Assembly: GCA_003971905.1 (NCBI GenBank)
Contig: RSEE01000055.1
Coordinates: 389,579-453,578 of the forward strand
DNA from: Moniliella sp. 'wahieum'
Lineage: Eukaryota > Basidiomycota > Moniliellomycetes > Moniliellales > Moniliellaceae
Direction: 5' to 3'
DNA length: 64,000 bases
Positions 1-64,000 of the stretch are shown here, piece by piece. Position numbers and translations under genes: made by a program. The stretch's first letter is position 1. Every line of letters begins with the position of its first letter. The notes below the pieces were generated by a model. That model saw only the letters and a program-made list of their open reading frames with translations. It made no database searches and was not told where the DNA came from.

Positions 1-370
1 GGGCTGCCCAGCAGCTTTGGAGGAACGAAGGGGCTTGTTCATCTTGTAAAACCCGTACCTGCACAGCACATTGGTCAGCTCCATCGTTTCTTCCACCACT
101 GTCTATCCTTTCCACCATATGCCTCCAAAACCACCACAGGAAGAGGGGGGACGCGTACATATTGAGCTGGCGGACAAAGGAGCTAAAGTTATTGTGGTTG
201 AAGTGTTGGCCAAGCACGTTGGTCGTAAACGCTTCCACGTCGGAAATGATGACACTGGTCCCACTGGCGTTCCAAGCCAGGTGGCTGGCCGGGTCAGCCT
301 CGGCGTCCTGGACCATCTTGTACAGTTTGTACACAAACCTTGACTTGCGATCCTTTTCCCGGTAATCCAT
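1..370 (-). CDS. HSF-type DNA-binding transcription factor, 5' part only
   Basis: Nuclear transcription factor of the heat-shock-factor fold (HSF, Skn7, Sfl1 group), which binds nGAAn-type sites. Read on the minus strand, the ATG at 370 opens MDYREKDRKSRFVYKLYKMV, so the winged-helix domain begins about 11 residues in. The hallmark HNNFSSFVRQLNMYGF is split by an intron: exon 1 is 370-159, the intron is 158-59 (GTACGC...GCAG, 100 nt, phase 2), and exon 2 runs from 58 off the left edge, giving YGFYKMNKP. This exon pair is intact, with no frameshift. Only about 90 residues are visible, so the coiled coil or receiver domain that would separate HSF1, Skn7 and Sfl1 types lies outside. The very short N-terminus before the domain is unlike yeast Hsf1. 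The domain call is secure; the subtype is not. Confidence 0.85.
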   Translation of the reverse strand, partial: MDYREKDRKSRFVYKLYKMVQDAEADPASHLAWNASGTSVIISDVEAFTTNVLGQHFNHNNFSSFVRQLNMYASPLFLWWFWRHMVERIDSGGRNDGADQCAVQVRVLQDEQAPSFLQSCWAA

Positions 371-3300
371 CAAGCCCTCTGGGACTGCTTGGGGCAGAGG
401 CACGGCTGGAGCAGGGAGTGGGACCTCACTGCTTGTCCTGGGTACAGGAAGGGATGGGGGGGCCGGGGAGCAGGCAAGGAGCTGGCTGGGGGGAGGCCGC
501 GGGGGGCGCGGGTGGGTTGTAACGTGGCAAAGCAGGAGTAGGCTGATGCTTGGTCCTGTCCACGAAGAGACGGCTGTGGGGGAGAGCACGAGAGGGACAA
601 GTTGGGGTCACTGGTGCAGAGTTCGGCGCTTGACGTGACCGTGTGTGGAAGAAGGTCATAGGAGCTGGGAGTGTGCTGAACCGGCGGCCAGACGGCCGGG
701 GGGCAGGGGGAAGGAGTCCCGGAAGAGACCGGAGGTGAGGGGTGGGCTGGGGGCGAGTGGGAGAGGGGCGCGTGGGGGCTGGTTGTCAGAGATGGGAGTG
801 TGCATGATCGATGTTGGTGGTTGGGAGAAGAGCAGGGGGTTGGAGGCAGGGGGCGAAGGGTACTGTCGGGCCAAGGCGAGGCGCGTCTGGTTGATATTTA
901 GTGCATTTGCACGGCCCTTCTCCAACACTCTTTCTGAGAGGCTATAGGATGCGGACAGAGGCGGGGCATATAATGGTTGCACGTTGCGCAGCCTGCCGTG
1001 GGGTAGCAAGGGGCGAAAGGGCCCCTATGTATGTGCCAGCATCATCACTAATATGATCGAAGTACAAACACACAGCCTACTACGTACGAACCGAGGTGAA
1101 GAGTGATGCAAGTGATGCAACCCCGTGAAGTTGCAAAACGGTGCAAGTAGACGCAGCACGCGCGAGTACCTGAGTACTACTGAGCTCCAGTACCCTCCCA
1201 GCACTCAGTCTGAGTACTCAGTGAGTGTCCACAGTGGTGACATACCTGTGACATCGATCATCCTGATCCACCACATCCGGATCTTGAGGCGACGCCGAGG
1301 CGGGGCCGAGGCGGAGCAGAGCGTCCAAACAGAGACTCCCAAAAGGCAGAACCGCCCAGAGCCGACCAACACGAGCGGTACAACAGCGACATGTGTGGGA
1401 CATCATATACAATTCCGTCGGTCCTCGCATCACAGTATTTTGCACCTAGTACGCCCCTTCCAAGCTTTTCTCCGCTTCCCGCTTCCATGTACCACCAACC
1501 GCTGCTCTGTGTGCTTTTGCAGTCTCTCCAAAGTTCCCCATCGATCCCCATAATCGTGCATCGGCCCATCCTCGACATCGATCATCGGAGTCTCCTGAAT
1601 CTGCTATGCATCACACATGCCCGCGACGACCGGCTACTTTTCGGGGCCTGGCGGTCGGCGGCACTCTTGTGCTCAATACGTGCCTCAGCTGAGGCCTCAG
1701 CCTGAGGCCTCAACGTCTCAACCACAACACACTTGTAACTCTCATCGGCACCTTCAACGTCAAAAGCATTACATATACCCTGGAAATGCGCCGCAATTCA
1801 GCGGGATTAGGCGATTAGGAGAGTAGCAACATAGCTACTAGTACCACCTAAAATTTCCTAAAAGCCCGACAACAAGTCACTATAGTGACTTGCCCTCTTG
1901 TGCCTCTACCCTTCTGCTTATTGCAACCCTCGACAACTCCGCACTTGCCCAAGTCCCTTGGTCTGAGATCTGAGTCTTGAGAATTCCTCAATCGCTCATC
2001 GCCTCAGGCCCTCAGATCTATGAGAGCCGCTGAGCGCGAGCGGGCGAAGGCCAGCGGCGCGACCACCAATAACACATGCAACGCCGAGCTTGGCACAAGC
2101 CCCTCGGTCTGGGATATGTCAGGGATGTCGACGAGGGATGTCGATACGTCTGGATGAGCGCGCAGCTGCGCGCTACGCGCGAGCGCGAGCGCGAGCACCA
2201 GCTTGTGCAACTTGGAGCTTGGCACAAACCCTCTCTGACGTGGTGTCCAGCGTGGCGCCCCAGCCTCCATCATGCATCGTACATCATGCATCGCTAGTCA
2301 CACCGAGCACCGACCCCCGAGCACCGATCAACACCGAGCACCGACCACCGACCGCCGGTATGTAGTAAGACCTAAGGCTCAAGGCCCAGGGGAGGACCAA
2401 ACGAAACGCAGACACCATCCAGCATCGGGCCCCTTTCTCAGCTAGTCTGCTACAGCTCCAGTGAGTACTGAGTTAGCCCGGGGCTACGGGGGGCAGGGGA
2501 GGAGAAAGAGGCTCAATACATAGTGCGCCCCATGTGTCATGTCTGGGATATGGTGCATGGCGTCTGTGACATGTGACATGCCACATGCGACTTTGAATGG
2601 ATGGGACATGGGACATGGGATTGTCTGATGAGTTCGATCAATCATAGTGACCCTCTCGATCAGATCACCGATCACCAAGCATATCTCAGATCTGACCTCA
2701 GACTACAGAGATTCATATGTTCTCGTTCAAGTTCAGCGGTGTACACTGGCCTGCGGCCTGAGGAGACACGTTTTCTGGACCAGGTGTGCAAAACAGGTTA
2801 AAAAAGCCCCAAAGTAGCCGCGCCACATGCACAATACTCCGCGTACACTTACGTACCATCGGAGCCGCGCTGGGCCGCGCTAGGCTGCGCTGCGCCTCTT
2901 TTGCGCATCAAGCTTCAAAAGCTTCAAGCTTCAAGCTGGCTCGTTTCCTTAACCTGATCTCAGACCCCGCGAAACGCCCCACTCGACTCCACACTTATCA
3001 AGGTCACTAGGTCACTCGAGGTGGTGACATGGTGACCAAGTCGGGTTAGGCCTTAGGCCTTAGGCCTTAGGCATTCGTACCCTTAGTAGGGTCAGTTGGC
3101 TTGCCTCCTGTTGCTTTTGGTCTGTGCTCCAACACGCCACAACTGTGGAAAAATTGACTCCACCGGGCCACCGTCGGCACCACTTTTTTTTTCAGATCTC
3201 AGACTGAGATCTCACCGGTCACCGGTCTCAGATCTCACCCCAGCCTGTCAAATTAAGAAGGGGGTGTGGACCATCACATGTCACACAGCCACGGCATCAC

Positions 3301-3861
3301 TTTTACTGGGTATCATATAATTATACCAAGCACGTTCGCTCCCGACACCATGTCCGCCTCGGATTTTCTGGATTCTCGACAACCATAGGTTTGAAGATGA
3401 AGAGGAGGCAGCTAAGTGGAGACGAGAGGATGGCTGTATTGAATCAAATGGCCGGAAAGGGTCAGGAGTTGGACAGGACGAGAAGGGAAAGTGGGGAAAA
3501 GGATCGCCACTGATCGAGGATGCTGACTGTTCGCTGTCCCTTTTTTGGTAACCCCCTCCTAAGCCCTATCGCACTAGCATGGCTGTTGACAGCACGAAGC
3601 AGACGAAGCAAGCGAAGGCTGCGAAGGCACTAAGAATATCATCCGATAGCACTTCCTCGTAATGCATAACGCAGAACACTTGGTAGCATATACCAGTTTT
3701 GAAGAAGATAGGACAATCATTTTTTCTAGTTGTGGTACAAATCACATATTGGGTTACCGAACCCTGACAGCGTTGGCAGCAGTAGGTCCACAAGCGTGCA
3801 AACCCGACCTTGAGCAACGCCTGTTGTTGTTTGTCGAGGCGCTTCGCACCGAGATTGCATC
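371..3861. other. Gene-poor spacer upstream of the HSF gene
   Basis: I see no conserved protein here. Open frames are short and overlap on both strands. The DNA is full of short palindromes repeated close together: AAGCTT runs near 2910-2935, CCTTAGG runs near 3050-3070, AGATCT and ACCGGT runs near 3195-3235, and AGTACT/GAGTAC words near 1165-1225. A CTTGGCACAA word occurs twice, near 2089 and 2219. An open frame from 3662 runs straight into the LTR that begins at 3862; it has no recognisable domain. Confidence 0.6.
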
Positions 3862-4744
3862 TGTCACGGGCTGCGGCGGACTCGAGATGGTCCGACCGAA
3901 GCTAAGGCCCGCCTGCTCCGCACATGCCCAGTAGAGCGTGCTCCGCAGGCCAACTAAGTGCGATGATGGTTGGCTAAATTAAGTATCATGGCCGAAGGGC
4001 CATGCTCCGCGCGGCAATAGTCGCCTCCCGCCCAAGTCCAACAAGTCGGCCGGCCTAAATAAGGCCACCGAGCTTCCAGTGCCGTGGCGACGTCTGTCGC
4101 CCCGTCCCCGTTTCCTTTTCCTTTCTCGGTCGCGCCTGCGGCGACCACCCCGCTTTTGACATGTCTTCCTTTCTACACCCCCTCTTGTATCCGTTTCCCT
4201 TTTGATCCTGCCTGTACCCCTGGTTGATGGGGATCTTTTCCCCCACCTTCCATTCTCGTCATCTCTCGTCCCCATTCTCGTCATCTCTCGTCCCCATTCT
4301 CGTCATCTCTCGTCCTTTCCCGCCTATCCGGTCCGACTCCTGCCCGTTTTCCAGCCAATTGATCCAGTACAGGCAGCTCCTCTTGTTAGCGTCCGACATC
4401 TCCTCCGACCTCGTCCTCCAGCCATTCGTCAGTCCAGTCGCGCGAGCCCTCCTCTGGCTGCGTCGATTTCCAGTCTCAGTTGAGGCAGTGTTTGTCGGCC
4501 GCTGTCTCCTCCTCCCCTCCCTAAGTCCCGGAGGCTTCAGACACGTTACTATGGCCCAAGCCGGTGCAGACGCAGCCTTGCCACACGTGCAGCGGCCCCA
4601 CCAAAGGCCTCTCCTCGTCCCTAGCACCGCTCGGATACACCAGCCAGCCCAAGCCCGAAGCTACCGTGAGTCGACCTACCGTCGCCTAAGGGAATGTACC
4701 CCAAAACCCCAGGGCGGGCCCCCTAGCGGCGCCCGCCGGTGACA
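3862..4744. mobile_element. Solo LTR, copy 1 (Ty3/Gypsy- or Copia-like, 883 bp)
   Basis: The element starts TGTCACGGGC and ends GCCCGCCGGTGACA, so it has the TG...CA ends of an LTR with short inverted termini. Its last ~230 bp match the end of the element at 61,975-62,901 closely, sharing GGCTTCAGACACG, TACCGTGAGTCG and GGGCGGGCCCC. Flanking pentamers are GCATC (left) and CGATC (right), an imperfect target-site duplication. There is no internal coding region, so it is a solo LTR. A TATA-like TAAATAAGG lies near 4055. Orientation cannot be assigned with certainty. Confidence 0.75.
4252..4315. repeat. 22-bp direct repeat, about 3 copies, inside LTR copy 1
   Basis: ATTCTCGTCATCTCTCGTCC is repeated with a 22-bp period at 4252, 4274 and 4296. 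The corresponding part of LTR copy 2 lacks it, so it expanded after the two copies separated. Confidence 0.8.
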
Positions 4745-5785
4745 CGATCAGTGGGACATATATAACAGGGAACTGGCCTTGGGAGTTGGGGGCAAAAGGC
4801 GTTGCGGCTATTCCCGATACTCCCCCGTTTTGATGGTGAACGTCATCAGTGCGCCGACGCTTGACGTCGCTTTAATGCAATGTCACACGGTACTAATGAC
4901 GCACGGTATGTCGCCCGTCAAGAGGGAGCACGCATACGAACCAAGGATGGTCTCAAAGGTGTGCATTAGAGGTTTTGGACAGTGGGTTGCCGGAGTAGTA
5001 GTATGCCGATGGGTATGCTGTGGTCCACAGGACGTAGAGTGTGGGCCACAGACTGTTCATACCCGGGTGCACCTGGGGGAACGACGGATAGAAGGGAGGG
5101 GGGGGAGGTTAGGGGGGTCAGCAGGAGGGTCGCACGTCATACCTTTAGCTTCTTTAATGATCAGGTAGGGTACGTGGAAGGCCAAGGAAGGCGCGGATCC
5201 AGGATCACGTTTGCGCATTCGTTGTGGCAGCTTCACACGGGCCTGTTTGGCAGGGCGTAGTTAGTCTTGGCCAATGCCTTGGAGATGATCAAAAGGGATA
5301 GATCAATCTTCTTGTTTTACAAAAGAGGTCCACCGACCGAGATGACATGTTTGACATACGCTTCTCCGCCGTTCCCACGTCCCAGTTCATAAGCATTTCC
5401 CGTCAACCAATCTCGATGGCAATCTCCTTGAATTTGGGACCCTTCTTGTCGTGCATTTCAGGGCGGGTTCAGTACAGCCCCGCATAGCGGGTTTCTTGTT
5501 GATCACAAGAGGAAGGGGAAATATCCCTTTGAGAACTCGAGCTTGAAGATACTGATAAACGTCTTGCTCACCCGCTGCTCAGTCGCTTGTTCAGTCGGCG
5601 CCGATGCGAATCGCCGCCGCAAAAGGCCGGCACACCAAAAATTTAACCCGCACGGCCAAGTTGGGATCACTATAACTTACCTCGGCATCGTGCTCGCAGC
5701 CCTTGGCAATGGTGTATTAATCGCGCTTCAATCACTCCTTCCTGCTTGGTCGCGTGGATCCTTTGGACCACAACGGACATCTAAG
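4745..5785. other. Spacer between LTR copy 1 and the hairpin satellite
   Basis: No conserved coding signal seen. A TATATAA lies just after the LTR at about 4759. Open frames here are below 130 codons and show no domain. Confidence 0.5.
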
Positions 5786-6320
5786 TACATCGACTAACCA
5801 AGCGTAAGCACAAGAGAGACTCTCTCTCAGTGGGAAGCACCAGAGCATAGACCGGCTCGGCAGTACATTGACTAACTAAGGCTGATAGCAAGTGTTGGCT
5901 CTCTCAGTGCGAAGCGCCAGAGAGGAGACCAGCTCGGCACTACAGTGACTAACTCAGGGTGATAGCACTGAGTGATGGCTCTCTCAGTACGAAGCGCCAG
6001 AGAGCAGAGCCTCTCGGCAGTATAGTCTAACAAGGCGTGACGCGTGAGCGCACGAGTCTCTCTCAGTGGGAAGCACCAGAGCGCAGACGAGCTCGATAGT
6101 CCATTGACTCACTACGCGTGAGCACAAGAGACTCTCTCAGGGGGAAGCAGCAGATGGCTGGCCAGCTCGGCAGTACATTGACTAACTAAGTGTGAGCACC
6201 AGTGCCTCTCTCAGTGGGTAGCATCCGAGAGCAGGGCCGCTCGGGGTTTCATTGACTAGCGAAGCGTGAGCACAACAAACTCTCTCTATGGGAGGCACCG
6301 GAGGGAAGGGTGGATCGGCT
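5786..6320. repeat. Tandem repeat, ~77-bp unit, 7 diverged copies, each with a hairpin
   Basis: Units begin near 5786, 5864, 5941, 6021, 6099, 6174 and 6248 with TACATTGACTAACTAAG or variants, giving spacings of 74-80 bp. Each unit then has CTCTCTCAGTG(G/C)GAAGC(A/G)CCAGAG and GACCAGCTCGGCAG. The CTCTC...GAGAG arms and an inner GTG(C/G)-GAA-GC(G/A)C arm can fold into a hairpin in most copies. Copies differ by substitutions and small indels, so the array is old rather than freshly amplified. It has no open frame running through it. It could be a satellite, or a set of small structured RNAs. Confidence 0.8.
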
Positions 6321-7722
6321 ATGGCGTGCCTAGGCCAGTGCTCCAGTCGGCAGGCTCTCTCACCTACTGTCTGCCTGACCTGGGGGTAACTATAGGGCCC
6401 AGTAGTCGTCGCATCGAGCTGCAGTCAACCATTGCGACACCCCCCCCCCATCTTCCCACACGCGTCAAACACATGTGCTTGTCTGATCCATCAGTATCAT
6501 CAATTGAACCGTTGCGGGGTGTAGGCGTCTGTCATAACAATACATCGCCAAGTGACGGTACGAGACTCTCAAGTCCACCATTCTGCAATTCCGGGATGAG
6601 CGATCGATGCACATCTTCCTTCTGTTGCCCAAGAAAATCAACGAGAGACGGAATTGAGGGCGTGTATTGTATGTAGGAACACAACGGTTTGTACTATAGT
6701 CTCGCTGCGTAATATGACCTCTGCAACATGTCCAGCTGCAAAAACGGCCTTGGAGATCGGTGATGAGCTTGTTGTCCGTCGTATTATATCACAGGCCTCG
6801 GAGGGTAATCTTGACTTTGGCGCGGCTGTTTCTCTCTCGGCCCTGGCAGATGGGGGGAATTGAGCTGGCTTGAAGCTAGATTGCTTTGGTTCTCGATCAA
6901 GAGGTAGGGCATGTCAACGTGGGACGTATTGTAACCAATGGCTATCTGCTCTGCCTGTTTGCTGTGTTGTGAAATGTGAAATGTGAAATGCTAAATCTGA
7001 AACGTTACACCTTGAACGTTCAACATGGAGGCGCTCCTTGTCGCTCTCACATCTCACGCGTCACGTGCAATGCTCGCTGGGCACTTGGCTGGGGGGCTGC
7101 CCGTCTGGCGTTGCTCCGCCTGGGCCGCCGGGTAGACGCAGGTCGAGGCAGATCGAGGCAGACAAGCGCAAGGCATCAGCAGGAGTACTCGGTGCAACGT
7201 CCAGTCCCCGTGCACCTCAGCCACACAAGCCCACGTCATTAACGTCATTTGTCCCCGGGACGCTAGTGGTGCAGTGCCCGTCTGCGTGCACAGCGTGTCC
7301 ACCGCTATTTCCACCAAGCCTCACCGGCTGAAATTTCACTCTCGCCCCATCCGATGGTGCGGTGCGTGTGGTGCGACGCGCGTGAAAGCGCGCTGGGGGA
7401 CAGGAAGCTGGCCGCTGCGCTTGGCGCTTCCTACTGGCTGGCCAGTTTCACGAACCCAGCATCATTCACAGCATCCCACCTGCGCTGGCTGCTGCGCGGG
7501 GCAAGCAAGCAAGCCCAGCCAGCCCAGCCCACAGCAGCGCTTCCCACGTCCACCCCAGCCGCACCCCCCCCTGCATCCTGCCCACCTCAGCCTGCCCACC
7601 GGCCCAGCACTCCTCCGACTCCCGGGCCCACCTTTAAGTCCACCAGCGCCTCCCGCCCCCCCCTCCCCCGTCGTCTTTTCCCTTTCCCTTTCCCACCACC
7701 ACGTCCCCTCCTCCCCTCGGCC
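6321..7722. other. Spacer and upstream region of the dehydrogenase gene
   Basis: No conserved gene seen. The last ~250 bases are strongly C-rich on the plus strand, a pyrimidine tract that recurs just upstream of several genes here and probably belongs to the core promoter or 5' UTR. A poly-C run lies at about 6440-6449. Confidence 0.5.
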
Positions 7723-8951
7723 ATGGCATCCACCGTTCCATCCTGGAAACGCTCGGCCGACCAAGGCCCCGTCCTCTCCTACCGTGCCCCCTTGTCGCTC
7801 GACACGCTCCTGGGCCTGCTCAACGCGACGCTCCTCAAGCCATGGGCACTGCTCCTTCTCCCGCTTGGCGCGGTGGCCGAGGCCGTGCACAAGGGCACCG
7901 TGCCTGCGCCCGCATCGCTGCTCGATACGCTGCACACGCAAGGGGTCAACGGTGTGCTGACCGCTCTGCGGCCCGTAGCGCACACGGCGACAGTGAGCAA
8001 GTGGCTGTTTGTCCTCGTCTTGCTCTGGAACCTGCACCGCACAGCGACGCGCTACGTGAAGAACTTGGGAGCCTTCCGTGCCGACCCAATTGATTTTGAG
8101 AAGGATGTGATTGTCGTGACGGGAGGTGCGGCCGGGATTGGCAAGGCAGTAGTAGAACTACTGTCGCACAAACATCATGCCAAAGTGGCCGTTTTGGACA
8201 TGGCTGCTCCTCACCTACGCACCAGCACCAGCTGGTGCCCCCCATCCTGTACATCAAGACGGACGTGACGTCCAAAGCGGCTGTCGCTGCTGCCGCGCAG
8301 CAGATTAAGGAGACGTTTGGTTCGGACCCGGCTGTCTTGGTGAACAATGCCGGTTTGGCAGAGGGACATCGGTTGTTGGATGTGGACTTGGCGTTGGTGG
8401 AACGTTTGTGGCGGGTGAACACGTTGGCGCACTATGTCACCATTCAACAGTTCCTCCCAGCTATGATTGCCTCTAACCACGGTCACGTCGTTAGTGTCGC
8501 TTCGTCGGCTTCTTACATGTCGATCCCGCAGCTCGGCACGTACGCCATGACCAAGAGCGGGGCTTTGGCTGTGCACGAGGCCTTGACGGGCGAACTGCGG
8601 GCGCGGTACAATGCGCGTAGGGTACGCACCACCGTCGTTTGTCCTACCAAGGTCCGTACCGCCTTGGGTGACGCCTTGGAAGACCAAGCCAACCAATTGC
8701 TCGCACCTACCTTGGAACCAGTCCAAGTCGGCCAACGTATTGTCGATGCCATTAAATCCGGGATGAGCATGCAAATCATCATGCCGGGCATCATGAACAT
8801 TCTCCCCGTTGCCAGTCGCGGCCCGGCATGGGCTCGCCGCCTGGTAGAAGTCATTGGCGATACCGATAACAACGTCACGGACAAATCCATCAGTCGCGCC
8901 ACTAGCAACGGCTACGGCGTCGACATCAAATCGCCCAACAAGAAGGACTGA
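7723..8951 (+). CDS. Membrane-anchored short-chain dehydrogenase/reductase
   Basis: NAD(P)-dependent oxidoreductase of the classical SDR family, resembling the 17-beta-hydroxysteroid or retinol dehydrogenase-like group. The start at 7723 sits in CGGCCATGG. Residues ~20-110 hold hydrophobic stretches that should anchor it to ER or lipid-droplet membrane. The Rossmann motif TGGAAGIGKA lies at ~8117-8146, the NNAG motif at ~8344, the catalytic serine in VSVASSASY at ~8491-8517, and the YAMTK (YxxxK) pair at ~8541-8555. The frame changes once near 8200-8230, between the beta-2 region and the TDVTS motif; all family motifs flank it in order, so I read this as a sequence error or a tiny intron. The tail after ~8830 is hydrophilic. 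Substrate cannot be read from sequence. Confidence 0.88.
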
Positions 8952-11821
8952 TGGTGTCTCTGCGTCTCTGATCCGATCCGATTCAATTCAATCCGAATCT
9001 GATCCGATCCAACAAGGTGTAAGCCCAGCGCTGCCCATCCTGGGAAACATTGGGTTTCTCTTTCTCCTCCTGGTTGCATGCCTCGCTTTGGGAACCGTCT
9101 CGCTAGTCCCTGGTCCCCGACGACCTCGAGTGCGCAAGGCGAAACCAAAGGTCTGGCATCCCATTCAGTTCCTGGCTAATGTCACATGTCATCGGTCCTC
9201 GATACTCAACTTACCTCGGCATACCTACTTTGTGTCCATTGTGCATACATAGCTCGCACTCTGTAGGACAGTGCTAGTGGTGCAGATGGATGAATTCATC
9301 AATCATGCCCATGCACATAGATAGTACCTTCCGTCGCGCGCGTTAGTACGAATGGAGAATCGCATTCTACTATGGCAGACATGCAGGCACCTCTACATAG
9401 TTTAACTCCCAGAAACGGCATCCGTCGCTTGACTCCTTTACGCTTCACGCTCCACGGTCCACGCTTTTCACTTTCACGTGACGCGTGAAGCTTGAAGCTT
9501 GAAGCCTCACTAGTCCCTAGTCCCTCTTCAAGCTTCACGACACGGGGCGTTGGTTCCATGGAGGAGGCAATGGGAGAGCGGGCCAAGAAGACAAACGAAA
9601 AACGAAAAACCAAAACCAAAAGGGAAACAAAAAGGAAAAGGAAAGGAAAACGTGCCCTCGCCGGGATTCGAGCCGCCGGGGCAACTAATAACTTGTTCGT
9701 GCAGTGTGTAGTACAGTTAGTTCCTCGTGATCGAACCCGATGGTCAATGGGAAACGTTGCGCCTTAACCACTATTTGATCCCGAGTGTGCATGAACTCAT
9801 GAACGAAGGGGCAACGAGACGAAATACTTGAGGGGTGGAGTTGGAACCTGGATCGGTCCACGCTTAAACTTGCACCTTCAAGTCCAACAAGTCCAACAAG
9901 TTCAACGAGTCCAACCTTGGAAACTGTAGCTTGGTCGAATTTCCCAGCCGAACCGAGGTGGGTGGGGTGGGGCTTAGCGCTTAGCCTTTACTAGGGCACA
10001 TAGGAAGGGCCTATATAGGAACCTCCTACGGCAACAGCAGACATCTATCTGCATCCCAAAACTACCTATAGTAGTTCGGACCTCGTACCTAGAACCTAGC
10101 CACTAGCCACCACACGTCCCGCATCACGCATCATGCACCACTAGGAATTGCTTTGGGGACCATTATGCATTGCATTACCGGATACCGGTTACCCATTGCA
10201 TATTGCACCCAACCCAACGTCCAACCAAACCAAAACCCAAAACCCAAAACCCAAAGACCCTGGCCGGGCCGGGCGAACCGCCGGAGACCAAGCGCCAACG
10301 AGGCCCGAGGCACGACGCACGACGCAGGTCCAATCGATCATCCAGATCTACGATCTAAAATCTAATCCAGACGGGCCGATCCCCCGCGCCACGATACCAG
10401 GTTACCACTACACCAGGAGACCACACAAGAGACCACACAGGAGACCAGCACCACCGGTGACTCCGGTGACTAGTGACTAGTGACTGGGAATTAATTGCTG
10501 GTACCCGGTACCTCGCCGCACGCGTGGCGCCCGCGCTCCTCCCCCCTGCAGTGTGGTGCCCAGTGGGGTGGCGGATGGATCGATGGTCGATGATCGAGGA
10601 AGCAGCGCAGTGGCTCGGTGCCAGGCCCCAGACGACACGCAAAGCAAAGTAAAGCAAAGCAAAGCAAAGACCGCCGAGTTGGACGGTGGCTGGTGGCTGG
10701 TGGCTGTTTTCTGCTGGCTTGGGGGCTGGGGGACGTGTAGGTGCGGGCAGGTACCCGGTACGGACCAAGCTCCCAGCAGCGAGAGTCTTCCCGTCCCGCG
10801 TCCTGAGCGCCCTGAGCGCCCTGGGCCTCAGGTGCGGGTGACCGGTGAGGCCGTGAGGCCTTAGGCTGAGGTTTCAGTTGACATGAACCTGGGCGGCGCA
10901 GAGGTACTGAGTACGTGGAGGCGCAGTAAGGGCTAGGGTTGGCGTGTCGATCCTGGCGATCAGCATCATGCACCACCCATCATGCATCAGCGATCCTTCG
11001 ATCCCTCGACCAGGGGGGCGCCAGAGCAGAGCAGAGCACACCCCAGCGCAGCAGGGCACACAGGGCACAGCAGGGCACAGAAGAACACGGCAGAGCACGG
11101 CAGAGCACTGCCCACTGCCCACCGAGCGCCGAGCGCCGAGGCGCAGCGCTTGTGCTTGTGCTTGCCGGGTACCCGCGGACGCTGGGCACGAGCGCCCAGC
11201 AGGAGCGCACTCAGGCGGACTACGATGTCTGATCGGTGATCCGTCGTCTCACAGTACTGGTACTGCACTGAGGTACTGAGGCCTGGCCTGGAAGCTGGAC
11301 CGGCCGCAGCAGGAGTAGGGTTACTGGTTACTGGTTAGGCCGTGGGCTGGCGTACGCGTGGTGTGGCGCGTGGGGCTGGTCACCGGTCACCGGTCAGCGG
11401 TCACTGGTCAGCCGAGCTCAGCGGGGCGCCTTGCTGGTCGCCAGGGGGCGCGTGAGCAGCGACGGGTGAGCGGTGAGCATGGCGCGTCGTTTGTCGCTGG
11501 CTGCGGCCGTGTGATGCGCTGCCCCGATCAGACGAGCAGACGGTGTGGTGGCGGCGCGAGAGAGAAGCGAGAGAAGCAGCGCGAGTGCGCAGGCAGTACG
11601 CAGCACGCAGTACGCAGCACGCAGTACGCAGCACAGTACACTGCACACTGCACACTGCACGCACCACACCGCACAGCACACCGCAAGAACACAGTCACTA
11701 GGCACGCAGTACACAGCACACTGCCCGCCGCTCTTTCCCCCCCCTTTTCCCACCCCCACCACCGCTTGCCACCGCCTGCTTGCCTCTGCTCTGCTCTGCT
11801 CTGCTCCCCTTGCACCACGCA
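8952..11821. other. Gene-poor spacer
   Basis: No conserved protein seen. It contains a tRNA-like stretch on the minus strand (9655-9787), AAGCTT repeats near 9487-9504, an A-rich AACCAAAACC-type run near 10215-10255, and iterated ACTAGTGACTAGTGACT near 10470. Long open frames on both strands between 10,490 and 11,800 follow the GC-rich composition and carry no domain. Confidence 0.5.
9655..9787 (-). tRNA. Degenerate or error-containing tRNA-like sequence
   Basis: The minus strand has an A-box-like ATAGTGGTTAAGGCG followed 85-90 bases later by a B-box-like GGCTCGAATCC, with partly complementary ends (CACTCG near 9785 and CGAGGGC near 9655). The D-arm wording is typical of Ser or Leu tRNAs, but the T-stem needs two inserted bases removed and no clean anticodon arm forms. 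A second B-box-like GGGTTCGATCA lies between them. It may be an intron-containing tRNA with sequence errors, or a decayed copy. Confidence 0.3.
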
Positions 11822-14137
11822 CATGCGCCTCTACCTCGCCGTCGACTGTGGCGGCACCAAGGCTGCGGCAGTGGTGCGATGGCACTGGCCACGTTCTGGG
11901 CCGAGGTCTAGGCGGTCCCGCCAACTTTACCGATGTCGGCTGGCACGTCTTTTTCCGTTCGCTGCGTACCGCTGTGGACCATGCGATGGCCCAAGCTAAG
12001 GAATCCGCTTCGTCCCCCACCGCCTCGGTTGGCGACAAGGCTGTCCTGCCGCTCTGCCGTGCCTGGTCCGCCCAGTCGCGCGCATGGAAACGCAGGAGCA
12101 TCCACGAGGGTATCGTACCCACGGGAGAGCAGCATATTTTCGAAGCGGCCTGGCTTGGCATAGCAGGCGTCGATTCAGCCAGTACTGTGCACCTACTTTC
12201 CCCGCCTGTAGCTGCGCTCTTGGGCTTACCTCCACCTCCTACCCCGCGCCTCGTACTGGCTAACGATACTTCCTTGTTGGCTGCCCCGGTGCACGACCTC
12301 CCCGCCCCCCTAACGCCAGCCGAACCGGCGTCGTGGTGATTGCCGGAACAGGTTCGATCGTCACGGGCTACCGAGTGGGTAAGGCATCGTCTGACCTGGC
12401 TAGCTTTGGTCGCGTAGTGGCCTCGGTTGGTTGCTCGGCGACGAAGGGTCCGGGTACGCTGTGGGACGCGAAGCCGTACGTGCCGTACTGCGTCAGGCGG
12501 ATGCAGCCCGCTTCGTCGATGGCTCCGACGAGGACGATGTGGCTTCCGAGACGGAAGATGAGGAGGAGGACGAGGAGGGAAGGACGAACAATGAGAACAA
12601 TGACGACTCGGCGGCACAGGTTACCCATACGCTTTACGTGATCGTATTCTTACGGAGTACAATCTCAGTTCGACGATGAACTGTTTGGTGTGATTTACGC
12701 TTCCGACACGCACGGTCGCGAACCTAGCAAAGAACCTTCCTCCCCCGTCGCTCTTCCCTTCCGCACCGGCCTCGCCTCAAAGTAGAAGGGACGACCGGCT
12801 GCTCCCCCCGGTCCTAATGCGCCACACCGGAGCGTCCCCTCACCCCCATCGCACCCCTCAGCACCGAACGGCCAGGTACACCCGCTTCCTTGGCCACGGC
12901 CAGTGAAGGTGAAGCCGAAACCGAAGGTGAAGTCGAAGGTGAAGGAAAGGCAGTGGGAGAAAGAAAGGCAGAACGAGGGAACCCATTCTCCCACGACACA
13001 AGACAAGGAAGCGGAGAAAGACGAGGAACGAGCAGCGGCATCCTTGACAGCTGCTAGTGAATGGGCCGAACGTATGATCTCCCAACCTACCCACTTGGCT
13101 CGCGACCGTACCATACGCGCTAAACGTCCCGCCCCAGCATTGAAGTTGGACAACTCGGATGAACCCCCCGCGGGGCAGGACCCCCACCCCCACCCTCAAT
13201 CGCAACAGCAACAACAACGAGAACAACAGGGTCAGGGTGAGGGGCAGGGACAAGAACGAGGTCGGGACCGGGGGAACGCACCTAATCCGCCCAATCCGCC
13301 CAATGCCGCACCGACTGCGGCTGCCAAACCCGTGATGGCCCAAGCGCCCAAACATAGGTTGGCAGCCTTGGCGCCCGTCGTGTTCCATCTGGCCTTTGGC
13401 ATGGAGATGCATTGGCTTTGCTCGTCTTGCGCACCCAAGCAGATTGCATTGCGCGGCAAATTGCTGAGCTGGTCCGGCCCGTGCGTCCAAAGGCAAAGGG
13501 ACTAAAGGTATCTGTGCCCCCAGCGGGACTAACGGGGTCTGCGGGATCTGTTGGGCAAAGGGATCTGTGCAGCAGGGGGAGAAGAAAGTACGTTTTGGGC
13601 ATGGGATTATGCGGGCGCTACGCGTGTAGGGCGACACCGTCGACCGCGCGCGGAAAATGCTGTGCTGTGTATGGGTGGAAGTTTATTGGGTGTGGATGCG
13701 TATGCTCATTTGCTCCTGCGCCAATTGGCGGCCCGTGGCGTGCACTTTGCTCGTGCTTGTTCGTACCCGACCCGGCGAGGAGTGGCGCCCTAGCCCTCGC
13801 TCGGTTGTGGGAAGGAAGGCGTGATGCGGGAGGTGTGGAGGGTGTGGGCGGGGGAGTTAACCCTCCTGTACCTGTACAGGGCGCGGGGGGTCAGGTTCAG
13901 AATGCGTCTACCTCGCATCAGCTTCACCTCGCTCCGCTTTCTTCTTTGGTTCGTACCACGAACCCGAGCACGAACCTGAACACGAACCGAGTACGAGCAC
14001 GAACCCAACATGAGTACGAGTACGAACGTGAGTACGAACTACGCGCCAGTGCACTGGGACTATCTGCTACGCGACTGGCGGCGCAGGACCTGCTGCGGCG
14101 CCCGTGGCTGTGGCCGAGTGGGTGTAATCCCATTTAA
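11822..14137 (+). CDS. N-acetylglucosamine kinase (BadF/BadG/BcrA/BcrD ATPase family)
   Basis: Phosphorylates GlcNAc to GlcNAc-6-phosphate using ATP in the cytosol, salvaging chitin-derived sugar. The start MRLYLAVDCGGTKAAAVV at 11822 carries the phosphate-1 motif. LGIAGVDS follows at ~12157, then LANDTS (~12257), the phosphate-2 motif GTGSIVTGYR (~12347), and the GDEGSGYAVGREAVRAVL signature near 12440. The C-terminal lobe is visible as VLCMGGSLLGVDAY (~13658) and VPDPARSGALALARLWEG (~13770). Between the lobes sits a long insert: a Glu/Asp-rich tract (~12,520-12,600), a Lys-rich tract (~12,900-12,980), and a Gln/Asn/Pro-rich tract (~13,190-13,310). The frame changes several times, near 11,865, 12,330, 12,430 and in the insert. 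The end is taken as the stop at 14137. Family is secure; exon limits are not. Confidence 0.75.
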
Positions 14138-15501
14138 TGTGACGGACAAGCAGGCGGGGCAAAGGGCAAAGCGCAAGGGCAAGTGCAAGGATAGGGCAAG
14201 CGATCAGCCGTGTCTGGTACCTAGAAACTGTGTGTGTGGGGGGGGGCGATGTTTATGTTGCAAGCGGGGTGGGGGCAGTACGGTGGGCCAGTGGGAAGGC
14301 TTAAGGCTTAAGGCTTAAGGTGAGAGGTGAGAGGTGGGGGCTAGGAAGGGACGGGGAGGATGGGTGGATGGATGGATGGCGTGCGGCGGAAGATGGGCTA
14401 TGGGGGTGCTGTGGAGAGGGATGGGATGGGATGGGATGGGATGGTGTGCTACCTGGATGGAAGCAGGTTGGCCCTGGCCTGGGTCCAGGTGGAGATCGGG
14501 CCAAGCGCTAAGCTTTAATTAAGCCTTACCTTTAAAATGTTAAACGTTAAACGTTAAGCTCCAGCTGTAAGCTTTGAGCAATTTGAGCTTTAAGCTTGAA
14601 GCTTGAAGCTTAGGGACGGTGGCGCGGGCCAGCAGCGCAGTTGGAAGTGAAATTGAAATTGAAATTGGAATTGCACGTGCCTGCTATGGTGTGCGAAAAA
14701 TGAGTGCGTGAGTGCGTGAGTGCGTGCGCCTGAGACTCAGGCCGCTCAGGCATGATGCATGATGGTGCATGATGCATGATGGGGGCAGGTGCGCAGTGTC
14801 GACGCACCGCGTCTTGGAGCTTGAGGGGCTGGGCTTGCGCTGGCCCGCTGCGCAGCGCATGGGCACACGCGCAGGGCGCAAGTGTACCATGGCGACATGT
14901 GACGCGTGTGACGTACTGAGGTACTGAGCTCAATATCCAATCCACTCCTCAGACTGAGGACGGAGTTGCTGAGTTGAGGCGTTGAGGCGTGCTGAGCTCA
15001 GCCTGAGCGCTGACGCCACGCACTGGCTCAGTGTGTCCTGGTCCATACTGCATACTCCATGCCGATGCCGATGCAGGGGGGCCCGCCGAGGGGGCTGGCT
15101 GGACGTAGCTTGCAGGAGGCAGGAGGCAGCAGGCAGCAGGGGGGGCGGGGGGGCAGTGTGCGGGTGGCTGGGATCATCGTTCGAGGATGGAAGATGGGTG
15201 ATGCCTTTGTGATGCATGGGTGATGCACGATGTCGATGCCTTGTGCCATCGGGGCGGGGGGCGAGTGTAGGGCCAGTGCAGCCCAGCGCTGGGCGGCGGC
15301 GGGCCGACGACAGCCCGGCGTCCACGGCCTCGCTACTCCGACGGGGGGGGGGGGGACGCAGAGACCCAGGGACCCAGGGACTGGGGACGCGGCAGCAGCA
15401 GCACAGCGCATCCAGCATCCAGCATCCAGCATCCAGCATCCAGCATTGCCCTAACCCACCACCGCTAGCAGAGGGGGGAGCTAGTCTGCGCTCGCATCTA
15501 C
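14138..15501. other. Spacer with microsatellites and palindromic words
   Basis: No gene seen. It holds GATGG repeats (GGGAT x4 near 14,422-14,442), AAGCTT repeats near 14,560-14,610, GTGCGTGA repeats near 14,703-14,725, ATGCAT palindromes near 14,754-14,780, a poly-G run near 15,343-15,353, and CATCCAG x5 near 15,408-15,445. Confidence 0.6.
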
Positions 15502-16974
15502 TTGGTCTGCGCTTGTCTCCACTCGTCTCTACTTGGCCTCGCTTGCCTGGCCTGTTGCTCGCTTCTCCTGCCCTGCCCCCTCCCCACCGTCCCCCCGCCA
15601 TGCCAGCCGATCTGCTGCGGCTGCTCTAGGACCCCCCACCCCCACCCCCACCTTATGCACCTTCCCTGCGCCCCCCCCGCCCAGCCCCCCCCCGCGTTGG
15701 GCGGCCCACTCCCAGTCCCACTCGACTCACTTGCCCTCCGCTCCGTTCCCCGCAACTTGCCCCTCAACTCCGCTCTCCGCAACTTGCCCCTTCGCTCCGC
15801 TCTCCACACCGCCCACGACGTCCACCGCGCCCCGCCCTTGCTCGGCTCGACACCACCCCGCACCTCGCTCGGCATACCGCCCCGCCCGCCCCGGCACCAG
15901 CCCCGTCTAGCCCACACACTATCCTCTCCGCGTCCGAGTCGCAGCCACACCCACACGCACATGCACATGCACATGGACATACGTTCGTCGCTTCCCCCGC
16001 GCCCCTCACTCGCGTGGGGGCATGAGGAACCCGTATCGATGCACCCATCTTTCCTCCCTCCCGCACGTGGTGGTATCTCCACTATTCTCCCGTCCTTTCT
16101 CTACGTCGGACCTGACGTGACGTGCAGGGAAGACGTGGCGGCGCTCGAGGCGCTCGGGATCACGCATATCCTCAATATGGCCACGGAGATTCCAGATGGA
16201 GGTTCGCCGCACCTCGGTCTGCCGAGCCTGTTCCACTGTCTCAAAGTCCCGCTTACCGACTCGGTCGAAGAGACGAAAGTCCAGGCTTCGATCACGCGGA
16301 GTTGTGCGTTTCTTGATCGTGCCCGTGATGCCCAGGGGAGAGTGTACGTTCACTGCAAGGCAGGTCAAAGTCGAAGTGTGTTGGTCGCTATGGCTTATCT
16401 GATTCATAGCCAACACATCACTTGGCGCCAAGCCTACCATACCGTCTTGGCTCAACGCCCGGTCGCTTGTCCGAACTTGGCGTTCATTGCGGAACTCATG
16501 GCGTTTGAACGCGCCAGACTGGGTGAGCCTTTTGGGCTTCCACTTCCACTTCCACTTCTACTTCCATTTCCACTTCCACTTCCATTTCCATCTCCACTTC
16601 CACGTCCATCCGCGTCCACATCCGCCTGGGACACCTCTGCTCCCGTTCCTCTGCAGCTTCCCCTGGCTCCTATTCCTTCGTGTGTGTCGAGCGCTAGCGC
16701 TAGCGCAAGTACCAGTGCCAGTACCAGTGCCAGTACCAGTGCCACCGCCACTAGCGCCTGTACCTCCAGCATGTCTGGTCCGAGCCCTTGTTTGTCGGAC
16801 ACGAGCGCTGATACTGGGCTGACACTGCCGCTGGTGCTGGTACTGGCTCTAGCCCATTTGCCTCCTGCCTCGCTCGCCGCCAGGCAACCCATCCGCTCTC
16901 CGTCAGCTTACCCGCCCCGACCCTCTCGCCACTTACCCTTCCAAGAGGACCATAGTACGTGCGTGCGTGGGTAG
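15502..16974 (+). CDS. Dual-specificity protein phosphatase
   Basis: Cysteine-dependent phosphatase removing phosphate from Tyr and Ser/Thr, as in MAP-kinase phosphatases. The catalytic domain spans about 16,060-16,520: ISTILPSFLYVG, ITHILNMATE, then the general-acid loop VPLTDS, the signature loop VHCKAGQSRS (HCxxGxSRS) at ~16,346-16,378, and the closing LAQRPVACPNLAF helix. This frame is uninterrupted for 490 codons, unusual in this window. The first in-frame ATG is at 15502, but residues 1-150 are Pro/Arg/Ser-rich with no domain and the DNA is a pyrimidine tract, so translation may instead begin at one of the ATGs at 15,961-15,973 or at 16,039. The C-terminus holds Pro-Leu and Ser-Ala/Thr-Ser repeats (~16,530-16,790) and is probably disordered. 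Confidence 0.85.
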   Translation: MVCACLHSSLLGLACLACCSLLLPCPLPTVPPPCQPICCGCSRTPHPHPHLMHLPCAPPAQPPPALGGPLPVPLDSLALRSVPRNLPLNSALRNLPLRSALHTAHDVHRAPPLLGSTPPRTSLGIPPRPPRHQPRLAHTLSSPRPSRSHTHTHMHMHMDIRSSLPPRPSLAWGHEEPVSMHPSFLPPARGGISTILPSFLYVGPDVTCREDVAALEALGITHILNMATEIPDGGSPHLGLPSLFHCLKVPLTDSVEETKVQASITRSCAFLDRARDAQGRVYVHCKAGQSRSVLVAMAYLIHSQHITWRQAYHTVLAQRPVACPNLAFIAELMAFERARLGEPFGLPLPLPLLLPFPLPLPFPSPLPRPSASTSAWDTSAPVPLQLPLAPIPSCVSSASASASTSASTSASTSATATSACTSSMSGPSPCLSDTSADTGLTLPLVLVLALAHLPPASLAARQPIRSPSAYPPRPSRHLPFQEDHSTCVRG

Positions 16975-18332
16975 CTTGCCCCATCGCATCATTCTATGGT
17001 TTCCTCCCCCTACCCTCTTCCTTCCTTACCCCCTTATCCCCCTTATCTCCCTTCCCCCTTTCCTTCCGTCTGCTCCATGTGTCTGTGCTTGTCTCTGTGC
17101 TTGTCTCTGTGCTTGTCCCTATGCTTGTTTCTATCTCCCTTCTCCCCTCTCCCCCGGGCCTCGCGCATTTTTGGTGGAATCCCTCGTTTTGCTCCGCACG
17201 GGTTCGGTAACGTGCGCCCCTTGGCGCAGGTACCGGTTACGCTTACTCTTACGGTGGATCGGTTGATCGGTTGAACCGTTGATCCCTTGATCCGTTGATC
17301 CGTTGAACCTACTTAATTGGATCTCTCTCTCTGCTTGATCGCAGAGACGCGTGTGGGTGGGCTTATGGGCTTATGGCTTATGGGCTGATTGGTGGGTTCG
17401 TAGGCTGATGGTTCGGGGCTGGTAAATGGTGGGCTCGTAGAAGTGTACTAGTAAGGCCCTATTATACTCCTCGGTTCTATGCCCGTGTTCTGACCTCTTC
17501 AGTATACATTTGTAGCCCTGCGTGAGGTAACCAGTAACCGGTACGGCTTGCTAGCTGGGATCCTCATCAACGTTCAACGTTAAACCATCTGGTAAGACTT
17601 ATTGACCACAAACTTCTTCCCAAGCCCTGATGGTCAGCACGTTGGTCTCACGTCTTTTTTCACCTTCTTTTTTCCCTTGACTTTTTCACCTTTCCGCTTC
17701 GGGTTGCACGATTCTGCCAGTGAACGTTGAACGTGAATCGTACTGCAGTGGGCACTCTTTCTTCGTCCCCACGGCTCTTCTAGGACGGAAGTGTCTTCTC
17801 TTCACTAGTACCACCACCGCTCGTCAACTACGTTCAACGAGCTCCAGAGCTCAGATCCCAGATCTCAGTCATCTCTCGTCCATCGTATGGCCCCCGGTCG
17901 GGCCCTCATCAGTCACCTCGTCTCCCCATACAGGGCGATTGTAGTGCCTGGCCTCCTCTCTGTTGGATCTTCTCAGATCTCAAGCAGCACGTCGCACAGT
18001 GCGTGGGTCATGAGACGGATTCATGTTCTGCAGCGCTCCGCTGATTGGCTTCATCTCGGGAAGGTATAGGGAGTGGTGATCATATACCCATCATATCAAT
18101 ATCCTCCACGAAGGTTGCTGTCCTGCTATGGCAACGGTGCCATCTACGTCACGAGTCTCCCTCCTTTTGACAACCCCCTGAACACTATTCCCAGAACCCA
18201 GCTCATTGGTCAATCAATCCTTCAAGCAGTCATTGCTTTTGGGGATGGGGCGAGCACGATCATGAGAAACGCCAACTGGTTGCAGCTTGGGACAACGGCA
18301 TAAAAGCACAGCAATCTGTCGCCTGTGCCGCT
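16975..18332. other. Spacer between convergent phosphatase and succinyl-CoA ligase genes
   Basis: No gene seen. It includes TGCTTGTCTCTG repeats (~17,086-17,128) just after the phosphatase stop and GTTGATC/CGTTGAACC repeats (~17,257-17,310). Two plus-strand open frames (17,720-17,944 and 18,073-18,303) lack domains. Confidence 0.5.
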
Positions 18333-19603
18333 TTAAAGAGCACCCTTGTCCGCTGCCGCAACAGCCTTGGCAGCCTCATCAAGTCCGTCAAACGAGTAGA
18401 TCTTCAACCCCGACTCCTTAATCATAGCCTTGGCTCTTTCTCCTTGGTTCCCTGCAGACGCACCACAAGGGGCACCGACAACTTGAGATCCTTGGTGGCT
18501 TGGATGATGCCTTCGGCAATCACATCGCAGCGCATGATGCCACCAAAGATATTGACAAAGATAGCCTTGACCTTATCGGAGCGGAGGATGATCTCAAAGG
18601 CCTTCTTGACAGCCGCTGCGTTGGCACCGCCACCCACGTCCAGGAAGTTGGCCGGCTCCCCCTTTGAGCTTCAACACGTCCATGGTCGCCATGGCCAGAC
18701 CGGCACCGTTAACAAGACAAGCAATGTTACCGTCGAGTGGATGTAGTTGAGGCCCACTTCGGCCGCCTCGACTTCGTCGGGGTTTTCCTGTGACCAAGTC
18801 CCGCTGAGCAAAGATATCGGTCTGACGGAACTCGGCGTGGTCGTCAAAGCCCAACTTGGCATCCATGCACAGACGCACCATCCTTGGTCTCGGCCAGAGG
18901 GTTGATCTCTACCTGCGTCGCATCTTTCGCCTCAAACACTTGTACAGATTGACAAAGATGCGCGCCGCTTCCTTCTCCTGGTCCGGACCACTAAACCCGA
19001 GCTTGTGCGCATCTCCAGCGCCTGTTGACTGCTCAGACCTTTCTTGAAATCGATCGGAGTGGTAATGATCGCTTCGGGATTGGACTTGGCCACTTCCTCA
19101 ATCGACATACCACCTTGGTTCGAAGCGATCAACACGGGACCTTGGCTCGCACGATCATTCAACACGCAACGTAGTACTCATGCTGCGGCGCACGCGCTTC
19201 AGCTAACACCACCTTGTTGCAAATCCGACCTGCTGCCCCGGTCTGCTTGGTAATCACTTGGCTCCAAGCATTTGCTTTGCCAACGTCTCGGCCTCAGCGG
19301 CATCTTTGAGCAGGTGCACACCACCCTGCAAACCAGAGTCGAAGTGTCCCTTACCCCGTCCACCAGCAAGCACTTGCGCCTTGATCACCGCCCCGTGCGG
19401 AAACGTCCCCGCTGCAGCTTTGGCTTCCGAAGGCGTAGAGGCAGGTACGAACTTGGGTGTCGGAACTTCGAATTGGTTCAGCACGCCCATGGATAAGTAC
19501 TCGTGTGACTTAGGTTGCGCACTTGCTGTGCCCCAGGACGAAGACGAGGCATCATACTCGCCCGCGCTGCAGCACGAAGAGGAGCAGCTGTCATCGCACG
19601 CAT
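18333..19603 (-). CDS. LSC2: Succinyl-CoA ligase (ADP-forming) subunit beta, mitochondrial
   Basis: TCA-cycle enzyme: the beta subunit binds nucleotide and, with the alpha subunit, converts succinyl-CoA to succinate with ATP formation in the mitochondrial matrix. The start at 19603 opens a basic, Ala-rich presequence ([20 protein letters not shown]) leading to HEYLS, the usual mature N-terminus. Then come the ATP-grasp loop [12 protein letters not shown] (~19,370), [10 protein letters not shown] (~19,225), [16 protein letters not shown] (~19,140), NPLAE (~18,900), MDAKLGFDD (~18,860), [14 protein letters not shown] (~18,710) and [15 protein letters not shown] (~18,560). The end [15 protein letters not shown] reaches the stop at 18333. 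The total of ~423 codons equals the family length, yet the frame shifts about five times without losing residues. I see no intron. Expected partner LSC1 is not in this window. Confidence 0.88.
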
Positions 19604-19728
19604 AGTGTAGTGTGTAGTGAAGCGTAGGTAGGAGGCGAGAAGAAGAGAGATCGAGATCTCAGAAGAGAAAAAGGTGAGGGAGAGAGGGGAGAGACGGGAA
19701 AGATGATCTAGAAAGTGGTGAGGGACAA

Positions 19729-19739
19729 GAATATATATA
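19729..19739 (-). promoter_or_regulatory. TATA box of the succinyl-CoA ligase gene
   Basis: ATATATATAAG lies about 130 bases upstream of the minus-strand start codon. An AG-rich (minus strand CT-rich) tract separates it from the ATG, the same arrangement as at other genes here. Confidence 0.5.
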
Positions 19740-22700
19740 AGTGACTGTCATGATGCGTGAGACCGTGAGGCCGTGAGAGCTTCCCTGAGGCTCTGGGGCG
19801 TCACGCGTTCATGCGCCAACGAGATCTGAGAGCGCAGGCAGCAGCCCACTGGCCCAGCCATAGTCAGCATGGGCCACCCATCGGACAAGAGAGATGGGGT
19901 GAGGCGTAAGGCGTGAGGCGTAAGGCGTGAGGTGTGAGGCGTGAGGCGTAGAGTGGGGCTGTGGTGGGCCAGGCGGGTCAGGCGGGCGGAGATGTGGGCG
20001 CGGATGCGGATGCGGGTGCGAGCGCGGGTGCGGGTGCGGGTGCGGGTCGGATGGGAATGCTTATGCTGGGCATCAGGCAGGGTCAAACGCTAAAACGTTA
20101 AAACGTGAAACGTGGAACGTTAATATTTAATCGAAATCTCTTAGATTTTAAACCAGGCCGGGTCCGGGCTTCTCTGCTTCTCTGCTCGTCTGGGCGTCTG
20201 TGGGTGCGAGGCCTGAGGCCTGATGCGTCCTGCCGCACGGATACGCAGTGAGTATTGATGCTCCGAGGCCTGAGGCTCAGCCGAGGGCGCAGGGGGGGGG
20301 GGAGGAAGGCCTCAGGCTTGGAGCAGCTTTGGTATCAATATTGACTGACTGGTGCTTTGCTGCTGTTGCTGCCGAAGGCGGTGCCGACGACGGCTACGCG
20401 CCACCACGACGTGCTCACCGGTCAGCGTCATCAGCTGCACACCCACGCACAGACCACCCCGCCATCCACCATCGACCATCTCATCTCATCTCATCTCATC
20501 TCATCTCATCTTGATCATCGACACCGAACACCAAAACAATCATTAATCAGCGTCAGCATCCGGACTGTGCATCAGTGCATATCAGCACTGTCACCATGTC
20601 ACCCTTGAAGCTAGCTTTAGGCTCCCGCAGGCTCCCGCGCTCCGCGCTGCCGCCGGGATCGGGACGATGGGTAGGGTCTGGTGGGGCCGGTGATGCCGGT
20701 GATGCATGATACATGATGCAGAGGCAGGTGCAGGTGCGTTTGCAGTCGATAGTCACCCAGGGTTACTAACGATGGCATACTCCCCCTCAGGCCTCAGGCT
20801 CAGGTCTCGTTGGTCGTCACCGGGTCACCACAGTCACCTGAGGCCTATACTAGCTAACCCACCACCCGGCCCTAGCTCCAGCTCCAGCGCTCGCCTTACG
20901 CGTTACGCCTTACGCCCAAACCTCTCTCTCATCAAAATCGCCCACCAAGGTGTACTAACTAGTGCTCAGTACTCTCTGTACCATCTACTCAGTACTCACA
21001 CTACGCCTACTCATACTCACCCTCAGCTTCACCGGCACTGTCGCCCCACCACAGTCCCTTGCCATTCGCCAGCACGCCACGAGCCAGTATGCATTGTGCA
21101 GTATGCAGTACCCAGTACTGGTTCCCTATTAGTGCATTGGCGCTTTAGCCAGTACTTAGTACTTAGTGCTAAGCCTATAGCCAGCGCTTAGCCACATTAT
21201 GCATTCCCCACTGACTCCTCCTACCGGCTACCCCTCTCCCGCGCGCCCTTTTGCTCCCGCTGTTTTCCTGGGGCCCCGCACTCGGGAAAACAAGCTCAGA
21301 AGAGTTAATAAGGCTACCTGACCACCGGTGATCGGACGGTGAGCGAACCCAGCAGACAGGATGAATCATTAAATCATTAATCATGCATCATGCATCATGC
21401 ATGGCCATCATCAGCACCTCTGACATTTGCATTTTACTATGGACAGCCCCAACACCGCAGCCCATCATGCATCACAGTCCACAGCAGTGTACCCTCGCCC
21501 GTCTCTTCCTCCAACCTGCAGGTCCCACTCCCTCGCTCCCAGAGTTGCCAGCGGCAGGTCGCCGTGGGGCTGATGGATTTCGGATCATCGATCAGGCAGC
21601 CGCTGCTCAGTGCACTCTGTGGCTCACCGCTCAGGCGACTTACCACCACATATCGATAGCCATGCATTATGCATCAGTGCATCAGTCTTCTTAATTCCAG
21701 TGTGGCGCATTTGCATGATGCGATTGAGAATTGATCTTCACACGCCCCACGCCCACACACCCACACACTCACCGCCTTAGACCTCACCGCCATCCCCTCT
21801 TCTCCCACCGTATCGTGTTCAAGTCAACCGTAGCATCTCGTAATCCCCTACACCCATCCACACCTGGCTTGACAGTTGACCGTCGTTGAGCCGCATCATC
21901 ATCGTTTCTCCTCTTCTGTTGATATCTTCTTCAAGAATTTCATAGCATATATCAGCAACCTTCACCACTGCACATATATCTCTTGCTTTCATCGATCATT
22001 AATCATTGACATCCCGGTTGTTATTAATTGTTGTTCACACATCCATGATTCATCTCATCTCAGTAGTACACTCAGTACTCAGTACTCGGTCGATCGCAGA
22101 TCGCAGATCGCATGCCGTGTACCGTGCGAATCTGCCCCCCTCTCCCCCCCCTCTCACGCCACTCAGTGCTCACATCTCTGTAATATCTTTCTAGTCATGC
22201 TAGTCATCCATTTGATCGATCTCGACGTCGGCGAAATGAATTGAACCAACATTCGCTTCAGCGCCTCGATATCATCAGTCAGTACTCAGTCAAATGTAGG
22301 CTAGTTGCTCTTACTTTACCGTCATCACCTTTCTGATGTACCACTACTGTGACTAGACTACCACTCTCTCACCCGCACAGGTCACATTACTGCCGTCTTC
22401 AATTTGACTCGCCATTCATGCACCATATTCATGCACCATGCTCGAAGGCACGCTTGCACAACCACCATCAATGAAAGATTCTCTTCGCCCAGCTTCTGCA
22501 GCTACCTTCTCCTAAGCCGCAAATCTCTGTATCATCTATGATGTGAACGACTATATAACGTTGAAGGTTCAAGGTTGAAGGTTGAAGGTTGAAGGTTGAA
22601 CCCGCCTTTTGCTGAACGGCTCCTTCGATGGAATCCAACCTTCTGCTTGATGCTGGCTGGGTCAGTGTCTCATCTCGATCATTCTTGTGGTTCTTGAGAG

Positions 22701-25700
22701 TTTGGATTACGGAGGTTGCTGACAAGCCCAAATTCACCACAATATATTAACGTTTCTTTTGCTGTACGAAGAGATTATTGTATACCCTGTCTGCCTCTCA
22801 TCTCCACCCGGTCTCAAAATACCTAAAGCTAACAGTTCTATTCTCTCTTCTTAGGATACCCACATTACCAAATTCCAACCCTCAACCCGCAACCCTCAAG
22901 CTTCAAATGAAGCCGCCCGATAACGTATAGGTCCTCTGCTGAGGGAGCCTCACTAATTATTATTGAGAACAACTTGAGGGTGGAGAGCCAGCGAGGAGAG
23001 AAGAGGTCTCTCTGCTCTACGAGCTTTGTGCGACTGCTCGCTTTGACTACCATTTATAGTTGCTACTGTAATTTTACTACGCTGCATTGCTTCCTCTTCA
23101 CCTGTACTAGCCTGTTTGAGTTTTGACTCTCAGCTGAGCCTCAGCGCTGAGCCTCCGAGACACGTTGAAAAGTGCCGTCACTCTGTCACTCTGTGACTCT
23201 GCCAAATTCTGCTCACACGTTTGTGCCCCCCCACAAAGACGGAGGGGAGAGTCTGGGACATGCCAGAGGTGACAGTCTACGAATAATTTAAGGGCACTGG
23301 CGACAGCTCATATATCCTTCTTCTGTTGGTGCTGTTTTGTTCGCATTATTCGTGTGGCCTACCTCTTGATGGAGGAAGAATGGAGTGAACCCAAGGTGGG
23401 CGAGCGAGGCAAGAAGAGAGTCAGGTGGACCCACATTGAGACGATCAGTAGGACCAGCAGCAGCGTTTTTGATGATGTATTGGGACGCAGAGGTCAACCA
23501 ATACCCCCCCACCCAAAACGGCACACCCCGGGGAATATAGCAAGACTAACTAATAAAGGGGAGTTGGCATCCTGGAAAGGGAATCTCCCTGCAGATGGAC
23601 ATGGTTTATTGATCGTTGATAGTAGTTCTTCATCCAGTCTGTCACCCCTCTGGCTCGTCGGGCAAGGGGGGGGGGGGCGAGACCGGGCGTATAGACCCGA
23701 AACGTGGGCTTCGTACCAAAGAACTGTCCTTCTGCCTGGTTACCGGTATTCTGCTGTACTGAGTCCTAGCGTCGGAGGCCGATGTTGAGGGAGGATGTAG
23801 GACAAGGCGATCGGCCGCTTGCCACAATCAAGTGCATTCTTGTTCAGAGGGGTGTTTATCTAGGCAGGCAATGTTCCGTGAGCTATAGGATGCGATATAC
23901 TAAGCTGTGGTCCGTTGCGAGACCACATGCCTGAAGCGCTGAAGGTAGCCCCCCCCCGCATGAACGCACCCACGGAGCACCGGCTATCAGAAGCCGAGAG
24001 AGATGAGCGATTGTAAGCGCAGCAGCGGTGCCAATGGTCGAATTGCCCTGTGACATGTGACACCTTCTCTACAACATAGGTTACAGGCACAAGGCGCGGA
24101 TCAGAAAGGGAAGATACATATACTGATTATCGATCAAAACCCCACCTCTCAGTACTGTGCCTTCATGCTGGAAGAGTTGGAAGAGGTGAACGAAGAGTGG
24201 ACCAAAAAGTTTCTGCAATATCCATACCAAAACGTCTGGGTCTGGCACGGTTTGAGGAGAGGGGGTTTGTCCCGCTTCTCTAGTGTTCATGTAGTTTTGG
24301 GTTTTGGATAGGGACCAGGACCAGGACCGTAAGGAACCGAGTACTGAGTCTGAGTCTGAGATCATCTCAGCCTTAGAATGAGGACCGATTGGGGAAAAGA
24401 TATGGACGCTGCTTCGTTGAGATGGATGATCGATTATCGATTATCGATTATCCCGTAAGGAGATGCCCCGGCCAAATGTTGTTCTGGAGTCAATATTCAG
24501 TCCATACGTGGTGTGCAGTGGCGGCAGGTACCAGGTGGTGACATGGTGACATCTCAATAACCCAATGCCGTGACACAAAAGCGGCGTCAACACGTCAATC
24601 GCACGGGACTCTCGATAACGTTGTTAAGTACGTGTTCACAGTTGAACGTGGAATGCTAAGCGGCTCATCAGGCTGGGCCGTGGCAGTTACTGTTCAAGCT
24701 TCAAGGTACAAGGTACAATATTGGTCCACCGGCTGTCCACCAAGAGTATATACAGACAGACACAATGTCGTAACCGCATCCGGCAACTATTGCCCACATG
24801 GAAGCCGCCGGTACATCGTCGTAACTATTAACACGCCATAGTACTCCCCTGCCTGCAAATGCCTCCTTCAATTGTTGTCATGCATCTCTTGTCGATCAAC
24901 CTTGCTCTTTCTTCGTAGGCGTTGGGCGGCTGAGCCTCAGCATCAAGCTGCTGTAAGCGTCAAGCTTCGAGCTTCAAGCTTCAAGCTTCAAGAGGGTCCA
25001 TGATCGAATCCAGCATCGAGTTCGCGGAGGAGTGTACGTGGAAGCAGAGGCTGGCGCTGAGGTGCTGAAGAAGCTTGAAGCCAACAATGGAAGCGGATAG
25101 TCGTCGATCAGCAACAATTCAGACTGGCATGCGCCGGTTGTCCGCATTCCAGGCATGCACCGCGCTGCCCATTCCTTTATTTTTTTTCAAACAATGGCTG
25201 GCGACAACGCAGCGAGCGAGCACAGTCCTCAGCAAGTATACCACGCGTGATGTCACACATACTTTGAAATTTGAACGTTGAACGCCCGCCATTGACCATC
25301 CCTTTGCATCGCTCCGCCACGTTACTTACTCCCCCAGCCACCACCGTTATCTGCGTTCAATGGAACCATGACAACGAAGCAGCATCGACACTGTCGATCC
25401 GATCGGTCATTCTGCTTGTTCAGGCAACCCCAGTTCTGCACCCTTGGCCCCATGGACCAACACCCAGACCAGGAAGGGTTTGTGGCATGAGTGTATGAGA
25501 GAAGCCGGTGCCACACACTCATGCCGCTCTTCCTCCGGCCTTTCTGGAACAGGAAGATCTTGTGGAAGGTGGGCAGGATCGCTGTGACATGTTACATGTT
25601 ACAGGAAGAGTGCCCAAACAAGTAGGATCTGCATCCTGTCCAATCGAATCGTCCAGGCCCACACTCTAGCCCTTGCCCATTCTGGCCACAAAAGCCCAGA

Positions 25701-26147
25701 GCAGACGCATTCCGATCAACATTATTCTTTCCTTACATGCTACATTTGGATCTCAGATCTCAGATCTCACCAGAGGACTGCGCACAACAGACGCTCCTAC
25801 TGTGTGTTCCTACCTGTCGCTTTGCTACAACAGGCATGATGCATGATGCTCTTCTCTGCCACTGCTCTCCCTAGGTATAATCAAGAGCAAGATACTCAGC
25901 ACAGCAGCAGTGTGGTATACCTATCTATGGTGGCATCTCATACTACTGCCCCGCCTTAACCGTATGAACTAGTATCCAGGGTGCCCAGCTGTATATAAAC
26001 CAGGGCCTATGTGTGGTCCTATTGACTCTATCTTCATCATCTCTTCTCCCCACACCCCCACCACCCCCACCACCCCCCTCCTTCACTTACCGCGGGCACC
26101 TCTTCTTCCCCCCCACTCTTTTCCCTCACGGTATACGCTCTTTGATC
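19740..26147. other. Large gene-poor region with dense short repeats
   Basis: About 6.4 kb with no recognisable gene. It holds GTGAGGCGTAAGGC repeats (~19,900-19,950), GCGGGTGCGGGT repeats (~20,000-20,045), CATCT x6 (~20,480-20,512), ATGCAT palindromes (~21,380-21,400), AGTACT words (~22,065-22,085), GAAGGTT x5 (~22,560-22,600), and TCGATTA x3 (~24,430-24,450). The frames 23,354-23,788 (+) and 24,057-24,311 (+) are the longest non-repetitive ones; neither matches a family I know. Confidence 0.55.
25993..25999 (+). promoter_or_regulatory. TATA box of the Ser-rich secreted protein gene
   Basis: TATATAA 155 bases upstream of the ATG at 26148, followed by a C-rich pyrimidine tract. Position and spacing fit a core promoter. 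Confidence 0.55.
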
Positions 26148-27755
26148 ATGAAGGTCTTTAGTTCCTTGCTCGCTTGGACGATGGCCCTGGCAGTCGTTTC
26201 CTATGTTGAAGCAGCCAAATACACTCTTCCCACCAAGCAAATGTGCCTCAACCGGTTTTCGCACACTGACAAGGGTACGTTGCAACGCCTTTTCCCTTCT
26301 CCTTTCTCCGAAGACGACACACACCATGATCGAGCGGATGAACTAACATTGAACTGTTTTTTTCATATCCAGACAACCGTGTGACTGTGCACGTGTCCTG
26401 CTTGCAGTACGGCATTGCCAAGGACAGCAGTGTGAGGGACCGGGTGGTCCATGGCAATGGCAAGCGCGAGTCTCGGCCCAAAGCGCGCCACTTGCGCGCC
26501 AACCCGCACGAGGGCATCCTAGCCCAGCGAGATGGCACAACGCTCTTGTCGGGCTTGGTCAACGTGGCGGTAGGCGGCAACGTGACCAACAACTACAACC
26601 AATGCAATGGCGACAGCCCCATCCTTTGGTTTGATCAACATTGCCATCGACGGTCACATTACCAACAACTACAAGAGAGGCAACTTGGATGACATCTTGG
26701 ATGGCCTGGTCAATGTCGGTATCCTCGGAGGTGATGTGACCAACAATTTTAATTCCCCCCCAGACTGCGGTGCTTCCTCAAGCACTTCTTCCCCCTCTTC
26801 TTCGTCGGCGTCGTCGACCACTGCTCTCAGTCCTCTTCCACGGCTAGTAGCAAATCTTCCTCGTCGCGCTCGTCTACGACCACTGCCTCCCGTTCTTCCT
26901 CGGTCTCGTCCTCCTCGGTCTCGTCCTCGTCCTCGTCCTCCTCGGTCTCGTCCTCGTCCTCGTCCTCCTCGTCCTCGTCCTCCTCGTCCTCGTCCTCGTC
27001 CCACTCATCTTCTTCGTCCGTGGAACCGCCGCCGCAATGCGGTCCCACCTCGGTGCATCACCATTCTTCCTCCTACCTCGTCGTCATCGTCTACTTCCAC
27101 CCCCGCTCACCACCATCACTCGCACTCGCATTCGCGCTCTCAGTCCCCTTCCAAGTCTCATTCCAAGTCTCATTCCAAGTCGCGCTCGCGTCACCATTCT
27201 TCCTCTGCGTCGTCCACCCACTCGCGCCACCACCACTCTTCCTCCTCCAAGTCCCACACGCATACCCCCAAGTCCTCGTCCCACAGTAGCACGAGCCACC
27301 ACCATCACCCTTCGTCCTCGACCAAGTCGTCTACCAAGTCTTCGAGCAAGTCGTCGACCAAGCCTTCGAGCAAGTCGTCTACCAAGCCTTCGAGCAAGTC
27401 GTCCAGCAGCCTTTCGTCGACCAAGTCGTCCAGCAGCCTTTCGTCGACCAAGTCTTCCAGCAGCCTTTCGTCGACCAAGTCTTCCAGCAGTATCTCGTCG
27501 ACCAAGTCTTCCAGCAATATCTCGTCGACCAAGTCCCGCAGCAGCTCTTCGCCTACCAGCAGCCATTCCTCGACCCGATCCTCTTCGTCCAGCAGCCGTT
27601 CGTCGAGTCAATCTTCATCGTCCTCGTCGTCATCATCTTCTTCTTCTTCCTCCTCGTCCCGCCCTACCTCTTCTTCCTCAGGAGGGGGAAACAACCTGCT
27701 TGACGGTATCCTCAACGTGGGTGCTTTGGGGGGGCAGGTCAACAACAACTTTTAG
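26148..27755 (+). CDS. Secreted Ser-rich surface protein with four NV..GG.VTNN motifs
   Basis: I do not recognise the family. A signal peptide is clear: MKVFSSLLAWTMALAVVSYVEA, 22 residues (given here as MKVFSSLLAW then TMALAVVSYVEA). An intron lies at 26,275-26,372 (GTACGT...CCAG, 98 nt). Exon 2 has two Cys, a basic linker and then LLSGLVNVAVGGNVTNNY (~26,548), GLINIAIDGHITNNY (~26,627), ILDGLVNVGILGGDVTNNF (~26,695). After a very long Ser/Thr/His/Lys-rich region, a fourth copy LLDGILNVGALGGQVNNNF ends the protein exactly at the stop. The Arg/Pro-rich stretch seen at 26,820-27,040 in the continuous frame is Ser codons read out of frame, so two compensating errors are likely. Such Ser/Thr-rich regions are normally heavily O-mannosylated. 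Cell-wall or surface-coat role is inference. Confidence 0.65.
27314..27540. repeat. Ser-Lys codon repeats inside the surface protein gene
   Basis: Tandem TCGTCGACCAAGTC(G/T) words with periods of 24-30 bp encode repeated STKSSSK and SSTKSSSSL blocks. The period is a multiple of three, so copy number can change without breaking the frame. Confidence 0.8.
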
Positions 27756-29765
27756 AAAATAACCTACTGTCATCTTATTGATGTCTCTCCCTCCCTCCAT
27801 TCGGGCGGTTCCGTTGCAGCAAGAAGTCGATCACCCGACTCGACTGTGTGCATTTCGGCCCTCCCACCCCCACCCCCTTTTTCACATCTTGGGGGCCGAG
27901 CTGGTTCTCTGGTCCCTTCAATTTCTTTGTCTCTCGTTTTCCGGATCCCCTTTCTCCTCGTGAACCTCCCTCTCACCTCCCTCTCTTCTTTACCGCCTTT
28001 TCCTTCCGTTGTCCCCTTGGTCCTCGTCTTGTGTCTACTATCATTTTCATGAGCTCTTTTCCCTCTCACGTTCTTCATATTGTTAGGTCGAGCTCTTCAG
28101 TTCTCAGTTGGTATATAGCTGCCTTCCCCCTGATTGCATCTCGACCACCTCTTCCCCTACTGCCTTGCTCGCCTGCCACTGCCACAGCGATATAAATTGC
28201 GTCTTTTCTGTATGTTTATGCCCCGTGTTTGATTTCCTAGAGACGATCATTGAGATCAATCATCGAATGTATCAATGCATTGACCACTGTGATGCAATGT
28301 GTGACCAATGGTTGGTCGATTGATATATTGGTCGGGCGAGGATGGAGGCCGCTGCGCTTTGGGGCTGGGATCTGCTGGGAGACGGGCAGGAAGCTTGCTG
28401 TGGGGAAGCAGGGACGGATGCCCTACGCCTGTGGCGGCAGACTGGACGGCGGGGGCGGGTGGAGGCGGGTGGAGGCGATTGCCAAGCCTAGGCGGCTTGG
28501 CAAACAAGACGCCCGCCCACACACGGCGCAGAGGGGCGCTGTGCTACGAGGATCAGCATCACATGCACATGCATCACTGGTCACCATGCATCATGCATTC
28601 CTTCGCACTGCGACCCTACGCACTACGCCATACTCAGCACCCGCCCAGACTCAGCCTCGCGCTTTGCCAAGCGAATGCGAGCAACTGCCTCCACACTCGG
28701 CTGCTGCTGCACCCAGCACGACACCCGTGTTCCGCAGGCCATACGATCGCCCCTGGGGCTGTCTGCCTTGCTGGGGCAGCAGCCGAGAGGCCGATCCGCC
28801 GTGCGCTGCACATTCTCTGTTCTTGGTCCCTCGTGCACACCATGGTTACTCTGGTCCCAGTACCCAGTCACTATAGCCACGAGCCACTAGCCACTAGTCA
28901 CTGTGCTGGCCATTCCCTCGGGCCTCCACGCTTCCGCCGTGGCTGGGCGTGCGCAGGCGTGAGCTGGGCATGCCATGCTGGCATACTGGAATGGACGACG
29001 CGAAGGGGAGGGAAGACATGCCAAGGCGGCGAGGCGAATGGGAGAGAAACGCCATGCCAAGGCAGCGCAGCGTGTTGGGCATTGCGAATGCAACCACAGT
29101 GGCGCGATACTCGTGTTGAACGTGGAGACGAGCACATGCACACCGTCTGTCTCTACGCCGCCAGCCACCCCTCCGGCACCCCGACAGCCTGAGCCCCCCA
29201 CAAGCCTACGCAGCTCGGCCGAGCGTGGGGCGCTGCCAAGACGCACTGCGGTCGATGATGATGAATCGACGAGGAGCGATCATTGATCGTTGATCAGCAC
29301 GTACTCAGTATTCAGAACCCAGTACTCAGTACCCACAATCACCATATGACCCGTATGATCTCTCTGCGCCCAAACGTTAATCGCAGTGCCTCCAAGCTCC
29401 CGGAGAGGACTGTCTGACAGGGCCCCATAGTCGGCATGATGTTTTCCCGTAGCCAGCCTGTCTGCCTCAACGCCTCGCTCCATCCTTGTGCCCCGCACCA
29501 TTGGCTCAGGCACCGCACCGCCGCCGCAGCCCTTCTCAGCGCTCAGCCCCCCATCCACCTCCCGCCCCGCCCCGCCTTTTCGTCTGACACCTTCGTCCTC
29601 ATCCGTATCTGTATCCTTATCCCCATCCCCATCCTCACCCCCCCCCTCGGGCCCCTCCCACCAACCACCGCACGCCCCCCTCCTCCACTCTCCTTTCACT
29701 GCCCGCTGTCCCCTGCTCCACGACAGCCTCTCGGCTTCGCATTTCCCCTCCTCCGCCTTGGCACA
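27756..29765. other. Spacer between surface protein and lipase genes
   Basis: Pyrimidine-rich for the first 300 bases, probably 3' UTR. Open frames on both strands between 28,250 and 29,290 follow composition and have no domain. ATGCAT and AGTACT words recur near 28,560-28,600 and 29,300-29,330. Confidence 0.5.
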
Positions 29766-31386
29766 ATGCGCTTCCGTCCCTTGCCCGCTGTCTTCCTCGC
29801 CCTCTCCTTGCTTCTCGCCCTCTTTGCTCTCCTGTACAGGCGGCGAGCCAGGAGGGAGAGCCAGGCCGACCCTACCCCCGCCGCGACAGTCCCAAGGTCT
29901 TGTTCCAGGGCCATCGACAGCTCAGCCATCCCCGAACCCCGCTTCGATCCCTTTTACCTCCGCCCCGGCAACCTGAGCCTGTACAAACCAGGCGATGTCA
30001 TCCGCCATCGCGTCATTCAGGCCCAATACAAAATCAATGGCGCCGGGCGCGTCTCCCAGATTGCGTACCGCACCACCAACTCCCAAGGCCATCCCTCTAC
30101 CTCGGTCACCACCATCATCGAGCCTTCTCGCGGCGTTCAGCCCCGGATGCTGTCCTACCACATCTGGGAGGACTCGACCAACCGCAACTGTGCTCCTTCC
30201 TACACCATTCTAAAGGAAGCGATGCGCCCAACATTATGGTTTTGGGTGCGTTTGTTTCCTCCTTTCTCTTTGCTCGATATATCTAAGCACGCCGCGTGGT
30301 TGCTCCCCCCCACCCCACGGATTCCATCCCTGCTGACACCGACCGGTTTTGCGATTGCCATTGCAGGTGATGATGTGCCGATCTGGTGGTCGTTCCTGCT
30401 CAACAACGGGATCAGCGTTGTGGTACCGGATTATGAGGGCCCCAAATCGGCGCTCTTTGCTGGGTTTACAGCCGGCTACGCCATTCTGGATTCCGCTCGG
30501 GCAGTGAAGCAGTACATGGCCTGGCCGGCCGATGCTCGGATTGCCATGACGGGCTACTGGAGGGCGCCCACGTTACCCCTGGGCAGCGAATCTGGCTCCG
30601 TCGTACGCCTGAACTCAACATTGTTGTGTTACGCATGGCGGCACCCCCATCGACATGGAACTGTCGTTGCGTCATTTTGACAATACGCCCTTTTCGGGCT
30701 TTACGCTGGGCGGCATGATGGCATCTGGGCTTATCCTAAGTTCAACCGGACCATCACCCAATTGCCGACAAGCGCGTTCTCGATGACTTGGCAACCATCT
30801 ATGCCCCGCCCGTTTGTCATTCCATCCTACGCGGCGCCCAGTTTGCTGGCATTCCCTACATGGAGATGCTCAATTTACCTGGTGGCGATCCCTATGCGCA
30901 TCCGGTCGTCAGGGTGCTGGCGCGCGAGACAATGTGGAGCAACAAGTCTTCGGTTGGCGTTGGGTATCCTACTTTTCCCCGTATGATCTACCACGGCCGC
31001 AACGACGATGTGATCAGCTTTGAAGCGGTCCAGGTGTACGTCGACCAAAATGTTCCCACCCTGGTGTCAGATCCAGTTCAACGTGTACGAGCCAATGCGC
31101 ACACAGCTCCCCAACTCGTCCTCGGTGGCGACTTGAATGCAATGAAGTTTGTTTTGGAAGTGATGGAGTCCAATGGCAATTCCTCACCCCCGTCCCGTGT
31201 GGTCAACCTTCCCTGGCCTACTCAACCTTGCCCCTGGGGCATCACAACATCCTCGGCGGCGATATTGTCAAGGGCATCCAAGACCTCAAAGATCAAATCG
31301 GTTCTTCCGCCGACATGCCCAATGTTGGATTTGGTAGCGTTCCCATGTTGCTCAAGATGCTCCAGAAGCTCATTCCCCCCTTTTAA
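29766..31386 (+). CDS. Secretory (LIP-type) triacylglycerol lipase
   Basis: Alpha/beta-hydrolase of the fungal secretory lipase family (Pfam LIP, as in Candida and Malassezia), hydrolysing host or environmental lipids. The ATG at 29766 starts MRFRPLPAVFLALSLLLALF followed by a basic cluster, so it is either a signal peptide or a type II anchor. Family blocks are SYHIWEDSTNRNCAPSY (~30,151), SVVVPDYEGPKSALFAG (~30,415), AILDSARAVKQY (~30,481) and YAHGGTPIDMELSLRHF (~30,628). An intron lies at 30,245-30,366 (GTGCGT...GCAG). The expected GYSGG nucleophile elbow at ~30,551 reads GYW in the raw sequence, with a frame change right there; conserved sequence resumes after it. Further frame changes follow near 30,680, 31,070 and 31,230. 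The stop is at 31,384-31,386. Confidence 0.8.
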
Positions 31387-33173
31387 CTTGGTCTTTTTCT
31401 TTCGTTCGATGACGCACTTGTTGATTTGCTCTTACCCCCCCCTTCCTTCGGAGAAAGTGCCTGGGGTCAGCACGGTATATGTGCTGGAGCTTGGGTTGTT
31501 GCTCGGCTACCTTCTCCGTCGGCCTGTTCCCGTGCCCGGCTGTTCGAACCAAGTGATCCGGGCTGGTACTGCCCTTCATTGCCAAACCTGCCAATCACTT
31601 TGGCTCTTTCCTTTCCAGCTCGCCACGAACGGGCCCTCCCCCCCCCCCCCCTGAGGCTGAGGCACCGTAGGTTACCCCGTTCTCCCCCTTCTCTTCTTTC
31701 GTTTCATTATTAATTTCCTCGTGTTCTCCTCGGCTTTTTCCTTTGCCTTTGCTCTACCTTCCTACTACCACCTCCTCACCCTTTCCCTCTCTCTCCACCT
31801 ATCGTTCTATCGTTCTTTGCACCGCGGCTCATCGAGCTCCTCTCTCTTTTTTGTTATCCTCCCTTTGCTTTGACTCTTCATCTCTCTCCGCGTTTGGCCG
31901 GGTATTATTAGCATTCCATTTGGCTGCAATGTGCATTGGGGACGAGGAGAGGATGCGAAACCACAGTGGCCAAGGGTTGGTGTGGTCACGCCATCCTCTC
32001 GTTCCCCCGTCTGTCTCTGGGTTTGTCGTGGTCTTTGGTCGTGCCGGTGTGGGTTCTGCGGGTTTGGGGTTAGATCAGGGTTGGGTTGCACTCCTCGTAT
32101 ATCCACTTCAATGCCCCTCTCCACCCTTCTTGCTCCCCTCTTGCCTCTCCTGCCGAGTTGTTTGTAAAATGACCAAGAAAAGTCTCTTTGGGCAGCCTTT
32201 CCCAGTTCCTTCCAGCGGCAGGTGCTGTGCATAGTCTCATTCCGTCCCGTCGTCTTGGTCAAAGGGCAGGGGGTATAGAACTACACATCTCACGTCGGCC
32301 CCTTGGTGACGTTGATGTACCACCTGGGTATATCCATGGTACCTTCACGTCCATGACTTATGTTCAGTTCAGAGACAGTACGGCACAGTGCTATACGGCT
32401 ATGCACGGCGCTTTTTCTTGTGGTAGTCTCTGGCCGTGGTCTTGACCTCTGCATGGTGGATCACTATATATAATGTAAGTACTAAGACGATGGTGGGAGT
32501 GTGTCTGCAGAGTTAGTGACTCGTCGTGCGGTTGCTTTGCGCTATACCCCCCGCTATATCCCCCCCCCCCCCCCACTCTTGTTCATACCTCCCAGGCGCG
32601 ATGAACGTTTGCCATTCCTCTCTGGCACCATGTCCACAGACACCCCGACCAAGGCATTGAAGCTATCGACGGACTGCCCCCTATCCCATCAGCCCACTCT
32701 CCTGCTGCCCAAAGGCGAGTCGGCCATCCCCCGTTTCATACTGGCTACGAGACTTGCAACTAGTTTTCCTGCCAAGGCGAACCGAACCTTTCTCCTGTCG
32801 TGCTCTTCACTACAACACTGTGCCCGACTCTGGACGGGGCTAAAGGTGGGTCGTCAAGTTAGCCTAAGCAGACCAGGGAGACGAGGTAGACCATGTAGAC
32901 CATTTTAGGATTGCATGGGCCGAACAGAAACGGTACCCAAAAAGAGCAACCATTTCCGGCTCTGGGATGACACAGTATCACTTTACTGTCCCATCCCGTG
33001 CGAAGCGACAAAACAGATGGAGCAACGGGTAGGTCGTCCGGTCACTGTTCCGTCTTTTGGTAAGGGTGGTGAGGGTGGTTAAGGGCGGCAGGGGTGAGGG
33101 GGAGGGAGAGAAAAAAGAGACCAAAGATGCAGTCCTGTCCTTCTCTCAACAGAGTATCGTAGCCTTCTGGTCT
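31387..33173. other. Spacer between lipase and RPL30
   Basis: No gene recognised. It has poly-C runs at ~31,639-31,650 and ~32,561-32,574, long CT-rich tracts, and a TATATATA at ~32,465. The frame 31,743-32,234 follows the CT-rich composition. Confidence 0.5.
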
Positions 33174-33623
33174 TTAGTTCGACACCGAGGAGAGCAGGTC
33201 CGAGTCACCCGCGTCCGTAACCGCGAGCACACTAGATCAAAGCCATGTCAGTCAGTATACGGTAAGTGGGTCAACCCGGCAAGAGGGGGAAGAGAACCAG
33301 AGAGGAAGAGGAAGAAAGAAAAAATAAAGAAAAAACACGTACCCAACACGGAAGAGCTTCCCGGACGCCGTGCCCAGAGCCACATTCGAGCCCTGGTAGT
33401 GGTGCACCAAGGTCTTGGACAGCATGGCGTAGTACTCCAGCTCCGACTTGCGCAGCGGCGGCGTGTTGGCCGAGATGAGAACCAACTTGGCCTTGCCATT
33501 GCGCAGGGTCTTGAGCGTGCTCGAGTAGCCCAGTTGCACCTTGCCCGACTTCATGACAAGTTGCAACTTGCCATTGATGTTCTCCTGCGTCGAGGTCTTC
33601 TTCTTGTTGCTCACAGGCGCCAT
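33174..33623 (-). CDS. RPL30: 60S ribosomal protein L30 (eL30)
   Basis: Component of the large ribosomal subunit, L7Ae-type RNA-binding fold. The start at 33623 opens [39 protein letters not shown] and [13 protein letters not shown] are diagnostic. Exon 1 is 33,623-33,343; the intron is 33,342-33,232 (GTACGT...TCTAG, 111 nt, phase 2), splitting the Gly codon of FRVG; exon 2 is 33,231-33,174 and encodes [13 protein letters not shown] plus SSVSN before the stop. Length of about 112 codons matches the family, and this gene has no frameshift. An ATG five codons upstream is in frame but is not conserved. It is transcribed away from RPL37 across an 829-base shared promoter. Yeast RPL30 autoregulates its own splicing; whether that holds here is not visible. 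Confidence 0.95.
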
Positions 33624-34452
33624 CTTGGACTGCATCATACCAGTCTGTCAGTATGGAACGTTCCCAGTTGCAGCATCAACGCGGCCACCACCCTTCCAGC
33701 TCAGCCATCACGCTTAGGTCCAGCCCCCGCATGCAACCCTCAACAACGTTCGGGTCCGGCTAGGGTGCCGCAGCCGCACCGAAAGTAGGACGAAGCCATT
33801 TCGGCGATTAATACGGCTGGCCGGGCTGGCGGGCAGGATGGGGGGAAGGACGGGAGGGCAGCAGGCCAGGAAAGAGCGTCGACGACAACACCTCAGGGGG
33901 CGATACTTACGAGTTTGTCGGTCCGGTCGGGGGCGTTGAGGAGACACGAAGCAGAGGTTTGGACCGCCCTGCTCGATGGCAGCGAAGGTTAGGGTTCCCG
34001 CCCTGCCCCCGGCCCCGCCGCCAGACTGTCGCCATGCCGAATCATCAGCGACCGCAGCAATCACATAACACTGGTCGGATGCCGGCGTCATAAAAATTGC
34101 GCCTCCGAGGCCACACTGCTGAGTGCCCGTGACCTGTGCGGGTTGGGGGGCGGGGCTGGGGCGGAACGGAGGGGGGGCAGTCAGCCAGCGGAGAGCAAAG
34201 AGAGACACTGGCCGAAGTGGCTGCTGCTGCTACACCACCTCGCCTTCCCCCTTCCCCGCTAGGCTCGTTTATCAAGTACGTTTGACCGATCCAGGCTGTG
34301 GTCCTGCGCACGCTCCTGGGCATTGATTTCATCTGCCATGCCCATCTGGACCGGGGGTGCGCTTGGTCCCGCGTGCGGGAGTAGCGATGCATCCTGAGTC
34401 TGAGCCACTGACTCACTGTTCTTCTTTTTGGCCCTCCCCTCCCCGTTCAGAC
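33624..34452. promoter_or_regulatory. Shared divergent promoter of RPL30 and RPL37
   Basis: 829 bases between two ribosomal protein start codons facing apart. A possible RPL37 5' UTR intron runs from GTACGT near 34,275 to TTCAG at 34,446-34,450. This head-to-head arrangement would help keep the two subunits' mRNA levels matched. No single factor-binding site is convincing by eye. Confidence 0.5.
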
Positions 34453-34725
34453 ATGACTCGCGCACCACCTCGTTCGGTCTGCGCCACATCAAGGCGCACA
34501 CGCTGTGCCGTCGTTGCGGTAAGCGCTCCTTCCACAAGCAGCACAAGGAGTGCGCCTCGTGCGGCTACCCTTCGACCCTTCGCCAAGACCCGTTCGTACC
34601 AGTGGGGCCAGAAGGCCATCCGTCGCCGCACCACCGGCACGGGCCGCATGCGCTACCTCAAGACGGTCCCGCGCAAGGCCAAGAACGGCTTCCGTACCGG
34701 CGCGCCTAAGGCGGCTTCGGCTTAA
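34453..34725 (+). CDS. RPL37: 60S ribosomal protein L37 (eL37)
   Basis: Zinc-binding protein of the large ribosomal subunit. Starting at 34453 (MTR), the family blocks are [35 protein letters not shown] and [19 protein letters not shown] then [16 protein letters not shown], ending GAPKAASA and the stop at 34,723. The four zinc ligands (CRRCG and CASCG) are present. The frame changes twice: near 34,462, where one G appears missing, and near 34,575 between the second CxxC and AKTRS. Both lie inside a universally conserved single protein of ~91 residues, which argues for sequencing error rather than a pseudogene. Confidence 0.92.
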
Positions 34726-35335
34726 GCCGCTTTGCAGCCGAGTGCTCAGGAGGGAACCTGCGTTGCGTAGCACACATATGTCTGCTGCTTCTTCTCTTCC
34801 CCCCCCTATGCTTCGCCCCCCCCACCAAAAAGGCACAGCGGGAGATGCGCTGTGGACTGCATGCTTATGGTGTCTGCATGTGGGAACTGCTCGTGGGTTG
34901 GTGCAGTAGCTGTGTGAGAGCGAGTTGCAGTGGAGGAGCGGGACAGAGACTGGGGATGCGTTGTTGCCGTCAGATCTGATCTGGATGCGCTGCGCCAGGG
35001 GCAGAGGCTACAGAGGCTGCGGGTAGTGGAGCGATGGATTGAGCGCGGGATGGAGGAACCCAATAGGGACAGGCGCCCATTCAACTCCAGGAGTCCAAAT
35101 TGATCTTTGACTAGGGGTATGGAACAGAATCGAGTGGCCTAGGCAGCTCGAATGGTTCCCGACGGCGGGCACGAGGCCAGCGCGCCACTCGTGAGGTGAA
35201 TATTTCACAGGTGTTACATCAGCAGTGGGATCCTTGCAATTTCAGATTGGGCTGCCACTTTTTTTTTGTTTTTTCTGTCGCTGCTCTCGCCTGGGCGAGA
35301 GACGCTGCTCCCCAACCGACCCGCCGCCGCCTGCC
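34726..35335. other. Spacer between RPL37 and DBP10
   Basis: No gene seen. A poly-T run at ~35,260-35,275 lies just before the DBP10 start. Confidence 0.5.
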
Positions 35336-38300
35336 ATGTCCAAGGCGCTCGACTTCTCGGGCTCGACGGCCTCACCCCCGCCCGCACCTCCGCACCCATC
35401 CTCGCAGACCCCGACGACGATGCCGCTGCCGACATGACTGCCGCCCTCATGGGCAGCAGCAAGCCCACCCCCCCCGCCGCCACGCCGACAACGACGACAA
35501 CGACGACGACGATGCCCAGCAGATCGAGCGCGCCCAGGCCAAGGCCATCCGCGACTCTACCCGCCAGGCCAAGCGCAATGCCCCTGGCTCCGGCGGCCCT
35601 TTTCAAAAAGGGTGGTGGCTTCCAGAGCATGGGGCTTGCCCCCTGGCTCCTGCGCGCCATTCTCCTCCGCAACTTCCACCTCCCACGCCCATCCACGCGC
35701 CGCCATCCCTTCCATCCTTGCCCAGCCCGCACGCGACGTCGTGGCCATGGCCCGAACCGGATCCGGTAAAACCCTGGCGTATGTCATTCCCTTGCTCCAG
35801 CTCCTGGGTGGCCGCCACCGCTCCGCCTATGGCGCCCGTGCGTTGGTCATCGTGCCATCGCGTGAGTTGGCGATGCAGGTGCTGCGGGTGGCCAAGGACC
35901 TTGGCCGTGGTCGCAAGTCCGCCAGTGGAGAGGACGATGCGGCGGAGCAGCTCCGATTTTGTCTGCTCACCGGTGGTGACTCGCTCGAAGACGACTTTGC
36001 CAAGCTGGCGGCAAATCCCGATGTGATTATTGCCACGCCGGGTCGTTTGCTTCACGTGGTCGTCGAGGCGGATGTGGCGTTGAGCTCGGTACAGTATGCC
36101 GTCTTTGACGAGGCCGACCGACTGTTCGAGCTGGGCTTGGCCGAACAACTGGACGAGATCATTGCCCGTCTTCCGCCCACACGTCAAACGGTACTCTGCT
36201 CCGCCACTCTGCCCCGCTCCTCGTACAGTTTGCCCGGGCGGGCCTGCAAAACAACCCGCGCCTGGTCCGTCTCGATGCGGAAGCCACATTTCGGATGCTC
36301 TGCAGATGGCTTTCTTTTCCTCCTCGCCCGACGCCAAGGAGGCGGTGCTGCTCTGCCTGTTGCGCTACGTGATTGGCGTTCCGCTTGGACGGCAGGACAA
36401 GAAAAGTACCCCGTTTGCCACCGGTGCCAACGCACCTGACAAAGGAGCCAAGAAGACTACTCGTACCTTGGAGCCGTACCAAACCGTCGTATTTTGCGCT
36501 ACCAAGCACCATGTCGAGTACTACCACACCCTGCTCACGGCAGCCGGTTGGGCCACCGGCGCACTCTACTCAAGTCTGGACCAATCCGCTCGGATGAATG
36601 AGATGGCCAAGTTCAAGCGGGCAAGACGTCGATTCTTGTCGTGACCGATGTCGCCGCTCGCGGAATTGACTTGCCCCTCTTGGGCCATGTGGTCAACCTC
36701 GACATTCCACCCCAAGCACGCACGTTTGTTCATCGCGTTGGCCGTACAGCTCGTGCGGGTGCACAAGGGTGGGCCTACACCATTGTCTCTACTGCCGAAC
36801 TTGCTTACCTAGCCGACCTGTCCACCTTTTTGAGCCGCTCCGTCGTTCGTACCCCCTGGGCCCCACCGGCACCTGCCCCCCTGCCCGACGGAAGCGAGCC
36901 ATGCTCCAGTCCAACCTTGTTCTCGGCGTCATGACCCCGGACGATGTGGAGAGCGAACAGGCATTCATCACCACCATCCCGCTCCGGGGGAGCAGGTACC
37001 GACCTCAGTGGCTTAAAGCGAACCGCGGCTAAGGCGCAAAAGATGTACGAACGATCTCGTCCCCAACCCACGCCGGCCGGTTACAAGAAAGCCAAAGCCT
37101 GGTCCACCCACGCTCACGATCCCACCGCCTTGTCTCGTGTGGCCAAGGCGGCTGAAAAGCAAGCTCATTCCGAAGCGCTGGAAGAATTGAGTACGTGCCT
37201 TTGCCGCTCGTCGGAGCGCCATCGGCCGAAACGGGAGTAACATGGTCTATGCTCGTCCGGAACTGTTCGGACTGGGTCAGACGGCCGAGTTGAAATCATC
37301 CACGCGTGTCTGGGGCGCTCCCACTCGCCCCCGGTACCAACGTGCAGCGTCCCAGGTAGTTTGGAGGCAGAGGAGGCAGCCGCTCGCGCTTCCTTGCTGG
37401 CCAAGTTGTCTGCGTTTACCCCTTCGGAAACCGTGCTCGAGTCTACCCGCTCTATCGCCAAGGGCGGACCGGATGAGACGACAGTGGAGTTGATGCGCAA
37501 GCGCCGCTCGACCTGGGCTCAGTCCCGGTTGCGCAAGGCGGCCAACGATGCACAGGCTTCAGCCGAAGCAGATGCCGAGCCGAGTTGCAGCCTCTGAAGA
37601 AGAGCAAGAAGAGGGGAGAAGTATGTGTCGTCGGATCTTGGTCTTGGGACACAAAAGAAGTACTTCAAGATGAGGCCGCACCCGAAGAGATTGAGGAGGT
37701 GTTTGGTGCGGCTCGACCGCACAAGAAGGCCAAGGTGTCCCGCATGGGCCAGCTGGCTCGTCCGCAGCAAGGTGCGTACAAGGACCGTCAGCCTACCTCA
37801 CCTATACCCCGCGTGGGGACAAGACCGATTCCGCCGGCATGTTTGTCGCGGAAGCGAATGAGTTGGCAGAGGATGCAATGAACGATGAGGGTGGACGTGC
37901 CAAGGGACAACGTGCTGGCGACAGCAACCAGCGTCCCAATGCTCGACGGTGGGATACTACCAGCAAAAAGTTTGTCCGTACCGACCAGCGCGGACAGGAC
38001 AATGCTAAGTTGATCAAGACTGAATCGGGAACCCGGTTGCCGGCCAGTTACCGTTCCGGACGGTACGATGCTTGGGCCAAGCACAACCGTATGAACATTC
38101 CCCGTGTGGGCCAGGACGAGCTGGATCTCAACTCGGTCGGTGCGCCGGACCTACGCGCTTCGCTGGACAAGGCGGCCAACATGAAGGGCGCCCCGGGCGG
38201 CAAGTGCATGAAGCACACCAAGCTCACCCACCCCAAAACCCGTTCAAGCGACAACACTGGAACCCGGCTGCACGGCAGGACCAACCGTCCGACCGTAAGG

Positions 38301-38488
38301 GCCCAACCAAGACGTTTGCCAAGGGCAAAAAGAAGGTCCTGCCCAACTCGGGCACTCGTACCGCCAGCGGAGGCCGGAACGAGATCAAGTCCGCCCAGGA
38401 CATTTACAAGCAGCGCACCATCATGGCTCAGCGCAAGGCCAAGAATGCCCGCAAGCCGACCAGCGGCAAGGGCAAAGGTCGGCGTTAG
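35336..38488 (+). CDS. DBP10: ATP-dependent RNA helicase Dbp10 (DEAD box)
   Basis: Nucleolar helicase required for 60S subunit assembly. The order of motifs is complete: [19 protein letters not shown] (~35,608), FHLPTPIQ-type Q motif (~35,680), ARTGSGKT (I, ~35,752), PSRELAMQ (Ia, ~35,857), TPGRLLH (Ib, ~36,036), DEADRLFE (II, ~36,108), SATLPR (III, ~36,203), [19 protein letters not shown] (V, ~36,641) and [13 protein letters not shown] (VI, ~36,733). The Dbp10-specific C-terminus follows: [20 protein letters not shown] (~38,030), FKRQHWNP (~38,245) and a Lys/Arg-rich tail ending GKGKGRR at the stop 38,486. The start at 35336 (CCATGTCC) opens [10 protein letters not shown]. About ten frame changes occur without loss of motifs; no intron is obvious. 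Basic tail and GGFQ motif separate it from other DEAD proteins. Confidence 0.9.
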
Positions 38489-39041
38489 CATGGGGTGCGG
38501 ATGAGGGTGTGAGTGGTACTGCTATATGGTTCGGTTGCCCTATATCTCCTTCTTGCTTGTTTGTATAGCCGCCGCACCGTATGCAACTAGTACATAGTAG
38601 CCATGCGAGACTGCGCATCCACAAACCCGAAGGCCACATCGATTGGTCCTGTAGTCCCTCCTACCACCGGTTTGCATGAGTGCATGAGATCGGACCGTCC
38701 AACATGTGATGAATGTCAGGTTTCTGTAAGCACGCTCTGCTTCGCTCTCATTCGGCCTTGTACACCGGTCATGGCGGGTGGAGCGGTGGTCAAGTCGGAG
38801 ATGTCAAACACGTCGATGTTGCGCAGGCTACTTAGTGCGCTCGGCCATTAATCAGTAGTCCATACTCCACGTCCTATTATCTGTGCACCGACAATCTCCT
38901 TTTCCGTTCACTAATTCATTCGGCACCCATTGCATGCCAATTCACAAGAATGGAAAAGAGGTGAGAAGAGTCCGTTGAACGCACAGCAGTGACTACTGCA
39001 CCACACTGCACCTCTCCCGACACACAACATGACACGAGCAA
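38489..39041. other. Convergent 3' region of DBP10 and the haem-protein gene
   Basis: No coding signal; holds the two 3' ends. Confidence 0.5.
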
Positions 39042-40495
39042 CTAGACTGTCAAGGATGTACGTAGTTTGAGGCGAGCACTCATACGGGACAACATGCCGT
39101 CGAGCCCAACGTTGGCGTCCGTGCCGTACCCGCCCGTCATGGGCTTGCGTTCGGGCAAGTCGACTTCTTCGTAGTAGTAGGCCTTCTTGGAGTGACCCAT
39201 GCGCCACGTCTTGAGCATCCGCACCAACTCATTCAAACTCTTGCTGGCTTGGGGAAAGGGGGCGGCGAGCGCACGCAAGTTGGCATCGTACCCAGCCCAA
39301 ACAAACGCTCGTTGCGCACCAGACAGGTGGGTGGGACGAACAGGATTGGGGATACCCAAGATGGAATCCAACGCTCGTACCATAAACGCTTGGTTGCCCG
39401 ATACACCCTCGCACCCGTCCCACCCCCACCCGTAAAACCCTTGCACGTACCGCGCCACACATCCTTCTTGACCACATCCGGCTTGAGGTTCTTGTAAAAG
39501 TAGCCAAACGCAGCCTTGACTGCGGCCACCCCTTCTTCCAGCGCAACACTGTCTTGCCCTGCTTCCAACTCGGATGCAAAGCGGGCAAGACAAGCGTACA
39601 ACGGATGGGCAATACCTTCCATGATAACAAACAACTTGGCCGTCCAGTGCTCGGCATCTTGCGAAGCTTGGTCAAACTGATAAGGCAAAGCGTATATACT
39701 TGGTAATATACCAACCCATCCACTTCCTTTTCTATTCAGAGTGCGTCACGACTCTGAAGAGATCATCACCATATACGTACGTTCTTGGTCACCAGATACT
39801 CCAGTCGGTCCTCAGCATGATTCCAGTTGTTGTAATACGTTGTGGTCACCGTCCCCCCCGTCGTGTGAAGTCCCAGACGGGAGTTGAGGTACAACATTGA
39901 GACCAACAGGGTATCGGGCAAAGAAGAGTGTGTATCATCTTGCGCAGCTGTAAGAGTTGGGATGGTGCCCCATCTGCTCATGAGACATGCCCGGGTTTCA
40001 GTTAGCATTGTAATGCTTTCTCCTCACACTCTTTCTCTCCTCTTCCCCTCCTGCGTCGCACCTGTCACCCCGGCGGGGCGACACGAGTGAGGCAGACGAG
40101 TGCCCAACGGATAAGCGGATTGGAATCAAGGGATCAAGGGATCATCATCGATCATCCCATCAACGTACCGATAAAGATGAGCCAGGACAGTCACTGTGGC
40201 AGAGATACCGAGCAGCTGGTTTTGGTCGAGGGTCTTGAGAGCGTCCATGGTTGCCTGGGCGGGGGGAAGCCGTTCTTCCACCCACTTCCGATTCGGGGCA
40301 TAGTCATCGGCACTCAGCTGCGTCACATCCATCGTCTTGCACAGCACGTTGGGCGCTTCGAGACAGAGCTGGTGCAGGTGCTAAGTGGCCCGGGGGGAAC
40401 TCATACGAGGGCTGCGGCGGCCAGCTGCCACCACCTTCAAGGCAGAGTCGCTCGTACGCAGTGGCAAACGCGGCGGAAGCAGGGGGAGCAGTCAT
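39042..40495 (-). CDS. Indoleamine 2,3-dioxygenase / PrnB superfamily protein
   Basis: All-helical haem protein related to indoleamine 2,3-dioxygenase (tryptophan to N-formylkynurenine) and to PrnB-type enzymes. The start at 40495 opens MTAPPASAAFATAYERLCLE. Visible blocks are LGISATVTVLAHLYRYVDG (~40,170), YYNNWNHAEDRLEYL (~39,830), AEHWTAKLFVIMEGIAHPL (~39,650), AFGYFYKNLKPDV (~39,510), then GVSGNQAFMVRALDSILGI (~39,400), which resembles the SGAQSSLxQALDxLLGI segment of IDO, and a C-terminal TGGYGTD (~39,130) resembling the GTGGTD loop. The stop is at 39,042. An intron is likely near 39,700-39,780 and another near 39,950-40,130; the frame also shifts near 40,395. The usual IDO proximal-His region is not evident. 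Superfamily is likely; whether it is a true IDO is open. Confidence 0.5.
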
Positions 40496-42761
40496 GATCC
40501 TGGCAGGCAGGCGAGAGCAGAGGAGGGGAGGAGAAAGATGAAGAACGAAGAGGGGGGGGTGGCCTTGGTTTCGGTCGAGGGAGGTGGAAGGGGTTGAGGC
40601 AGATGATAAAAGTCGTATCCAAATGAATAATCTTCGTCCGTATTTATCTGGTTCAGATAATCGAGTGGGATGCTGTACATGATACGGAGGATACACAGGA
40701 CTCGCAGAGGAGAACATGCGGCGCTCCACAACTATAATGCTCGTACTATACCTGTGCACCGTGTAGTACAAGGGGTGCTGAGGCCGACCGGGTCACGCAG
40801 CTATCGCCATCAAGCTTGAGACTTAGAGGCCTCACCTCTCCCTCAGCTCTCAAGCTAGGCCTTGGGGGAGACAGGGTGGCAGAGGATCGATGGTGGCCCG
40901 AGCGACGGTGGATGTGCGGGTAATTTTGGGCGGTTACGATAATTCGATAACCGGTTTTATTGCTGTTCGCCCTTCAAAGTTGAAATTTCACCGGGACGCC
41001 TTGACCTGGGACCCTGGGACCCCACGAGGCCGTGTAGACTGCAGATCGTGCTCAAAAGTCTTCCGTCCTGGTCCTTTTCGGATCCATCCTAAGAAGAAGC
41101 TTAAATGCGACCGTAAGCTTTAGCTTAACCACGGTTGGAAAGTGTTCATATAGCCGAAGAGTCTCCTTGTAGAGATTTGGTTCCTGTCGGTCTCGTTTCC
41201 CTGTCTACCACACATATTGCGCTCAAAATATCCTTCGGCCGGACACATTGTCAGCTGACAGTACTATTGTTGTATACAGTACGGGAGCGAATGAGCCCCT
41301 GGTTCTTTTCCCCCATCGACGTTCTAAGTGTCATTACGCAGAGATAGGAGCCTGGTCGGACCCATATTGCGGGAAAGTGAAGAGAAATAAGAAGAGGAAC
41401 TTTTTTGGTTGGTCGATGATGACCTGATGTTATTCTGCTGGAGACACACCAGTACATTTTGGCTTTCTATAGAGTCAAGTGGGTGGGCGTAAGCCATGGT
41501 TAGCAAACGCAGTATGTGTGCGAAGTTTTGAGGACAGGGTGTTGTGGGTGTGGAGCTGGTATAGCATCCATTCCCTCTCTTAGCTTAATTGAGCTCAAGG
41601 TGGTTGACGCGTTGACCCCTGCTACTCTTGTATGAGTTCAAATCCATCTGCAGACGAAGACTCAGTGTTCGGCGAGTTGGATCACCCCCACCAACCTGCC
41701 GAGCGCGGCTGCATGACCTGCATGACTGGGCATAGCCAGGACCTGGGGTGATCACCTCTTATCGAAAACCGGATTATATCCCCCCCGCGTTATCGATATC
41801 TCGACGGGGGCGGCACTTTATCAACTCGGTGGGGTAAATTCAGTCATTTCGTACAACAAGCACTTATCTCAATGCCAACATATGCCCCAAGTCAATCTAT
41901 GGGCTACCCGCTGCCCTCCCTGTGGTGCCCTGCGACATTTGTGACAACGGGGAATATCACATCTGACCGATACCCACCCACACACATAGAGCCGCGTATC
42001 GCGGTTCAGACGTTGCCGTACCAGCCACTTAATTAGCTTAATTGGACGTTCCGATATATCGAGAGAGCGCCAAAAAGCGTCTCATCTCGGTCGGGGTCTG
42101 TGGGGAGGGGATGCCGAATGTACCATCTCGTAGCTTGCAGATACGAGTGCGGATGTGGGGGCAGGAGCAGGCCCAGTTCGCCGCCTCTGTTCGGGAGGCG
42201 AATGTATGTCCACTCTTTTCTGGGGAGCGTGCTGAACGCTGGTGGAGAGAAGAGCGTGGATTTTGTTTTTGGTGTTCCTGCTGCTGCGTGCCATCCACAG
42301 ATACTCCTCTGCAATTACGTCATCAGTCGCCACGCATCACACCTCGGTCACCCATCACATGTCACATGTCACATGCGGTGCCACTTGTTCGCTCGCTGGC
42401 TGTAACGCCAGGGGCCACGCGGGCGCTGCAGAGCACGCATCATCCATCCCGCCCCATCATTTGCGAGCGAGCAGCGAGCGAGACGAGGGCGGCGTATATA
42501 CTGGCCGTCTCGCCCCAGTGCCCAACGAGCGACCGAGCAAGCGACCCGTCCCCTCCACCGGGGAGCATCGCGCGAGCAAGCAGCCGCCGCCGCCACCGTC
42601 TTGCCCCCCATGCTGAACCAGTCCAGAAGGGACACTACAGCTATATAATAGCTCGGTCCGGTTGTTCTTGGTATCCCTCGCTCAGTGCGATCCGTCTCCG
42701 TTTGTTCTTCTCGCACCCTCACTATTCTCCCCCCACTTCTTCCCCATCCACATCCGCACTA
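40496..42761. other. Spacer upstream of both flanking divergent genes
   Basis: No conserved gene seen. The stretch 40,890-41,700 is less GC-rich than its surroundings. GTCACATGTCACATG words near 42,357-42,375 recur elsewhere in the window. Confidence 0.5.
42642..42649 (+). promoter_or_regulatory. TATA box of the KRE6-type gene
   Basis: TATATAAT about 113 bases upstream of the ATG at 42762, followed by a pyrimidine-rich 5' UTR. Confidence 0.5.
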
Positions 42762-45238
42762 TGGCCGGTGCTGAACTCGGCTACGACGAAGGGTCCTACG
42801 ACGCCTACACCGCCCAGCCCAGCACATTCCCTACCGCGACAGTCAGCAGCTCCAGTTTGGTACTGCCTCCTCATTCTACTCGAGCTCCACCGCTGGCCCT
42901 GACGACGCTACTCAGGCTACCCACAAACGCACCGCTTGGGGCAGCACCGATGCCCATGACCAGGATTTTGGTCCGTCACCCTTTACCCGCGCGGGGTCGG
43001 GCAGCTACCGTTCGGCAGCTGCTCTTGGCTCGGCTCCCTGGGTCGGAGGACCCGCTGGCGCATCACCAGGTGTAGGTGTGCCTGCCAACAGCCACGCGCG
43101 CTGGCCTCTGCGGCAGCACAAGGTGCGAGGACACCGGTAGGAGTCAAGTCGTCGCCAAGTGCAACTACGACCGCAGTGGGAGCCTCGTCGTCCTCTTCGC
43201 CCGATGTGGCCTCGCGGTTCGGCCTGTTGGATCCCAATGCGCATCAACTTTCAGGATTGTATTACAGCGAGATGGATGATTTGGACGACGACCTGCACCG
43301 CATTGGCCCCGACGACCTTGCCCACCGCAACAAGAATTCCGGTGGGATCAGCAAACGGGGGCTGTTGAACTTGAGTACCTTGGCCATCCTCATTCTTGCG
43401 TTGCTCATGTTGTTTGCTGGGTACCCTATCTTGACTGCCATGCGCGACAAGCACGATCAACTGGGTGGGTATGGACCAGGAGGAACTAATGGTTCTGGCC
43501 AAGTCTCCAGTATTCCGGGTTCGCACCACCCTCATCGACCCGGATACGCCACAGGATGCCTACACGCGCAAATCGGGCGTCGACCAAAGTACCATGAACC
43601 TAGTCTTTTCCGACGAGTTTGAAAAGCCCGGTCGGAGCTTTTATCCCGGTGATGAGTATGTCCATATGTCCTTTTCCTCCCAGGTTTTTTCCCTGTATAT
43701 ATACCTGTGGACCGATCTGCCCGTCAAGGTAGTGATATTATATGAAGTTACTGACCCCCCCCCTCCTCCCCTGCTGCTATGTGCCCCCCTCAGCCCCTTT
43801 TGGGAAGCTGTCGATCTACACTACTGGGCCACTAACAATTACGAATGGTACGACCCTGCGGCAGTCACGACCGCCAATGGTGCGTTGCGACTTACCATCA
43901 GCCAACACCCCGAGCACAACCTCAACTTTCGTGGGGGCATGGTCCAGTCCTGGAATAAGTTTTGCTTTACGGGCGGTGTACTGGTGGCCAGTGTACGGTT
44001 GCCAGGGAAAGCCAAAGCTTCAGGTTTGTGGCCGGCTATCTGGTTGATGGGCAACTTGGGCCGCGCAGGGTACGGTGCTACCCTAGAAGGAACCTGGCCT
44101 TATAGTTACGATGCGTGTGATGTGGGCACCTTGGCCAACCAAACTGACCCAGCCACCAACTTGCCTGATTCTTCAACTTGGGCAACTGCCCCTTTAACCA
44201 AAAACACAGTAGCAAGTCCCTTTCCTTCCTCCCGGGACAACGCTTGTCGGCGTGCACGTGCCCAGGAGACGATCATCCCGGTCCGCAGTTCCCCAATGGC
44301 TCTTACCCGGGACGCATGGCCCCAGAAATCGACCTGTTTGAGGCCCAGGTCAACCAACAGGAAGGTATGACGGTCAGTCAAAGTTGCCAATTTGCCCCGT
44401 ACAAGTATGTATCCCCCCCCCCATCCCCCCTTTCACCCATGTTGGGTTGTTTCCAAATGTCCCACTATTAGGAGAAGAGAGCTGACCGATCGGGGGCTAT
44501 GTGATCTTCCATCATTAATCGTTCCGCAGCGCATACTATCGTCCCACTGCCAAACCCATGTTGCTCGACAAACGTACCATTGTCAATAGCTACACGGGCG
44601 AGCTTACGCAACAAAGCATGTCGGGCGTCACCCCCACCAACCAACAGGGCATGCAGTACCTCCAGGACAACTCGACGGGAATCTTTACCGAATACGCCGT
44701 CGAGTACCAACCGGGTCAAGGGGGTACGTACAATGGTGGGCGAGCGGTACGCCTGCCTGGCGGTTAACTGCGGACGAGTTAGCGGCCGACCCAGTGTCGA
44801 AAATTTCCTCCCGCCCCGTCCCGCCCGAACCACTGTACATTCTCGCCAACGTGGGCATCTCGCAAAACTTTGGCACTCCGTCTTGGCAGCAACTCATTTG
44901 GCCTTCGGCCATGGAGTTGGATTGGATTCGTGTCTACCAGCCACAAGGTAAGACCAACGTCGGTTGCGACCCTCCGGATTACCCTACCGCAGCCTACATT
45001 GCTCGCCATCAAGAAGCCTACACCAATCCCAATTATACCCTCTGGGGAGGGGGGCTACGGCGCCGTCTGGCCCCGCAACCGTTTGAACCCAGATGGTTGT
45101 AATGCCGTTCCATCTAAAAACCCTGGAAGTCCCACCAAGCCCATGCCCAAGGCTAAAAGTTTCCCTTCCCACGCCATTGGCAACAACCAGCAACAGTGCC
45201 AGATCAATTCGTGGAATGACGGACAGCAGCAGAATTGA
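42762..45238 (+). CDS. Kre6/Skn1-type beta-1,6-glucan synthesis protein (GH16 fold)
   Basis: Type II membrane protein of ER/Golgi or plasma membrane needed for cell-wall beta-1,6-glucan. The cytosolic N-terminus (MAGAELGYDEGSYDAY) is Ser/Thr/Pro-rich. A single anchor LLNLSTLAILILALLMLF lies at ~43,363-43,420. The luminal domain starts LVFSDEFEKPGRSFYPG, continues HYWATNNYEWYDP and GLWPAIWLMGNLGR (~44,022), and carries the GH16-type catalytic motif EIDLFE (~44,323-44,340), then NVGISQNFG and YPTAAYIARHQEAYTNPN (~44,985). Introns are 43,656-43,793 and 44,405-44,529, both GT-AG with joins restoring DPFWEAVD and YNAYYRP. The frame shifts in the N-terminal tail (~42,830, ~43,075, ~43,500), near 44,190 and 44,750. 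The stop is at 45,236. A ~50-residue Gln/Asn/Pro-rich tail follows the usual end. Confidence 0.9.
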
Positions 45239-46023
45239 GCGGTTGCAAGGAAAGTGGGAGCTCGATTTTGTATGTGCGAAAAAAAGATTTTATCCACTCA
45301 CCTTTTCCCCAATTCTCTTCCTGTCCCTGTCCCTGTCTCTCTGTCTCTCTCGGCCTCTCTCTATCCCTCTTCCCACTCACTGTATCTGTCCCTTGGACTC
45401 TCACACGTAATTTTCCTCACTCCCCCCCTTTCCCTCCCGTTTTTATCCCTCACTCTCTCTTCATTTCTCTCCCCCCCTGCCCTATTTCTCCACGGTGTGA
45501 CCCCCGTGACCTTGGACCCGTCTTTTGCTCTGTATCTAAGAGCGCAGCTCGAGCGAGACAGCCACAGTAAACACCCACAGTTAGGTATAGCCAGTGGCCA
45601 GTGACTAGTGGCTGCGCGCGACCCGCATACAGATACTCCTCGCTCTCTCGTCGGTCTCGGTTCGTCCGTTTGGGGAGAAGCACAATCGCGTTATTTGTTG
45701 GCAGGAATCCGAAGGGCCCCAAACGGAGGAACTGAGCGAAAGGATGATCGATGAAGAGCAAAACAATGAATCCGCGCGGGAGCTCATTATTCGGTGTACA
45801 CAGAGGTGAGTAGCGGGGAACCTTGGAAACGTTTGGAGAACGTAGGACCTCGCCTGGAGGCGAGACTACTGAGGCTCTTGGGGGCGCGGGACGGACACGG
45901 TTAAGGAGGGTTACGAGTAACTTATTTAGGGTGATATAAAGAGACGTAGAAGCGCAAGTGGTTCAGATTATTGATTTTCTTTTACCTCAACACTCCAAAT
46001 AATGTGGGCAGTTTAGTTAAGCC
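45239..46023. other. Spacer between KRE6-type gene and tRNA-Ala
   Basis: CT-rich 3' UTR-like DNA with CCCTGTCCCTGTCTCTCTGTC (period ~6) near 45,325. No gene seen. Confidence 0.5.
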
Positions 46024-46108
46024 GGGCGGATAGCTCAGTTGGTAGAGCGCACGCTTCGCATCGTTCTGTGTATTTGTGAGGTCTGGGGTTCGATTCCCTA
46101 TTCGTCCA
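46024..46108 (+). tRNA. tRNA-Ala (CGC) with a 12-base intron
   Basis: Acceptor GGGCGGA (46,024-46,030) pairs with TTCGTCC (46,101-46,107). The D arm is GCTCAGTTGGTAGAGC, the T arm is TGGGG-TTCGATT-CCCTA, and the discriminator base is A. The anticodon loop reads TTCGCA with anticodon CGC at 46,057-46,059, decoding GCG (Ala). A 12-base insertion directly 3' of position 37 (46,061-46,072) is in the canonical place for a tRNA intron. The last base pair of the anticodon stem is mismatched. The wording otherwise matches eukaryotic tRNA-Ala. Confidence 0.85.
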
Positions 46109-46112
46109 TTTC

Positions 46113-46119
46113 TTTTTTT
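46113..46119 (+). terminator. RNA polymerase III terminator (T7)
   Basis: TTTTTTT five bases after the tRNA-Ala 3' end. Confidence 0.8.
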
Positions 46120-46601
46120 CTTGTTTGGGGAACGGACCACTCTTTTAGCCTCGTTGTGCTAACTGGCTACCACTACTACTACTACCCTCTCGTCGTGGCG
46201 ACCATCGGGGTGGTACATTGCCCCGAGCGCGCCGGACTCTCGTTCTGTTGTTTTAGAGAAATCTCAACACAGCTATCGATGGACCATATGGACCGGAGAG
46301 ATAAAAAGGGCGAATAAGAGCGTAGAAGACGGGGATTACGAAGATCCTGATAAGCACTTGAATCCAAAGCATAGAACTGTGCCCTTCTGATACCTGCCTC
46401 GTAGCCGGTGGGGATAGCAGTATCATCAGTGGACACACAAAAATTTGGTCACTGGTGTTTTGTAGTTGGTGTTTGGTGTTTGGAGTTTGTGTTGGTGTTT
46501 GGTGGTTGGTGGTTGGGGGGTGATGATTGATGATTGATGATGGAAGGCCGAGGGCGTGGTCAAGGGCCCATCAAGGGCCCGTCGACTCGGATCGTAACCG
46601 C

Positions 46602-48741
46602 TCATTCCATCCGATCTCGACTGGCCGCTCGCGGGGTGGGAGGAACGGTCGTTGTCCTGGCCTCGGTCCGATCGGGAAAAATTTCCGATCCCAACCCAGT
46701 TTCCGACTCGGCATCCCATCGCTCCAATTCCTCCGTCCCATGCGAACCCGACTCCGAATCGGAATCCGATTCGAGGGGGCCTGCACGCTCGCACCGTCGG
46801 TCTTGGTGCCCAAGACCCGCCCAACCCGGGCGACGGAGCACGCACGCTCTTCGGTCGAACAGGCGTCGACGTAGCGGATGCAGATGCAGATGCGACCCCG
46901 AAGCGGAAGCGGACATGGCTGACGTCGAAGGTATCGATCGACCCCACGCTTCTGTCTCAGCAGCTGCATCAGGTGGTGCACCTAGCGCACTACTTTCCTC
47001 AGCGATCGGACTTGCCTCCCTCTCACCCCAGGCGGGCACACTCAGAACGCTCCGGATCGACCCGTGGCTCGACCGACGAGGACGGCGTCGATTCACCAGG
47101 TCGCGGCCCACGCGGCGCAGAGTTCACTGTTGCCCCGTACGTGCTCGTGCTGCGCGCCGCTTGCACTTCAGCACTCAAAGTCAAATCCAGCCGCTGCTCC
47201 AAAGGCCATAGTGCGTTTGCAGTACCGGCCCCAACGAGAGTAAGAGTAGCGCCAAGAGCAGCGTGGGGACAGGATGCGGAGACCACCCGCTGGGATCGGT
47301 GGGATCAGTGGGTTTGGGAAGGTACAGCCACCCTACCACCCCGGCTCCCAACCATGCTTGGCCCGCGTCCAGCCGCTCGTCCGACAACCGTGGCACAACA
47401 AACGTCCGTCGCGGCGTACCCACACTGGCACAGGCTAATGTCACTAGACTCCCACAGGGCCAGAACGCAATTCGCGACCAGAGAAGGTACGCTGCCAAGC
47501 GGTCCGTAGCTTGGGCATGCGAAAGTACCTGACGCCAGTACCCGACGTGGCTTTCTACCACTTCCATCCCAGCTAATGACATGCGCAGCGTACGTCCAGC
47601 TCGTACGCTACTACACAGCTCGGGATCGTCGCCTGCCGCCAAAAATGAAAAAAAAATGAACATGGGGTGAGAGGGGAGTGGTGAGTGGTGAGTACTGAGT
47701 GAACAAGGGCAGCCTTCCGGAACAGATAGCGTCAATACGTACCATCAGTACCCATATCGTTGCCAACATAGGACTCCAGAAGGCTCCGGCACACATGGTG
47801 AGAGACAGGTGCCCGGTAACGAGAATGCTTGCACACTGCCACGGCACTGGGTCAGCTAACTGTAGGGTCCGCACCAGCGCAGAGAGCAAGGGCCAAGAGC
47901 CGAGAACAAAGTGCAAAGTGCAAAGTGCAAAGGGAAGGCGCAACGTACCAGAAAAAGGATGGTCCAGGCGAGGTGCAGCCGAACAGGATGCGCATGGACG
48001 TAGCGTCGGACCGCAGCGAGCAGCTGGGAAAGGTCGGTGTGGCTGCTGGGCCAGTGCCACAAGGGCCGGTCGGCACTAGGAGGGAGGAGGAGAGAGGGAA
48101 GAGGGAAGAGGGAAGGGCAGAGGTCAGGTTGCTGGCTACCTCGTCACGAAGAGGGAAAGCAAAAGTAAAGCGAGGGAGAGGGGAACGTACGGATCGACGT
48201 GGGGCAAGATGCGCGCGACAGTGGTAAAGACAATGGCAAGAACAAGGACGAGGATGAGGGCGGCACGCACGAGGGTGAGCAGCGTGCGTTGCTTAGCTAC
48301 GGGGGGAGGCATTGTAGGCGGAAGAGGGAGCTCGGGTCAGACGCATCGGCCTCAATGTCCAAGTTGACGTGCAGCGGCAAGTGCGAACTAGAACGAAGCG
48401 CGTACAGCGTGCCCCAGTCGTTCCGCCCTAGGTACTCGTCCTCGCCCCATCGGCCGGCTCGACGGGGGCGACAATATCAATGTGCGCACTGGCGTTGGCG
48501 TCGTCCGTGTCGGGCAGGAAGAGGATCGGGCGGGAGGCTCGGCGGGCGGGGAGGCTGGCCGTGCGTGGGAGGCGGTGGGCTCCGGCGTGGACTCGGCGGC
48601 CATCGCGAGCTGTTTGACCGGCCGGCTGGAGGGGATGGGGGGGTTACTGAGTCGTGTTGTTGTTGTGTTGTGTTGATTGTGGTGGGCGGGCAGGCCGGCA
48701 CGGGGCGGGTGCGCATTAGCTAAGCCAAGCCGCGCCGTCAT
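46602..48741 (-). CDS. VTT-domain (TVP38/TMEM41-like) membrane protein
   Basis: Probable ER or Golgi multipass protein of the VTT/DedA group, some of which act as lipid scramblases. Read on the minus strand: a Pro/Ser-rich N-terminus from 48,741, a first transmembrane segment VRAALILVLVLAIVFTTVA (~48,265-48,210), then after an intron (~48,183 to ~48,081) the exon PADRPLWHWPSS...HLAWTILFL, and after a second intron (donor near 47,946) QAFSLPGT, LTMCAGAFWSPMLAT (~47,850-47,750). The QAF.LPG block followed by a small-residue helix is typical of VTT domains. Later AYLLWSRIAFWPCG and LACASVGTPRRTFVV (~47,480-47,395) fit the second conserved helix pair. A Ser/Glu/Asp-rich tail follows to ~46,602. 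Frame shifts make the ends uncertain. Family assignment rests on pattern, not on a clear signature. Confidence 0.5.
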
Positions 48742-49042
48742 CCATGCCTGTCACCCATCCCTCCCGCCCAGCCGACGTCGCTCGAGATCGGCCGGACGCA
48801 TCTCACCCATCGCACCTCTCACCCTTGGACCGTCTGGCCACGCCCGACTGGCTACGCAAGAGAGCAAGCAGCTCGTCCAGCGCCTATGTCGCGTCTCCCA
48901 CCACACTTACCACACTTACTTCGTGCTTGCCATCGATTGCAGCTGGTTTCTACGCACTGCCCGCGCCAGTCATCGTGGCCTGCGCAGACGACGTGGCAGC
49001 GAGCCGGTTCCGCCTCCGCTCCGCCTCGGCTCCTTCTCCACC

Positions 49043-49834
49043 TCACTCCTTCACCACCTTTTCAATCTCCGGCAGCTGCAGTGTCCGCATCTGCCCATGC
49101 CCCTCAAACACAGCAGCTCAATGTCTGCCCCAACACGCGTCGTCAGTATCCTCACCGCAGGGAAAAGTAGCAACGGAACCCAGGCTGCCAAACACGCAAG
49201 CAAGCAAGCAAACACGTACTCTTCGCCCCCGTCTGCACCACCTCGAGCAAGCTCTTGACCGCGAGCTTGATCGTGTCTTCCTTGTTCATCTCATCCTTGT
49301 AGTTCTTCTCGAGAAACTCGCGCACCGTCTTGGACGACCGGCCGATGGCACACGCCTTCCACGAGTAAAAGATGCCCGACGGCTCGGTCTGGTACAGCCG
49401 CGGCGTAGGGTCGTTGGGGTCAAAGCCCATGATGAGGCACGAGATCCCGTACGGCCGCACACCACCCGACTGGGTGTACTTTTGCGCCATGCCACCAATG
49501 TAGCGCGTGATGTACTCGACCGTCACGGGGTCCTCGACAGTCAGGCGGTGCGACTGGCATTCGACCCGAGCACGGTCAATCAAAATACGTGCATCGGCCT
49601 GCAGACCAGCAAAGGCAAGACACCATGGTCGTCCAGCATCGCCGTCTTGCGCACCGTACGCGGGTCCTGCAGTTGCAGCACACTCTTCTTCTCCACGCCG
49701 AGCACCACAACGTCCTTGCCCTTCACACCGAGCGCGCAGGTACCCTTGCGCACAGCCTCGTTCGCATAGTCCACCTGGAACAGATGCCCGTCGGGAGAGA
49801 AGACAGTGAGTGCACGGTCGTAGCTGCGGGACAT
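49043..49834 (-). CDS. PRE6: 20S proteasome subunit alpha-4 (Pre6/PSMA7)
   Basis: Structural alpha-ring subunit of the 20S proteasome. The start at 49834 opens [20 protein letters not shown], the alpha-subunit signature, then [57 protein letters not shown] and [20 protein letters not shown], all specific for alpha4. Exon 1 is 49,834-49,220; the intron is 49,219-49,125 (GTACGT...GGCAG, 95 nt), with the join restoring KNIELL; exon 2 is 49,124-49,043, ending [10 protein letters not shown]. The frame shifts near 49,625 (between LDDH and [12 protein letters not shown]) and once in exon 2 near 49,098. It is divergent from the Nup98-like gene with 374 bases between start codons. Confidence 0.95.
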
Positions 49835-49866
49835 GTGGTGGTAGTGGTGGTGGTGGTGGTGGTGGG
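49835..49866. repeat. GTG trinucleotide repeat directly before the proteasome start codon
   Basis: About ten GTG/GTA triplets immediately 5' of the PRE6 ATG; on the transcript this is a CAC/CCA repeat in the 5' leader. Confidence 0.75.
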
Positions 49867-50208
49867 GCAAGGCAGCGAGCGCTTGGGCCTGGTTGCTGGT
49901 GCGACACGACGCTTGCTTGGCCCGACCAGGCGGCGCTGACGTTGCCTCGGCCCGTTCCGCCCGGGCGTTCCGCTGTGGGCGACCGTTGATTGATGAGAAT
50001 GGGTGAGGGGCGGCAACGCAGAGTACGTAAGCGTGTGCCAGTAGGGTTGGGCGAGCGGCGCGAGCTTTTTAAATGTTAACATTGAAGGACGCTTATCAAT
50101 ATCAGCCAACTGCGGGCATTCCGTATTGTTCCCATCCCAGCATCCGCCACATCGCATCGCATCCCTCGGCCCTCAGGAGCCACTCTCCGCGGCCACGCCT
50201 CTCCCGCC

Positions 50209-51811
50209 ATGTTCGCCCGCGCCGCGCCCGCCCCACCCCCTCTCCGCCCCATGGCCAGCGCACCCCCCGCCGCGCAGCGCCCATCCCCCGTTTCTCTCCG
50301 CCCCGTCTACGCCCGCAGCAGTGCGCCACCACCCTCGTCTGCTCCATCACCGCCCTGCCCCCGTTCGAGCGCCTGAGCTTGAGGAGCTGCGCGCAGCCGA
50401 CTATGCGCATGGACGCGCCCCGCCTGCCCGCTGATCAGTGCGGCCGATCGCCTGTGGGATCCTTCCTACCATGCCCAGGCACACGAGGAAGCTGGTGGGA
50501 TCATCATGTCGCCGGTTACCCTACCTGGGTACGAGCACCTGAGCTTAGAGGAATTGCGCCTGCTCGATTCCCGTTATGGATTGTGTTTTCCACCTTCCTC
50601 CTGCCCTGTACCTCCAAACGGCACAGCCGCTCACCCCGAACCGCTCACCCCGAATACCGCCCGGCCTCCTTGCCCGATGGATTGTACATGTCCATCACAG
50701 CCATGCCCCCCTACGCCAAAGCCAGCTTCGAAGAGCTCCGGGCGCAGGATTATGCTTGCATGAAAGCCCGAACAAGCTTGGTTGCGTCTCAATCGCCATC
50801 TATATCGAAATTGCCTTCGGAATCGCAATCACAACCGCAATCGGAATCGCAATCGCAATCCGAGCCGGTAGCTTCCGTACCTACTACGCCTACAACCGGC
50901 CCTGCTGTGCCCCACAATGTTGATGCCTTACGGGGACATGAACCACTGGCACCTTTGCCATCGCACTCGGTACCAGCATTGTCGCGCCCACGTTCTTCCT
51001 CTGTGGCTAACGCCAATCCTCCATGCCCCGCTCGAGAGGACAACTGCCCTTTCACCCTACCTGTTCCCCCCACCGCATCAAGCTCCTCCTCACCCCTCGA
51101 CATCGGGATCGACTATGCGCCTATTTGATCCCAACAAGGAAGTGCAATCCATGCCCAAGAGCCTTACCGCAGTCCACCCTTACCTCTGTCCCGCCCTGGA
51201 GGAGCGCCGCCACCGAGCTGGGCGCCTACACGTCCATCGAGCCGGCATCGGGATCGGGATCGGCATCCGCATCGGGTTGGGATTGGTATCCTGCCTTCGT
51301 TCCATTTTCTCTGCACCACTTGAGTTTCATCCGATGGGCTACCACGTCTCCCCTCCCCTTCGCCACCTGGCCACCTTATCCTCGGCCCAGTTGGCTGCAG
51401 TTGACGATCTGACGATCCAAAGGGACGGCTATGGCCTGATCCAGTTCCTCGAACCGGTCGATTTGACCCAGGTACCACTCTCGACCCTCTTGGGCGGCGT
51501 GGTGGTGGTGCGCAAGAAGACCGTGCTGCTGTACCCAGACGCAAAGGAAGTGGACGAATCGGCAGAGGGCGTAGTGGATGGCTGGATCGGCGTTCCACGT
51601 CCACCAGTAGGAAGGGATTGTTGCGCACAGCTTTGGTACGCTTGGAACAGTGCTGGCCTACCACCATACCGCACACTAACTGGCCCATTCGCGATACTGC
51701 CCATCCTGCCTCCCGTCGGTACGTGGCGAGCTTGCGCGCCCGCCGAAGCAACGCTTTGTCGCGTACGACGCAGACAAGGGCCGCTGGACTTTCCTCACAC
51801 ACTGGGATTGA
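50209..51811 (+). CDS. Nup98/Nup116-like nucleoporin: three GLEBS-like motifs plus APD
   Basis: Nuclear-pore component of the Nup98 family, which binds Gle2/Rae1 through a GLEBS motif and docks to Nup96/Nup82-type partners through its C-terminal domain. The ATG at 50209 lies in CCGCCATGTT. Three copies of the GLEBS end are seen: SITALPPFERLSLEELRAADY (~50,343; shown as two parts SITALPPFER and LSLEELRAADY), TLPGYEHLSLEELRLLDSRY (~50,518), and SITAMPPYAKASFEELRAQD (~50,691). A Ser/Gln/Pro-rich linker follows, then an autoproteolytic domain (~51,330-51,811): GYHVSPPLRHLATLSS, LTIQRDGYGLIQFLEPVDLT, GGVVVVRKKTVLLYPD and FVAYDADKGRWTFLTHWD directly before the stop. I see no FG repeats. The HF-S cleavage site of Nup98 is replaced by HWD-stop. 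Frames shift near 50,381 (one G missing), 50,590, 51,110 and 51,620. Confidence 0.75.
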
Positions 51812-52310
51812 GTGATGCATGATGGGAATGAGCACAGCGTGGGGGTAAGCGTGCGGTTGGTGGGATCCTTTTTCTTCTTTCTTTTGAGCCCGATTGGGTT
51901 GGAGTGTGCATGTGGATCGGAGCAAACATCTGGGAAACTGTCGCAACCAACAGATATATAGTCCGCGTAGATCTTACGCCCTTGGATGGGTCGTGAACGA
52001 TGCGTGGTGATCGACAAGTACCAAGTGCGGGCGCGTTGAAACGTTGAAGATTCAATTGAATGGCGAGGGGCGTCCACGCGTCACCTATCTTTCACGCATC
52101 ATCCGTTTCCCTGCTGCCTCCGTCGCTGTTCCGCCAGAGGGCGGAATGGGGCGTGCAGCGCACTGATGCATGATGCTGCGCCATCGCATGCCATGTCGCA
52201 GATGGCTCCCCTCAGGCCTCCCGGGCGCCACCACCACCGATTGCCACCCATTGCCACCGCCATTGCCACCGCCATTGCCACCGCCATCGCCACCATTGCC
52301 TGTTGCGCAC
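51812..52310. other. Spacer between Nup98-like and TAF1 genes
   Basis: Contains TATATA at ~51,955 and CCATTGCCACCG repeats (~52,238-52,300) near the TAF1 start. No gene seen. Confidence 0.5.
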
Positions 52311-55300
52311 GATGGACGAACGTGACGAGCGTGGGGCATCCGACATGCTCGGGGCCTTGGCCTGGGCCAGGTGCTGCGTGAGCTCGGCGTCGCCGACGAG
52401 GGTCGTCCGAGGCAATGCACAAGCTCGGGCTGGCCCAGCACTCGGCTCTGCAGGCATCGACCATCTACAATGACAACTTTGAGGACGACGATGGCGGTCT
52501 TCCTGAGCCCGAGATGACCGAGGAGGAAAAAATCGCTCGCGCCCAACAGCAGGCCGAAGCTGAAAAGTATTATCGTCTTGGTGCCGCCTCGCTCCTGCCA
52601 CAACACAAGTCGGAGGAACAAATCCTCCGCGAGAAAAAGGAGAAAGCACAGCTCGTTCTTAACCAACTCAAACAATTGTTGCCTGCGTACAAACGTGATG
52701 CCGTACTTGACTTTACCGAGCTGTTTACTGCACCCCGCCCAGCCAAGAAGCGCAGGTTGGTCCCACCCAAGGGGTTTGGTGCGTATCCCCTATCTTTTGC
52801 CCTCCCCTCGCCCCCCTTCCCCACCCCCCGCCACTCCCTCGTGCTAACACTAACACTCTCTTCCAGGTCTGGCTCCTCCTCCGGCTGTGCCCTTGAGCAG
52901 CGACAGGAGGTGTCGCGCTATCACCCAGATGTGACAGTGCGGCCAGTTTCAGACTTGGTGGACAAATTCAAAACGACCTCGGGCCGGCCCGCGGCCGGGT
53001 GGAGCAATTGCAGGAAGAACTGTTGGACCCTTCCTTGTCGACGGAAGGATGGAAAAGCCAAGCGTGGACTGTGGCTGAGGGCGACTTCTTCCGTAAGGCC
53101 GCCACACTCACTGACGACTTTGATTGGGACGACGCGATTCGGTGGCACGCTCAACTCAAACCCAAGGGACCCACCCAGTTTTACTTTGACCTGAACGATG
53201 ACCAGATGGTGTTTGAGGAGGTGACGCCGGATGCGTCCAGTGCCCAGGTACAGCACCTTTCTGCCCGTGCCGCACGCTCGGCAGCCAACTTGAACCCCTC
53301 AATTGTCCAGCGACCGGTTCTATGAGATCCCAAGAGAGCATCGGCAGAAGGTGCGACAGACTTTGGGTCAATTGGTTGTCCAGCACGCTCGTCCTGCTGC
53401 CCATCTTCAACTGCCGTTCTACAAGACGCGCTTGATCAAGGAAGAACTCAATTCGCTCCATCGTCCTCCCATCCAATTCCCAACCAACATTGTCATCCCG
53501 TTCAACAAGGTCCAGTCCAGTCGCAAGGACCGACACAAGAAAGCTAAGGGAAAAGATGCGTTTGACGTGTTCCACTCGACCAGCGATTTGAGTCTGAAGG
53601 ATACAAGCTCGTTTGTTGTACGAGTACTCAGAGGAACACCCGCCCGTACTGTCCAACTATGGTATGGGCCACATTCTCGTCAACTACTTCCGTAAGAAGA
53701 GTGCCAAGGAAGAAACCATCCCGCGTGCCGACTTGGGCGAGACATTTGTGTTGGAACCACAGGACGAATCGCCGTTTATGGGATTTGGTCAGTGGAGCCA
53801 GGACAGATGCAGCCAACACTGTACAATAATATGATCCGAGCCCCACTCTTCCCCCACAAACCCCAACCCACTGATTTTCTCTTGATCCGCAACACTAACA
53901 AGGACCAAGTCACCTACCATCTCCGCAACATTCAACACGCCTTTGTTGTCGGCCAACAGTTCCCCATTGTCCAGATCCCCGGACCACATGCACGCTTGGC
54001 CACCAACTTGATCAAAACTCGCCTCCACATGATTGCCCACAAACTCATCCAGCGCAGCAAGGGTCATCGGATCAAGATGCATCGCGTCATGCGCTACTTT
54101 CCCGATTACAACGAGTTGCAGATGCGCCCACGACTCAAAGAGTTTATGGAGTACAACCGCAAAGCTGGCGATCCCGATCAGGGCTTTTGGAAATTGATGC
54201 CCGGAGTGGTGGTGCCAGAGGAAGGTGCATTGTACAAGCAGCTCCCACCGGAACATATGGTCCTATGCGAGAGCATGCAAGCTGGCCAACAGCGTTTGGT
54301 CGATCTGGGTCTACTGAAATTGGGCGACGATGCGAATGAAGATGAAGATTCGGGCGAAGGGAACGAAGTGGAGCAGTCAGTGGCACCTTGGTTGTCGAGC
54401 AAAAACTTTTTGAATGGTGCATCGGGCAAGGCGATGCTGGCCCTTCATGGAGAAGGTGATCCATCCGGTCGTGGCGAGGCGTTCAGTTTCATTCGTGTCT
54501 CGATGAAGGAGATTTTCATTGCGGCGGGCGAGGATCCATTGGAAAAGCGCGCGGCAATGGAGGCTGAAGCAATGAGCAAGTCGGGTCACCGGTACAATGT
54601 CGCAGAACAACAACAAATCTATCGCTCGGAAATCAATCGTATCTGGGCGGCGCAACGGCGTGCGCTCAGCGCCCCTAAACCACCCAAAATCACACGTCGC
54701 GATTTGGTCCCCCTCCACCGTGCTGTGCGCGCATACGAACAGGAAATCCTGGCCAACCAAGAAGCAAGGGAGGACGAGGCGTTCTCGGCTCCACCTACGA
54801 ACCACGATCGGTACGAGGGTAAGATCCTTCGTATTCGTCGCTTGGTCGATGGCGAATGGCGCACCGAGTATGTACGCGACAGGTCAACGATGGAGGATTA
54901 CCTCCGCCAACGACAGACCATGTTGGATGCCCAGATGGAGACGGAACAGCTGGCTCCGACGGGCGATGCAGTGTTGGATGCTGCGCGGCAAAAACGCATT
55001 GCACAAGCTATTGCTCATCTTAAGAAATGCCAGGACCGGCGGATGCAACGGAAACAAGCCCAGGCTGCCTCGGTGGGAAAAACGTTGGAAATCAACTTAC
55101 ACAAAGCAGCTACCCAACGCACGTGTGGACGGTGCGGTCAAGTAGGCCATATGGCCACCAACACTTCCTGTCCCTTGTTCAATAAAGTCCCACCGGCTCC
55201 AGCCTCTGCTGCCGCAGCTGCCGCTGCAGCTGCAGCGACGCTAATATGTCCTTGACCAACATGCCCGTCGGACTGGGATCAGCTAACCCCTTTGCCCTGT

Positions 55301-55467
55301 CCTCCTCCACGGTTAATATTCGTGGTCCGGCAGGTTCGCCTCCAGGCTCAGCTCGTAGCCCTATCGCCCCTCTCTCGGCGGCCTCATCTCCTCCCCCTCC
55401 CCTCCCCGCTGGACCAAAGCTCAAGTTTAAGATGAAGAAGCGCCCGAGCACCCCGGCTGCAGGGTGA
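52311..55467 (+). CDS. TAF1: Transcription initiation factor TFIID subunit 1 (TAF1)
   Basis: Largest TFIID subunit, scaffold for promoter recognition by RNA polymerase II. The N-terminus is uncertain; MDERDERGASDMLGALAWA at 52311 is my best start. Then STIYNDNFEDDDGGLPEPEM (~52,460), an intron at 52,779-52,866 (GTGCGT...TCCAG, join KGFGLAPPP), and the TAF1 core (DUF3591): FYEIPREHRQK (~53,310), LRNIQHAFVVGQQFPIVQIP (~53,920), IRMHRV-like IKMHRVMRYFPDYNELQMRP (~54,073), GFWKLMPGVVVPEEG. A basic, Arg-rich stretch and a CCHC zinc knuckle CGRCGQVGHMATNTSCPLF (~55,126-55,182) follow, then an Ala run and a Pro-rich tail ending KLKFKMKKRPSTPAAG. No bromodomain is present, as usual for fungal TAF1. 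Frames shift near 52,400, 52,990, 53,320, 53,620, 53,790 and 55,240. Confidence 0.92.
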
Positions 55468-57492
55468 CGCGGATGTCGGACGTTGGACGTTGGACGTTGG
55501 ACGTTGATGGGGAGCGAACGTCCTGTTCCGTTCTGTTCCGTTTGGTTCCGGTCCGTTTGGTTTCGTTCGGTGGGCTCAACGGATATGCCTACTGATCTCT
55601 GAACTTCAGAGCGGACCCGTCGGACCGCACAGTGTATTTTTTGTTTTGTTTTTATATTTGGTTTGTTTGTTCGGGTGCTCAGGTACCAGTACGAGGTAGT
55701 GCACGCAAGTACTCAGCAAGTACTCCGTAGAAAAAGACCAAAAACAGGCAGTCGCTAGGGGAGTAGAGTCGACATGGTTGGGAAGGAGACGAAGGAAGAA
55801 GGTATAGATAGAGGCGAGCGCAAAAGATAAGGCCGAGGCGCAAGGACAATGCAGCAACTATATACTAGTGGGTGTGGTCAGGGCAGAGCAAATGCAGATT
55901 CGCTCGGTTGACGGATGATGCACTGATGAAGACTCGACGCTGAGCCCGCAGGCGCTTCTCGCAGGAACAGACTTCCTATACTACATCTTAATCCGGCCGA
56001 ACCACATAGAACCGCACCAATGGGACGCGCAAGAACACGGGTTGACCGTTGAGACGAGACGCCCGGACGACGGGATTCACTCCTGCGCGGCCTGTGGTCG
56101 ATCGAAATAGACAAAAAGCGCCAGTCTGCTCCCCTTTCCCCCGGCGAGAATCCAGAACATCATGATGCTTCACCTCTGCGAGCTCGCGATCTCCTCTCCG
56201 CCCTCCTCGTCTACCCCTCGGGAGCGATGAGGCGGCCGCAGATGCTGGCGTGATAGTAGGCCGGCCTGCGCCCAGGACCGTCAGGGTGCCTGTACCTGGC
56301 TTGCATGGAGCTGCGGAAGAAGAACCCGGACTTGGGGAAGACTCAGTCCAGCAGAGGGGCAGGACGATTTCGCCGTGGTATATCGATGACAAAACTTTGC
56401 CCTGCGAGGATGCCCGTGGGGTTAATTGGATAAATGGGAACGTTCAGTGTTCAGTGTTCAGTGTTCAGGGTCAGTATTCCGTCCGCCCCCGGCCATTGGC
56501 CATTGGCCATTGGCCATCATCGACATCCCAGCAGTTCGAAGAGGAGACCGGTTGGGCTGAGTTCGCTGCTTTTGTATGGACATTTCGACGGAAGAGAGGA
56601 AGCACGAAAACAAAGGAAAACATATTACCGGCTGGGTTGCTCCTGAAAGAGGATAATGATCATTATAATCATTGGAACACGTTCTGTACGAAGCAACAGC
56701 TGCCCTTAGTACCTGCCAATGGGATGTCTATAAAATGTGTGAAGGGGATTGCTTTGGGTGCCGAGATGGTATCTATTCCTCCTATATTCATCAGGCCTCA
56801 GGCTGCATGGAATGGTGCCTTCTATACCAGAGAAGACGGAGAAGCAATCGCGCACGGTAAACGTCGCGTGATGAGGGAGAGAAACACAAAGAGGTCAAAA
56901 GCTTCGAGGAAGATCTAGAACAGAGTCATACGCACAGCCGGAGGATATGTGTGTGTGACCCGTCATATATAGACTAGCGTGTACTAGTGAAAGAAGCGTA
57001 TGGATTGAAGTTGGGTGAGTTTCAACGATCCCTACTAGTCACTAGTAAGTCACTCCGAACATATTCATAGTCTCATGGTCCTCATCGACCCCCGCTGCGC
57101 GCCCTAGGGCCACGCGAGAGCCTAACCTGAAGCGAGCCGTTCATTAGGTTCCCTCCGGCGCAACTTTTTCAGGCCACAACCGAGATAGGGCTCTAGTTTC
57201 TTTTCGACCGAATACTGAGGGTCTTGTTGATCACATTTCTATAGCGCCTGACATTTGCCCTTTGCCCCCCCAAGCAGGGCCCAGCTGCCACCGCTCCCCG
57301 TCCCTGTCGCAAGCGCTTCATCGATCATCCCAGGCATCTAACCTCACGCACCACGCTACGGCTACCACGACTGCTCTACACAACCAAGATGGGAACGGAT
57401 TGAAAAGAGAAACCCCCAACAAACAAGCTTGTTACCACTGTTGGGACAAAGTATGGAACCGAGGCAAGGACAAGGAGGCAGAGACGTAGACT
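55468..57492. other. Spacer between TAF1 and eIF5 genes
   Basis: Begins with GTTGGAC x4 (~55,479-55,505) and GTTCCG repeats (~55,525-55,560). Contains the weak minus-strand candidate at 55,988-56,392, TTCAGTG x3 (~56,444-56,470) and CATTGGC x4 (~56,490-56,515). Frames 56,250-56,918 (+) have no domain. Confidence 0.5.
55988..56392 (-). CDS. Unrecognised small protein or gene fragment
   Basis: A 134-codon minus-strand frame. Its C-terminal half (TTGRAGVNPVVRASRLNG then VFLRVPLVRFYVVRPD) looks like folded protein rather than composition noise, and a shifted frame over its N-terminal half reads GRRPAYYHASICGRLIAPEG. Together these faintly resemble the N-terminal and S1-like segments of exosome subunit Csl4, but the family's RATE and FRPGD blocks are not found. 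It may be a real gene with frame errors, a fragment, or chance. Confidence 0.3.
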   Translation of the reverse strand: MSSIYHGEIVLPLCWTESSPSPGSSSAAPCKPGTGTLTVLGAGRPTITPASAAASSLPRGRRGGRRGDRELAEVKHHDVLDSRRGKGEQTGAFCLFRSTTGRAGVNPVVRASRLNGQPVFLRVPLVRFYVVRPD

Positions 57493-58692
57493 TTACTCCG
57501 AGTCCGACTCTTCTTCGGACGAGTCATCATCGGCCTCCTCAAGCCACTGGAGGAAAGGAGCAGCCGAACGACGAACCTTCTTGGAGATATCCTTGTCAAC
57601 GTATTTTTTGCTCACATGGGTCCCCCAGTTCTTGACAAACTCATCGTCCAGCACATCGAGCTGGTACAGCATCATCAGCAGCTTCGGCACGCCAAGCGGG
57701 ACAAGCGAAGGTTGTTCAACCCCGGCCAAACGCTCCAAGCCGCCCAACAGGGACTTTTGGTGCTTCTCCGACGTGCACATCTTGGCAATCACCGGCTCGT
57801 ATTCTTCCAGCTCCTTGACGGCATCGGCCGTAAACAGGTTTTCCATCAGCACCTGCAACGTCTTGTGTTCGACGCAATCCCCAACTCTTGGGCCATCTTG
57901 TACACTTCGGGCGCAGGCGCACCACGGTGCTCGCGCAGCCATTGGCCATACTGGCCATAGGGGCTGTTGGCATCATCGCCCTCGTCGTCGTCACCAAGGA
58001 CGAGAGAGGTGGCCATGCCGCCAGCCAAGGCCTCCGTACGAGCCTTGACGGCCGCCTCGGACATATCGGTCGCCCAGCCCTTGGAAGCGGCTGCATCAGT
58101 AGCCGACGGCAAGGTAGCGGCGTCCGAAGTAATTTGCTTGGTCATCTCATCATCCGAACCAGCGGCAGGGGCGCCATCGGCGTCCTCTTCATCTCCGCCT
58201 ACATGTTGGCCAGCATCCTTGCCAGCGCCCTTGACACCCTTTTGCGCTTGGGAGGGGGGTGGTTGATAATAAAGGTGTGAGTTTGTGACGCATGTCAACC
58301 ATAGTGACAGCGCCGCAGGCCTTGCAGTTGCGACGGATCAAACCATCTTTGCCCTTGAGCACAAGGTCCGTCTCGGGATTCTTGCACTCGCCACAGAGGA
58401 CAAACTTGTCGATAAACACGTCCAGAACTTCGCGCAGACGGTCGGCCTCGTGCTTGCCATTGATAATGTAGCGCTCGTTCTTCTCGTCAAACTGGGTCTG
58501 GGCACCGAGCTCATAGCCAAAGAATTTGGTCGGGTACGACGGCGGGCGCGACAGCGCACGGCCAATGTCGACCATATTGGGGATCACCGTCTTGATGCCA
58601 TTGCCACGGCCTTCGACCTTGGTCTCGAGGAGCGGCATCTTGTAGCGGTAGAACTTGTCGTCAACATCGCGACGCACATTGACATTCACCAT
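57493..58692 (-). CDS. TIF5: Eukaryotic translation initiation factor 5 (eIF5)
   Basis: GTPase-activating protein for eIF2 in the 43S preinitiation complex. The start at 58692 opens MVNVNVRRDVDDKFYRYKMP, the standard N-terminus. The arginine finger region is there (residue ~15), then NMVDIGRALSRPPSYPTKFF, and a zinc ribbon CGECKNPETDL...RNCKACG (~58,400-58,310). A Lys-rich linker and acidic stretch lead to the C-terminal W2/HEAT domain: FTADAVKELEEYEPVIAKM (~57,830), KLLMMLYQLDVLDDEFVKNW (~57,690) and the aromatic-acidic end PFLQWLEEADDDSSEEESDS before the stop at 57,493. Frames shift near 58,273 (an A apparently missing), 58,245, and 57,860-57,900. About 400 residues, the family's normal length. 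No intron is needed. Confidence 0.95.
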
Positions 58693-61600
58693 GGTGGGCA
58701 GTCTGCAAGGCGCAAGAGGGGCGACGGTCAGTCAGGGGCGGGCGGCAGAAGGGGACGAGGGGTACGTACAGTTAATGCTTAACAGGGGGAGTGGGGGCAG
58801 GGGTTATAGGGAAAGGGAGGCTTGGACCTGCGGGGGACGTGGTGACAGCGGACGACGTGGCCGGGAAGCGGGTAGGACATGTAAAGCGGGCGAGGCGGCA
58901 GCAGCTGGGTTGCAGGGAAACCACAGGGGTGGACGCGGGGTGCAGGTGTGGGCGGGGGCGGGGCAGCAGCGGGAGATGGGGCTCGTGCGCTGGCGGAGTG
59001 CGGGGTGGGGGTGGGGCGTGCAGCGGGGGCTGGTGCGACCCACGATGCGGTTGGGGAGGAGGAGGAGGAGGTGGTGGTGCGAGTGGCGGCGGCGGCGGGT
59101 GTAGGAGTCGTGAGTCATGTCGGCGGAAGGCAGAAGGCCGAAAGAAAGAACAAAGGCGGAATTGCGGCGGCGGTTCTGCGGTGTTCCCTGGCAGGACAGT
59201 GGCGCTGTGCCTGGCCGCCGCTCACGCCATTCGTCATCGCCTGACGTAAGCGGTGCCTCCGCAGCCGGCAGGGGCAGGCAAGCAAAGAGGATGACGTAAC
59301 CCGCCCGCACATCACATCCATACCCAGGACGCAGTGTGGGCATTGAATTGGCGGCGCTAAAAGAAAAAAACAAAAACCACAGTGGCTCCTGCTCCAACGC
59401 TGCCCCCGCACCACCCTCCTTTGACCAGGTCCACGACACAGCTGCTGCGACACCGTCCGAACGGTCTGTATCCTGTTCAATGTTTCCGGCCGTTGGATTG
59501 TTTTAGTCCCCTTCGGTGACCATACTTTCCAAGAAAGATATACGCCAACGTCTCGGTCTGTACTCACGCTTTTCGTTTGCCCCCCACCCTCGGCTTTCTC
59601 TGGTTTACATTTTTCATCAGCGAGTTTCATTCACACTCTGAGATTGAAGGACCGACACTTCCGAATCTTTTCTCAGTCGTGGATGGCATGCAGTCTGCAG
59701 AGTGTTATATCTAGTGCAACCATGCATGGCTACCATATATAGGCAGCTGGTGTGGCACGTACGATCCACACGGCGCAACAAGATCTAGTACTGAGGCTGC
59801 GCAATTGGAATATCTGATACTGGACGGCCGGGTGCATGTCTTGTTGCCCATTCTTACTTTCGAAGCAACACCACACAGACACTCTCCTCGGAGAGTGCCA
59901 GAGCGCTGTGCTCCTCCAAACGGATATAACCCTCACCCAGACGGAAGAGCAATGGTAAACTTTTGGCCGATCCCTTTCAACTGGCTTTTACGCGGCGTCG
60001 TGCTGCCGCCTTCCCGCTCCAGCGTATATAGACAAACGCCGTCTTGGGACAGCAATGCTCGGTATACGCCTCGTTAACCAGGTCACCATATCACGCTCTT
60101 CCTGGCACCGCCGCCCGAGGCAATCTCCTGAGGAGGACTCCGTTATTGTAGATCATGTTTACCATATCGACGTCCATTTCATCCTGGTCAATCTCTTCTC
60201 CACGCGAGGGTGGTGAAGCTGCTCCACCACGGCATCCTCTGCCGTGCACGTTCTTCATCGCCTAGTCCGCATCCGGTCTCGTGTGTCGGACAAGTACCCC
60301 TGGTTATCTAAGGTGGATCCGACATCAGAGTACCCCACACTCTTCTTCTATCCAGGTCGCCTACCCAAAGACGATCCATCACAGGGTACAAACCCAGCCA
60401 GGATTTGGGGGGGGGAGAGGTACCCAACCGCTCACGGACTCGGTGGACCACGAATCATGTTATGTATGTTGTCGGGCAGCAGCATCCTTCTCCTTCCATC
60501 CGAAAGAGGTTCATTCCATTGGTCTATAGACGACCATCCGTCCATCACCTTCCTTAGTTGTCTGAGGGGGCCGGGTTAGCCAAGAGCCTTGCTGTGGTGC
60601 AATTGGGTTGTTGTACGAAGGATGGGCTTAGTGGGTTGCGAGGTAGCGTTGAGGGGCGATGTTCCAGTCCTACAGTGGAACGCGTAGCCGGTATCGCCAT
60701 TGCGTTCCAGCATGCTGTACATGTTCCATGTTACGCTCGCTTGCTTCCGGAGCGTGTTCTCATCCGGATCGGTGGAGTCTACCGAGGCGTTCGCAGCAGA
60801 AAAGTCACGGCTTACTCGTGAGCGGGGATGGGTAAATAACCAGCGGGGATGGGTAAAATAACCACTACTTTGCCGGCGTGAGTGGTAAATGCGTATAGTA
60901 TGTGGGAGAAGGTGAAAGGCGGGCGAGATGCTTAGCAAAGTTGAGAGAGGTTGGCTGGTAAACAACGGGTAAGGAACAGAGGAGGGTTGATAAGGACCAC
61001 AACTAGCAAACCGTAGACAGCCTGAGGGCTGCTTACTACAGACAGAAGGGATCAGCCTCCTAAATAGGGATCAACATGGCATAGGGGAGCTTTCAGAGAG
61101 ATAATAAAGTCTCATAATACGCAGCGCGTTCTTCCAAAAGCGCTGGGGTCAGCATGCGCACAGCCGGGCCCAGCAGGAAAATGATTCTTCCATGACTGGG
61201 CACTTTGGGTGCAAAGCATCGCACCCATTGGCCCCAACAGCGGCCAGGGCGGCCGCCGGAGGTTGTTAGCACTGATGGATAGGTCACATGTGCTGCCTCG
61301 TCGCAGGAGTCTTTGGAAGAGACGTGGACGGCATGGTTGCGAGCTCTGCGTCCCAGGTAATATTTCGTGGCAGCCACTCTCGGGGGTGTTGTTTGTAAAT
61401 GTGCTGGATGGACCCATGCGAGGCAGCCAGAGGAAACCACGTGCCACCTTGCCCTTTCGCTCGTTTGCTGTGTTGCCCAATGAGGAGGCACATGTGATCC
61501 AACGGTGATTGAACCGGACGTGTATGCATTTTCGTGCCTCCACGTCACGGGCCAGATCATATGGGGCCACACTGCGTCTTGACCCCGACGGGCTTTCTGG

Positions 61601-61974
61601 TTCCTCTGCAGAGCAGTAACAAGTCCTCCTTGTCTACGTGATGGGCATGACGTCACAACTGGACGAGCACGACCTGCACACCCCATTCATGATCCAGATG
61701 TAGCGATTGGATCCCATTATTCCCAGCGAGTCAGTTACTTGGCGGGCAGGGTCACTCACCAGTCGGTTCAGCTGCCACATGCCTCTCCTCGACGTGTCGT
61801 AGGGAGTTCCTTGATCTGGGAGCCCAGTTCGGCGACGGAAGTCGATGCCCAACCCGGCAGCCAAATATCGCAGCCGTCCCAACTAAGATTAGCCATAATC
61901 AGGGAACCTTCCATCTACTGCGGTACCTCATGCCATGCGCAGAGGGCATGATCTCCATCCAGACGTCCAGTCCA
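58693..61974. other. Gene-poor right-hand region
   Basis: GGAGGAGGAGG/GGCGGCGG runs near 59,053-59,100. No family recognised in any frame. The minus-strand frames between 61,093 and 61,882 look mildly protein-like but match nothing I know. Confidence 0.45.
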
Positions 61975-62901
61975 TGTCACGGGCCAAGGCGGGATGGCAA
62001 GCCCTGCGGCACCTATGTGCAGCGCGATTATCAGTCTACGGATCCGAGCGACGATAGTCGCCTTCCGCCTCAATTGATTGAGGACCCTCCCAGTTTCGTC
62101 GCTCTCAGCTTTCCATTGCTCCCCGTTTTCCCTTTGCGATCTTGCGACGCTAGTCGCCCATGCTTGTTGATGTTACTTCTCTGATCTGATAGTAACCCCG
62201 AGCGACGCTAGTCGCCCCATGCCTGTTTCCCTTACCTTTCTACGTCTCCCCTGTTCTCCCCTGTCCCCCATTCTCCCACTGTTGCCTTGTTTCCCTTTTA
62301 ATCCCCCTGCCTGTTAGCAATGGTTCGTGGCTTTCCCCCACGGTCCATCTTCGTCACCTCCCTTTGTCGCCCCTTGTCTCCTCTCGCCTGCTTTCTCTTC
62401 ACCCCTGCCCGCTTCTCGCCAATGATGATTCAGTACAGGCAACTCCTCCCGTCTTAGTCGACGTTCCGTCCCGGCACAGATCGCCAGCCCTCGTCCTCGT
62501 CCTCAGCACTCAGTACTCTGTACTCAGTTCTCCTAGTCCGCGTGAGCCGTCCTCGTGCCACGCTCGGTCCAGCCCAGTTAAGCGACGTGTGATCTGGTTC
62601 TTGCCACGCCGCTCCCAGTCTCAGCCCAGCCTCAGTCTAGCAGCATCGGTCCTCTGCTGCCTTCCCTTCCCTGAGCCCGAAGGCTTCAGACACGCTACTG
62701 CCGCCCAAGCGGGTGCTACGCAGCCTGCCACACTTGCAGCCGCCTCTGCTATACGCCGAGGCCTCTCCTTGTCCCTAGCTCCGCAGCGGAACCACCAACC
62801 AGCCCAAGCGCGTAACTACCGTGAGTCGTCCTTAGGACCTCCAGGGGATTGTACCCCTTAAACACCCGGGGCGGGCCCCATGGCGGCGCCCGCCCATGAC
62901 A
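61975..62901. mobile_element. Solo LTR, copy 2 (927 bp)
   Basis: Begins TGTCACGGGCC and ends GCCCGCCCATGACA, an almost perfect inverted terminus. Flanking pentamers are GTCCA (61,970-61,974) and GTTCA (62,902-62,906), a 4/5 target-site duplication. It shares the 3' ~230 bp and scattered inner blocks (CAGTACAGGCA(A/G)CTCCTC, CTTCAGACACG) with copy 1. No primer-binding site or coding region adjoins, so it is a solo LTR left by recombination. CGACGCTAGTCGCCC occurs twice inside (~62,146 and ~62,201). Confidence 0.8.
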
Positions 62902-63863
62902 GTTCACGTCGAATTCACTCCATTGTGGGTCTCTCTCCGCAGAGGAGAGTCTCCTTCCACGAACGGCGCAACAAATCGTGATGCTTCCGAGCCCTTAGGT
63001 ATACTCCCGTATCTATAACCTTTTTGCCAATGCATGGGAAGCACTCGGAGGCCACACGAATGCGCAGTGGGCGTGACCCTCTGTGGGCTCAGCCGTGCCA
63101 ACGTCGTCTCCCCCATGCTTGTTGGCTTCGTGGTTGTACTCGTCAAGTAGGGACGGCCTGTGTAGGACACCCCCCCCCGTGCAAGACGGTATGGGTAGGC
63201 AATCAGTCCTGGCGGCTGCTGCCCACGGTGCATCCGAGCTTTCATGGTCGTAAGCAGAACCATCTCTGCCAACCCTCCCATCAGGCCCTTGATTACCTGC
63301 TCCTCTGCACCACACCAACGGAATGGACCTCTTGTATCACCACCATTCGTATGGTTGTAGTGATTACAGGTTGGACATTTGTCAGGGGAAAGGCTGAGAA
63401 TTTTGCCAAACCAATGCGTCGGTAAGACCATTTGCACAGTTCGGCACAGCGGATCACGAAAGACATAATTTAGTTATGATATAAAATACCTTCAAAAATG
63501 TCAGAGGAGTAATTTGCCGCGGGTGAGGCAATTTTGTCAGCGCGTGCAGTCAGTGACGTCGTCGATGTCACACCCTGAACGTCAGATATGTCCTCGATGT
63601 CATCCCCCTGCAGCAGTTATGTCGCCGACGTCACCCCTTGACGTCAGAAACGTCATTGACGTGCCCCGGGGACGTATCAGAAGAATCTGATCCTCCTATG
63701 CTCGCTCTCCTGGGTTACTATTGGTATTACATTTTATACTACTACTCATTCTAGCACCATCGATGCAGTGCAATCGTCTTCGAGGGTACTTTTTGCATTG
63801 CGATGGGTCAATATGGATTGGGGGCTTGCCATTGAGAGGTCTTTGGAATGTATAGCCGCCAAA
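62902..63863. other. Spacer with a CRE-like cluster
   Basis: The minus-strand frame 62,904-63,437 is open for 177 codons but shows no domain and abuts the LTR. The CRE-like cluster is listed separately. Confidence 0.5.
63553..63675. promoter_or_regulatory. Cluster of ACGTC/ATGTC half-sites (CRE/ATF-like)
   Basis: About eleven (G/T/A)A(C/T)GTC words in ~125 bases, including one perfect palindrome TGACGTCA at 63,639-63,646 and TGACGTCG at 63,553. Spacing is roughly regular at 10-20 bases, so it may be a decayed minisatellite. bZIP factors of the ATF/CREB group bind TGACGTCA. Confidence 0.45.
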
Positions 63864-64000
63864 TCACTCTTCAGTCTCAGAGGCGTCTGTGCGGTCGTCG
63901 TCCTCGCCATCTGTGCCCTCAGCGCCAAAGAGATTGACTGCAGTCATCACAAACTCATTTGACAGTTTCGCTGTTCCGCCCGTATGACTGATTGCGGTTG
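63864..64000 (-). CDS. 3' end of an unidentified gene entering from the right
   Basis: The minus strand is open from the right edge to a stop at 63,864-63,866. The last residues read KLSNEFVMTAVNLFGAEG and then an acidic tail TDGEDDDRTDASETEE. An acidic C-terminus and the absence of stops over ~45 codons suggest a real gene end. No family can be named from this piece. Confidence 0.4.
   Translation of the reverse strand, partial: TAISHTGGTAKLSNEFVMTAVNLFGAEGTDGEDDDRTDASETEE

Follow-up and report, generated by a model that had tools for sequence, protein, structure and literature searches.

Nup98 homologues normally carry GLEBS docking and the FG barrier in a single polypeptide, so it is difficult to tell apart what each contributes to the export of RNA and ribosomes. 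On the docking side, R172 and R216 of Rae1 are described as bridging to E201/E202 of the Nup98 GLEBS; in the same source, yeast Gle2 mutated in both arginines showed no co-enrichment with Nup116 and pre-60S, and a Nup116 glutamate mutant no longer brought Gle2 to pre-60S (PMC3783196). An APD-type domain is described as the anchor of Nup98 to the scaffold (PMC4283134). In Chaetomium the Nup145N domain is reported to bind the Nup82 propeller, and the yeast Nup82 complex to be tethered via Nup145N, Nup116 and Nup100 (PMC5653651). Within the yeast paralogue trio, a fusion precursor is described for Nup145 only (PMC4283134). The absence of FG repeats is by itself already known, since rice APIP12 is reported to have GLEBS and Nucleoporin2 without FG (PMC5311014). 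No description of a multi-GLEBS Nup98 homologue was found in the literature searched, where most subscription journals are missing, and the word GLEBS is absent from the available text of two reviews on pore evolution (PMC8421043, PMC6371224). What appears to be new at the locus presented here is the multiplication of GLEBS in an FG-less Nup98 homologue, with Gle2 binding predicted from the sequence.

The DNA analysed, referred to below as the window, is a stretch of 64,000 nucleotides (G000:C55:389579-453578) from a Moniliella assembly of 69.5 Mb in 223 contigs. An earlier note, made from the letters of the window, had described a Nup98-like gene, and this was borne out by a PF04096 domain at its C-terminal end (Table 1). 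The note had also placed an upstream gene 374 bases away, which agrees with a proteasome gene starting at 49834, about 375 bp upstream. The downstream gene with the PF12157 match is one that we take to be TAF1-like. Elsewhere, the window contains an open frame with a dual-specificity phosphatase domain (PF00782; 15469-16971, plus strand) and a SKN1/KRE6 domain, the latter in keeping with a fungus. On balance, we favour reading the Nup98-like gene as a fungal FG-less, Nup116-like Nup98 paralogue with a tripled Gle2 site, which would dock as many as three Gle2 molecules at the pore.

Table 1. Features of the FG-less gene and its neighbours (positions within the window)
Feature	Position	Strand	Remark
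Whole gene: Nup98-family paralogue without FG, made up of N-terminal stretch, three GLEBS-like units, linker and anchoring domain	50210..51811	+	
Short N-terminal stretch, Pro/Ala-rich and without FG, with a probable start codon	50210..50342	+	Frame partly certain; 1-base indels between copies
R1, GLEBS C-arm 1	50343..50416	+	Single frame on C7; one base short in window copy
R2, GLEBS C-arm 2 (SPVTLPGYEHLSLEELRLLD)	50509..50583	+	
R3, GLEBS C-arm 3 (SITAMPPYAKASFEELRAQDY)	50691..50765	+	Best match of the three
14-bp word, two tandem copies between R2 and R3	50627..50654	+	C7: one copy of the last 13 bases
Linker, Ser/Pro/Gln-rich	50766..51309	+	Frame uncertain in places
APD (Nucleoporin2) domain, first part	51310..51614	+	PF04096 positions 2-75; closest to Nup116
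APD, second part	51612..51745	+	Different frame in window; on C7 shares frame with domain end
APD end, ...GRWTFLTHWD-stop	51742..51811	+	Without His-Phe-Ser cleavage site, without Nup96
Upstream divergent neighbour, proteasome alpha-7 (Pre6/PSMA7) type	49155..49834	-	
Downstream neighbour, TAF1-like	52382..55252	+	PF12157; zinc knuckle slightly below cut-off

The three GLEBS-like blocks of the earlier note (R1, R2 and R3) were all present on the plus strand. R1 is interrupted in the window by a 1-base gap within S-(L/F)-EELR, while in the second copy of the gene (on C7) R1 and R2 are readable in one open frame with a spacing of 168 bp (56 codons). R2 and R3 are 182 bp apart in the window, which becomes 168 bp when one copy of the 14-bp word is subtracted. 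In the damaged arrays the spacing was 166 bp, both for R2-R3 on C7 and for R1-R2 in the window. An intron between R2 and R3 was considered and rejected by eye, as no splice-site pair was common to both copies.

A leave-out profile HMM, whose sole sources were the C-arms of human Nup98 and of the canonical GLEBS of the same genome, with R1-R3 excluded, was run against ORFs translated in six frames from the window and from four further loci. R3 was detected with an i-E value of 1.9e-9 in the window and 4e-8 on C7, R1 on C7 with 6.3e-6, and R2 with 0.0012 (window) and 0.0042 (C7). Apart from the canonical gene, the first unrelated ORF followed at E 2. All three units were thus found by a model made of bona fide C-arms, the behaviour expected of GLEBS homologues. 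When R3 was used as a query against the 69.5-Mb genome, five matches were obtained: R3 in its two haplotypes, R1 of C7, and the canonical GLEBS in its two haplotypes. On the strength of the leave-out model and the genome search with R3, we reject a chance motif.

Over the 25 residues of the C-arm, R1 shares 12 identities with R2 and 16 with R3, and R2 shares 9 with R3; the numbers for the comparison with the canonical GLEBS of the same genome are 13 (R1), 11 (R2) and 16 (R3). When the first two units were compared over their opening 37 residues, motif included, 13 ungapped identities were counted, a value that none of 100,000 shuffles reached. The tandem glutamate, which is the EE of S-(L/F)-EELR and the equivalent of E201/E202, is found in all three units. 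All three units have shorter N-arms than the canonical GLEBS, a point against the reading that we favour. The C-arm alone reportedly suffices for binding, a finding ascribed to Ren et al. in 2010. An aromatic-x-Pro anchor can be seen in all three N-arms (p ~0.005 under local composition), but we discount this post hoc test because the pattern was seen first and the aligner leaves the anchor of R2 out of register.

We also searched the genome with the Pfam GLEBS model (PF21240, cut-off 27 bits). R3 scored 24.8 bits, below the cut-off, and R1 of C7 scored 16.3 bits, near an unrelated match at 14.9, while R2 was absent among the matches listed. The canonical GLEBS itself scored 31.6 bits, matching positions 19-39 only. 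A search of R1+R2 against PDB sequences returned the human GLEBS chain at E 1.8 only, beside an unrelated chain at 1.7. With R3 far ahead of the other two units in the Pfam search, and with R2 departing from the motif outside SLEELR, where its D-Y and S-I-T portions are lost, the gene could encode a docking protein of the Nup116 kind in which a single GLEBS works: R3 would bind Gle2, and R1 and R2 would be remnants of a tandem duplication that have since diverged. We consider this unlikely, given that the glutamate pair is kept in every unit, that the leave-out model recovers R1 of C7 at the value given above, and that the GLEBS blocks jointly differ between the copies by 2 non-synonymous versus 9 synonymous changes.

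Part of the interpretation in the earlier note, namely a member of the Nup98 family without FG, with three units and with functions divided between paralogues, stood up to the analysis; what it had overlooked is the anchoring domain, encoded from 51,334 to 51,811, with which the idea of a pore scaffold rises above guesswork. PF04096 scored 58.8 bits in the window and 60.1 in the genome search, and the C7 sequence of its second half scored 32.4 bits, all above the curated cut-off of 28.4 that marks membership of the Nup98 family. Neither copy has the complete APD in a single frame: it is spread over three frames in the window, and on C7 the second half keeps one frame as far as the stop. The three pieces are 38%, 40% and 33% identical to the canonical APD (E 1.9e-22, 1e-8 and 1.8e-4). 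The second piece of the window found nothing among PDB sequences, whereas the corresponding C7 piece did match. In both copies the domain terminates in THWD-stop at the place where the canonical gene has HFS and then Nup96, so the Nup96 fusion and the His-Phe-Ser cleavage site of canonical Nup98-Nup96 are absent. One scan each of viral and prokaryotic contig collections gave no relative of the first APD half, a result that, from the nature of these collections, has no bearing on the distribution of the gene.

No FG repeats were present in the frames carrying GLEBS or APD in either copy, in agreement with the earlier note. Counted over all three frames, FG dipeptides number two in each copy, window and C7, none of them in the local GLEBS/APD frame; a 3.2-kb stretch of canonical Nup98 has 34 in its best frame. 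The FG/GLFG repeats typical of canonical Nup98 and of Nup116 are therefore missing from this gene, and no hidden FG exons were found within the gene interval 50210..51811. FG repeats are of low complexity and collapsible, and the assembly is error-prone, so real repeats might have been dropped or might lie in a distant exon. This is highly improbable: FG is absent in both haplotypes, the canonical FG repeats did assemble in both haplotypes, and the gene is hemmed in, with its divergent neighbour starting about 375 bp before it and the TAF1-like gene following it.

A search of the genome for other, FG-bearing Nup98 paralogues, which had been proposed as a check, revealed a GLFG-rich Nup98-Nup96 gene (C49/C89) with GLFG repeats, one GLEBS, the HFS site and Nup96. 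The existence of a separate FG-rich Nup98-Nup96 in the same genome fits the proposal that paralogues have divided the functions of Nup98 among them. In addition, the 3' part of the Nup98-96 autopeptidase domain, HFSRY included, was found once on its own (G000:C9:275330-275596; L011 4331-4597, minus strand). This piece has ~77% DNA identity to the canonical gene, its 9.9-kb locus has no FG cluster, and it is probably a dead fragment copy.

The partner proteins were then identified. Gle2/Rae1 is encoded by one gene with two haplotype copies (C57 and C67), 42 to 51% identical to the human protein, depending on the piece. Both copies have Arg at the positions of human Rae1 R172 and R216. With EE in all three units and both arginines kept in Gle2, binding is predicted. 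The Gle2 on C67 (L031) has the N-terminus MSLFG and several FG dipeptides, like human Rae1. A Nup88-family gene is also present, its match being found once, on C107.

The FG-less gene occurs twice, on C55 (window) and on C7 (L010), with 92.8% identity over 8,023 columns and the same architecture in both. Canonical Nup98-96 is likewise present twice (C49 and C89; 95.6% over 9,989 columns). We infer that the paired copies of the gene, of Nup98-96 and of Gle2 are two haplotypes that were kept apart. An uninterrupted frame is absent from both haplotype copies of the FG-less gene, and the frame-breaking indels of the assembly had escaped the earlier note. Between the copies there are 18 of them, or 11.3 per kb (8.3 in the GLEBS part and 13.4 in the APD part), the highest whole-gene rate among the stretches compared. 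Elsewhere, the TAF1-like gene had 9.3 per kb, the proteasome gene 5.0, the canonical APD + Nup96 part 7.3, and the upstream stretch 47022-49240 had 9.5. As the rates in the compared stretches are similar, the frame breaks look mainly like assembly error. Indels at 5 to 13 per kb were seen even in conserved genes (47022-54900; L008/L009, L010/L012), and with frame-breaking indels so frequent, the assembly wants polishing before its gene models are trusted. As a separate observation on the assembly, rDNA on another contig matches eukaryotic SSU, 5.8S and LSU models and has a fungal look on inspection; matches to the rDNA probe fall on 11 contigs, several of them near contig ends (L026-L029 among the loci), and the SSU 5' region of L028 contains words resembling CCCTAACCC. 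A search for IFT46, as a sign of a flagellum, returned nothing, but its controls returned nothing either, which makes it uninformative.

Haplotype identity was 94.9% for the whole gene, 96.4% for the GLEBS part and 96.5% for the APD part, with 95.6% in the upstream stretch and 98.0 and 97.7% in the two neighbours. The whole gene is thus no more alike between haplotypes than the upstream stretch and less so than its neighbours, which counts against the reading that we favour. Frames for the substitution counts were picked by homology, and alternative frames were compared for the second APD piece only, where the chosen frame gave a pN/pS of 0.28 and the other two 0.66 and 2.24. Allelic change in the GLEBS blocks was of the coding type, with 9 synonymous and 2 non-synonymous changes in 131 codons (pN/pS 0.07) and differences distributed 0/2/9 over the three codon positions. 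The first two APD blocks had 9.5 synonymous and 5.5 non-synonymous changes in 137 codons (0.21), and the last APD piece had 1 and 2 in 24 codons (0.53). Four TAF1-like segments gave 0.05, 0.48, 0.04 and 0.13.

These counts bear on whether the gene is a decaying pseudogene with genuine frame breaks. Any reading of it requires several frame changes in both copies, its frame-break rate is the top whole-gene value, and the 14-bp duplication of the window copy could mark a real broken allele; moreover, just 8 of its 16 one-base indels lie in homopolymers, where the TAF1-like gene has 16 of its 19. The background rates are similar, however, substitutions track codon position, and a paralogue with an APD ~38% identical would hardly be recognisable without selection. 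Since the neighbours are also frame-broken and the GLEBS blocks change in a coding manner, we regard a pseudogene as improbable.

Comparison of the APD with known structures gave mixed signals on descent. The first half scored 57.1 bits with Nup116, 37.7 with Nup145 and 28.3 or less with Nup98; the second half scored 31.7 with Nup116 and 18 with Nup145, Nup98 being absent among the 7 matches listed. The Nup116 structures 2aiv and 3nf5 are presumably those of S. cerevisiae and C. glabrata. In a six-sequence tree of the first half, the FG-less gene was joined with Nup116 at 84/88 support, which is below the mark of the tool. A ~15-residue extra stretch after the YPD strand is common to the APD of the FG-less gene and to the Nup98 of the same genome; it corresponds to a gap in the solved human domain, and the positions in the solved Nup116 chain leave no room for it. 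This shared stretch points against the Nup116 descent suggested by the scores, and the gene may go back either to a lineage-specific duplication or to an older Nup116-like split.

According to the reading that we favour, an FG-less Nup98 paralogue with a tripled Gle2 site, the APD-type C-terminal domain would anchor the protein at the pore. Its three tandem units, 56 codons apart and each with a Gle2-bridging glutamate pair, may hold up to three Gle2/Rae1 propellers, and three docked Gle2 would amount to dense local non-FG docking for Gle2-bound RNA or pre-60S cargo. Canonical Nup98-Nup96 would supply the FG barrier, to which the FG-less protein would contribute no FG repeats. The outcome would be Gle2 clustered locally at the pore, serving the export of mRNA and pre-60S. 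It is from the anatomy of the gene and its partners that we infer three-fold Gle2 binding, copy number, pore location and a role in export.

The location at the pore has a competitor. A protein without FG has no need of a seat in the channel, and the gene product could instead be an off-pore buffer or regulator of Gle2 (e.g. nucleoplasmic or mitotic), one that would vie with Nup98 for Gle2 or bind Bub3, a related propeller. Overexpression of the Nup98 GLEBS is reported to mislocalize Rae1, with accumulation of poly(A) RNA in HeLa nuclei (PMC3783196), so a free GLEBS can act as a decoy. We find this quite unlikely for a protein that has kept an APD-type domain, the domain by which Nup98 homologues are reported to be tethered to Nup82 (PMC5653651) and Nup98 to be anchored to the scaffold (PMC4283134). 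Beyond the anchored, trivalent Gle2 docking protein that we favour, we put forward only tentatively, as a possibility, that the jobs of Nup98 have been naturally separated in this genome into an FG barrier gene and a barrier-free trivalent Gle2 docking arm, providing FG-independent multivalent docking for Gle2-bound mRNA or pre-60S cargo. If true, evolution itself would have produced a separation-of-function design, in the form of a protein that has three Gle2 sites and lacks FG; the GLEBS units of the gene are short enough for direct testing.

In comparison with known systems, canonical Nup98-Nup96 (C49/C89 and human) has a GLEBS and an APD homologous to those of the FG-less gene, and differs from it in its GLFG repeats, single GLEBS, HFS cleavage site and Nup96. 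The Mac and MicNup98 of Tetrahymena provide a parallel for labour divided between Nup98 paralogues, but are described as having kept GLFG or NIFN repeats (PMC5450191). Yeast Nup116 is similar in having an APD unfused to Nup96 and a GLEBS, and it is the best match for both APD halves; its chain (2aiv) ends 7 residues past the aligned part, and the FG-less gene 3. Unlike the FG-less gene with its three units, Nup116 of S. cerevisiae is described with a 740-residue FG domain and one GLEBS (PMC4283134). Rice APIP12 is described as a Nup98 homologue with GLEBS and Nucleoporin2 and without FG, encoded beside FG-bearing Nup98 genes and interacting with OsNup96 in yeast two-hybrid (PMC5311014). The FG-less gene has the same combination of GLEBS and Nucleoporin2 without FG and, if our reading is true, would extend this architecture of GLEBS plus anchor from rice to a fungus, with the docking site multiplied; APIP12 has one GLEBS and is a plant protein, and the likeness drawn here is one of architecture.
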